Shown here piece by piece: positions 1 to 38,230 of a DNA stretch of 38,230 nt (the stretch's first letter is position 1; the number at the start of each line of letters is the position of its first letter). This DNA comes from a virus. Made by a program: the position numbers and the translations under genes. The stretch lies in IMG/VR virus record IMGVR_UViG_3300025767_000052, positions 1-38,230 of that record. One strand, written 5' to 3'. The notes below the pieces were generated by a model that was not told where the DNA came from, did not search any database, and was given only the letters and a program-made list of their open reading frames with translations.

Positions 1-1
1 G

Positions 2-1534
2 GCTAGTTCAGGTGGAGGTATTGGTGGATATTGGGGAGACATTAGGAGTAACGGTGTATCTACTACTCACGGTAGTAAGTCTACTGGTTCTATTCCTTTC
101 ATGCATGTAGTTGATTCTCAAATGTTAGCCTTCAATCAAGGTGTAACAAGACGAGGTTCGTATGCAGCATACATGGACATCAGTCACCCAGAGATTGAAG
201 AGTTTATTAACATGCGTAAAGAATCCGGTGGAGATATTAATCGTAAGAATCTTAATCTTCATAACGGTGTCAACATTACTAACGACTTCTTACAGGCTGT
301 TGAAGCTGATGATGAATGGAGATTGATTGACCCTAAGTCTAACGAAGCTGTTAAAATGGTTAATGCTAGAGACTTATGGTGGCAAATCATTAACGCTAGA
401 GCAGAAACAGGTGAGCCTTATATGATTAACATTGATACATGTAATGAAGCTTTACCTAAAGAACAGAAATCTTTAGGCTTAGAGATTAAACAGAGCAACC
501 TATGTTCTGAAATAACTCTACCTACTAACGAAGAACGAACAGCCGTGTGTTGTTTGTCCAGTGTAAACTTAGAACACTTTGATGATTGGTCAGAGAACCC
601 TATGTTTATACAAGATTTAATAACCATGCTCGACAATGTTTTACAACATTACATTGACAATGCTGTCGACACAGATAACTTAGGAGAATACAATGCAAAC
701 TTTAAACGATTCCAAAAACATATTAAGCCGGGCAAAGAAGGCTTTCTTAAATCTGCCTACTCTGCTTATAGAGAGCGTTCACTCGGTCTCGGTGCGATGG
801 GCTTCCATGCGTATCTCCAATCACGCAGCTTACCTTTTGAAGGTATCTATGCTACGGGCTTCAATTACAAAGCGTTTAAACATGTTAAGGTACAGGCTAC
901 CAGAGCTTCTGAAAGACTTGCAGACGAACGTGGAGAAGCACCTGATGTTAGCGGTAGTGGCAGGAGGAATGCTCATCTTCTCGCTGTTGCTCCTAATGCC
1001 TCTTCTAGTATTATTTGTGGTGGGACATCTCCTTCGATTGAGCCGTATAGGGCTAACGTTTATACACACAAAACTCTTTCAGGCTCGTATCAAGTAAAGA
1101 ACAGATACTTAGAAGACTTGTTAGCTAGTAAGAAGCTGACCAAAGATCAGATTAAAGAAGTATGGAAAGACATAGCTGGACACGAAGGCTCAGTCCAACA
1201 TCTAGATATTCTTACCGATGAGGAGAAAGAAATATTTAAAACTGCTAACGAGATTGACCAGATGTGGATAGTAGAACACGCTTCTAAACGCCAAGAGTTT
1301 ATCTGTCAGGCTCAGTCAGTTAATTTATTCTTTACTATTCCTACAGCCACAGAGCCACAGGAAGTACACGATGAGTACATGCAGTACGTCAATGATGTAC
1401 ACTGGTATGGAATAAATAAGCTTAAGTCTTTGTATTACTTTAGAACTAATGCTGCTAGAAACGCAGAGAATGTTAATAACAAAGTTCAACGCATCAAGCT
1501 AGATGAAGTTGAATGCATAGCGTGTGAGGGATAA
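2..1534 (+). CDS. nrdA: Ribonucleotide reductase class I alpha (large) subunit, 5' truncated
   Basis: Catalytic subunit that reduces ribonucleoside diphosphates to deoxynucleotides for phage DNA synthesis. The frame is open from base 2, beginning with the Gly-rich GGGIG and WGDIRSNG stretch typical of the mid-protein region, so the true start lies left of the window. Visible family signatures are the NLCSEI motif, corresponding to the Asn-x-Cys-x-Glu active-site loop (thiyl Cys and acid-base Glu), the later CCLSSVNL segment carrying the partner cysteine, the LYYF tyrosine pair of the radical transfer chain, and a C-terminal CIAC cysteine pair for re-reduction. It heads a + strand operon with nrdB. 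The identification is secure; the N-terminal regulatory part cannot be judged. Confidence 0.95.
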   Translation, partial: ASSGGGIGGYWGDIRSNGVSTTHGSKSTGSIPFMHVVDSQMLAFNQGVTRRGSYAAYMDISHPEIEEFINMRKESGGDINRKNLNLHNGVNITNDFLQAVEADDEWRLIDPKSNEAVKMVNARDLWWQIINARAETGEPYMINIDTCNEALPKEQKSLGLEIKQSNLCSEITLPTNEERTAVCCLSSVNLEHFDDWSENPMFIQDLITMLDNVLQHYIDNAVDTDNLGEYNANFKRFQKHIKPGKEGFLKSAYSAYRERSLGLGAMGFHAYLQSRSLPFEGIYATGFNYKAFKHVKVQATRASERLADERGEAPDVSGSGRRNAHLLAVAPNASSSIICGGTSPSIEPYRANVYTHKTLSGSYQVKNRYLEDLLASKKLTKDQIKEVWKDIAGHEGSVQHLDILTDEEKEIFKTANEIDQMWIVEHASKRQEFICQAQSVNLFFTIPTATEPQEVHDEYMQYVNDVHWYGINKLKSLYYFRTNAARNAENVNNKVQRIKLDEVECIACEG

Positions 1535-1535
1535 T

Positions 1536-1688
1536 ATGAACTGTTGGCACTGTAACACACAATTAATATGGGGTGGAGACATCGACCTCGAAGAAGAAGA
1601 CGATGGTTACATTATGGAAACTAATTTAAGTTGTCCTAAATGTAAAGCTGAAGTCTTAGTTTACTTACCAGCACTAGGAGATTTATGA
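1536..1688 (+). CDS. Small zinc-ribbon protein in the nrd operon (50 aa)
   Basis: A 50-residue frame starting one base after the nrdA stop and ending in an ATGA overlap with the next gene. Two CxxC pairs (C3/C6 and C33/C36) are separated by an acidic loop (EEEDD), the pattern of a zinc-ribbon or rubredoxin-like knuckle. Tight spacing on both sides argues for translation. The function is unknown: a metal-binding accessory or electron carrier for the reductase is possible by position only, and no glutaredoxin motif is present. Confidence 0.75.
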   Translation: MNCWHCNTQLIWGGDIDLEEEDDGYIMETNLSCPKCKAEVLVYLPALGDL

Positions 1689-1885
1689 AACAAGAAGCAT
1701 TTAAAAATATATTTACGTCAGAGTTTAAAAGTTTTACAAGTAGAATGTGGGTTGATTACCTAGATGAAACGAGTAGTCCTTTTGCTAAGACAGAAAATTA
1801 TGCAGGATATGTACTTAACAACCTTAAGTACTTGGTTAAAAAATATAACGACCAGTACGGTCAATCACACTTAAACGAGAAATAA
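1685..1885 (+). CDS. Hypothetical protein between nrdA and nrdB (66 aa)
   Basis: A 66-residue soluble protein rich in Lys, Tyr and Phe, overlapping the zinc-ribbon gene by four bases (ATGA) and ending two bases before nrdB. No recognised motif or membrane segment. Its place inside the operon indicates coexpression with the reductase. I do not recognise the family. Confidence 0.7.
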   Translation: MKQEAFKNIFTSEFKSFTSRMWVDYLDETSSPFAKTENYAGYVLNNLKYLVKKYNDQYGQSHLNEK

Positions 1886-1887
1886 CT

Positions 1888-2862
1888 ATGAGCCTATTAG
1901 ATACAAGAGAATACTATAAACCTTTCGACAATCCTTGGATGTTCGATTACTACGTACTACAGAATCAAATGCATTGGATGCCTGAGTCTGTACCACTTCA
2001 CACCGATGTCAAAGATTGGCAGGAACTAGCACCGGCTGAAAAGAACTTACTCACCCAAATCTTTAGATTGTTTACTCAGTCTGATGTAGATGTAGGAGCA
2101 GGTTATGTTGATAGATACATGCGTATCTTTAGAAAGCCTGAAGCTAGGATGATGATGGGTTCGTTTGCAAACATGGAATCAATTCATCAACATGCTTACA
2201 GTTTACTGCTTGATACAGTTGGTATGCCTGAGATAGAATACAAAGCCTTTGCAGAGTACGAAGAGATGTCTAACAAACACGAGTATGTACATAACATCAA
2301 GACTACTAAGGCTGATAAGAAAAGCATTGCAAAAACTTTAGCAGTCTACTCAGCCTTTACAGAAGGACTACAGTTGTTCTCTAGCTTTGCAATCTTGTTA
2401 AACTTCCCACGCTTCGGACGTATGAAAGGTATGGGACAGATTGTTACTTACTCTATCCGTGATGAGTCAATGCACGTTGAAGCTATGACTAAATTGTTTA
2501 GGGAATTTATCCAAGAGAACCTTGATATATGGACAGATGATTTCAAAGCAGAGCTATACGAAATCTGTAGACAGATGGTAGACCTTGAGGACAAGTTCTT
2601 AGACCTAGTGTTTGATATGGGAGACCTTGAAGGACTTACTAAGAAAGATATGTATGCTTACAACAGATACATAGCTGATAGAAGATTACTACAGCTTGGA
2701 TTAAAAACTAATTATGACCAGAGAGATAACCCTCTTGGGTGGTTAGATGAAGTGATGGGTGTTGAACATCAGAACTTCTTTGAAGGTCGTGCAACTTCTT
2801 ATATGAAAGCAGGACTACGTGGTAGACAAGATAAAATTACTTTTACAAACTTGGAGAAATAA
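1888..2862 (+). CDS. nrdB: Ribonucleotide reductase class I beta (small) subunit
   Basis: Ferritin-fold radical-generating subunit partnering NrdA. The E-S-I-H-x-x-x-Y segment (MESIHQHAY) supplies two metal ligands and the radical tyrosine position. TEGLQLF supplies a further glutamate and RDESMH the last Glu/His ligands; an Asp in FTQSDVD fits the first ligand. The length of 324 aa is slightly short of the E. coli protein (about 375). The tyrosine is retained, which favours a tyrosyl-radical class Ia/Ib type over the phenylalanine-bearing class Ic. It follows the 66-residue gene after two bases. Confidence 0.95.
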   Translation: MSLLDTREYYKPFDNPWMFDYYVLQNQMHWMPESVPLHTDVKDWQELAPAEKNLLTQIFRLFTQSDVDVGAGYVDRYMRIFRKPEARMMMGSFANMESIHQHAYSLLLDTVGMPEIEYKAFAEYEEMSNKHEYVHNIKTTKADKKSIAKTLAVYSAFTEGLQLFSSFAILLNFPRFGRMKGMGQIVTYSIRDESMHVEAMTKLFREFIQENLDIWTDDFKAELYEICRQMVDLEDKFLDLVFDMGDLEGLTKKDMYAYNRYIADRRLLQLGLKTNYDQRDNPLGWLDEVMGVEHQNFFEGRATSYMKAGLRGRQDKITFTNLEK

Positions 2863-2863
2863 A

Positions 2864-3082
2864 ATGATTAACAAAAGTGAAGCCAACTTGGTAAGTTTTA
2901 AAGTGCTTCTTACACGTAACAATGAAATCGTTACAGAGTTTAGTATGTTACCTGAGAATATGGTAGATGAAATCTTCCCGAAAGATGAGAGAGATGTAAT
3001 AAAATCTATCTTACGTAACGGAAAGACTAAGCTTGGAGACTTACATTCTTTTTTTCAACGAGAACTTAATGTTCTAAAATAG
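2864..3082 (+). CDS. Hypothetical protein downstream of nrdB (72 aa)
   Basis: The ATG at 2864, one base after the nrdB stop, is preferred to the in-frame ATG at 2819 because the latter lies inside nrdB. The product is soluble and mixed-charge, without cysteines or recognisable motifs. Its 3' end overlaps the end of the convergent cyclase gene by 17 nt, with no terminator-like hairpin between them. Function unknown. Confidence 0.6.
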   Translation: MINKSEANLVSFKVLLTRNNEIVTEFSMLPENMVDEIFPKDERDVIKSILRNGKTKLGDLHSFFQRELNVLK

Positions 3083-4805
3083 TATAAATCTTAATGGGCT
3101 TTTCTTTTCCTTTAACAAAGATAGAATCTAATTCTCTATGGGGTATATCACAGTTCTTAATTGTTTCATAACCTATGACAATGTCTTCTCCCACTTCTTT
3201 AGTAGAGCTTTCTAGCCTAGCAGCTAGGTTGACAGCATCTCCAATTGCAGAGTAATCAAAGCGTGTATCGCTTCCCATGTTACCCACAACTGCTTCTCCT
3301 GTATTTATTCCAATACCTATTTCAATTCCTAACTTGGCTGCTGCCATATCTTCCTTTATTTTCAGGGCTGTTTGGATGGCTCTGGTCTCATGGTTCTCTA
3401 AGTCTATAGGGGCATTAAAGATTGCCATCATAGCATCACCAATGTATTTATCTACCATGCCACCGTACTCTTTCACTGCGTTGGCTTGAATGGTTAAAGC
3501 CTTGTTCATTATCTCTGTTACTTCTTCCGGCTCTAGTCTCTCTGACAAACTTGTAAAGCCTCTCACGTCTGTAAATAAAAACGTACACCTTCTCCTTTCT
3601 CCGCCTAACTTTAAAAGCTCGGGATTATCTTGTAATCGTTTGACCTGTCTTGGGTCAAGGTAGTGTTCAAATTGTTTTTTGATAAGTTGTCTTAATTGAA
3701 ACTGAGTTCTAAAATTTAAATAGAACTGCAAGGTAGCAATCAGTGTCATACTTATCATACTCCATGTAAAATCTATGAGTAAATTATGAGTTACAAAGTG
3801 ATACTCAAGATACCCTGCTCCTGTTACAAAAACAAGAAAAAGACTAACGCCCTTAGTGATACCAAGATAATTGATTACAAGGGCTGTCAGTAAGCCTGAG
3901 AGTACTAAAATAAGTAACTCAAGAAACAGTCTATAGTCAGGAATTTGTGGTGTCTCTAACAAGATACTTTCTGCTAACGCTGCTTGTATTTTGTGTGGCT
4001 CTAAGAGTCCAACAGGGGTAGCAATTTGAGGAGAAATGCCTTTAGCGTTGAAGCCAACAAACACAAACTTATCTAGAACATCTAGTTCTTGTAGTGTAGT
4101 TTGTGGTGTATCAACCCAGCTTACCCACTTACGTCCATAACTATCAGTATTAATAGGAGGTAACCCCTGCACCCTAATTTTCTCAATCCCATTCTCGTTG
4201 GTTTTAATTTGATAAGTTTGACCCCCTCCTAGTATTTTTAAAACTTCCGTTCCAAAAGAAGCAACCCACCCATTATCTGTTTGTTGTAGTAAAGGTATAC
4301 GCCTTACTAAATTATCTACATCTACTGGTGCAGAGATAGCACCTTGATTAGCTGATTGTTTTAGTACATCTATGTTCTCTAAAAAGCCTTGAGCTTTTGG
4401 TAAAGATACTATTGGTCCTTTAATAACTGTACCATGTGTTGCCGGGAAGTTATTGTTGTTTACTTCTGGCATAGCTATAACACTTGCAGAACTTTGTAAG
4501 GCTTTAGAGAACTCATCATCTCCACCCATTCTATCTGGATGTGGAAATAACATAACCCATCCTACGCCATAAGCACCGGCTTCTATTAAATCATTATGAA
4601 TCTTTGCAAGTGTTTCTCTAGGTAGGGGATATCCACCTTGTTCATCTAGGAATTGTTCGTCTATGTTGAGGATTGTAAAGTGTCCGGTTGGACTTTGTTC
4701 AGGTACAAGAGCATCAAAGGTTTTGAGTCTTAGTACTTCTAGTGGTACACTGTTGAAGAGGAGAGGTAAAGTTAATAGAGTTAATAAAGTAATTGCCCAC
4801 TTCAT
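3066..4805 (-). CDS. CHASE2-domain class III adenylate cyclase
   Basis: Membrane enzyme predicted to make cAMP from ATP in response to an extracytoplasmic signal. Residues 3-18 are an N-terminal membrane or signal segment; about 25-285 form a CHASE2 sensor (FDALVPEQSPTG start, NIDEQFLDEQGGYP, VFVGFNAKG near its end). Three membrane helices follow at about 293-313, 318-338 and 341-362. The catalytic domain (about 404-579) keeps both metal aspartates (D413 in FTDVRGF, D457 in YIGDAMM), adenine-recognising K453 and D517, and transition-state N526 and R530. It therefore looks active and ATP-specific rather than guanylate. It is the last gene of the late train, one base after the FecR-domain gene, a pairing also familiar in bacterial genomes. 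In a phage it is unexpected; host acquisition is likely. Confidence 0.93.
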   Translation of the reverse strand: MKWAITLLTLLTLPLLFNSVPLEVLRLKTFDALVPEQSPTGHFTILNIDEQFLDEQGGYPLPRETLAKIHNDLIEAGAYGVGWVMLFPHPDRMGGDDEFSKALQSSASVIAMPEVNNNNFPATHGTVIKGPIVSLPKAQGFLENIDVLKQSANQGAISAPVDVDNLVRRIPLLQQTDNGWVASFGTEVLKILGGGQTYQIKTNENGIEKIRVQGLPPINTDSYGRKWVSWVDTPQTTLQELDVLDKFVFVGFNAKGISPQIATPVGLLEPHKIQAALAESILLETPQIPDYRLFLELLILVLSGLLTALVINYLGITKGVSLFLVFVTGAGYLEYHFVTHNLLIDFTWSMISMTLIATLQFYLNFRTQFQLRQLIKKQFEHYLDPRQVKRLQDNPELLKLGGERRRCTFLFTDVRGFTSLSERLEPEEVTEIMNKALTIQANAVKEYGGMVDKYIGDAMMAIFNAPIDLENHETRAIQTALKIKEDMAAAKLGIEIGIGINTGEAVVGNMGSDTRFDYSAIGDAVNLAARLESSTKEVGEDIVIGYETIKNCDIPHRELDSIFVKGKEKPIKIYTILEH

Positions 4806-4806
4806 G

Positions 4807-5931
4807 TTAGTCTCCTTGTGTTATAGTTATGGTAGAGTTACCACCACCGTTGACAACTATCTGTGTACTTTTACCATTTTGTATCATTACAATAGTGTAA
4901 GCATTTGATTTATCTAAATCTAATTTAATGGTATCTTCTAAAGCTTTATAAAATGTTATGACGTTATCAGTCATAAAAGTATTTATCTGGGTCTCACTAT
5001 CGTATCCTATTTGAGTACCTTTTAAATCTATATCAGTTTTTAAAATTGTTGAAGTCTGGTCTAGCTCATTGACATCTTCTATAATGTCTAACAAGTCTTC
5101 AAGAAAGTTTACATCTAAATAATTAATGTCTAATTCTGTAAACTCTAACTCATCTTCTGCAAGATAGTCCGTTTCTAAATCATCAAACTCAAGGAAATCA
5201 ACATCAAGAATATTAGTGTTGCTCCTTCCATCTTGTCCTTCATCCTCTTTTACTTCCTGTGGTTTATTTACAATTAACATGTTATCAATTAACTCAAGAG
5301 TCAAGTCAAGGATAACTGGATTGGTTGGTTTAGTTTCAAACATAGAAACTGTTGTAGCTTGGTAAGGCTTGTTAAGAACTACCTGTCCCATAGCTGTTGC
5401 GACAACTATCTCTCCACTTGGCAGACCGTCATCGTCTGGTAATAATATAATTAGACTTCTACCTAACTCATCTACAGTTACAGTAAAGTCTGTACCACGA
5501 ATACCAATCGTAGCACTTGGAGTATTGATAGTTATATTTTCTTTATCTATAGTTGCTAGTTTCCCTGTGATAAATCTTGCAGTACCACTAGCAAACTGAA
5601 GTGCCATCTTAGACTTAGAAGGGTCTGGGTCATAGATAAATTCATCTATAATTAATTCAGAATGTTCAGTAAGTCTAACTTGACTGTCATCTAAAAAAGT
5701 AATGCCCAATCTCCCATTAGAAGTTTGGACATTATCGTAGCTGTTGATGTCTAGGTCTAGAGAGGCTTGGAAAGTTTCGTCTAAGTCTTTAGGGACTTCT
5801 CTTACAACTCTACCTGTTCCGTTTAGTTCAGTTATGTTGCCTATATTAGCAACCGACTGCTGTTCCCCCATCGTTTTGAACGACACAAACAGTGCCACTA
5901 GAACCATCAGATGTAATTTGTAACCAGTCAT
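4807..5931 (-). CDS. FecR-domain secreted protein with acidic tail
   Basis: Predicted exported protein: residues 1-22 form a signal peptide (hydrophobic LMVLVALFVSF ending MG). A FecR domain follows at about 60-160, with the LGITFLDDSQVRL strand, FASGTARFITG and the hallmark TPSATIGIRGTDF. Residues 229-300 are a highly acidic stretch of repeated D/E-L-D units (such as LDVDFLEFDDLETDYL). The C-terminus (NGGGNSTITITQGD) resembles the repeats of the neighbouring curlin-like protein. Its start overlaps that gene by 86 nt; no strong ribosome site is visible, and ATG 5907 is an alternative that keeps most of the signal. It probably works with the adjacent CHASE2 cyclase as a periplasmic sensor or ligand; this is inferred from position. 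No sigma/TonB partner is present, so an iron role is not implied. Confidence 0.88.
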   Translation of the reverse strand: MTGYKLHLMVLVALFVSFKTMGEQQSVANIGNITELNGTGRVVREVPKDLDETFQASLDLDINSYDNVQTSNGRLGITFLDDSQVRLTEHSELIIDEFIYDPDPSKSKMALQFASGTARFITGKLATIDKENITINTPSATIGIRGTDFTVTVDELGRSLIILLPDDDGLPSGEIVVATAMGQVVLNKPYQATTVSMFETKPTNPVILDLTLELIDNMLIVNKPQEVKEDEGQDGRSNTNILDVDFLEFDDLETDYLAEDELEFTELDINYLDVNFLEDLLDIIEDVNELDQTSTILKTDIDLKGTQIGYDSETQINTFMTDNVITFYKALEDTIKLDLDKSNAYTIVMIQNGKSTQIVVNGGGNSTITITQGD

Positions 5932-6562
5932 TGTCTAAAGTACTCAGTTGTTGTATGTTAAATGTTCTAGAATTGCCTGTTTGATTTAATTTAAAGTAAC
6001 CACCTGCATAACCTTGACCTGTAAAGTTTACATTGTTATCGTTACCATCTACATTTACATCATTGGTTGCATCAGAATTATTAATATTAAAATCAAATGT
6101 ATTACCATCTCCACTAATAATCCAATCAATATCTGCATTACTTGCTAAAGATGTTGTAGCTAAGTCAAGTGTAAAAGTGTTTGTACCGCCTGTTACATCT
6201 ACATTAACATTAGAACCATCAGCACCGTAAGTATTATTAGGGTCTATCTGTACGTTAAACACGTTAGTAGAACCATCAAACTCCCAAAAACCTACAAAGT
6301 TATCTGCAGTAATATCACCTAAGAATTTATTACTTGAACCTATTTGATTAATATCAATAGTCTGTGTACCACCATCTAAATCTAATGCAGTCATTGTACC
6401 AGCAATCGCATCAGCTCCACCTATGATGTTACCTGAACCTAACTGTTCAGCATCTAGATTAAACGTAGCACCAGACTGGTCTATATATATTTCGTTATCA
6501 GCCCCGTATAGCACTGACACATTCATCAGTACAATTAGGCTCATTAATTTTAAAGTTTTCAT
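5846..6562 (-). CDS. Secreted curlin-like Asn/Gly repeat protein
   Basis: A 238-residue protein with a clear signal peptide (MKTLKLMSLIVLMNVSVLYG, cut before ADNE). The mature part is built of about ten short units of the type G-x-x-N-x-F-x-x-x-I/V, such as GSSNKFLG, GSTNVFNV, GTNTFTL and GDGNTFDF, with several Q-x-G-x-x-N motifs like those of CsgA/CsgB (NQIGSSNKF, NQTGNSRTFNI). It is acidic and lacks Lys/Arg over long stretches, as amyloid curli subunits do. Two cysteines lie at the extreme C-terminus. It sits directly after csgG and is the likely cargo of that pore. A beta-solenoid adhesin is the main alternative. The repeats are degenerate relative to the enterobacterial curlin consensus, so homology needs a profile search. 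Confidence 0.75.
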   Translation of the reverse strand: MKTLKLMSLIVLMNVSVLYGADNEIYIDQSGATFNLDAEQLGSGNIIGGADAIAGTMTALDLDGGTQTIDINQIGSSNKFLGDITADNFVGFWEFDGSTNVFNVQIDPNNTYGADGSNVNVDVTGGTNTFTLDLATTSLASNADIDWIISGDGNTFDFNINNSDATNDVNVDGNDNNVNFTGQGYAGGYFKLNQTGNSRTFNIQQLSTLDNDWLQITSDGSSGTVCVVQNDGGTAVGC

Positions 6563-7352
6563 ATTTCCAATAGCCTCTCTCTATTCCAATATTGATTATG
6601 TTTAATACCCCAGTTTCTACAGCCTTTTGCAAAGCTATTGAAACACTTTCATTCTCTGATATACCACCTTCTATTTCTACTAGCTCTGTGCCAGTTTCAA
6701 TAAAACGAAATACATCTTGAGAAACACTTGTAGATAAAATGCTTTTGGATACTAATGTTTCCATAAGAACTTCACCGGTAGATACAGATACTAACCTTAA
6801 AGATATAGTAACTGTGTCTTCCCTAAATTGTTTACTTGTTCCAATACCTAAGTACCTTGCACCAGAACCTCCAGATTTTAGATTAGCTTCATAACTAATT
6901 ACTCCACCTTGGACTAACAACCCTGCAAATAATAGTGGTTGCATCTTATTATCTTCTTTAAAATCTTTACGTGTACTACGTATTAGTTGTCTTTCTTTTG
7001 TTAGGTCATCTAAACCTACACGTTCTACAACTCTAAAAAACTTTCCACCTGCTGTATGCTTAAAAGCTCTAATAAGAAAAGCTTCAGGTGCTTGTGTTAC
7101 AGCAGTACTAAACAAAGCAAAGGTACTGTTGCTTCTTCTCTGACCTGTTAAATCTCTAAAGCTATTAGGGTATATAGCTATCGTTGGTCTTACTTGTGCT
7201 GGTGGTAAATTCTTTAACTCTTCTGATTGTAAATCTAATGTAGAACTAGACTGGACTTTTTTAGTTAAAACTAAATCTCCACTCTCTTGTACTACTGCAC
7301 AACTAGAAAGTAAAGTTACCAACAGGCAAAGATATAGTCGTTGTATTGCCAT
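6498..7352 (-). CDS. csgG: CsgG-family curli secretion pore lipoprotein
   Basis: Outer-membrane lipoprotein predicted to form the ring-shaped secretion channel for curli-type subunits. ATG 7352 is chosen (284 aa; a GTG one codon upstream is also open). It gives a lipoprotein signal with lipobox L15-S-S-C18. Strong similarity to E. coli CsgG (277 aa) runs along the whole length: FSTAVTQ, the IDRG-like GIERGYW near the end, ISYEANLKSGGSGARYLGIG, LRLVSVSTGEVL, SKSILS, VFRFI and ETGVLNIIN. The Phe of the constriction loop is kept (LFSTAV), but positions aligning with E. coli Tyr51 and Asn55 read Ser and Leu. The 5' end overlaps the csgF-like gene by 50 nt, and the 3' end overlaps the curlin-like gene by 65 nt. 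Confidence 0.93.
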   Translation of the reverse strand: MAIQRLYLCLLVTLLSSCAVVQESGDLVLTKKVQSSSTLDLQSEELKNLPPAQVRPTIAIYPNSFRDLTGQRRSNSTFALFSTAVTQAPEAFLIRAFKHTAGGKFFRVVERVGLDDLTKERQLIRSTRKDFKEDNKMQPLLFAGLLVQGGVISYEANLKSGGSGARYLGIGTSKQFREDTVTISLRLVSVSTGEVLMETLVSKSILSTSVSQDVFRFIETGTELVEIEGGISENESVSIALQKAVETGVLNIINIGIERGYWKYENFKINEPNCTDECVSAIRG

Positions 7353-7872
7353 CACTATCCGTTATAGTTAAAGTTATTATTCCATCTTCTACGTTATAAA
7401 CAATTGTATTGCCTTCTAAAGTTAATGTACCACTATCAGAAGGAACCTCACCAAATAAATTTTCTACTAACTGTCTTGATAGTTGTGAGTATATACGTGA
7501 TTCTAAGTTTCTTATAAATCTTGCAAGAGTTGTGTTCTCTTTGTCTCTTTCTATCTGGTCTTGAAGTGCCTTAATCTCTGCCTTCAATGCTTCTTTACGA
7601 TTGAACTCTTGGTTCTGAATAGTAAGATAATGTGAGCTAGTATTAATACCGTTAAAGCTAGGACTTTTAAACTTAAATACTATCTCATCTGCAAAGAGTT
7701 TAGAGTTACCCCAGAAAGCTAACAACATAAAACCAAACACAACTACTTGTACAATAGAAGCTACAGTAATTTGTTTCATCGGATGTATATCTACAATTTT
7801 TTCTATCCAAGATTCACTTGGAGAAAGATTAACTACTTGTAATATTTTCTTATCAATCTTTTCGTTGGTCAT
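7303..7872 (-). CDS. csgF: CsgF-like curli pore accessory protein
   Basis: Probable CsgG partner. After a hydrophobic segment at 37-56 and a cleavage-like site at A61, the mature part starts DEIVFKFKSPSFNG, matching the F-x-F-x-x-P-x-F-x-G start of CsgF that inserts into the CsgG channel. A charged helical region (92-140) follows, then a beta-rich C-terminus ending with TTTISLPVG, similar to the T-S-T-I-Q-V end of CsgF. The open frame has 31 residues before M32, which itself begins a standard signal peptide (start 7779). The longer form overlaps the upstream gene by 20 nt and has a slightly better purine-rich lead, so it is kept; the short form is the alternative. Identification rests on motif order and gene order (csgF next to csgG). 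Confidence 0.8.
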   Translation of the reverse strand: MTNEKIDKKILQVVNLSPSESWIEKIVDIHPMKQITVASIVQVVVFGFMLLAFWGNSKLFADEIVFKFKSPSFNGINTSSHYLTIQNQEFNRKEALKAEIKALQDQIERDKENTTLARFIRNLESRIYSQLSRQLVENLFGEVPSDSGTLTLEGNTIVYNVEDGIITLTITDSDGNTTTISLPVGNFTF

Positions 7873-8200
7873 CTCTGTCTGCTTTTGCTATCTTATCACT
7901 GTTAATTAATTGTGGCACACCTAGTATAGTTTTAATCATAGTATCTTGTCTTATGATTTCATTATCTAAGCTTCTTACTCTATCTATTAATGCAACAAGT
8001 ATGCCATGTTGTGAATCTAACTTAGTACCTAACCTATCTTCTAAGTTAGCTAACGAACCATTTAGTTTATCATCAAGAGTATCTAGTTTTGTTTCCATAC
8101 CATCAATAATTCTGTTGATTAATTTCCAAACAAACATACCTAAACCTACAGCAGCAGCTATAGGAAAACCTAACTCTTGTATAACTTGAATTACATCCAT
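7853..8200 (-). CDS. Holin-like membrane/coiled-coil protein (115 aa)
   Basis: One N-terminal hydrophobic segment (residues 10-30, LGFPIAAAVGLGMFVWKLI) is followed by a heptad-like helix with many Leu/Ile and charged residues. This TM plus coiled-coil plan is common for small phage proteins encoded next to holins, where they are annotated as holin-like or antiholin. Its start overlaps the last base of the holin stop. Lysis modulation is inferred from position only. Confidence 0.7.
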   Translation of the reverse strand: MDVIQVIQELGFPIAAAVGLGMFVWKLINRIIDGMETKLDTLDDKLNGSLANLEDRLGTKLDSQHGILVALIDRVRSLDNEIIRQDTMIKTILGVPQLINSDKIAKADRDDQRKD

Positions 8201-8673
8201 TAGTCTTTAGAAGTGTTAGAAGCTCCAAAGTAAAAAGATATTACAGCACTTGCCAAGCCACCAAGATAACCAAGCACTAAGTTAATTAATGCTTCGCTGT
8301 TTTGTTCTGGCGGTTGTAGAGTTACTAAAAATATGTATCCCATAAAACCACCTACTACTGCAATGCCCATAATACGTGCAGTCCAGTCTTTACTAAACTT
8401 ACCACGTGCATCTTGTTTGTCTTCAACTTCTAATGAAAAGACATCGACTTCTAGTTCTTTCATCTGTACTTCAAAAGCTTGTTCAGCTTGTTTAAGCTGT
8501 AGCATCTGTTCAGGCGTAGCTACTGCCATAGCTTGATTGATAGCCTTTGAATTATTAGGAACACCTAACACCTCAGAAATCATTTTAGCAGCCATACCAC
8601 CCATAGGTCCACCTAATGCAGTACCTAACGTTGGAGCTACCGCACCTATTATATTTGTTAATAATCCTTTCAT
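8200..8673 (-). CDS. Holin, 3TM / gene-transfer-agent holin type
   Basis: A 157-residue membrane protein matching the plan of the GTA-type 3TM holin family. An N-terminal Gly/Ala-rich amphipathic stretch contains the typical LGGPMGG (residues 10-35), a charged linker rich in Gln/Glu follows, and then two membrane helices at about 105-122 and 130-150. Its position between lysozyme and a second small membrane protein supports a role in timing endolysin release. It overlaps the preceding 45-residue gene by ATGA. Confidence 0.8.
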   Translation of the reverse strand: MKGLLTNIIGAVAPTLGTALGGPMGGMAAKMISEVLGVPNNSKAINQAMAVATPEQMLQLKQAEQAFEVQMKELEVDVFSLEVEDKQDARGKFSKDWTARIMGIAVVGGFMGYIFLVTLQPPEQNSEALINLVLGYLGGLASAVISFYFGASNTSKD

Positions 8674-8807
8674 ACTAAATCCTCCATTAGTTCTTCATAC
8701 AAATTTCTAAAATGTTCTAGCTCCATAAAAGCTAATCCTCTTCCAATCTGGTGCATTCTATAAATGTTATACGCTAGTTCAAGTTGTTGTTCAGTGTACA
8801 ATAGCAT
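8670..8807 (-). CDS. Small hypothetical protein in lysis cassette (45 aa)
   Basis: A 45-residue frame from ATG 8807 to TGA 8670, coupled on both sides: TAATG with the lysozyme stop and ATGA with the holin start. It is a charged, probably helical protein (LYTEQQLELAYNIYRMH at the start, EHFRNLYEELMEDLV at the end). No membrane segment. An AGGAGG-like sequence near its end probably serves as the holin ribosome site. Function unknown. Confidence 0.65.
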   Translation of the reverse strand: MLLYTEQQLELAYNIYRMHQIGRGLAFMELEHFRNLYEELMEDLV

Positions 8808-9259
8808 TATACTAGATTTAAAACTAACTGTTGTAGCTCTATGCTTCGTCTACCAACCTGTTTAAACCACCTGCTGTCTTCCATTTGTGCAGCCATCTCA
8901 GTCCAGTTGTGTTCTCTACAAGCTTTTAACATGTTACGAAACTTTGAAAGTCTTGTACCACCTAGGTTAAAACACATGTTCACTAACACACGTTGTATAT
9001 CTTCTGGAAGTTTATTAAAATCTTCTGAGCTTCCAAAGACATGGATAGCTTCAGCATGATGCCTATCAAAGTCTATCATATAATATCTGTCTACGACTTC
9101 CTGTGATACAGGTGTACCTATTTCCCAGTCATACTCAGCGTCTTGTGGCTGACATAGATGACCAACTCCTAGAGTCTTATAACCTAAACTGTCGTTATAG
9201 ATTTCTAGGACTTCGCCCTCGTGTCGTTTGATTTCAGCTTTGCATTGTTCTATGTTCAT
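8807..9259 (-). CDS. T4-type lysozyme (GH24 endolysin)
   Basis: Peptidoglycan muramidase for host lysis. ATG 9259 (150 aa) is chosen because it lies two bases before the upstream stop and gives the canonical N-terminus. The longer frame from 9373 would run inside the upstream gene. The catalytic triad has exactly the T4 spacing: E14 in RHEG, D23 in YNDSLGY and T29 in KTLGVGHL (T4 Glu11/Asp20/Thr26). The later VLVNMCFNLGG motif is also typical. It has no signal peptide, so it is a cytosolic endolysin needing the neighbouring holin. Confidence 0.93.
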   Translation of the reverse strand: MNIEQCKAEIKRHEGEVLEIYNDSLGYKTLGVGHLCQPQDAEYDWEIGTPVSQEVVDRYYMIDFDRHHAEAIHVFGSSEDFNKLPEDIQRVLVNMCFNLGGTRLSKFRNMLKACREHNWTEMAAQMEDSRWFKQVGRRSIELQQLVLNLV

Positions 9260-9260
9260 A

Positions 9261-12200
9261 TTATTGGTACTTAATAAGGGGTTGATTGTATGGTAATCCT
9301 GTGATGGGGTTGATTCTATCAGCAGCATTATCCTGTGTAAAAGGTACTTGAGGACCTTCAATAGTTTCTTCACCGACTAGTCCTCCTTTTGAAAACTGTG
9401 TTAGTGTAGGTCTAGTAGTAGGCTGCCTATTCTCAACATCTTGTAAGAGTGGCTGTCCTGTAATCGATTCATTTATTCTGTTTGTGTAATCAATAACTTC
9501 TGACCCTAATGGAACTGTCTTAATTGCAGATACTGCTGCTCCTTCATAATCTCCAGCATCTAAGTTTCTATAAGTTTTACCTATATTGTTATACCATTTA
9601 TCCAACAATCCAAACAACGGAGATATTGCTGATGTTGCTGTTCCTTGTTGGCTTCCTGCCCATGAACCAAATACTCTAGACAGTTTCTCTGCTCTCCAAT
9701 CAATGATACCTGACAAACCTGCTGCTTGACCCCACCATTTTGCTGAAAAGTTTTCAGGTTCTTTTTCTGCATAGTACTCTCGTGAAGGACTCATCATTAT
9801 TTGAAGTTCTCGAAGCCCTCCAAATATACCAATAGTACCTAACATTTTTATAGCTAATTTTAAATCTCCGTTTTCTACCCTGTTTATAAGCCCATTCATT
9901 TGACCTACTTTATACTGTGCCCATGATAAAAATAATCCAGCAGATTTAATCATTGGATTATTGCTTTGAGCAAAAATCATTCTGTTACCAATTCCGGGTA
10001 AACCTACGTCACGTTTAAACGCTTTCATTCCCACTTTAGTTAAAGTAGCTTGACCACTTGCAGAGTCTAAAGCTTCTTCTAATGTTTTAAACTTTCTTAA
10101 ACCTTCTAGGTCTTGTTTAGTTACACCATAAAAATTTAATTGAGTTTGGAGTGATCTACTAATTTTAGTTCTATTACCAATTTTTTTAGCTATATCAAAT
10201 ACTTCATTGATACCAGTACTAAAAGCAACTTTTGCTGCAAAATTAGTTGCTGGAGCCATACCATTTATTTTAAAAAAAGTTTTAGTCCAGTCTGAAAGTT
10301 TTTGTTGGAACGTTGTGCTTGGATGTAGACCGGCTGAAAATACTCCTTCAATGTCTTTATTAACCGTAGAACCTATCGTGTTTGCTTTAGAGCCTCCAAT
10401 ACCATATCGAGCAGCTATACCGTCTTTTTTCCAAGCATCTGCAAACCCTGCTGCAGCCGACCCAACTTTACTATTTTGAAACGGTTGTAAAAAATCACCT
10501 AACTGTGGTATAATAGATCGTGGCAACATGGTTGTATTTGATAAAAAAGTAAGTAAAGCAAACCCATCTTTAGCTAAGTTACTTTGTAATGGGTCAGTAG
10601 CACTTTTTCCAACTAATCCAAAATAAGCTTGAACTGTGTTCTTCATTAAACGTAATTTAGAATCTAATTCTTTCTCACTAATTACTCCGTCTCTAAATTT
10701 TTGTCTAAGTCCGTAAGCAAGTTTATTTACTATTTCTCCGTTCTGTCCCATTTGCCGAGCAAACTCAACTCCTTTAACAGTATTACTTACCCAGTCCTCT
10801 AAAATATCTTTTAAGTCTTGTTTTAAAAAAGGCTCTAACTCTTTCCTTGCTTTTAAACTTTTAAATATTCTTTCACGTTGATAATTTTTTAATTGTGGAA
10901 TTGCTTCAAAGTTTCCAAATACTTCTGCTTTTGTCTTGGGTCTTTTAAATACTGACTCAGTTACTTCTCCTAATACATCTGCTACAATTCTTTCAGCAGC
11001 GTTGTCTAATGAAGTTTCTCCTGTTAGTTTAAGTGCAGTTGCGTTCCATTTTGGGAACTCTGCTGCCAAAGCTTTTTTAACAGCCTTTTCTGCTCCAACT
11101 CTATTCCCCATGATAACTGCTGTGTCCCATATTTGAGGTAAGTCGTAGTTATCAATTTTATTATATGTAATAACAGGGTCCACATAAGAACCATTAAAGA
11201 ATTTTTTAAACTCGTTAGTATTCGCTATTAAATTGTCTACATTAGTCATAGCTTCCGTAGATAATTTAAATTCTTTTTGAACTGCTTCTCTAGTTCCTAA
11301 CTGTTTTATAATTTTAGTAGCTGCTGTTCTTTCTATTTGAGTAGCATTTTGAATTACTTCGGCAATCTGCTCACCAAATGTTGATGTTAATAAATCAGAG
11401 GCTTCTTCAGCACTTACTTTGTTTAGCTTTTTACCGTCCATTACCTGTACTAAAGACCTAACAAGTATCTCGTTTTCTGCTCCGTGATTTATTCCTCTAG
11501 CAGCAGTCGTACCAGAACCTTTTATTTTTAAAAAGTTATGTAACATTCTCATCGATTCGTTTTCAATAAGACCAAAAGCTTTTTCTTTCTGTCCCTGTCT
11601 TAAGTATGGAGCATCTTTAATACGATTATAAACAACACCGAAGGTCATTCCTGCTCCCATCAAGCTATAATTAATAGCATCGTCTTCATCACCTATAAAT
11701 GTACCGGCAGTAAAACCAACTCCTCCTCCAAACAGAGGTCTAAAAGTTTCATTCAATACTTTTTGCATTAAACTATCTGTAATTTCAAAGCCTTGTTTTA
11801 TAGTTTCTTTAAATGTACCATCTACTATTTCTCCCGTACCTTCTGATAGTTTAACATAGTAGTCTAATAAATCATCTTTTAAAAATTTCTGTGCTTGTTT
11901 TCTTTTTTCGTTTAAAATATCAAAGTCTTTTTTATTAATTTTTGTTTCTGCTGTAAAATTCCACTCTCTTTTTTTAGGGTCCCAAAGAATTTGACCTTCT
12001 GTTTTTAAAGTTTGAAATTCTTTAATGTCGTTTCTAGCTTGAGCAGCCATTTTATGTAAAGCTAATGTAGGTTCTAAATTGTCAATTATTGTAACTTTGT
12101 TTTTCATAACAATTGGAAGAACTGTTTTTAAAGCTTCTAAATCTTGACCCTCTAAATTGATAACAGCTTCATCTTTTACCGTGCTTTTAACTACAGTATC

Positions 12201-13097
12201 TGCATCAGGACTATCTATTTTACCTAAGTTTATGGTATCGTCAGCTACAGAAGGTAATCTATTAGCTACTGCTGCACCAATCAATGAACTAGCTCCACCT
12301 GCTGCTGCACCAAATAATACATTATTAGGATTTATTTCTCCATAAGCAGCATATTCATATAGTGCCATATCAGTTGCACCAATACCAGCACCTGCAGCAG
12401 TTGCAGTTATTTTACCAGCTTTGGCAATTTTTGCCCAAGGTATAAAAAATGTAACTGGGTCTGCAACAGCAACACCTACTCTGCCTGTTATAACAGCAGC
12501 ATCATTTTGATATTGTCTAAAATCTACACCATACTTTTCACTCATATAGTCAAATATTTTTTCTGTTCTTTCAGTTTCTATTTCTTTAATATTTTCTTTA
12601 AATGATTTATTATTTGAAATAGTTAATAATCCAGCTTGAGCAGTTCTTAAAATATTTCCTAGTGTGTATCTTTCTAATCTACCACCAAGTTCTAGTTTTT
12701 GAGATGTTGTAGGTTCTACACCACTAGCAAGTTCTGTCGTAGGTTTAACTTTTAAGTTTGATTTATATTTATTAATAAAATATTTAGAATTATATACTGG
12801 CTCTATTTCAGAAACTACTTCTTTAGGCTCTAGTTCTTCTTCTAATTCTATTGTTTCTTCTAAAACTCTTTGCTCTAGTTGCTCTCTTTCATCTACTAAT
12901 CGTTCTTTTTCTTGAAGGTCTATTTCTTCTTGACTAACAGGATTAGCTTGAGACCTGTACTTATTTATAAAATAGTCAGAGCTATACACCTTTTCATCTT
13001 CCTCTTTTTCTTTCTCTTCTTCCTCCTCTACAAGATTAACTCTATCTCTGTAGCGGTTTAAAAAATACTCAGAATTGTATTCTGTTTCAGGTGCCAT
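9261..13097 (-). CDS. Giant internal virion/ejection protein (1278 aa)
   Basis: The largest product of the region. The N-terminus carries three copies of a Y-N/S-S-x-Y-F-x-N-x-Y-R/K motif, at residues 7-21, 38-52 and 102-115, separated by very acidic Glu-rich linkers. A hydrophobic, Gly/Ala-rich stretch (about 205-280) could enter membranes; the remainder is long, helical and Lys-rich. Size, position after the lysozyme-proximal structural block and the membrane-active segment fit a podoviral inner-core protein ejected with DNA (T7 gp16-like role). I see no transglycosylase signature, so that activity is not claimed. The C-terminus ends in a Pro/Asn-rich segment. Confidence 0.65.
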   Translation of the reverse strand: MAPETEYNSEYFLNRYRDRVNLVEEEEEKEKEEDEKVYSSDYFINKYRSQANPVSQEEIDLQEKERLVDEREQLEQRVLEETIELEEELEPKEVVSEIEPVYNSKYFINKYKSNLKVKPTTELASGVEPTTSQKLELGGRLERYTLGNILRTAQAGLLTISNNKSFKENIKEIETERTEKIFDYMSEKYGVDFRQYQNDAAVITGRVGVAVADPVTFFIPWAKIAKAGKITATAAGAGIGATDMALYEYAAYGEINPNNVLFGAAAGGASSLIGAAVANRLPSVADDTINLGKIDSPDADTVVKSTVKDEAVINLEGQDLEALKTVLPIVMKNKVTIIDNLEPTLALHKMAAQARNDIKEFQTLKTEGQILWDPKKREWNFTAETKINKKDFDILNEKRKQAQKFLKDDLLDYYVKLSEGTGEIVDGTFKETIKQGFEITDSLMQKVLNETFRPLFGGGVGFTAGTFIGDEDDAINYSLMGAGMTFGVVYNRIKDAPYLRQGQKEKAFGLIENESMRMLHNFLKIKGSGTTAARGINHGAENEILVRSLVQVMDGKKLNKVSAEEASDLLTSTFGEQIAEVIQNATQIERTAATKIIKQLGTREAVQKEFKLSTEAMTNVDNLIANTNEFKKFFNGSYVDPVITYNKIDNYDLPQIWDTAVIMGNRVGAEKAVKKALAAEFPKWNATALKLTGETSLDNAAERIVADVLGEVTESVFKRPKTKAEVFGNFEAIPQLKNYQRERIFKSLKARKELEPFLKQDLKDILEDWVSNTVKGVEFARQMGQNGEIVNKLAYGLRQKFRDGVISEKELDSKLRLMKNTVQAYFGLVGKSATDPLQSNLAKDGFALLTFLSNTTMLPRSIIPQLGDFLQPFQNSKVGSAAAGFADAWKKDGIAARYGIGGSKANTIGSTVNKDIEGVFSAGLHPSTTFQQKLSDWTKTFFKINGMAPATNFAAKVAFSTGINEVFDIAKKIGNRTKISRSLQTQLNFYGVTKQDLEGLRKFKTLEEALDSASGQATLTKVGMKAFKRDVGLPGIGNRMIFAQSNNPMIKSAGLFLSWAQYKVGQMNGLINRVENGDLKLAIKMLGTIGIFGGLRELQIMMSPSREYYAEKEPENFSAKWWGQAAGLSGIIDWRAEKLSRVFGSWAGSQQGTATSAISPLFGLLDKWYNNIGKTYRNLDAGDYEGAAVSAIKTVPLGSEVIDYTNRINESITGQPLLQDVENRQPTTRPTLTQFSKGGLVGEETIEGPQVPFTQDNAADRINPITGLPYNQPLIKYQ

Positions 13098-13105
13098 TTA
13101 GTTTC

Positions 13106-15205
13106 CTATTTAGATTGAAGTTGTTTTAAATACTTATTAAATATATTGAGTACATAATCTTTAGTTGTCGTATTAAATTCTTCTTTCGTAGTACCTTCAG
13201 ATTCTAAAAACTCTACAAAGTCTTTAGTACGTAATAACCCAGACATAGCAATAGCTTGTCTTGCAGTTGAAGTATCTCTTTGTAAAGTTTTTAAGCCTAA
13301 GTTTGTTCCTTTGATTTGGTTGCGTATGTTCATGTCGTCTATAACTTCTAAAGGATTTCTACCTGTGCCTGAACCTTTCAAAGCATTTGCAATAATCTCT
13401 GAATCTGTCAGTTCAGGAGTAGGCTCTAATAAACTTGTTGCTTGTGGCATTATTCCCTGTTTAGAGTTTAAATAAGTAATAAGCTTAATATATTCGTCAG
13501 TTGTAAAATCATCTTTCTGATTTATCATCTCGTTTAAACGAGCATCAATTTCTTCTGAAGACATTTTATCAGCTCCTAAGATTTCAAAATCTTTTACAAG
13601 TTCTGCTTGTGTGGGTATATTAGGAGAAAGTAAAGAATCTTTAGGTGCTGGTGTAGGAGCTGGTGTTGGGCTTGGAGTAGGAATTGGAGTCGCATTAGGC
13701 TCTAACTCAACTGGCTCGTCTGTATTCGTAGACACGTCTATTGGTTTTGTATCTACAACTGTAGACATAGTTTCTTGTATATTTTCTTCTAATGTTTTAG
13801 GTTCTAAGACTTGTGATCTTAGTTCATTTATTTCTGTAACAGATGAAGGATACTCAACTTTTAAATTAAAAAATATTTTTTCTTTTTCTTCCTGAGGTAA
13901 AGTTTGAAAATTTGGGTCGTTAAGAACTAACTCTTCAAATTGAACTTTATCAAAAGATTTAGAATCATCCTCAACATCTACAACTTTGTAAAGTCGTTTT
14001 GGTTTTGGACCAGTAAAAAATCCCGGCAAAAATCCCGGCTCAGTCAGTTCAATCTCAAACTCTTTAGTAGCAGTTACAAATGCATTAGCTGCAAACTGCT
14101 CTCTATCTGATTGAGTTATTGGTATGTTTGGATTATTTTGTATAAATTTAAGTTCTTCAGCTTGAGATAACATTCCAACTTTTTTTAAGAAAGTGTCTTT
14201 ATCAGTTTTATTATTTTTAGAAGGGTCTAAGTTTTCTTTACCGTCAATAGTTTTTTCAAGAAGTTCTAACATTACTTGTACATCTATAGGAAACTCGTTG
14301 TCTCCGTTTGAAACAATTAAAGTATCAATATAACTAGGATTATTTATTTTGGTAGGAATGTTTGTAAGCTTACCTTCTTTATCTTGATATTTAAAAGTTA
14401 TTTTTTGAATTGCTTCTAAAGTTTTGTCTGTTAATTTACCGACAGGTTTAACTTTTAAAACTTTATCACTTAAAATTTTAAAATCTTTTGGGTCTGTATA
14501 GTCTTCATTAACAATGTTTATTTCTGAGACTTTCATTTTTCTTTGCTCTATACCCTCTAAAGCATTTAAAAATGTTAAGTCTATAGCATTATACAATTCT
14601 TGAGGAGTATCTAAAGTGATAAAGTTGTTATCTGATACTTTAATTTTCTGTGCAATAGTTTTACCTGCAGTTGTATCAAAAAACTTACGACCTATCAGCT
14701 TTGCTAAGTTATCATCTGATATTGTTTTAACTCCTTTCTTCTGTACATCCTCCACTTGCTTAATAAACTCTTCTTGCTTAATATTAAAATAAGGTTTATA
14801 TTGTTTTATTTGTTCTTCATACTGCATTATTTCATCTTTAGTATCTTCAACAGCTTGTGCACGTATAGCAGCATCATCAAAGTCTTGTCCAGTAAATAGT
14901 GTTCTTAATGTTGCTGCTCTATCATTAACAAATTTATTAACATGTCCTCCAGCTACAGTTCCGTAGGTATCGTATAAAGATTTAGCCTCTCCTATTCTGG
15001 CAAACTCTCCTTCATACATTTTCTTCAAAGGAGTAAAACTATTGTTCCATTCATCAGCTCGTTGCATAGCTTTATTGCGTATATTACGATTAGCTATGTT
15101 CATACCAATCATAGCAAGTCCAGCTAGTTGTCCAAGCTTCTGTCCACGTTTAGCTTTTTTCTTAGCTGAAGATAGTAAAGATTCTCCTAATGATTTAATT
15201 GCCAT
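13106..15205 (-). CDS. Probable internal virion protein (699 aa)
   Basis: A long soluble, Lys/Glu-rich, mostly helical protein. The first 60 residues are basic (SSAKKKAKRGQK) with an Ala/Ile/Met stretch. Residues about 513-530 form a proline-rich hinge of repeated P-T-P-A/S. It lies in one uninterrupted structural block, with the stop eight bases before the start of the 1278-aa gene. A core or ejection role is inferred from context and size; no catalytic motif is seen. Confidence 0.55.
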   Translation of the reverse strand: MAIKSLGESLLSSAKKKAKRGQKLGQLAGLAMIGMNIANRNIRNKAMQRADEWNNSFTPLKKMYEGEFARIGEAKSLYDTYGTVAGGHVNKFVNDRAATLRTLFTGQDFDDAAIRAQAVEDTKDEIMQYEEQIKQYKPYFNIKQEEFIKQVEDVQKKGVKTISDDNLAKLIGRKFFDTTAGKTIAQKIKVSDNNFITLDTPQELYNAIDLTFLNALEGIEQRKMKVSEINIVNEDYTDPKDFKILSDKVLKVKPVGKLTDKTLEAIQKITFKYQDKEGKLTNIPTKINNPSYIDTLIVSNGDNEFPIDVQVMLELLEKTIDGKENLDPSKNNKTDKDTFLKKVGMLSQAEELKFIQNNPNIPITQSDREQFAANAFVTATKEFEIELTEPGFLPGFFTGPKPKRLYKVVDVEDDSKSFDKVQFEELVLNDPNFQTLPQEEKEKIFFNLKVEYPSSVTEINELRSQVLEPKTLEENIQETMSTVVDTKPIDVSTNTDEPVELEPNATPIPTPSPTPAPTPAPKDSLLSPNIPTQAELVKDFEILGADKMSSEEIDARLNEMINQKDDFTTDEYIKLITYLNSKQGIMPQATSLLEPTPELTDSEIIANALKGSGTGRNPLEVIDDMNIRNQIKGTNLGLKTLQRDTSTARQAIAMSGLLRTKDFVEFLESEGTTKEEFNTTTKDYVLNIFNKYLKQLQSK

Positions 15206-15780
15206 TATACTTCCTCTGTGTTCTTAGGTGCCAATAAACTTTCAGGCACTTTAATTTCTTTTAATTTCTTTTCAATATCAGTTGGTAACACGCCTGACCT
15301 TAGACCGCTAACCTTATCTTCTTCAACTTGAACAGAAGCTTTGCTTAATAATTTTTCCATAGCTGTGACTTCTTCTTGCCTATCTTCTTCGTCTTTTATA
15401 TCAGGCTCTCTATCTATTTTGTATTCTAATCTTCCTGCTCGTTCAACCAATGCCATAATTAAATACATCGTTGGCTCAATGAGTAGTGTCATTAAATCAG
15501 GGTTCCATGAACCTTCTTCAAAACCCGCATATAGTATAATTTGAGCAGCTTCAGCAATCGTGTTGTCTGCATCTATAATGTCAACAAGAGCTGAGTAAGC
15601 ATCTTCTTCAGTTAAACTTATGTACAAGGATTCAATAGCTGGTTGTATCTCTGTAAACTCTGGTGCCCTTTCAAAGGGTCTAGGAGAGTCAGGGTCGCTT
15701 GTAAGGCTTTGTCCGGGCACTGGTCGTTGCATTTGACCTAGTACTTCTAGACCTTCTTGTTCGTATTGTATTGGTTTCAT
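15205..15780 (-). CDS. Hypothetical structural-block protein (191 aa)
   Basis: An acidic protein (many Glu/Asp) with a helical central region (AYSALVDIIDADNTIAEAAQ) and an acidic/basic C-terminus. It overlaps the next gene by one base (TAATG type). Similar-sized acidic proteins occur among podoviral internal proteins, but I do not recognise the family. Confidence 0.55.
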   Translation of the reverse strand: MKPIQYEQEGLEVLGQMQRPVPGQSLTSDPDSPRPFERAPEFTEIQPAIESLYISLTEEDAYSALVDIIDADNTIAEAAQIILYAGFEEGSWNPDLMTLLIEPTMYLIMALVERAGRLEYKIDREPDIKDEEDRQEEVTAMEKLLSKASVQVEEDKVSGLRSGVLPTDIEKKLKEIKVPESLLAPKNTEEV

Positions 15781-15786
15781 AATTTT

Positions 15787-16713
15787 TTAAATATATTTGT
15801 ACTGTTCCATAATCAATGCAGAATCTAATGGACTCATGTATTGTCCACCAGCAGCTTTAATTGAGAAGTCATAGTCCTGACTAATTTTACTTAAAGGCTG
15901 TTCAAGATAAGATACTGTAGGACCTTCTTCATAAGACGGTGTACTTGCAGCTGTTTGTGCATCTGCAGCTTTAACTATTTCATTTTTAGCTGTGTCTACG
16001 GTAAATACTTTCTTAGCTGCTTCTGTGCCCCCACTAATTAATTTCTTACCGTGCTGACTTAATAAATTCGCTTCAGGTAAACTAGAAGCATATTTTGCTT
16101 TCTCTGCAGCATTTAAAGCATCTCCATACTTTACAACCGGAGGTGCTACAGCTGTTGTTTCGATGGCTGAGGCTGCACTTTTTTCTAAATTTAATTTATC
16201 AATTCCCATACTTTCAAAATCTGCTAAGTCACTTACTGACGGAGCAGTTACTGGCAAAGCATCTGCAGGACCCATTATCCATTCTTTAGCTCCATCAAAT
16301 GTATTTGTAATACCTTTCTTAAGCTTAACTCCTTGTTGCCCAACCCAGTCAAGCCCTCTAGAAATACCATCACTTACAAAAGTATAAGCTTTGTTAACTG
16401 CAGCAGCTCCATAGTTAATGCCTTGTGCAAGTTTACCCGCAGCTTTAATAAATAAATTACCGTCAGCAGCTAATTTACCTGCAAAAGTTCCAAAAGAACT
16501 AGAAGCAAGATAGCCCATGCCTTTCATTATACCGCCAACTGCCCACGGCATAATAAAGCTTAAAGCAATTTGACCAAGGATTCCAAACTTTGCAAAGGGT
16601 TTAGCAATTTTACCCATAACTTTACCAATACCTTTGGCAACTTTTTTAATTCCTTTGCTAACAGATTTAACAATGCTTTTTAAACCCTTTTTTAATTTAC
16701 TAAATAATCCCAT
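15787..16713 (-). CDS. Membrane-active basic virion protein (308 aa)
   Basis: The N-terminus is strongly cationic and amphipathic (LFSKLKKGLKSIVKSVSKG, residues 3-40). Gly/Ala-rich hydrophobic segments follow (about 44-75 and 80-100), with aromatic residues near 110-145. This resembles membrane-disturbing peptides and suits a protein that helps the genome cross the envelope. That role is inferred, supported by location among the internal virion candidates. The C-terminal half is soluble and Ala/Ser-rich. Confidence 0.55.
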   Translation of the reverse strand: MGLFSKLKKGLKSIVKSVSKGIKKVAKGIGKVMGKIAKPFAKFGILGQIALSFIMPWAVGGIMKGMGYLASSSFGTFAGKLAADGNLFIKAAGKLAQGINYGAAAVNKAYTFVSDGISRGLDWVGQQGVKLKKGITNTFDGAKEWIMGPADALPVTAPSVSDLADFESMGIDKLNLEKSAASAIETTAVAPPVVKYGDALNAAEKAKYASSLPEANLLSQHGKKLISGGTEAAKKVFTVDTAKNEIVKAADAQTAASTPSYEEGPTVSYLEQPLSKISQDYDFSIKAAGGQYMSPLDSALIMEQYKYI

Positions 16714-16721
16714 AATATTTC

Positions 16722-18860
16722 TTACCCGTTTTTAAATGCTTTAATTAAATTACCAACAGCACTAATAGATGAATTGAAATTCTCTGCAGTGCTTGTCTCG
16801 TTTGCTAACGCTGTAGCATAGAGTTGTGTTTCTCTATTTTCTTTTCCTTCAGCAGCTCTGAAATTAAAATCTGCTTGATCTCTTAACTCTTGCCATAAGA
16901 AAGCTTGTGCTTGTGATGACATGTTAAAAGCATTCTGTGAGTTCTGCATAGCCACTTGGTTAGCAGCAGCAGTGTTAATAGTATTAGCTTGTCTTCTCCA
17001 AGCAAGATTAGATTGCTCAATGGCTTGTGCGTTAGCTACATTAAACTTATCTCTATCAAAAGCAACTTGTTCGTTAAATTGATTAATTTGATTAGCCATT
17101 GCAGCGTTAGCTTTGTTAACATCTACTTCTGCCTGAAACTGTAACGCTTGTCTTGCATTAATTTGTTGAGTATTAAACTGAGCCATAGCGTTAGTTTGTT
17201 GTACGTTAAACTGTTCTACTTGTGTAGCTAAACTTGACATAAACTGTTGTGTTTGATTCTCACTAGCAGCATTAAATTGTCTTGCAGCATTCTGAGCAGA
17301 CTGATTACTTAATAACGTTTGTTGAGCTTGTTGAGCTTTTAACACATTAGCTTGTTGCTGATTGTTAAGATTTGTTAAGTCTGTTTGTAAAAAAGCATTA
17401 GCATTATTTATTTGAGCTTTCTGATAAAAGTCTGCTTCAGCTAGATTAGCTTGAGACATAAGCACAGCATTTTGAATTGTTGCTTGTTGTCTGTTATTAG
17501 CTTCAGTTAAAGCTACAGTCTGTAAAAACTTACTGTTAGATAAAGCTGTTTGCTGGTCAGCACTAAACTGAGCCATGTCCATTTGAAAAACTTTACCAGC
17601 GTTATCAAGTGCTGTCTGTTGTCTAAACTGAGCATTTTGTATTTCAGCTTGAGCCTCAATAGATTTCTGTTGTCCTACACTTTGTTGTATCGCTTGTGCG
17701 TTAGACTGTGCTAGAGGAACAGCAGATTGTATAATAGCATTGAGCAAGGCATCTCTTCCTACAGTAGAGGCTGACATACCACGCTGTGCTAACATCGCTT
17801 CTACGGATGCTACAGCGGGTCTAGCCCATGTAGGAATCTCACCCTCTTCAATACCTTTTAGTAAGCTATCTAATTGATTTGAGACTAAAGCTTCTTCTGG
17901 AAGACCAGCAATGACTCCCCGTTGAGCTTCGGTTAAATCCATCAGTCTATCTTCTAGACTTTCAGGGTCGTTACCAAGTGTTGCTATGTCTTCTTCACTA
18001 ACACCAGCATTTCTTAATTGTTTCTTAGCCCTTGTAACACGTGCTAAAGTTGTACCAGCTACTTGAGCAGCTTCAGCCATAGCTGTAGGGCTAATAGTTC
18101 CTACAACTCTTTCAGTTAATGCACCGGGAATAATTTCAACTGTAGCTGCTTCTATTGGAGCTACACGTTCTACTTTTGCAGCTTCTGCTAATGCTTCATC
18201 TCTTACTTCACCTTCAGCTACAGCAACTTCAGGAGCTTCTGTAATCTGTGCTGCTTCTATCTGTGCAGCAGTTAGTGGTTCAGGAGCAGCTACTGCCGGT
18301 GCAGCTTCTGCGGTTACAGCTTCTGAAGCTGTCGGCATTTCAGCAGTTTCAGCTACTAAAGCATCTCTAGCTGCTACTTCTTTAGCTACACCTAAGTCTC
18401 CTACTTCTACTGGCGTAGGTGCTGCTATTTGCGGAGGTGTAATTTCTCCAGCCGCTATTTGCTCTGCTGTAGTTTTAGCATCTTGCATTTCTTGAGCAGG
18501 AGATGGTGTAGGTGCAGGAGTCGGTGCAGGAGTACCGGGAATATAAAAACCGGGACCACCTCCATATGGACCACCGGCAGGTAAATTGTTAAGAGTACCT
18601 CTATCACCACGAACTTCAAAATCTTCAGCCATAGAATTTCTAAGTTTAGGATTTACTTCAAAATCTTCAGCAGTTGGTAAATTTCTGTTTGGAGCAGGTG
18701 TTGGTGCAGGTGTTACATTTCCAACCTGTTGATTTTTAAGATTAACTTCATCACCTTCAGCATACTGTGCACGAACTACACCACCTGTACGGTAGTCATA
18801 GCGTTCAGCTTTAGTTTTAGCCTTGTACTTTTTATTTCTTTTCTTTTTATGTATTGCCAT
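16722..18860 (-). CDS. Long helical virion protein with 11/22-residue repeats (712 aa)
   Basis: A basic N-terminus (HKKKRNKKYKAK) leads into two P-A-P-T-P linkers (51-57, 110-121) and an Ala/Glu/Pro-rich region (150-260). From about residue 370 to 677 the sequence falls into fourteen successive 22-residue units, each two hendecads (for example QQTALDNAGKV, QQTALSNSKFL, QQATIQNAVLM). Gln is favoured at position 2, Asn at 7, and a hydrophobic residue near 5. Such spacing suits a long right-handed coiled coil. The content is extremely rich in Gln/Asn/Ala with almost no Cys. A structural or tape-like internal protein is inferred. Confidence 0.6.
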   Translation of the reverse strand: MAIHKKKRNKKYKAKTKAERYDYRTGGVVRAQYAEGDEVNLKNQQVGNVTPAPTPAPNRNLPTAEDFEVNPKLRNSMAEDFEVRGDRGTLNNLPAGGPYGGGPGFYIPGTPAPTPAPTPSPAQEMQDAKTTAEQIAAGEITPPQIAAPTPVEVGDLGVAKEVAARDALVAETAEMPTASEAVTAEAAPAVAAPEPLTAAQIEAAQITEAPEVAVAEGEVRDEALAEAAKVERVAPIEAATVEIIPGALTERVVGTISPTAMAEAAQVAGTTLARVTRAKKQLRNAGVSEEDIATLGNDPESLEDRLMDLTEAQRGVIAGLPEEALVSNQLDSLLKGIEEGEIPTWARPAVASVEAMLAQRGMSASTVGRDALLNAIIQSAVPLAQSNAQAIQQSVGQQKSIEAQAEIQNAQFRQQTALDNAGKVFQMDMAQFSADQQTALSNSKFLQTVALTEANNRQQATIQNAVLMSQANLAEADFYQKAQINNANAFLQTDLTNLNNQQQANVLKAQQAQQTLLSNQSAQNAARQFNAASENQTQQFMSSLATQVEQFNVQQTNAMAQFNTQQINARQALQFQAEVDVNKANAAMANQINQFNEQVAFDRDKFNVANAQAIEQSNLAWRRQANTINTAAANQVAMQNSQNAFNMSSQAQAFLWQELRDQADFNFRAAEGKENRETQLYATALANETSTAENFNSSISAVGNLIKAFKNG
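16830..17753 (-). repeat. Degenerate 66-nt coding repeats (22-residue units)
   Basis: DNA counterpart of the hendecad region of the 712-aa protein: fourteen units of 66 nt in phase, diverged in sequence but with the period kept without insertions. Boundaries are approximate. Confidence 0.7.
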
Positions 18861-18975
18861 TTTTCTTCCTACGTGTTAATTTCTTCATAAGCTTTGAAGG
18901 TACAGTAGTAATAGAGATAACTAAAGTCGAAGCAGGAAACTTCTTAGTTTTATTTTTTTTCTTCTTTACTACCAT
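18847..18975 (-). CDS. Small basic protein (42 aa)
   Basis: The frame starts at ATG 18975 with AGGT a few bases upstream, embedded in the end of the preceding 80-residue gene, and overlaps the 712-aa gene by 14 nt. The product is rich in Lys/Arg (VVKKKKNKTKKF and LTRRKKNGNT ends) around a Ser/Thr/Val core. Tight packing is the main support. It could bind nucleic acid; function unknown. Confidence 0.5.
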   Translation of the reverse strand: MVVKKKKNKTKKFPASTLVISITTVPSKLMKKLTRRKKNGNT

Positions 18976-18976
18976 T

Positions 18977-19219
18977 TTACCTAACTTCGAACAGTTTGTC
19001 AAGCTTTTCACTGATTTTTTCTATCCTGTCCATAATTAAATTCATATCGTCTTTCAACTCTGACTTGGTTACGTATTCCTTTGCGAGTTCTTCACGTGTT
19101 CTATTGAGGAGAATACTAAGTCTTTTAATCTCTGCAGAGTTTTGTCTAATCTGATGAAAGATTGGAGCCAGTACAAGCGTTATAAAAACGTTCCAAATAA
19201 TGTATGCGGAGACTTCCAT
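18977..19219 (-). CDS. Small TM plus coiled-coil protein (80 aa)
   Basis: An N-terminal hydrophobic helix (residues 4-22, AYIIWNVFITLVLAPIF) is followed by a charged coiled-coil tail (about 25-78). It has the same plan as the 115-aa holin-like protein but lies far from the lysozyme, between fibre and internal-protein genes. It could be a holin, spanin-like or virion membrane protein; undecided. Confidence 0.6.
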   Translation of the reverse strand: MEVSAYIIWNVFITLVLAPIFHQIRQNSAEIKRLSILLNRTREELAKEYVTKSELKDDMNLIMDRIEKISEKLDKLFEVR

Positions 19220-19236
19220 GTGTTATGCTCCTAAGA

Positions 19237-19584
19237 TTATGCTACTAAAGTCTTAGTCACCGATGTAGGTGTAACAAGTGAAGCTATTTGAGCATCAATG
19301 CTGTCTTTCTTAGCTTGTACCTCGTCTTCACCCATTGCAGCTTCTACCCAACCTTGTACCGTTGCAGCAGATACGTCTGCAAAGCTTGTAAAGCTTGAGA
19401 TGTCTGCGGTGTCTAGGGATTGAGTTCCGTAGATAGAACCAATGATAGCGTTACCGTCTGCATCGTTGTTAGCATCGTCTGTGCCAGTGATTCTCCAATG
19501 CACGTTATAGATAACGTCTGCGTTGCTGTCTAGTGTTGGGTAAGTGTCTACAGTGTTTACGTCCCAGTTATATGATATTGCCAT
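19237..19584 (-). CDS. Hypothetical fibre-cluster protein (115 aa)
   Basis: A soluble Asp/Ala/Thr-rich protein starting AISYNWDVNTVDTYP, with VIYNVHWRITGTD in the middle. Proteins of this look accompany fibre genes in marine phages, as I recall. No catalytic motif. Its position immediately downstream of an S74 fibre suggests a fibre accessory role. Confidence 0.6.
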   Translation of the reverse strand: MAISYNWDVNTVDTYPTLDSNADVIYNVHWRITGTDDANNDADGNAIIGSIYGTQSLDTADISSFTSFADVSAATVQGWVEAAMGEDEVQAKKDSIDAQIASLVTPTSVTKTLVA

Positions 19585-19596
19585 GTTATGCTCCTG

Positions 19597-20664
19597 TTAC
19601 CCTTCTAAGGTTGTTATACGAGCCGTTAATGACTCTATTAATGTTTGTTGTTCTTGGATTGCTTTAAGCAATACAGGTATGGTTTCTGTGTATTGCATAC
19701 CTAAGTTCCCATTATTGTCTTGGCTTACAACTTGACTGTAATCTTCTTGCCAATCTTGTGCTATAAAACCAATTTTTTTAGATTTATTTTCATCTGAGAT
19801 TAAGTTGTATTCAACACATCTAAAGTCTTTAACTTTATCTAAAACACCTGTAAGTTCTACAATATTTTCTTTAAGGTTTTCATCAGAAATACCAGTCCAA
19901 GAGGTGCTTCCACTTGATATATAAACACCAGTACTAGATTGATTAATTATGTAAAAAACATTACTAGCATCAACTTCCTGTCTCCAAAAACTACCTGCTG
20001 AAGCTGTGGACATCCTCATAACCATTTTAGTATTAGCTGAGTTTTCTAAAGTAAGAGCTGCATTTGATATTGCAGAACCACCTATTGAAACTTTACCACT
20101 GGAGTCTATGCGGAGGCGTTCTGTATCGGCAGTTATAAATCTCATAGTGCTTTGATAGGTTTTAATCTGTTCTCTATCAGCATTGCCTGCAATACCCATA
20201 TTAAGATTCATTTCTGCGTTATTAGCACCCCCAGTTAGATTAAGATTAACATCGTAACCAGTGCCACCTGACGAGCCTGTTGTAAAGTGAATATCACAAG
20301 GTGCTAAACCTGAATCTACATGAAATTCACCTGAAGGACTTGTAGTACCAATACCCACGTTGCCTTCCATTAAAAGAATGTTTGAGGTAGCACTTGTTCT
20401 AGGTATTAATACCAAATCACCATTGTTGCCTGAGTATGCACTTGTTGACATACCAATATAACCTGCTGTCTGAGAACTAGGTGTAGATGCAATATCTCCA
20501 AATCTTAAACCAATACCATTAGCATCTAAAACATCTAACTTTGTTGCAGGACTAGTACCAATACCCACATTCTCCGAGCTATCAATAGTTATTGCAGTTG
20601 CGTTTGAGTTGTCTACGATTCCCGGAGTACTCGAAAGTTCTACAGGTATTGTTGTGTTTGCCAT
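19597..20664 (-). CDS. Tail fibre with S74 auto-cleaving chaperone (355 aa)
   Basis: The N-terminal part has short beta-repeat sequences typical of fibre shafts (VGIGTSPATKLDV, NVGIGTTSPSGEFHV, LRIDSSGKVSIGG). The C-terminal region from about 258 is an intramolecular chaperone of the peptidase S74 family: SDENLKENI supplies the catalytic Ser260 and Lys265, followed by IGFIAQDW and a coiled-coil end (LLKAIQEQQTLIESLTARI). It folds the trimer, then cuts itself off before Ser260. It is the second S74 protein of the cluster and probably a host-recognition fibre or tip. Confidence 0.88.
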   Translation of the reverse strand: MANTTIPVELSSTPGIVDNSNATAITIDSSENVGIGTSPATKLDVLDANGIGLRFGDIASTPSSQTAGYIGMSTSAYSGNNGDLVLIPRTSATSNILLMEGNVGIGTTSPSGEFHVDSGLAPCDIHFTTGSSGGTGYDVNLNLTGGANNAEMNLNMGIAGNADREQIKTYQSTMRFITADTERLRIDSSGKVSIGGSAISNAALTLENSANTKMVMRMSTASAGSFWRQEVDASNVFYIINQSSTGVYISSGSTSWTGISDENLKENIVELTGVLDKVKDFRCVEYNLISDENKSKKIGFIAQDWQEDYSQVVSQDNNGNLGMQYTETIPVLLKAIQEQQTLIESLTARITTLEG

Positions 20665-20665
20665 G

Positions 20666-20965
20666 TTATGCGTTCTCCACTATGTTATTTCTTGCTTCTT
20701 GTCTTTTGGCTGAAACATCTGAAGGTATTTCAGTTCCTATTTCCGTTTTTCTAGTAATATACCAATCTGTGTCTGCAAGATATTTTCTTGCATCTTTGTT
20801 ATTTCTAAAGGTAGTATTTACAGCTTCTAAATCGCTAATCTGTTGGTCTGTTGGATTAACAGTTCCATATTTAAGCATATTACTAGCTTGTTCTTCTGTA
20901 TAAGTACCATCTTCGTGGTATTCATACGCTGTTACATTTCCATCTATTTCAATTAATTTATACAT
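20666..20965 (-). CDS. Putative tail fibre assembly protein (99 aa)
   Basis: A small acidic protein with a WYITRKTEIGTEIPSDVSAK segment and a following Arg-rich helix, resembling the D-W-Y-x-x-R ... I-P-x-x-V-x-x-x-R pattern of fibre assembly proteins. It lies between two fibre genes with spacings of one and three bases. A chaperone role is inferred from motif and context. Confidence 0.6.
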   Translation of the reverse strand: MYKLIEIDGNVTAYEYHEDGTYTEEQASNMLKYGTVNPTDQQISDLEAVNTTFRNNKDARKYLADTDWYITRKTEIGTEIPSDVSAKRQEARNNIVENA

Positions 20966-20968
20966 ATT

Positions 20969-23900
20969 TTAGTTATCCATAATATAGCCGTTATAATATA
21001 CCTGCCGAACATCGCTTGTGGTTGAGGCTGCAACTGTGCCGTGAGAAAATGTAAAAACTCTGTCTTCGCTGTTGTCTATTTTAAAAATAGACGAACCAGC
21101 CGAGTTCCAATACCAGCCCTCAACAAAACACCTTACACCTCCACCTTTGCCTTGATTTTGGGCAAGATATCCATAGTGGTCTCCTGAACTACTACCCGAT
21201 TGAACCCAAACACTTAGCATTACCCTTGAACCAAGAGGAGCTTGTGCTTCCGTTAATGTCAAAGTATAAGTAGTTCCAACTGGGTAGGCGGAGGTGTTTG
21301 GAAAACTAACCAGAAGAATATTTTGTCCTGTAGCACCTGCATAAATGTTATCGGCTTCTGCTGTACCTGTTACGTCTATGCCTGTGGAGCTTATGCGAAG
21401 GCGTTCTGTGCCATCTGTTGTAGAGGAAGCACCTGTGGTAGTTTTCCAAATATGATTTGCGTATGTTCTGTAAGTTAAATCATTAGAAGCAGCATCACCA
21501 GTTATAGTTTGATAGCCATTTTGCCATTGCAGTGCTGCACCACCAGTTTGTAATAAAGTGTTGCCACTGGAATCTATGCGGACTTTTTCTCCACCATCAA
21601 TATTAAAAGTAACAATACTGCTAGCAGCTTCGTTATTATCGTCTGCATAAAAGCGTATATTTCCATCAGTTGCTTGTATAAAAGCATCAGCGTTATTGTC
21701 GCTATCTGTCATTTGAATAGATGGAGTTGCTGCTGTAACAGTAAGCCCAGTCATTGTGGTTGCACCAGTCACCCCCAGAGTTCCTGCTATGGCTATATTG
21801 GTATCTAACTTAGCACTTGTTACAGTTCCGTTAGCCGGTTCGTTAATCGTTGTCTGCGTATGTGTAATAGCTTCTACAGCTACACCAGTTGCAGGGGCTG
21901 TAGAGAATGTTAATGTAGTTCCAGAAATGCTATAGTTAGCTTTGTTCTGATAAACTCCATCAAAGTATACTTGGACATTGTTCGCACTTACAGGAGCTAC
22001 AGATAGCGTTAAGGTTGTATCACTGTTATCACCTGTCATAGTGTCAACAATCATATTGGCACCACTAACGTTACTTCGTGCGTGATAGACTGTAACAACT
22101 CTAGTATTAGCCGGAGCTGTAGAGAACGTTAAAGTTGTACCTGAAACACTATAACTATCGTGTGCTTGGAACGCACCATCAATAAACACCCAAAGATTGT
22201 TTTCACTTGTTGGTGCTGAAGTCAATGTAAAGTTTACAGTTGAACCATCACCTGCAAAGATTTGTGGCTCAATCGCTGAACCAGCTCCACCACCTGCAAT
22301 CGCACCCCATGCTCCGTCTGCATAGCCTTCAAATTGTGCATCAGTGGTGTTGTATCTAAACATACCATTAGCAGGACTACCATCTCTTTGAGCTGTTGTA
22401 CCACTTGGAACCTTGATAGAACCTGTACCACTTAAGGTCATGTTTGCAAAGGTTGGGCTACTTGTTGTTGCTACAGTTTGTGGTATAGAAACTTCAGTGC
22501 CTGATACAGTAATACCTGTACCAGCTGTTAAGGTTGTAATGTTGGCTGTACCATCAAAACTAACTCCGTTAATCGTTCTTGCTGTGGCTAAAGCTGTTGC
22601 TGTACCTGCTAGTCCTGAAGTGTCTTGGTTACCAGCAGTGTTAACTCCCGGTAAATCAATATTAGCTGAACCATCAAAGCTTACACCACCAATGGTTCTT
22701 GCTGTTTCTAAAGCTGTAGCTGTTGCAGCGTTACCAGTTGTATCTTGGTTACCTGCAGTGTTTACACCCGCTAAGTTAATGTTTGCAGAACCATCGAAGC
22801 TTACGCCACCTATAGTTCTTGCAGTTTCTAATGTTGTAGCTGTTGAAGCATTACCTGTGAGGGCTGCTGTAACAGTTCCAAACGATACGTTGTCTGTTGT
22901 GCCTACTGCTTGTCCAATGGCTAACGTTACTCCGTTGCCTGAAGCTGTAGAGGTAACACCTGTACCACCAAGCACTGATAAAGTTTCTGAATCTAAATCA
23001 ATGGCTATGGTTGTTGTACCATCGGTGAGGTCTAAATCTTGTGCAGTGACTTGAGCATCGACATAAGTCTTAATAGCTTTAGCCGATGCTAAAGTTGTGT
23101 CAGTCGCTGCAACGCTTGACAAGTCTGTATCAAGAACCCCTGCTTTAAGGTTATCTACTTCAATGTTTGAGACAGTGTTGTTGTCAACATCAATGGTCTT
23201 ATTGGTTAAAATTTGTGAGCCTGTCAGTGTAGCAACTGTAGAGTCTATATTGACTGTTAAAGTGTTACCTGAACCAACAGTATCAATACCTGTTCCACCA
23301 GCCACTGTGAGGCTCTCTGAGTCGAGGTCAATTGAAAGGGCACCTCCGCTATCTCCTAAGAAATCTAAGTCCTGTGCGGTCACCTGAGAGTCTACATAAG
23401 CCTTGACAGATTGTTGTGTCGGAATTAATGTAGCACTATCGGATGCCATGTTGTCTTCATCGACAAACGCTGTAACGGTTATAGCACCATCTGACAAACT
23501 GCCGTAAGTCAAGGTATTAATTGTTGTAGCATTAATCGTACCACCTTCAACTTTATCACCAGATATTTGATTATCTGCTAAAGTTAGAGTACCGGCTGAA
23601 ACGTCTAACGTTTTACCAGCTCCTACTGTGATGTCTGAAGTTGCAATGGTAGCACCATCAATGGTACCTGCGTTGATGTCTGCTGTGTCAGCTACTAAGC
23701 TGTCGATGTTGGCTGTACCGTCTATGTAGAGGTTACGCCATTCTTGTGAAGAGCTTCCTAAGTCATAGGTATCGTCTGTGTTCGGTATAATAGAACTGTT
23801 AATGTCAGCACCAAAGACCACGTTATCAGTCGCTGCATCACCCATAGTGATTGTGCCACCGTTAAAGGTTGTAGTACCTGTGACAGTCAGGTTACCACCC

Positions 23901-24283
23901 ACAGCTACATTACCTGTAGTAGTGATTGAATCTATGTAAGCGTTTTTAAAGTATAAAGAACTTGTTCCCAAATCAATATCACTGTCAGTAACAGGTACGA
24001 TAGCACCATCGGCTATGTATAACTGTTGTACAGGAGCGTTAGATACTTGCACATAGAACTCTACAAAGTTATTAACTGTGTCTATTAATACTTTATTATT
24101 GGGAGCAGTTTCTCCTGCGTCTCCAATTAACCCTATAACAGGTCCTTCGGCTGTTGTGCCATCGTGTTTGTGCCCTGTCGAGTTGTGAAAAGCGTTTACA
24201 AGTTGGTTAAATTCGTTATTAAATAAAGCAGCGGTGATTGTATCCCCGTCTGCAAACGAACTCTGTCTAGTGTAACTTGCCAT
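20969..24283 (-). CDS. Giant tail fibre protein (1104 aa)
   Basis: The N-terminal attachment-like region (SFADGDTITAALFNNEFNQL, then HNSTGHKHDGT) is typical of marine phage fibres. It is followed by many beta-structured repeats: QSVKAYVDSQVTAQDLD occurring twice in variant form, three 40-residue units (TIGGVSFDGSANI type), and two related F-x-L-T-x-x-P-x-x-x-N-N-x-W/V-V-F domains (about 680-830). The C-terminus lacks an S74 chaperone and is a globular beta domain with aromatic residues, perhaps a receptor-binding tip. High Thr/Ala/Gly content sets it apart from its neighbours. Confidence 0.85.
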   Translation of the reverse strand: MASYTRQSSFADGDTITAALFNNEFNQLVNAFHNSTGHKHDGTTAEGPVIGLIGDAGETAPNNKVLIDTVNNFVEFYVQVSNAPVQQLYIADGAIVPVTDSDIDLGTSSLYFKNAYIDSITTTGNVAVGGNLTVTGTTTFNGGTITMGDAATDNVVFGADINSSIIPNTDDTYDLGSSSQEWRNLYIDGTANIDSLVADTADINAGTIDGATIATSDITVGAGKTLDVSAGTLTLADNQISGDKVEGGTINATTINTLTYGSLSDGAITVTAFVDEDNMASDSATLIPTQQSVKAYVDSQVTAQDLDFLGDSGGALSIDLDSESLTVAGGTGIDTVGSGNTLTVNIDSTVATLTGSQILTNKTIDVDNNTVSNIEVDNLKAGVLDTDLSSVAATDTTLASAKAIKTYVDAQVTAQDLDLTDGTTTIAIDLDSETLSVLGGTGVTSTASGNGVTLAIGQAVGTTDNVSFGTVTAALTGNASTATTLETARTIGGVSFDGSANINLAGVNTAGNQDTTGNAATATALETARTIGGVSFDGSANIDLPGVNTAGNQDTSGLAGTATALATARTINGVSFDGTANITTLTAGTGITVSGTEVSIPQTVATTSSPTFANMTLSGTGSIKVPSGTTAQRDGSPANGMFRYNTTDAQFEGYADGAWGAIAGGGAGSAIEPQIFAGDGSTVNFTLTSAPTSENNLWVFIDGAFQAHDSYSVSGTTLTFSTAPANTRVVTVYHARSNVSGANMIVDTMTGDNSDTTLTLSVAPVSANNVQVYFDGVYQNKANYSISGTTLTFSTAPATGVAVEAITHTQTTINEPANGTVTSAKLDTNIAIAGTLGVTGATTMTGLTVTAATPSIQMTDSDNNADAFIQATDGNIRFYADDNNEAASSIVTFNIDGGEKVRIDSSGNTLLQTGGAALQWQNGYQTITGDAASNDLTYRTYANHIWKTTTGASSTTDGTERLRISSTGIDVTGTAEADNIYAGATGQNILLVSFPNTSAYPVGTTYTLTLTEAQAPLGSRVMLSVWVQSGSSSGDHYGYLAQNQGKGGGVRCFVEGWYWNSAGSSIFKIDNSEDRVFTFSHGTVAASTTSDVRQVYYNGYIMDN
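22549..22858 (-). repeat. 120-nt tandem repeats in the giant fibre gene
   Basis: Two full copies and part of a third, exactly 120 nt (40 codons) apart, encode variants of the TIGGVSFDGSANI...NTAGNQDT unit. DNA similarity remains high, which suggests recent duplication or homogenisation and a potential site for fibre length change. Confidence 0.8.
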
Positions 24284-24301
24284 TATTTATTCTCCAATGT
24301 G

Positions 24302-24553
24302 TTAGGAATTGTTTGTGATGTATGTATTTCCAGTTGTGATTGCATCTGTATAGCTAGACTTATCTGACGAGTCACCTGCTACATCTGGGTCTGTGTAAGC
24401 CAAGATAAGTTCAAGGTGGTCAACGTTACGCTGAGCCATCTCGTTGATTTCTGCTTGGGTCATATTGCCTACATCGTGTGTGCCATCACTAACAGCGTTG
24501 ATAAGGGTGACGCTATCGGTTGCTGCGGTTAAGACTTCTGTTACTGTTGCCAT
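24302..24553 (-). CDS. Hypothetical fibre-cluster protein (83 aa)
   Basis: A small acidic Thr/Asp-rich protein (DGTHDVGNMTQAEINEMAQR, then VDHLELILAYTDPD). Located between two fibre genes with three and eighteen base gaps. No recognised family; fibre accessory by context. Confidence 0.6.
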   Translation of the reverse strand: MATVTEVLTAATDSVTLINAVSDGTHDVGNMTQAEINEMAQRNVDHLELILAYTDPDVAGDSSDKSSYTDAITTGNTYITNNS

Positions 24554-24555
24554 TT

Positions 24556-26412
24556 TTATGCTCCTATTTGTGATTTAAGTGTTTCAACTTCTGCTGAAAG
24601 TTCTTGTATAGCTTTTACCATCATGGGTATTAAAGCACCATCTGCTAAATTTTGTATACCATCAGGAGATTCTCTCCAAATAGAATGACCTTCTTTTATT
24701 TCAGGGTGTGCATCTATTGCTGCTTTTACTTCCTGTGCTATAAACCCATGATTGGTTTGTTTAACTTGACCTTGTACTGGCTCATCTGAATCAGCATCAT
24801 AATAGTTTACAAACTCATCAGATATATCTTTTTTAGATTTCCAATTATAAGTGATAGGTCTTAAATCATTAATAAAAGAAAGTCCTGCTGTTGAGTCTAC
24901 AATGTTTTCCTTTAGTCTTTTATCAGAATGAGCAGACCAAGCAGTTGTACTTCCATTAAATACAATATGAACACCATTTCCGCTAACACCTAATGACCCT
25001 GTTGACCCTCCCTGCCCTAAAGCATAACGACCTATAACTAGTTCATCAGAAACAGTTCCAGATGAAAGTCTTGCATAAGCACCTATAACAGTATTATCAC
25101 TGCCTGATGTTAGATTATTTTGATAGTTTGCTGCCCTTTGACCAATAAGAACATTATCATAACCAGTACTAACACTACCACCAGCTTCGTAACCTACTGC
25201 TGTATTTTGTTGCCCAGTGCATAATCTAAGAGCATTATAACCAATCCCAGTATTAGCATTAACAGTAGTGGCAGTTGACAAAGCAATCGCACCAACTGCA
25301 ACATTATAAATTCCTGTGGTGTTTGCTTTAAGGGCATCTGCACCTATTGCAGTATTATCACTGCCTGTATTAGCAGCTAAAGCACCATTATTAGCACCAA
25401 TAGCAACATTACGAACCCCCGATATGTTTGCACCCAATGAACTGTACCCTATAGCTATATTATTTACACCTGTGGTGTTGGCGTCTAGTGCATAAGGACC
25501 AATAGCAACATTTTCAGAACCTGTGGTGTTTACTAATAAAGCATTTGTACCAACTGCTGTGTTGTTAGATGCGGTTGTGTTTGCTCCTAAAGCTGATGTT
25601 CCTACTGCTGTATTGTTTGCTCCTGTGGTGTTGGCATCTAAAGCAGCCCCACCCACGGCTGTATTTTGACTTGCTGTGGTATTTGCCGCTAAAGCATTCT
25701 GTCCTATTCCAACATTGAAAGTACCTGTGGTGTTTGCGGTTAAAGATAAATAACCAACTGCGGTGTTGTTAGAAGCTGTGGTGTTGCTTGCTAAAGAACC
25801 AAAACCCACTGCTGAGTTATTAGCACCTGTAGTATTACCCAGTAATGAGCTTTTTCCAAAGGCACTATTATAACTTGCAGTAGTATTGGCGGTTAAAGAA
25901 TTCATCCCTACGGCAGTATTGTTTCCACCAGTAGTAATCGCATCACCTGCAAGACCACCGATGAGTGTGTTTTGTACGCCTGTGGTTACTGCTTTACCTG
26001 CTTCATAACCCACTGCTGTGTTATAGGTATTTGTGGCTGAAGTAAAGTTTTGATTATATAGGGCGTTTTGTCCAATGGCTACGGATGCACTACCTTGTGT
26101 ATCTGCTGTTAAAGCACCTCCTCCGACACCTACGTTGAAGCTTCCTACAGTAAGGGCATCACCTGCTATGCTTCCATATATTGTGTTCCAACCCCCTGTG
26201 GTTAGTGCTGTTCCTGAACTAAACCCAACCACTGTATTATAATGACCGCTTGTTAAAGCTGCAAAAACATCTACACCTAAACCAACATTATAGTTAGCTG
26301 CATCAATCGTGCCTGTGGTTGTGTCTCCAATCATTATGGAGCCAGTGCCGAATGCTTTATAAGCTGGTATGTCTACATCTAAAACCGAGCTTGTTACTTT
26401 TGTTATTGCCAT
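24556..26412 (-). CDS. Tail fibre with 17-residue repeats and S74 chaperone (618 aa)
   Basis: Residues about 42-450 are a run of 17-residue units of the form N-T-A-V-G-x-x-A/S-L-x-A-N-T-T-G/A-x-x, resembling the left-handed beta-roll repeats of trimeric adhesin heads. The C-terminal S74 chaperone begins SDKRLKENI (Ser496, Lys501), with HGFIAQEV and a coiled-coil end (MMVKAIQELSAEVETLK). The Ser-Lys dyad predicts self-cleavage before Ser496. It is the first fibre gene after the tail-tube genes and a likely adhesin-type host-binding fibre. Confidence 0.88.
   Translation of the reverse strand: MAITKVTSSVLDVDIPAYKAFGTGSIMIGDTTTGTIDAANYNVGLGVDVFAALTSGHYNTVVGFSSGTALTTGGWNTIYGSIAGDALTVGSFNVGVGGGALTADTQGSASVAIGQNALYNQNFTSATNTYNTAVGYEAGKAVTTGVQNTLIGGLAGDAITTGGNNTAVGMNSLTANTTASYNSAFGKSSLLGNTTGANNSAVGFGSLASNTTASNNTAVGYLSLTANTTGTFNVGIGQNALAANTTASQNTAVGGAALDANTTGANNTAVGTSALGANTTASNNTAVGTNALLVNTTGSENVAIGPYALDANTTGVNNIAIGYSSLGANISGVRNVAIGANNGALAANTGSDNTAIGADALKANTTGIYNVAVGAIALSTATTVNANTGIGYNALRLCTGQQNTAVGYEAGGSVSTGYDNVLIGQRAANYQNNLTSGSDNTVIGAYARLSSGTVSDELVIGRYALGQGGSTGSLGVSGNGVHIVFNGSTTAWSAHSDKRLKENIVDSTAGLSFINDLRPITYNWKSKKDISDEFVNYYDADSDEPVQGQVKQTNHGFIAQEVKAAIDAHPEIKEGHSIWRESPDGIQNLADGALIPMMVKAIQELSAEVETLKSQIGA
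25063..26289 (-). repeat. 51-nt coding repeats in the S74 fibre gene
   Basis: Array of 51-nt units encoding the N-x-A-x-G beta-roll repeats, about two dozen including diverged ones. Units near 25490-25760 share almost identical DNA, indicating recent expansion. Confidence 0.8.
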
Positions 26413-26418
26413 TTGTTG

Positions 26419-28023
26419 TTATCTCCTTCCTGAAGGTATAAAGTCTACATAGAGACCATTAATTGTATATGGAGGTTTTGTGTCCTCACTTATAAATGTA
26501 AAATTGTTACTGTGTCCACTACCATAAAGAGGTATTCTTGTTAAAGGACTTTCAGCTCCACCAAATATATTAGTTCCAAATATCGCTTCACCAAATAACG
26601 ATGGAGGATTAATCACACCTAAATCAAATAAATCTGGTGGCTGTGGTATATCTGTACTACCAAAGTCAAACCTAACTTGGACATCTGGTTCTACAACACC
26701 TTCAGCACTTGAAGAGACTTTGAGGTAGTGTAAAGTTTTTAAAGTTCCTAAATCACCATAGTCATAATCGGGTGTTGCATATCTTGCTAGAATGGAAGTG
26801 CCATCAAAAGTATTACCTGAATCGTGTATATACACATAACCTGTAGTAGACCCGTGATAATGCTCCTCAACTCCAACCTCATTAAACCCTGTTCCTATTT
26901 CTGTTACTTCTATTCCTCTTGTCTCTGACCATTCAAAACCGTTAGGTCTTAGTGTTCCTATGATACCACGTTGTTGACTTTCTTGTAGCGTAGTATCAGT
27001 ATAAAATAATCTATATTGTGACTTGTCTCTGTGTACCATGCTACTGATTGTGTAGCTGTTTATACCATTTGCAAGGTCTGTAAGCAAAGGCTGTATCTGT
27101 TTAGATATTGTTCCTAACTCAACGTCTCCAATTCTTGCAGTACCAGCAACTGTTCTCAGTCCGTCTGGTGCTAAGAAGATAAGGTCACCACCTATCTCTT
27201 GAATACTATAGCCACTTAAACAGCCTACGTTTTCTGCAACCGGTATAGTTGCTATGGTAGTATTATCGTTAATGTTTATAAGTTTGTGTATACTGTTTTC
27301 ACAAAAGATAAACAAATCTTCACGGAAACCTCTAATACCTACAACTCTATCTGAAATGGTTACTGTACCTGACCCAGTGCCTCCAAAGTCACTAGGAACA
27401 TTATTACGACTATAGTAAACGGTGTTCTCGTTGTCTTCAACACCAGCTGCTACTAAATGATGGTCGTGGCTTGTAATGTGTGTTACGCCTTTTGTATGTT
27501 CAACATCTATCTCTCCTGTAAAAAATGTTCTAGTGCTTAAAGCTCCTGTACCTTCCATTCTAAAACTAAAAGGTTTGTTGGCTCCATCGGCTATAATTAT
27601 TTCACCGTAGTCGTGTCCAGCACCTTCAAACATTGCAAATTGTATTTGTCCTTGTCCAGTTCTGGTTGTAACGCTTTTACCTGTAAAGGTTGCGTAATTA
27701 TCACCACTACCTGCAGATAGTTTATTAATTTCTATCCACGTAATCCCATCTTGACTAAAATAAATGTTAGTACTTGCACAGGCTATAACGCCATCAGCAT
27801 AAGGTGTAACACCTAAAATAGTATCGGCACTTCCAGTTGGCTGTGTTGCATTAGCACCACCAAGCTTTTCAAAACCATTAATACGCCTATACCCACCTTC
27901 AATAGAGACTTCAAAGTTTTTAAGTTCTCGAGCTACTCCGGGTGTTTTAAGTAAGTCTACTGAGTTAGCAGACTTAACTAGACCACCGGCACAAGCTACA
28001 GTATATGGTTGTGAACGTGGCAT
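26419..28023 (-). CDS. Tail tube/nozzle protein (534 aa)
   Basis: A long beta-rich protein starting PRSQPYTVACAGGLVKSANS, with PGVARELKNFEVSIEGGYRR (typical start of podoviral nozzle or stabilisation proteins) and an aromatic C-terminus (PPYTINGLYVDFIPSGRR). Size and position directly after the tail adaptor match T7 gp12-like tail tube B or P22-type plug proteins. No enzyme motif. Assignment by context and family resemblance. Confidence 0.7.
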   Translation of the reverse strand: MPRSQPYTVACAGGLVKSANSVDLLKTPGVARELKNFEVSIEGGYRRINGFEKLGGANATQPTGSADTILGVTPYADGVIACASTNIYFSQDGITWIEINKLSAGSGDNYATFTGKSVTTRTGQGQIQFAMFEGAGHDYGEIIIADGANKPFSFRMEGTGALSTRTFFTGEIDVEHTKGVTHITSHDHHLVAAGVEDNENTVYYSRNNVPSDFGGTGSGTVTISDRVVGIRGFREDLFIFCENSIHKLININDNTTIATIPVAENVGCLSGYSIQEIGGDLIFLAPDGLRTVAGTARIGDVELGTISKQIQPLLTDLANGINSYTISSMVHRDKSQYRLFYTDTTLQESQQRGIIGTLRPNGFEWSETRGIEVTEIGTGFNEVGVEEHYHGSTTGYVYIHDSGNTFDGTSILARYATPDYDYGDLGTLKTLHYLKVSSSAEGVVEPDVQVRFDFGSTDIPQPPDLFDLGVINPPSLFGEAIFGTNIFGGAESPLTRIPLYGSGHSNNFTFISEDTKPPYTINGLYVDFIPSGRR

Positions 28024-28026
28024 AAA

Positions 28027-28794
28027 TTAAAAGTATCGTCTATCGTCTGTCATTGAGCGAGGAGTTGGGTTTACCAAGTTAGACTTCATCATCCTCATCG
28101 CTTTCTTATAATCCTCCAAAGCAAAAGCTGCTTGTTGTGGACTTTCTTTAAACTGCCAAATGTAATAACGTGTTCTAGCAGTTATAACATTTGTGTATTG
28201 TTCTGGGAAGACTACTGTGTCTCCGTGTGCTACAAGCTTCGTAGGCTTTTCAAAAGCATAAAAGTGTATGTTGTAGACTTTATCAGGAATAGGACTTAGT
28301 CCAAATTTCCTAGCGTCTGGTGATTTAATAACAAACTGAGGCTCACCATAAGCCTGTGTAGATGCATCGTCTGCATTCTCACTGTCTCTGTAATATCTTT
28401 TCCAATCGGCTAAGTTTAAAAACTTTAAGCCTTTAGAGACATAAGGTGTTGTTTCACCTGCTACATTAATAGTTGTCAAATAAAAATCGTCCCAGTCTAT
28501 CGAAGCGTAATCATCTGCTAAACTAGAGCTACTAGCTTTTAACTCGTACCATCTGGTACCAGTTACAGAAGCTACGGTCACGTTTCCATAGAAGGGGTCA
28601 GTATCTCCAGACTCTGCAACAGCCAGAAAGGGCAACTGTGGTTCTTCATTTGCTATATCAAATATAGACTTGTTGATGGCATCCTTGACAAACTGTTGAA
28701 GTCCTACAGCGTTTGCAAAGTTTGCAGAAGTTAATGGTATTTCATTAAGTTCTCTAAGTACTTCGTTTGTTAAATCTAAGTATGTTGTTGCCAT
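28027..28794 (-). CDS. Head-tail adaptor / tail tube A protein (255 aa)
   Basis: Starts ATTYLDLTNEVLRELNEIPL, a common N-terminus of adaptor proteins (T7 gp11-like) in marine podoviruses, then helical followed by beta segments. It is the first gene after the capsid terminator, three bases before the nozzle gene, the usual podoviral order. Confidence 0.75.
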   Translation of the reverse strand: MATTYLDLTNEVLRELNEIPLTSANFANAVGLQQFVKDAINKSIFDIANEEPQLPFLAVAESGDTDPFYGNVTVASVTGTRWYELKASSSSLADDYASIDWDDFYLTTINVAGETTPYVSKGLKFLNLADWKRYYRDSENADDASTQAYGEPQFVIKSPDARKFGLSPIPDKVYNIHFYAFEKPTKLVAHGDTVVFPEQYTNVITARTRYYIWQFKESPQQAAFALEDYKKAMRMMKSNLVNPTPRSMTDDRRYF

Positions 28795-28802
28795 GTATAA
28801 TC

Positions 28803-28836
28803 CTAAAAAAAAGAGGAGGAGTCCGAAGACTCCCCC
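28803..28836 (-). terminator. Rho-independent terminator with UUCG loop after the capsid gene
   Basis: On the - strand a stem of nine pairs with one mismatch (left arm GGGGGAGTC, right arm GACTCCTCC) closes a TTCG tetraloop with a C-G pair and is followed by TCTTTTTTTT. It lies 12 nt beyond the capsid stop and just before the adaptor gene. It probably ends most transcripts after the highly expressed head genes, lowering tail gene expression. Confidence 0.9.
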
Positions 28837-28848
28837 AAGTTTGACTAA

Positions 28849-29823
28849 TTAGTCAATGATGTAGAATCCACCTACGATAGCTTCAGGTCTTAAAACCTTA
28901 GAACCATGTACGTGTAATCCACGAACGATATCACCAAATGATGATGGGTCTCTAATCACTTCAGTAGAAGTAATAGTTTGTGCAGTAGCACAAGCTGACA
29001 TGTGACCAGCCAAACATTTACCAGTAGCATTAGATACTGCTGGGATGTTGTTAGACTTGTACATGCTAAAGCCTCTTAGTTTACCACTTGATACTAGACC
29101 GTTTCTAATTGAACCTTGTCCACCGTTATAGTCGACAGATAGCAATTTAGAACCTGACTGAGATAGTTGCTCGTAGAAGTCAGGACCTGCAACAAACCAA
29201 CGACCTTCTTCAGGTACGTTTTGTTCGTCAAGTAGTCTTGCCATTCTAGCCATAACATCTAGTGGGTCAGTTTCAGAAGTAACACCCAAGTCAATTGCAC
29301 CAGCACCATCGTATGTGTTCGCAGCTAATGGAGTAGCTGAGTCAGCACCTAAAGTGTGATCTGGTCCAGATGTTGGTACTCCAGCAAACATAGTAGTTAA
29401 CACTGCTGAATCAAATGCATCTTTCAACGCATATGCAGCAGAACTAGAAGCTACTTCTTTAAAGTTAACATGCGACATTTTACTCTCAATATCATCTACG
29501 ATGAATTTAAAAGCTTTCGCAGTGTCAACAATAAGAGTATCCTCTTGGTCTGTTAGTACTGTTGCTGTGGTATCTTGTCCTCTCAAGTAATCAGTTACTG
29601 AGATAACAGGTTCTTTAATAATTTTAACAGAGTCTCCGTATCCTGAAATTTCTCCAGAATAGTCAGTGTTAGTGATTGCTTCTACAACCGATGCTTTCCT
29701 GAAAAAGTTAAGAACTTTCTTAGAATAAATCGAAGGTAGGAAGAAACCGTTAGTCTGACCGGAAACACTTCTGTCAAAATTTGATAATCCGGGTGATGAC
29801 CCTTCTTCAAAATATTGTGCCAT
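28849..29823 (-). CDS. Major capsid protein
   Basis: A 324-residue protein immediately downstream of scaffold and followed by a strong terminator, the usual place of the coat gene. Features include FFLPSIYSKKVLNFFRKASVVEAITNTDYSGE near the start, a region rich in small residues in the middle and a C-terminal VHGSKVLRPEAIVGGFY typical of coat proteins of T7-like marine podoviruses (HK97 fold inferred). A purine-rich AAAAGGAAAA precedes the start, which fits strong translation. Confidence 0.87.
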   Translation of the reverse strand: MAQYFEEGSSPGLSNFDRSVSGQTNGFFLPSIYSKKVLNFFRKASVVEAITNTDYSGEISGYGDSVKIIKEPVISVTDYLRGQDTTATVLTDQEDTLIVDTAKAFKFIVDDIESKMSHVNFKEVASSSAAYALKDAFDSAVLTTMFAGVPTSGPDHTLGADSATPLAANTYDGAGAIDLGVTSETDPLDVMARMARLLDEQNVPEEGRWFVAGPDFYEQLSQSGSKLLSVDYNGGQGSIRNGLVSSGKLRGFSMYKSNNIPAVSNATGKCLAGHMSACATAQTITSTEVIRDPSSFGDIVRGLHVHGSKVLRPEAIVGGFYIID

Positions 29824-29854
29824 TGTATTTTCCTTTTAGTTTAATGGTTAATAA

Positions 29855-30703
29855 TTATTTTGCAATTCTGCCTTCTTGCATGGCTTGACTTATCTCGGCT
29901 TCATACCGGTCAAACTCAGCCATAGACATCCTTGCAATTTCCCTTTCAGTCCAAATTTTATCTTGCTTCGGTTCAACAGCAGTCGTTTTAGTTGAAACCA
30001 TGTCAGCAGCGGATTGCTTAGACTGTTTAGAATTTGACTTCTTCGTTACAGAATCCACACCAAAATCTTTTTTAAATAAATCTAAAGCTCTCGAAGCTAG
30101 GTCAGCATCGTCAGCGTTGTTGTAAATCCAGTCTTGGATTGAACTCGGCTGTTCTTTTGCCCACCCGTGAAAGTCATCGCTGTTCTTGATATCCTCAAAG
30201 TCAGGATGCTTTTCCATCAGTCGCTTTTCAGCATTTTGACGAACTAACTCGGTCTCACGCTCTTGTAAAGATTCTAGCCTTTGTTCCAAAATTTTAGATT
30301 TCTCTTCGCTTTGCATGTGGGCTACAGTCTCTACTACTTCGTAAACATCAGGGTACTCTTGTCTAAACTTTTCTAAGTCTTCTGGAGATTTAGGAGCTTT
30401 ATAAGTCGGTCTATTTTTAATAGCCTCCTCAAGTAGCTGTTGTTCTCTAGACTTAAACTCATTTAGTTTTGAGTCATAATGCTTTTTCAAGTCATCGTAG
30501 CGTTTCTTGTAGTCTGGTCGCTTGTAAGGTTCATCCTTACTTGCTTCCTGTTCTACAGGTTCTTCTACGTTTTTTGAAGGTTTTGATTGGGGCTTATCAA
30601 AATAAACACCATTCGAATCTTCAAAGTCTTTCTCATCGTCAGTATGCCAAGATTTATTCATATTATAAGGATTGGCAGTTTCCTCTTGTACTTCAGTAGT
30701 CAT
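29855..30703 (-). CDS. Capsid scaffolding protein
   Basis: A 282-residue, highly charged, Lys/Glu-rich, mostly helical protein directly upstream of the coat gene. Long coiled-coil-like stretches (about 60-165) and a flexible acidic N-terminus are typical of scaffolds, which assemble the procapsid and then leave. A GGAG site sits ahead of the ATG. Confidence 0.75.
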   Translation of the reverse strand: MTTEVQEETANPYNMNKSWHTDDEKDFEDSNGVYFDKPQSKPSKNVEEPVEQEASKDEPYKRPDYKKRYDDLKKHYDSKLNEFKSREQQLLEEAIKNRPTYKAPKSPEDLEKFRQEYPDVYEVVETVAHMQSEEKSKILEQRLESLQERETELVRQNAEKRLMEKHPDFEDIKNSDDFHGWAKEQPSSIQDWIYNNADDADLASRALDLFKKDFGVDSVTKKSNSKQSKQSAADMVSTKTTAVEPKQDKIWTEREIARMSMAEFDRYEAEISQAMQEGRIAK

Positions 30704-30837
30704 ATTCTTCTCCTACGGGGGCTTCGTTCACAAGGTAGCTCTATGTCGACTAGAGGGCTTGTTTGTAAAGGTAGCCTTTCGGTTAATAAAAGATAAGGTG
30801 CCTATGACTGTAGGGTAGCCTTATCGGTTAAGTTTGT
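30704..30837 (-). promoter_or_regulatory. Leader with hairpin and direct repeats before scaffold
   Basis: A 134-nt gap, long for this compact region. On the - strand it contains a GATAAGG/CCTTATC stem (30792-30825) followed by TTTTATT (weak terminator or attenuator). It also carries two near-copies of an 18-nt element reading ggtagccttwtcggttaa on the + strand (30770-30786 and 30814-30831), with a third partial copy near 30733. It could be a processing site or promoter leader controlling scaffold and coat levels. No sigma70 consensus was recognised. Confidence 0.45.
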
Positions 30838-31779
30838 TTAGCTTCTAACGTAGTTCCTGTTAGAGAGCATTCCTTTTTTAATCTCATCGCCAACCAAATC
30901 TTGTTCCTCTTGCTGTGAAGCTTGAGCACCAACAGTAGTCTTAGTGACATTAATATTTTGTTGTGATGGTTTAACATCCCCACCAACAACAACAGTTTCC
31001 TCTTCTTCAGGCTGTCCACCTTCAGCTAAACCTTGTCTTTCTTCTGCTTTCATTTCTGCTTCTTTCATCATTGCCATTAAGTTGTCGGCTCCGATTTCTT
31101 CCACAGCTTTTGCAGTAAAGACAAATTCTCCATCAGATAACCTTGCGGGTATACTGTCAGAGACTCCTGAACCCGGACCTTCAACAGGACCAGACCCAGC
31201 AAATTCTTGAGCAACGTCTATGACTTTATCAAAAAGCATAGCAAGTTCCTCATCTTGTTCAAGTCTTGACATAAGCATATCTTCTTCTTCTTCTGATAAT
31301 GCTTCGTCAAGTATAAAATCTAAATAGTCGGTTTCCATTTCTTCGTCTGGAGCCATGTTCTCTTCAGGTGCTTCGTCCATCATCTCATCTTCTTCGTGTG
31401 TCGCACCCGGCATCACTGTACCGTCTGGCATAGTGTGTGTTGGCATGTCTTCTTCCATAACCATATCGTCTGCTAGTAATGAACCGCCTTCAGCTCTAAT
31501 AATTCTATTATCATCTTTAGGTATTGCAGGAGTTTCGCCTCGTAGTTTATTAAGTTCAAACTCTAATCCGTCAGGACCCATGCCCTCTTCAACTACTGCT
31601 TTATCAAAAGCTTGTTTAAATTCAGGAGAGTCTTTATCTGAAGTAAGTAAAGTGTTTGCAGTTTTATCACCTAAAACCTTTTTTAAATGCTTTCTTGTTT
31701 CCATTTGTTCTACTTCTTCTTCTGAAGGACCTGCAGCGTAACCCATTCTTACTTGATCATCATTTAATAAACCTTTCAT
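30838..31779 (-). CDS. Acidic head-associated protein (313 aa)
   Basis: A very acidic protein, with clusters of Glu/Asp/Met around residues 105-185. A conserved-looking motif (GPGSGVSDSIPARLSDGEF, then VFTAKAVEEIGADN) at about 197-230 recurs in portal-adjacent proteins of marine podoviruses. It sits between portal and scaffold. Its start overlaps the nested gene by ATGA. Function unknown; a head completion or internal scaffold role is possible. Confidence 0.65.
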   Translation of the reverse strand: MKGLLNDDQVRMGYAAGPSEEEVEQMETRKHLKKVLGDKTANTLLTSDKDSPEFKQAFDKAVVEEGMGPDGLEFELNKLRGETPAIPKDDNRIIRAEGGSLLADDMVMEEDMPTHTMPDGTVMPGATHEEDEMMDEAPEENMAPDEEMETDYLDFILDEALSEEEEDMLMSRLEQDEELAMLFDKVIDVAQEFAGSGPVEGPGSGVSDSIPARLSDGEFVFTAKAVEEIGADNLMAMMKEAEMKAEERQGLAEGGQPEEEETVVVGGDVKPSQQNINVTKTTVGAQASQQEEQDLVGDEIKKGMLSNRNYVRS

Positions 31780-32009
31780 ATTTCCTCTTTTCTAGTTATT
31801 GCTTCTTTAACCTGTAGGTCCAGTTGCTCTAGGCGTACCAGAGAATTCACTCTCCCCTGCAGCCGGAACATTTCCGATTCCGATGTTGCCACCGCCAGTG
31901 CCTGTAGGTCCAAGGTCTTGAGGTTGAGCAGGTGTTCCTGCAAGGCTTCCCATATTACCGGGTTGCCCGTTAGGGCTTTGAGCTTCAGGGCTAGTTGTTT
32001 GTCCAGCAT
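31776..32009 (-). CDS. Nested out-of-frame gene in the portal 3' end (77 aa)
   Basis: Its first 203 nt lie inside the portal gene in another frame; it then ends in an ATGA overlap with the 313-aa gene. A TAGGA sequence seven bases before ATG 32009 is a good ribosome site. The protein is helical and non-random in look (NPVIWEALQEHLLNLKTLDL, then FRLQGRVNSLVRLEQLDL), with the W-x-x-L and L-Q-G-R-x-x-x-L features I recall in small proteins after phage portals. The overlapped portal tail is low complexity (Pro/Gly/Gln/Thr), as expected if it is constrained by this frame. A shadow frame remains possible. Confidence 0.6.
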   Translation of the reverse strand: MLDKQLALKLKALTGNPVIWEALQEHLLNLKTLDLQALAVATSESEMFRLQGRVNSLVRLEQLDLQVKEAITRKEEI

Positions 32010-34005
32010 TTTGCATTCCTATTATTTGTGCCATTATAGCTGCTTCTTCAGGGTCGTTCAGAATTTCATCTGGGTCTAAGTCTAAGCTATAGGCTAGTTC
32101 ACTTACAAGTTTAGAAATCTTAACAAACGGAGCAATAGTTGGGTTTTGTGCAGTTTGTAAGAACATAGTCAATCTTTGACTTCGTACTTCTTTTTGCATC
32201 AAGCTATTAGTTCCTGTAGCTTTAACTTCTAAATCACCTTTGACATCTAACCCACCTTCAAAGAACTGCATGTTCCATTGAAAGAATGCTTCCCCTAGAG
32301 GTCTCAATAAAAAGTCATCAAGGTTTTTGACAACTGTTTTAACATTTAAACTTGATGCACCTAGTAACATAGACATGCCTGATGCAGTCCTTGTCATACT
32401 CTGTACGCCTGTTTGTCCGTGAGAATAACTAGGTATTCCTGTTTGTTCGTCTGCAAGTTGTCTAAACTTGTCAAACATCATCATATTTTCTGGTGCTGTG
32501 TTAGGGAACTTCAAGCCATGTATAGCTTGTCCCGGCATTCCAGCTTGTCTTCTAAAGATTTTACCCGGATATATTTCCATTGATTGTCCACCTACTAAGG
32601 CAGACTCATCTACATCAAAGACTAATGATCCAGCCATTGCTAGGTTATCTACAGCCATACGTGCATGACCATTCATAATCTGTTGAGAATCATCCATGTT
32701 CTCAGCTACACCAATTCCAAAGAAGTTGTAAGGGTTTCTTTCGTATGGGAAAGCGTGGTAAGGTAATCTATAAGGTGTAAATGGATTAACAACTGCTCTT
32801 AGCAATTGATTACCACACACCCACGCATTGATTTGAACTTCATCTAAATCATCAATTGATTCATCAAGTTCAATACCTACTTCACGTGCATACTCTGCAT
32901 CCATAATTCCCCAGTACTCAAGCACTTCAAAGTTTGATTCGTACTCGTCAGCTCTAGCATCATCTCTAAGTTGAGATTCAAAATCTTTTTCTTCGTAGTT
33001 TGGTCCTTCTTGTAAAGTTGCTCTAATAGCATCTTCATCAAAGTAAGGCATGTTACGAAGTTGTCTAAGTTGTGACTTGTTCATCTTGTGACGATGGACA
33101 ACATACTCACATTCTTCAATACTAGTAGCTGAAGGGTCGGGATAAAAATCCCAACAACTTACAAACTCAATTCTTGGTACTCTAACTTCTAAAGGATTAT
33201 AACTTCTTTCACCATCTTCATTGGTGTCCCATTTGTGAAGTTTCTTATTAAAGTTAAATGGTCCTTTTACAATCCCTGTGCCGAGCAGAGCAGATTCTAA
33301 AAGAGCATTTCTAATTTCTGATGAACCTTTAGATTCATCTATCTGGTCATGGATTAATTTTTCCATTCGTCTCGCAGCTTTCTGAGCTGGAGAAATTTCT
33401 AAAGCTGTAGGGATAGGACTAAAACCTTCAACCAGTTGGTCTTCTACTTTGTTTTCTAAACTATCTTCAAAGATACCTTTTTGAAAAGTAGCTCCCGGTT
33501 TAAGAACTTTTCCATCACCTTCATAACCAACATCGTAGGGATTATCTATTCTGTTACCAATATCATCTGGTAACTCTCCACCACCCATAGTACTTTCTAG
33601 TCCGGGTGCACCTACTTGTGTATCAAGGTAAGCATTAGCTACTTCACCTTCGGGTATTTTAGTTTCGGTAATACCTATTGGAAATTTACCTGTGCCAAAA
33701 ATAACATCAACTAACTGTCCAAAGGCTGCTAGTACTTTTGTTTTTGTAATCTTTACAAAGATACGAGACTTCTCTGAATCTCTAAACTTAACTGAGTTGT
33801 TATACAACCCTCTATAATTTGAGTAAGCTTTTAACCAACGTGTTTCGTCTGTTTGTCTAGCGTCTTCTGCTTGATGGAATCTATTTTTAACAACACCAGC
33901 AAGATTTTGTTTTTGACCAAGCTCTAGTGCTAAAGTTTTACCGGCTTCTCCTTCGGTTTCTTCGTATAGATTATCTGCTGTTAAGAATGTATTGTCTTCT
34001 GCCAT
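31807..34005 (-). CDS. Portal protein
   Basis: A 732-residue protein next to terL, at the dodecameric vertex through which DNA enters and leaves. Characteristic stretches include TRWLKAYSNYRGLY near the start, SCWDFYPDPSATSIEECEYV in the stem/wing region, YHAFPYERNPYNFFGIGVAENMDD, and the SYSHGQTGVQSMTRTASGM segment. The C-terminal 60 residues are disordered-looking Pro/Gly-rich sequence that overlaps the nested gene. Six bases separate it from the terL stop. Confidence 0.88.
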   Translation of the reverse strand: MAEDNTFLTADNLYEETEGEAGKTLALELGQKQNLAGVVKNRFHQAEDARQTDETRWLKAYSNYRGLYNNSVKFRDSEKSRIFVKITKTKVLAAFGQLVDVIFGTGKFPIGITETKIPEGEVANAYLDTQVGAPGLESTMGGGELPDDIGNRIDNPYDVGYEGDGKVLKPGATFQKGIFEDSLENKVEDQLVEGFSPIPTALEISPAQKAARRMEKLIHDQIDESKGSSEIRNALLESALLGTGIVKGPFNFNKKLHKWDTNEDGERSYNPLEVRVPRIEFVSCWDFYPDPSATSIEECEYVVHRHKMNKSQLRQLRNMPYFDEDAIRATLQEGPNYEEKDFESQLRDDARADEYESNFEVLEYWGIMDAEYAREVGIELDESIDDLDEVQINAWVCGNQLLRAVVNPFTPYRLPYHAFPYERNPYNFFGIGVAENMDDSQQIMNGHARMAVDNLAMAGSLVFDVDESALVGGQSMEIYPGKIFRRQAGMPGQAIHGLKFPNTAPENMMMFDKFRQLADEQTGIPSYSHGQTGVQSMTRTASGMSMLLGASSLNVKTVVKNLDDFLLRPLGEAFFQWNMQFFEGGLDVKGDLEVKATGTNSLMQKEVRSQRLTMFLQTAQNPTIAPFVKISKLVSELAYSLDLDPDEILNDPEEAAIMAQIIGMQNAGQTTSPEAQSPNGQPGNMGSLAGTPAQPQDLGPTGTGGGNIGIGNVPAAGESEFSGTPRATGPTG

Positions 34006-34010
34006 AAACT

Positions 34011-35669
34011 CTAATATCCAAATGTGGAATCAGAAGGCGAATACATTTCTCTTTTTAAACCTCTAATACGTTCGAATGGGTTTTCCATTCTAGGTCTGCT
34101 CATTATCAAATACCTCAAGGCATCGTAAGCATGGTCAGAGGCGTGAGTATCCACATCTTCTGGGTTTGTTTTAGAGAGTGGTATACTTTGTAGCTCCCTT
34201 ATCAAGTTTGGGCAAGTATTAAATATTTGCAACTTAGGTCTACCATTCTCTTTAACCTTTAGGAACTCGTGTATTTGAATCTTACCTTGTATTCTATTCT
34301 TATCAGCACGTCTTAACTTGTGACCTGCTTTCTGTAAGGCTTCTCCTACAGTTGGACCGGTTGTACCCGTTCTTGCCCAAGCTGCAGTATCTAATACACC
34401 AGAGACCGACATCGGGTCTTCTAGCTCCATACTTGTTATTATAGCACCTAATTCTTCTCCTGTCAAGCCTTTTCTGTATAATTCTCTATAAATTATCAAA
34501 GTTCCGTCATTTGCGTCCACAATTCCCCATAAACAACAGGATTCTGCAGCATATCCATAGTCAACTGCTTTAGTTCTTTCCCAATGTACAGGGAGTTCAA
34601 AAGGAGTAATGATGTGATCTTTGGGGTCAAACTCTACAAAAGCTGCTCCTTCTGCTACTTCCCAGTTACCTTCAAGCAGTTGTCTGCGTTGAATCGGTGG
34701 TAAAGATTTAAGCATCTGCTCATAGACACCATCGTTTGCTAGGTAAGGATTATCTGCTAACTTAGCTGGAATAAACTTACGTGTTAACCCATCCATCCCT
34801 AAGAAACTCTCGTTAGAGTTATTAGGAAGGATGTATCTTTTCTTTACCCAATGTGCACCTACGCCACCGGGATTAGCCGTACAGCGAAGGTATGTTTGTA
34901 TTTCAGGGTCTGTTGTTCTTAGACGTGAAGCAAGATAGTTCCAAGCAAACTCTGTGGGTAAGTGAGTAATCTCATCAAACCCTATCCAACTATAAGCTTG
35001 TCCTTGATATCTGTAGACGTCTGCATCTCTTTCAAGGAAACCAAACTCAACCTTTGCACCGCTTGGAAAGTTCCAAAGTTTTTCAACTTCTCTGAACTTA
35101 GCCCCGGGAAAAGCTTGTGGGTATAACTCTCTAGACTTATCAATCATCTCTCTGAGTTCTGGCATAGACCGTCTAAGGATTAAAGCTCTATGTGCTTTCT
35201 TGTGACAGTTACGAAGTGGGTCTACGATCATAGCAAAGGACTTACCACCCCCAGCAGCTCCACCGTACAGTACATCTTTTTCACCGGCTGCTAGGAAGTC
35301 TGTCTGTGGACCTTCGTTGGCGTGGAATAAAACTGGATGGTTATCTAGATTATCTCTAATAGCTTTAGGTAAATGATCTAGTTCTGATTCTGTGACAGGA
35401 CCTTCTACAGTCTTGTCAAGTTTTTGAATGGTTTCTTTTTGTTTCTTAAACGATTGTCTAGCGTTGTTTAACTTGGCTTCAAGCTTTTGAATGTTACGCT
35501 GTTTACGACCTACTGTAGCACGAGCAGCCTTGATAGCTTTCTCGGTTGTGGTTTGTGGTCTACCTGCTTTCTTTTTTGGAGTTCCGTCTTTCTTTAAGAC
35601 AAAGTTTCCATCATCATCTTGCAAGTAAAGATGTGGATTCAACTCCCAATCTTTCGTTTCGTTTTCCAT
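34011..35669 (-). CDS. terL: Terminase large subunit
   Basis: DNA packaging motor and nuclease, 552 aa. ATPase: Walker A GGAAGGGKS at 136-144, Walker B WIGFDE ending D232/E233, and TANPGG coupling motif near 264-269. RNase H-like nuclease: D370 in AVDYG, D427 in VLDTA and D512 in SDHAYDALRY. A basic coiled-coil N-terminus (about 30-85) precedes the ATPase. The start overlaps the preceding 97-aa gene by 56 nt. Confidence 0.95.
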   Translation of the reverse strand: MENETKDWELNPHLYLQDDDGNFVLKKDGTPKKKAGRPQTTTEKAIKAARATVGRKQRNIQKLEAKLNNARQSFKKQKETIQKLDKTVEGPVTESELDHLPKAIRDNLDNHPVLFHANEGPQTDFLAAGEKDVLYGGAAGGGKSFAMIVDPLRNCHKKAHRALILRRSMPELREMIDKSRELYPQAFPGAKFREVEKLWNFPSGAKVEFGFLERDADVYRYQGQAYSWIGFDEITHLPTEFAWNYLASRLRTTDPEIQTYLRCTANPGGVGAHWVKKRYILPNNSNESFLGMDGLTRKFIPAKLADNPYLANDGVYEQMLKSLPPIQRRQLLEGNWEVAEGAAFVEFDPKDHIITPFELPVHWERTKAVDYGYAAESCCLWGIVDANDGTLIIYRELYRKGLTGEELGAIITSMELEDPMSVSGVLDTAAWARTGTTGPTVGEALQKAGHKLRRADKNRIQGKIQIHEFLKVKENGRPKLQIFNTCPNLIRELQSIPLSKTNPEDVDTHASDHAYDALRYLIMSRPRMENPFERIRGLKREMYSPSDSTFGY

Positions 35670-35907
35670 ACTTTTTATCTATGTGTTTCTTTAAGCCCGG
35701 TGTAGACAGCTTCCTATCTGTCTTATATTCTAACCAATCACATCCAGCTTGTAAAGATACTTCTTCATTAACAATCATATCTTCTACAGCTTCGAGAGCT
35801 TCTAACTGCTCTGGGATAGGTCTTAAGTATCCACTGATCTCATCTAACTCATATCCAAAAGGAATGGTTGAGGTTGTTCTTTTAATGTAACCTTCAGGCA
35901 AGATCAT
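35614..35907 (-). CDS. Hypothetical protein before terL (97 aa)
   Basis: Begins ILPEGYIKRTTSTIPFGYEL and contains EVSLQAGCDWLEYKTDRKLS, then a GLKKHIDKKYGKR basic end. This is a recurrent small protein in marine phages beside terL, in my recollection with helix-turn-helix-like spacing similar to recombinase DNA-binding ends. It overlaps terL by 56 nt and starts in an ATGA with the 36-aa gene. A DNA-binding accessory to packaging is an inference. Confidence 0.65.
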   Translation of the reverse strand: MILPEGYIKRTTSTIPFGYELDEISGYLRPIPEQLEALEAVEDMIVNEEVSLQAGCDWLEYKTDRKLSTPGLKKHIDKKYGKRNERLGVESTSLLAR

Positions 35908-36014
35908 TTTTTCTTGCGTGTAGTCCTTGTTTTCTTAACAGTTTTTAAAGACTTTTTAAAAAGCTTTGAGTAAGCTTTCTTAATTTTGTCTAACCATTTA
36001 GTTAATGTTTTCAT
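35904..36014 (-). CDS. Tiny basic protein (36 aa)
   Basis: Frame from ATG 36014 to TGA 35904, with ATGA couplings at both ends. Sixteen of 36 residues are Lys/Arg (KTLTKWLDKIKKAYSKLFKK at the start, RTTRKKK at the end); the first half is amphipathic helical. Likely real because of the perfect coupling. Function unknown; nucleic-acid or membrane binding possible. Confidence 0.6.
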   Translation of the reverse strand: MKTLTKWLDKIKKAYSKLFKKSLKTVKKTRTTRKKK

Positions 36015-36184
36015 TTGTTCTCCTTTTTGCCAAAGATTCTTTCCCAGTTATCTCTGTAATCATCTGTGTAAAAGCCGGGTCTGGGGTTGGCTCCTTTACC
36101 TCCGTCACTTTTCTTGTAGACGTGGTTTCTGAATACCATAGGCTTTTGTTCGCTACCTACAGCTTGACTTGTTTTCTTTACCAT
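36011..36184 (-). CDS. Small basic protein (57 aa)
   Basis: Frame from ATG 36184 to TGA 36011. Basic and Gly/Asn-rich, ending with TDDYRDNWERIFGKKENK. It overlaps the upstream gene by seven nt and the downstream one by ATGA. The aromatic C-terminal motif looks conserved-type rather than random, but I cannot name the family. Confidence 0.6.
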   Translation of the reverse strand: MVKKTSQAVGSEQKPMVFRNHVYKKSDGGKGANPRPGFYTDDYRDNWERIFGKKENK

Positions 36185-36711
36185 TTGACTTTATCTGCCC
36201 AGTAAGCTGCGGACAATACTCCTTTAGAAATGTTCTTAGCGTGTCTAGCTTTAAAGCTTTTACGTCTGGCTTTCTCGCTTCTTGAGCTAGGATTCTTACC
36301 AGCACCGCTAACACCTTGTTGACCAAACCTAATGAGTTTAACTTTGCTTCCTGACTTAGCCACAACAACGTGAGACTTAGTAGGATGATTAGGAGTACGC
36401 TTGGGTTTGTTGTAACCACTAACTCCTGCTCGTTTTAATCTAGGGTCAGCTTTACCACCTTTAGCGTATTTATCTCTATAGTCTGCTGTCTTCTCTGCAA
36501 TCTTCTTAGGTTGTTTAGAAAACTGTTTACCGTCAGCAGTGTCTGCTCTTTTCTTAGCGGTAGTTGCTGCGTATTCGGAATCACTTAAAGCATTTCGTGC
36601 ATCTTCAGGTAAGTATCTTTCTCCAGTTTCACTAGACTTTTTACCTGATTTGGTTCCCCAGTTTTCTTTTCCCCAGCTCAGTAATGATGTCTGAGATTTT
36701 TTAAGTGCCAT
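36178..36711 (-). CDS. Basic hypothetical protein (177 aa)
   Basis: A very basic protein starting ALKKSQTSLLSWGKENWGTK, then SGKKSSETGERYLPEDA, with a basic, Gly/Ser-rich C-terminal half (KNPSSRSEKARRKSFKARHA). The first motifs recur in marine phage genomes, as I recall, without known function. TAATG coupling with the upstream 59-aa gene. DNA binding during packaging is a guess from charge and position. Confidence 0.65.
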   Translation of the reverse strand: MALKKSQTSLLSWGKENWGTKSGKKSSETGERYLPEDARNALSDSEYAATTAKKRADTADGKQFSKQPKKIAEKTADYRDKYAKGGKADPRLKRAGVSGYNKPKRTPNHPTKSHVVVAKSGSKVKLIRFGQQGVSGAGKNPSSRSEKARRKSFKARHAKNISKGVLSAAYWADKVKW

Positions 36712-36890
36712 TATTTGTATCCTCCACCTGCAGCTTTGTATTCTTTAGCTAACATCTGTGCTTTACGTGCAGACCACTGACCAGCTTTACCGCCTTTAGT
36801 TCCTTCTTTAATTTTATTGAATAGTCTCTTACGCATGGTAGGCTTTGTATAGTTACCTGCTTCGTTTACTGTTGATTTTGTTTTTGGCAT
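36711..36890 (-). CDS. Small basic phage protein (59 aa)
   Basis: Frame from ATG 36890 to TAA 36711, coupled by TAATG at both ends. Contains GNYTKPTMRKRLFNKIKEG and GGKAGQWSARKAQMLAKEYK, an arrangement I have seen in small DUF proteins of phages and bacteria, ending in AAGGGYK. Cationic; function unknown. Confidence 0.7.
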   Translation of the reverse strand: MPKTKSTVNEAGNYTKPTMRKRLFNKIKEGTKGGKAGQWSARKAQMLAKEYKAAGGGYK

Positions 36891-37093
36891 TAATGTAATA
36901 TTCTATCTTTTGTTTCTATAACGTTTACGTGTTCAGTATCAGCATCATCAATATAAATACTATCGAGTTCACCAACAATAACCAAGTAGTTCTGTTCTGC
37001 AACTTGTTCTGCTTTTTCAATCGTCCTAGCAATGATGTTAGGACCTGCAAATGTTTTTCCATAGGCTTCTATCTCAGTCAGAAATATCTTCAT
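36890..37093 (-). CDS. Hypothetical protein (67 aa)
   Basis: ATG 37093 (KIFLTEIEAYGKTFAGPNII) is chosen over an upstream in-frame start at 37165 because it limits the overlap with terS to 20 nt. The product is an acidic alpha/beta protein (NYLVIVGELDSIYIDDADTE). TAATG coupling with the downstream gene. No known family. Confidence 0.6.
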   Translation of the reverse strand: MKIFLTEIEAYGKTFAGPNIIARTIEKAEQVAEQNYLVIVGELDSIYIDDADTEHVNVIETKDRILH

Positions 37094-37505
37094 ATTCAGC
37101 GTCTGAAACCTCTGTAATGTTAATCGCCTTTTTCTCAGGGAGAATAAATATGCCATTACCAGCATTATGATTAACTTCTAACCTGTCAGTCTTACTAACC
37201 CCCACACGATCTAGTATAGTCTGTGCAGCTTGTAGCTTATAGTTGGCTTGAGGTACAGGCTTATCTGATCTCATTACCTCTATAATCTTAAAGGCTGCTA
37301 AAGGGGCTTCCCTTGCAAGAACATTAGAGGCTAAATCGACTACTTCTTGTTTTAAACTCTTTAGTACTTGATAGTGATTGCCGGAGTATCCTGCAAGTTC
37401 GGCTGACTTTTTAAAGTCTCCTCCTGTTTCCACGAGGTGACCTAAAAATGCTTCCTGCTTTTCAGTAAGATCACGGTCTTTCTTTTCAGTCAGGTAATTG
37501 TTCAT
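37074..37505 (-). CDS. terS: Terminase small subunit (putative)
   Basis: A 143-residue protein heading the late train. The N-terminal half has a helix-turn-helix-like DNA-binding segment (LTEKQEAFLGHLVETGGDFK, then AELAGYSGNHYQ). The later AAQTILDRVGVSKTDRLEVN is typical of small terminases that recognise packaging sites. ATG 37505 is the only reasonable start. The consensus -10 box ends only six bases upstream, so the mRNA is predicted to be leaderless or nearly so, and no ribosome site is visible. Placement ahead of terL with several small genes between is common in marine podoviruses. Confidence 0.8.
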   Translation of the reverse strand: MNNYLTEKKDRDLTEKQEAFLGHLVETGGDFKKSAELAGYSGNHYQVLKSLKQEVVDLASNVLAREAPLAAFKIIEVMRSDKPVPQANYKLQAAQTILDRVGVSKTDRLEVNHNAGNGIFILPEKKAINITEVSDAEYEDISD

Positions 37506-37511
37506 GTCTTT

Positions 37512-37540
37512 ATTATAGTAGTGAATTAGATATTTGTCAA
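37512..37540 (-). promoter_or_regulatory. Consensus sigma70 promoter for the late train (leftward)
   Basis: On the - strand, TTGACA (37540-37535), a 17-nt spacer and TATAAT (37517-37512): a perfect match to both hexamers at ideal spacing. Transcription would start about position 37505, the A of the terS ATG. This indicates use of the host housekeeping RNA polymerase for terminase and possibly all late genes. Confidence 0.85.
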
Positions 37541-37577
37541 CCCTTTATGAAGTTTTTTACTTTATTTTACAAAAGAC

Positions 37578-37606
37578 TTGACAAAATTGAAAATAATGTG
37601 TACAAT
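37578..37606 (+). promoter_or_regulatory. Near-consensus sigma70 promoter (rightward)
   Basis: TTGACA at 37578-37583, a 17-nt spacer, then TACAAT at 37601-37606 (one mismatch to TATAAT). Start expected near 37613, heading into the non-coding palindrome array and whatever lies right of the window. It is back-to-back with the leftward promoter, the -35 boxes being 37 bp apart. Confidence 0.8.
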
Positions 37607-37627
37607 AGAATTGTAAGGTTCTCCCCG

Positions 37628-37641
37628 GTTATATATATAAC
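37628..37641. repeat. Perfect 14-bp AT palindrome
   Basis: GTTATATATATAAC, shortly downstream of the rightward promoter. Could be an operator or cruciform; loosely resembles Zur-type half sites but with the wrong centre. Confidence 0.6.
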
Positions 37642-37709
37642 ATAGCCCCTATCTAGTCTTACAACTCCCCACCAAAGTTTATTCAAAATCATATATTAAT
37701 CCCCTATAA

Positions 37710-37723
37710 AACTTTGTAAAGTT
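37710..37723. repeat. ACTTT-type palindrome 1
   Basis: AACTTTGTAAAGTT: inverted repeat AACTTT/AAAGTT around GT. First clear member of the ACTTTRYAAAGT family in this region. Confidence 0.75.
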
Positions 37724-37753
37724 AGGCAGCTGGTTAATATCCAAACTAGCTAG

Positions 37754-37768
37754 AAATGTATAACATTT
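37754..37768. repeat. AAATGT-ATA-ACATTT inverted repeat
   Basis: A 6-3-6 inverted repeat preceded by CTAGCTAG (37746-37753). The arms resemble the outer arms of enterobacterial Zur boxes, but the centre is too short, so identity is unassigned. Confidence 0.55.
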
Positions 37769-37821
37769 ATATATATAGGGGGGTGGGGCTAGGGGGCTCC
37801 TGCCTACCCCTTACTTTGTAA

Positions 37822-37838
37822 ATGAGAATCATTCTCAT
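37822..37838. promoter_or_regulatory. Fur-box-like site 1
   Basis: Perfect 8-1-8 palindrome ATGAGAATCATTCTCAT; the 7-1-7 core matches TGATAATCATTATCA at 13 of 15. ACTTTGTAAA lies directly in front (37813-37822). Confidence 0.75.
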
Positions 37839-37840
37839 AA

Positions 37841-37855
37841 TGATAATCATTCGCA
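37841..37855. promoter_or_regulatory. Fur-box-like site 2
   Basis: TGATAATCATTCGCA, 13 of 15 matches to the 7-1-7 Fur consensus; centre 18 bp from site 1. Confidence 0.7.
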
Positions 37856-37872
37856 ACTAGCTGATTTCACAA

Positions 37873-37884
37873 ACTTTACAAAGT
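37873..37884. repeat. ACTTT-type palindrome 2
   Basis: ACTTTACAAAGT within TCACAAACTTTACAAAGTGA, immediately before Fur-like site 3. Confidence 0.75.
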
Positions 37885-37887
37885 GAA

Positions 37888-37902
37888 TGATAGTCATTCT
37901 AA
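37888..37902. promoter_or_regulatory. Fur-box-like site 3
   Basis: TGATAGTCATTCTAA, 12 of 15 matches to the 7-1-7 Fur consensus; the weakest half is on the right. Confidence 0.6.
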
Positions 37903-37918
37903 TTTAGAAACTTCACAA

Positions 37919-37930
37919 ACTTTGCAAAGT
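37919..37930. repeat. ACTTT-type palindrome 3
   Basis: Perfect 12-bp palindrome ACTTTGCAAAGT, again flanked by TCACAA and GTG and six bases before Fur-like site 4. Confidence 0.8.
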
Positions 37931-37935
37931 GTAGA

Positions 37936-37950
37936 TGAGAATCATTCTCG
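37936..37950. promoter_or_regulatory. Fur-box-like site 4
   Basis: TGAGAATCATTCTCG, 12 of 15 to the Fur consensus, near-perfect dyad; 48 bp centre to centre from site 3. Confidence 0.7.
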
Positions 37951-37955
37951 TTTAG

Positions 37956-37971
37956 AAACTTTATAAAGTTT
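37956..37971. repeat. ACTTT-type palindrome 4
   Basis: Perfect 16-bp palindrome AAACTTTATAAAGTTT, followed by a TTTTCCAAG direct duplication (37969-37986). Confidence 0.8.
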
Positions 37972-37986
37972 TCCAAGTTTTCCAAG

Positions 37987-38001
37987 TGAGAATCATTCGC
38001 A
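37987..38001. promoter_or_regulatory. Fur-box-like site 5
   Basis: TGAGAATCATTCGCA, 12 of 15 to the Fur consensus; 51 bp from site 4. Confidence 0.65.
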
Positions 38002-38029
38002 TCTAGTTTATACAGCCTTGAAAAGTAAA

Positions 38030-38044
38030 TGATAATCATTCTCA
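38030..38044. promoter_or_regulatory. Fur-box-like site 6
   Basis: TGATAATCATTCTCA, 14 of 15 to the Fur consensus, the best match; extended context AATGATAATCATTCTCATT. Confidence 0.78.
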
Positions 38045-38048
38045 TTAA

Positions 38049-38058
38049 CTTTATAAAG
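38049..38058. repeat. ACTTT-type palindrome 5
   Basis: CTTTATAAAG, directly after Fur-like site 6. Degenerate relatives follow near 38090 (cacttcacaaag) and 38126 (aacttcatagag). Confidence 0.65.
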
Positions 38059-38160
38059 GCTTTACCTCCTCCTCTCTAAAGCTTCGAACACTTCACAAAG
38101 GGGCTAGTATCTCTTTTCTTTAAAAACTTCATAGAGGGCATTGTGAGAAGCCTTTAAAAG

Positions 38161-38180
38161 TACTGTATATTTATACAGTA
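38161..38180. promoter_or_regulatory. LexA/SOS-box-like operator
   Basis: TACTGTATATTTATACAGTA, a CTGT-N8-ACAG palindrome differing from the E. coli consensus (TACTG, five TA, CAGTA) at one of 20 positions. It covers a possible rightward -10 (TATATT) with a loose TTGTGA -35 at 38141-38146. The controlled gene would lie right of the window. Host LexA control is inferred. Confidence 0.8.
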
Positions 38181-38230
38181 GTTTCTAATTTACATACCAC
38201 AACTCAATCAATCCGTCAAGCTTTTTTTAT

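Follow-up and report, generated by a model that had tools for sequence, protein, structure and literature searches.

A reduced curli-type secretion module with a FecR–CHASE2 cyclase pair in an HTVC115P/HMO-2011-like podophage line

The closest described systems come from pelagiphages. A module with the order HK–CsgF–CsgG–CsgA/B–FecR–(CsgA/B)–adenylate cyclase was described in podo- and myo-pelagiphages in 2022 (PMC9599517), and the pore genes have been reported as well (PMC7029224; PMC9004378). The original prediction for the locus reported here took the full set with a cyclase to be undescribed, which the 2022 account refutes, and the roles that it proposed had likewise already been discussed (PMC9599517; PMC7029224; PMC9004378).

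The window, by which we mean the whole 38,230-nucleotide stretch analyzed (IMG/VR record IMGVR_UViG_3300025767_000052), carries the CsgF–CsgG–CsgA/B–FecR–cyclase order of that module. As had been claimed, the set occupies 3066–7872 as five consecutive open reading frames on the minus strand, and the label of a reduced curli, or type VIII secretion, module has proved right. The genes and their neighbors are as follows.

8807–9373, minus strand: phage lysozyme (endolysin; PF00959, 5.5e-8)
8200–8673, minus strand: o157, holin-like, two predicted membrane segments (hydrophobic segments 98–120 and 127–150; phrog_1544, function unknown)
7853–8200, minus strand: o115, one membrane segment and a coil (kinase domain not found; csg-less neighborhoods)
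7303–7872, minus strand: CsgF, pore partner or chaperone (PF10614, 6.4e-18; dN/dS 0.22)
6498–7355, minus strand: CsgG, outer-membrane secretion pore (PF03783, 1.8e-48; 3x2r, 4.7e-45)
5846–6562, minus strand: curlin-like repeat protein (fiber subunit) with signal peptide (PF07012 in homologues; PDB profile matches)
4807–5931, minus strand: FecR-domain exported protein with a curlin-like strand at its end (PF04773, 3.7e-11; C-terminal motif)
3066–4805, minus strand: CHASE2 membrane class III adenylate cyclase (PF05226, 5e-29; PF00211, 1e-19; catalytic residues)
2819–3082, plus strand: orf87, convergent gene marking the far side of the insertion site (conserved with and without the cassette)

Successive genes from CsgF through FecR overlap by 53–86 nt, and the FecR and cyclase genes lie one base apart. 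The predicted position in the late train holds as well, the cassette closing the train behind the lysozyme and the holin-like gene and converging on orf87/nrdB. None of CsgE, CsgB, CsgC and CsgD was found among the proteins scanned, which are a subset of the open reading frames of a linear 38 kb fragment; the complete genome is probably ~54 kb, by the size of HTVC115P. A scan for promoters and terminators gave signal little above shuffled background. An assembly chimera, named in the original prediction as one way in which it might fail, is excluded by contig L002, which shares the same 17 kb at ~100% protein identity, and by dozens of further independent contigs with the same arrangement.

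The carrier belongs to the HTVC115P/HMO-2011-like podophage line and is not of the HTVC023P type: its TerL and capsid are nearest to those of HTVC115P/103P/104P, and no core proteins shared with the HTVC023P type turned up, no window protein having a match in the first 50 kb of MW574966. It probably infects SAR11, and MAGs from the putative SAR11 host family include contigs with the cassette. The five genes are inserted whole between o115, in the lysis block, and orf87, which is conserved in relatives with and without the cassette. Of 63 such junctions 9 are occupied, and the empty-site relatives show that the cassette is gained and lost whole. A survey of the five-gene synteny, which had been proposed as a check, found the arrangement in ~80 independent viral contigs, with a near-invariant gene order across 160 viral loci, and one scan found a relative of the window CsgG encoded in 403 viral contigs. 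The cassette is thus common, and the carrier reported here extends the module, transferred whole, to another phage line.

The pore genes stood up well to the profile searches that had been suggested for them, at the scores listed above. CsgG carries a lipobox (LSSC), and its residues 5–268 align with E. coli CsgG (3x2r). Scanning genomes with one CsgG sequence as query confirmed no relatives, and a scan with an alignment worked. The N-terminus of CsgF is long, and its true start may be an internal Met at the signal peptide. The curlin-like identity of the third protein, also part of the original prediction, has support at the family level. The window's own copy has zero Pfam matches, and a fold search with its predicted model gave no significant structural match; the curlin repeat PF07012 is matched by 15 of 34 homologues (best 3.7e-9), the family profile matches the solved curlin-repeat protein 8c50 (3.4e-6) and the major curlin 8enq (0.002), and the protein has a conserved Q-x-G-x-x-N ladder. 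Where a locus leaves space for it, its gene nearly always comes next after csgG. All five cassette genes are under purifying selection (dN/dS 0.12–0.22), so that the fiber subunit is as strongly constrained as the pore.

The FecR-domain protein ends in a curlin-like strand, GGNSTITITQGD; all 124 intact cassette FecRs end in a strand of this kind, and the C-termini of FecR and of the curlin-like proteins share a motif. We retain it as a motif only, hhalign being unsupportive of homology to curlin repeats and a PDB profile search having come back empty. In bacteria, FecR genes adjoin CHASE2 genes away from curli genes, with a cyclase or GGDEF–EAL as output, and in 37 genomes with csgF no FecR–CHASE2 pair adjoins curli genes; the cassette thus joins two bacterial units. 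This adjacency elsewhere in bacteria also makes the predicted CHASE2–FecR envelope sensor a reasonable idea. A bacterial operon of csgFG, FecR and a CHASE2 cyclase, which would be the direct ancestor, was absent from 80 mostly gammaproteobacterial csgG loci and from the 37 csgF-bearing genomes; in one genome (G355) the csg unit and a FecR–CHASE2 unit share a contig but are separated by ~15 kb in which unrelated genes lie.

The best explanation, toward which we lean if only slightly, is that the cassette directs late curli-type fiber secretion on the infected cell, monitored by a FecR/CHASE2 sensor. From its place directly behind the lysis block, it would be made late; CsgG and CsgF would form an outer-membrane secretion channel, through which the curlin-like protein would be exported to make fibers on the infected cell. 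FecR and the CHASE2 cyclase would act as a sensor pair, FecR meeting the fiber subunit or the pore and, through CHASE2, switching cAMP synthesis. In favor of such a pair, the CyaD1 of S. meliloti makes cAMP constitutively once its CHASE2 is taken away (PMC5498481). We infer the steps of secretion, fiber formation, FecR–CHASE2 contact and late timing. The benefit that fits best would be the exclusion of competitors or the holding together of cells, and a working cassette would give infected SAR11 cells a surface structure that they otherwise never have. In E. coli, CsgE strongly aids secretion; counted against the best explanation is that CsgE was not found. Also counted against it are the curlin-like protein of the window, without a direct Pfam match or significant structural match, the unsupported homology of the FecR tail to curlin, and the OM43 phage Melnitz, which has a related cassette and in which clumping was not seen (PMC9004378).

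A more elaborate and rather doubtful version makes FecR a fiber sensor proper, whose terminal strand would dock on curlin subunits or the pore while CHASE2 switches the cyclase, the cAMP acting without CRP in a host that has no cAMP signaling of its own. If true, the phage would have built a secretion-feedback circuit by combining two unrelated bacterial gene units.

The neighborhood of the cassette invites another reading, in which the CsgGF pore is a gated, pinholin-like lysis or permeability device, the fiber subunit is secondary and expression next to the lysis block times the opening of the cell. The cassette does directly follow lysozyme, the holin-like gene and o115, and such a device was proposed for Melnitz (PMC9004378). 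We judge it unlikely, since relatives that lack the cassette lyse all the same, purifying selection also acts on the curlin-like gene, which comes behind csgG at almost all loci, and the cassette does not adjoin lysozyme in the cultured myophages HTVC008M and Melnitz; the aid to lysis suggested by the original prediction is weakened accordingly.

The upstream neighbor o115 is itself probably a lysis-block protein, and is probably also the "histidine kinase" of the published module (PMC9599517). It does not answer to that description: no kinase domain was found in its 115 aa in Pfam or NCBIfam, which questions the published "HK" label and not membership of the module. In cassette-less relatives o115 closes the lysozyme–holin block; it adjoins lysozyme/holin-like genes without csg in two loci (L352, L356), and in a third (L386) it adjoins a GTA_holin_3TM protein (PF11351) that takes the place of o157. 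Among 50,697 phage records, o115 occurs only in cassette-bearing ones; the curli-specific role that this suggested is weakened by four csg-less relatives in which o115 still closes the late genes.

An import pore, taking up nutrients or cofactors for phage replication such as iron or vitamins, FecR being a regulator linked to iron, has been suggested (PMC7029224; PMC9599517) and would suit a CsgG for which no CsgE gate was found. It leaves CsgF and the conserved curlin-like subunit unexplained, and FecR adjoins CHASE2 rather than FecI/FecA, in the bacterial pairs as well as here, so that we hold it to be quite improbable.

Nor do we give much credence to a cyclase acting as in enteric bacteria, its cAMP engaging a host CRP-type regulator and reprogramming host or late phage transcription. 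The catalytic residues are intact as read from the sequence, with the predicted metal Asp pair (D413, D457), substrate Lys (K453) and transition-state Asn/Arg (N526, R530) each present in the window and in 67–76 of 76 homologues, and the CHASE2-type CyaD1 of S. meliloti acts via the cAMP-dependent regulator Clr (PMC5498481). Against this route, only 4 of 79 genomes of the putative SAR11 family have a cNMP-binding domain, one of the four being a Crp/Fnr-type regulator, and no full class III cyclase was found in them outside phage contigs; the presumed host seems essentially without its own cAMP receptor or cyclase and seems unable to read the signal. A passenger without current function in the carrier line is very improbable: most close relatives and the cultured HTVC115P/103P/104P do lack the cassette, but none of its five genes is broken, and purifying selection acts on each of them over many contigs.

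Compared with known systems, the window shares with the E. coli curli system CsgG and CsgF homologues, curlin-type repeats and a lipoprotein CsgG, but adds FecR and the CHASE2 cyclase, CsgB, C, D and E not being found; by alignment, the constriction loop of its CsgG has one extra residue and is without the E. coli Y51/N55. The bacterial FecR–CHASE2 pairs likewise join an exported protein with a FecR domain to a neighboring CHASE2 membrane protein; in the FecRs read from the genomes G355, G351 and G066, the curlin-like tail of the cassette FecR is missing. The myophages HTVC008M (KC465899) and Melnitz (MZ577097) have the order o115–o115–CsgF–CsgG–curlin-like–FecR–second curlin-like–cyclase, with two o115 copies, CsgGs 42–47% identical to that of the window and, in the Melnitz cyclase, a Ser where the catalytic Asn would be. 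The published module of HTVC023P-type podophages and myophages (PMC9599517) has the same genes in the same order, and CsgE, CsgC and CsgD, which it lacks, were not found among the window proteins scanned; the window differs in having an HTVC115P/HMO-2011-like carrier, a single o115 and no second curlin-like gene. What was already known is therefore the module, including FecR and cyclase; what is new is the carrier line, gain and loss as a unit and the questioned "HK" label, together with the occurrence of FecR–CHASE2 pairs away from curli genes in bacteria, the FecR end motif and the cAMP-poor putative host.

First, the five-gene cassette on the minus strand exists and has good support, but a module of this kind had been published before, which overturns the original prediction that the full set with a cyclase was undescribed. 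What is new here comprises the carrier line, an empty insertion site, doubt about a published kinase, an origin in the joining of two units, the tail motif of FecR and a host apparently without a cAMP receptor. The five predicted open reading frames (ORFs) lie where they had been placed, among the following features.

2819-3082, plus strand: orf87, a convergent gene, with NrdB and NrdA beyond
3066-7872, minus strand: the cassette (csgF, csgG, curlin-like gene, FecR gene, CHASE2 class III cyclase gene)
5846-6562, minus strand: curlin-like gene of the cassette
6498-7355, minus strand: csgG of the cassette
7853-8200, minus strand: o115, a 115-residue protein just before csgF
8200-8673, minus strand: o157, holin-like
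8807-9373, minus strand: lysozyme

CsgF, CsgG, FecR and CHASE2 with the class III cyclase match Pfam well above the curated cut-offs. The expected profile matches were thus obtained for CsgG and CsgF, and for the curlin repeat at the level of the family only, as the middle ORF alone has no Pfam match. Fifteen of its 34 homologues match the curlin repeat PF07012 (best 3.7e-9), the family profile retrieves the solved curlin-repeat protein 8c50 (3.4e-6) and the major curlin subunit 8enq (0.002), and the invariant columns form the Q-x-G-x-x-N ladder typical of curlin; judged by these sequences, the middle ORF is curlin-like as a family. Its AlphaFold2 model is all-beta (pLDDT 78.6, pTM 0.78), with no significant Foldseek match in the PDB. 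The cyclase has metal Asp 413 and 457, Lys 453 for the substrate and the pair Asn 526/Arg 530, and these catalytic residues are conserved in 67-76 of 76 homologues, Ser replacing the Asn in seven.

Second, the arrangement recurs widely. CsgG relatives are encoded on 403 viral contigs, and the 80 fetched with CsgG carry Lys-o157-o115-CsgF-CsgG-CsgA-FecR-cyclase facing orf87-NrdB-NrdA, some showing only parts of this order where the contig ends or the lysis genes differ. Another 80, more divergent and found by starting from the cultured myophage HTVC008M, retain CsgF-CsgG-CsgA-FecR-(second curlin-like)-cyclase. An artefact or assembly chimera is ruled out by the recurring order in 80 viral contigs. 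Measured against the window, median dN/dS comes to 0.22 for CsgF, 0.12 for CsgG, 0.17 for the curlin-like gene, 0.13 for FecR and 0.14 for the cyclase, compared with 0.07-0.09 for NrdB and lysozyme; these Nei-Gojobori values are rough estimates given fairly high synonymous divergence, and they indicate clear purifying selection on the cassette genes. Late-region proteins of 699, 191, 308 and 712 residues (13106-18860) have no PHROG match and diverge much faster among relatives than the cassette. A 306,714-base contig (IMGVR_UViG_3300027668_000008), which may be a jumbo phage, carries CsgF-CsgG-CsgA-FecR-second curlin-like-cyclase with an inverted o115 pair downstream. INPHARED lists an unannotated 1.5-kb entry, OR851715.1, under the name Salmonella phage S.Kent 1-2-1; its CsgG shares 39% identity with that of the window, and the entry appears to be a piece of bacterial csg DNA catalogued as a phage.

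Third, the carrier, a linear virus record of 38,230 bases, belongs to a podophage line other than that of the published podophage module, which was reported in the HTVC023P-type line (PMC9599517): the closest relatives of its TerL (about 64%) and major capsid (up to 58%) are in Pelagibacter phages HTVC115P, HTVC103P and HTVC104P, followed by HMO-2011-like phages, and the first 50 kb of the HTVC023P-type genome MW574966 has no match to any of 26 proteins from the window. A csgG search of cultured HTVC115P, HTVC103P and HTVC104P gave no match. The ocean-wide survey already in print may include this line among its counts, unrecognised. The contig begins inside NrdA (2-1534), and the record consequently lacks the early region. 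Among the closest 80 NrdB relatives, a sample in which proportions are no population frequency, 63 had enough sequence after NrdB to be scored; the cassette is present in 9 and absent from 54, the latter an upper bound as short downstream stretches could hide it. Two relatives (L352, L360) have about 10 bases between the ends of orf87 and o115, whereas exactly five genes, csgF to cyclase, separate these in the window; the unit is therefore gained or lost as a whole at the late-gene end.

In the place of the published "histidine kinase", nearly all loci have one or two copies of o115, a protein of about 80-116 residues that has a single membrane segment at its N-terminus and a coil; neither Pfam nor NCBIfam finds a kinase domain in it, and we infer from its position that it is the published protein. 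Four csg-less relatives retain o115, which follows lysozyme and an o157 relative in two (L352, L356) and adjoins a protein matching GTA_holin_3TM (4e-18) in another (L386), and we infer that it belongs with lysis or holin functions. In myophages, however, where the cassette is not beside lysozyme, o115 goes with it, and a few contigs have o115 inverted at the cassette's opposite end, so it could still have a functional tie to the cassette.

Fourth, the cassette may join two bacterial units. FecR and cyclase genes are absent from bacterial curli operons (PMC9599517), in agreement with our loci: neither FecR nor CHASE2 was found within about 8 kb around csgG at any of 80 bacterial loci (sequence search), or around csgF in 37 Pseudomonadota genomes (phage-derived and Pfam models). 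In these 37 genomes FecR lies within 5 kb of CHASE2 at 5 of 15 CHASE2 loci (genomes G351, G355, G358, G066 and G300; chance roughly estimated at about 0.1), and such a pair, apart from curli genes, may be the source of the cassette's. The CHASE2 output in G355 reads as GGDEF-EAL-like, not cyclase, pointing to the CHASE2 domain itself as FecR's likely partner. Every cassette FecR whose end is intact (124 in all) terminates in [IVL]x[IVL]xQ plus 0-3 residues, a short motif with a background of 5% in other viral ORFs of at least 100 residues, curlin-like proteins counted in. The fuller GxxNxIxIxQx(D/N) also ends many cassette curlin-like proteins, for example GDNHDIDISQTD. The tail motif is missing from the CHASE2-adjoining FecRs of G351 and G066, and the FecR end in G355 is partly masked. 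Searches gave no support for homology between tail and curlin; in the AlphaFold2 model the tail forms regular strands, predicted with low confidence.

Fifth, a SAR11 host fits the cassette's presence on two contigs within metagenome-assembled genomes of a family whose genomes span 0.7-1.6 Mb; a SAM-V riboswitch occurs in half of the members sampled, and we take the family as putatively SAR11. These contigs (G753:C1, G789:C11) are phage DNA, probably viral contigs binned into the genomes; on the first, tail-fibre-like genes precede the cassette and a lysozyme-like gene follows. In this family CsgG and full class III cyclases occur only on these two contigs, a third cyclase match being weak, below cut-off and on a possibly foreign contig; cNMP-binding domains occur in 4 of 79 genomes, one with a Crp/Fnr-type regulator. 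A standard E. coli-type cAMP-CRP route is therefore unlikely in such hosts.

Most likely, curlin-like subunits would be exported late through CsgG/CsgF, fibres would grow at the infected-cell surface, and FecR with CHASE2 would sense the state of subunit, fibre or pore and set cyclase activity. Plasmid-borne CyaD1 lacking CHASE2 gives constitutive cAMP in S. meliloti (PMC5498481). Superinfection exclusion or keeping sister cells near the burst, both already in print (PMC7029224, PMC9599517), would best fit a late surface fibre, but clumping was not observed with Melnitz, a myophage of OM43 hosts (PMC9004378), which counts against this reading. Ideas in which CsgG/CsgF act only as a pore leave the constrained fibre subunit unexplained.

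Finally, the curlin-like protein of this line ends in VVQNDGGTAVGC, with a conserved C-(V/I)-(V/I)-Q-N-D-x-G-x(4)-C in the window and its homologues (L002-L081), a two-Cys ending unlike that of other cassette phages. In CsgG the constriction loop, GQRRSNSTFALFSTA, exceeds that of E. coli, GQFKPYPASNFSTA, by one residue and, as read from alignments, is missing Tyr51 and Asn55 of the E. coli protein, so that the pore lining differs from that of E. coli.
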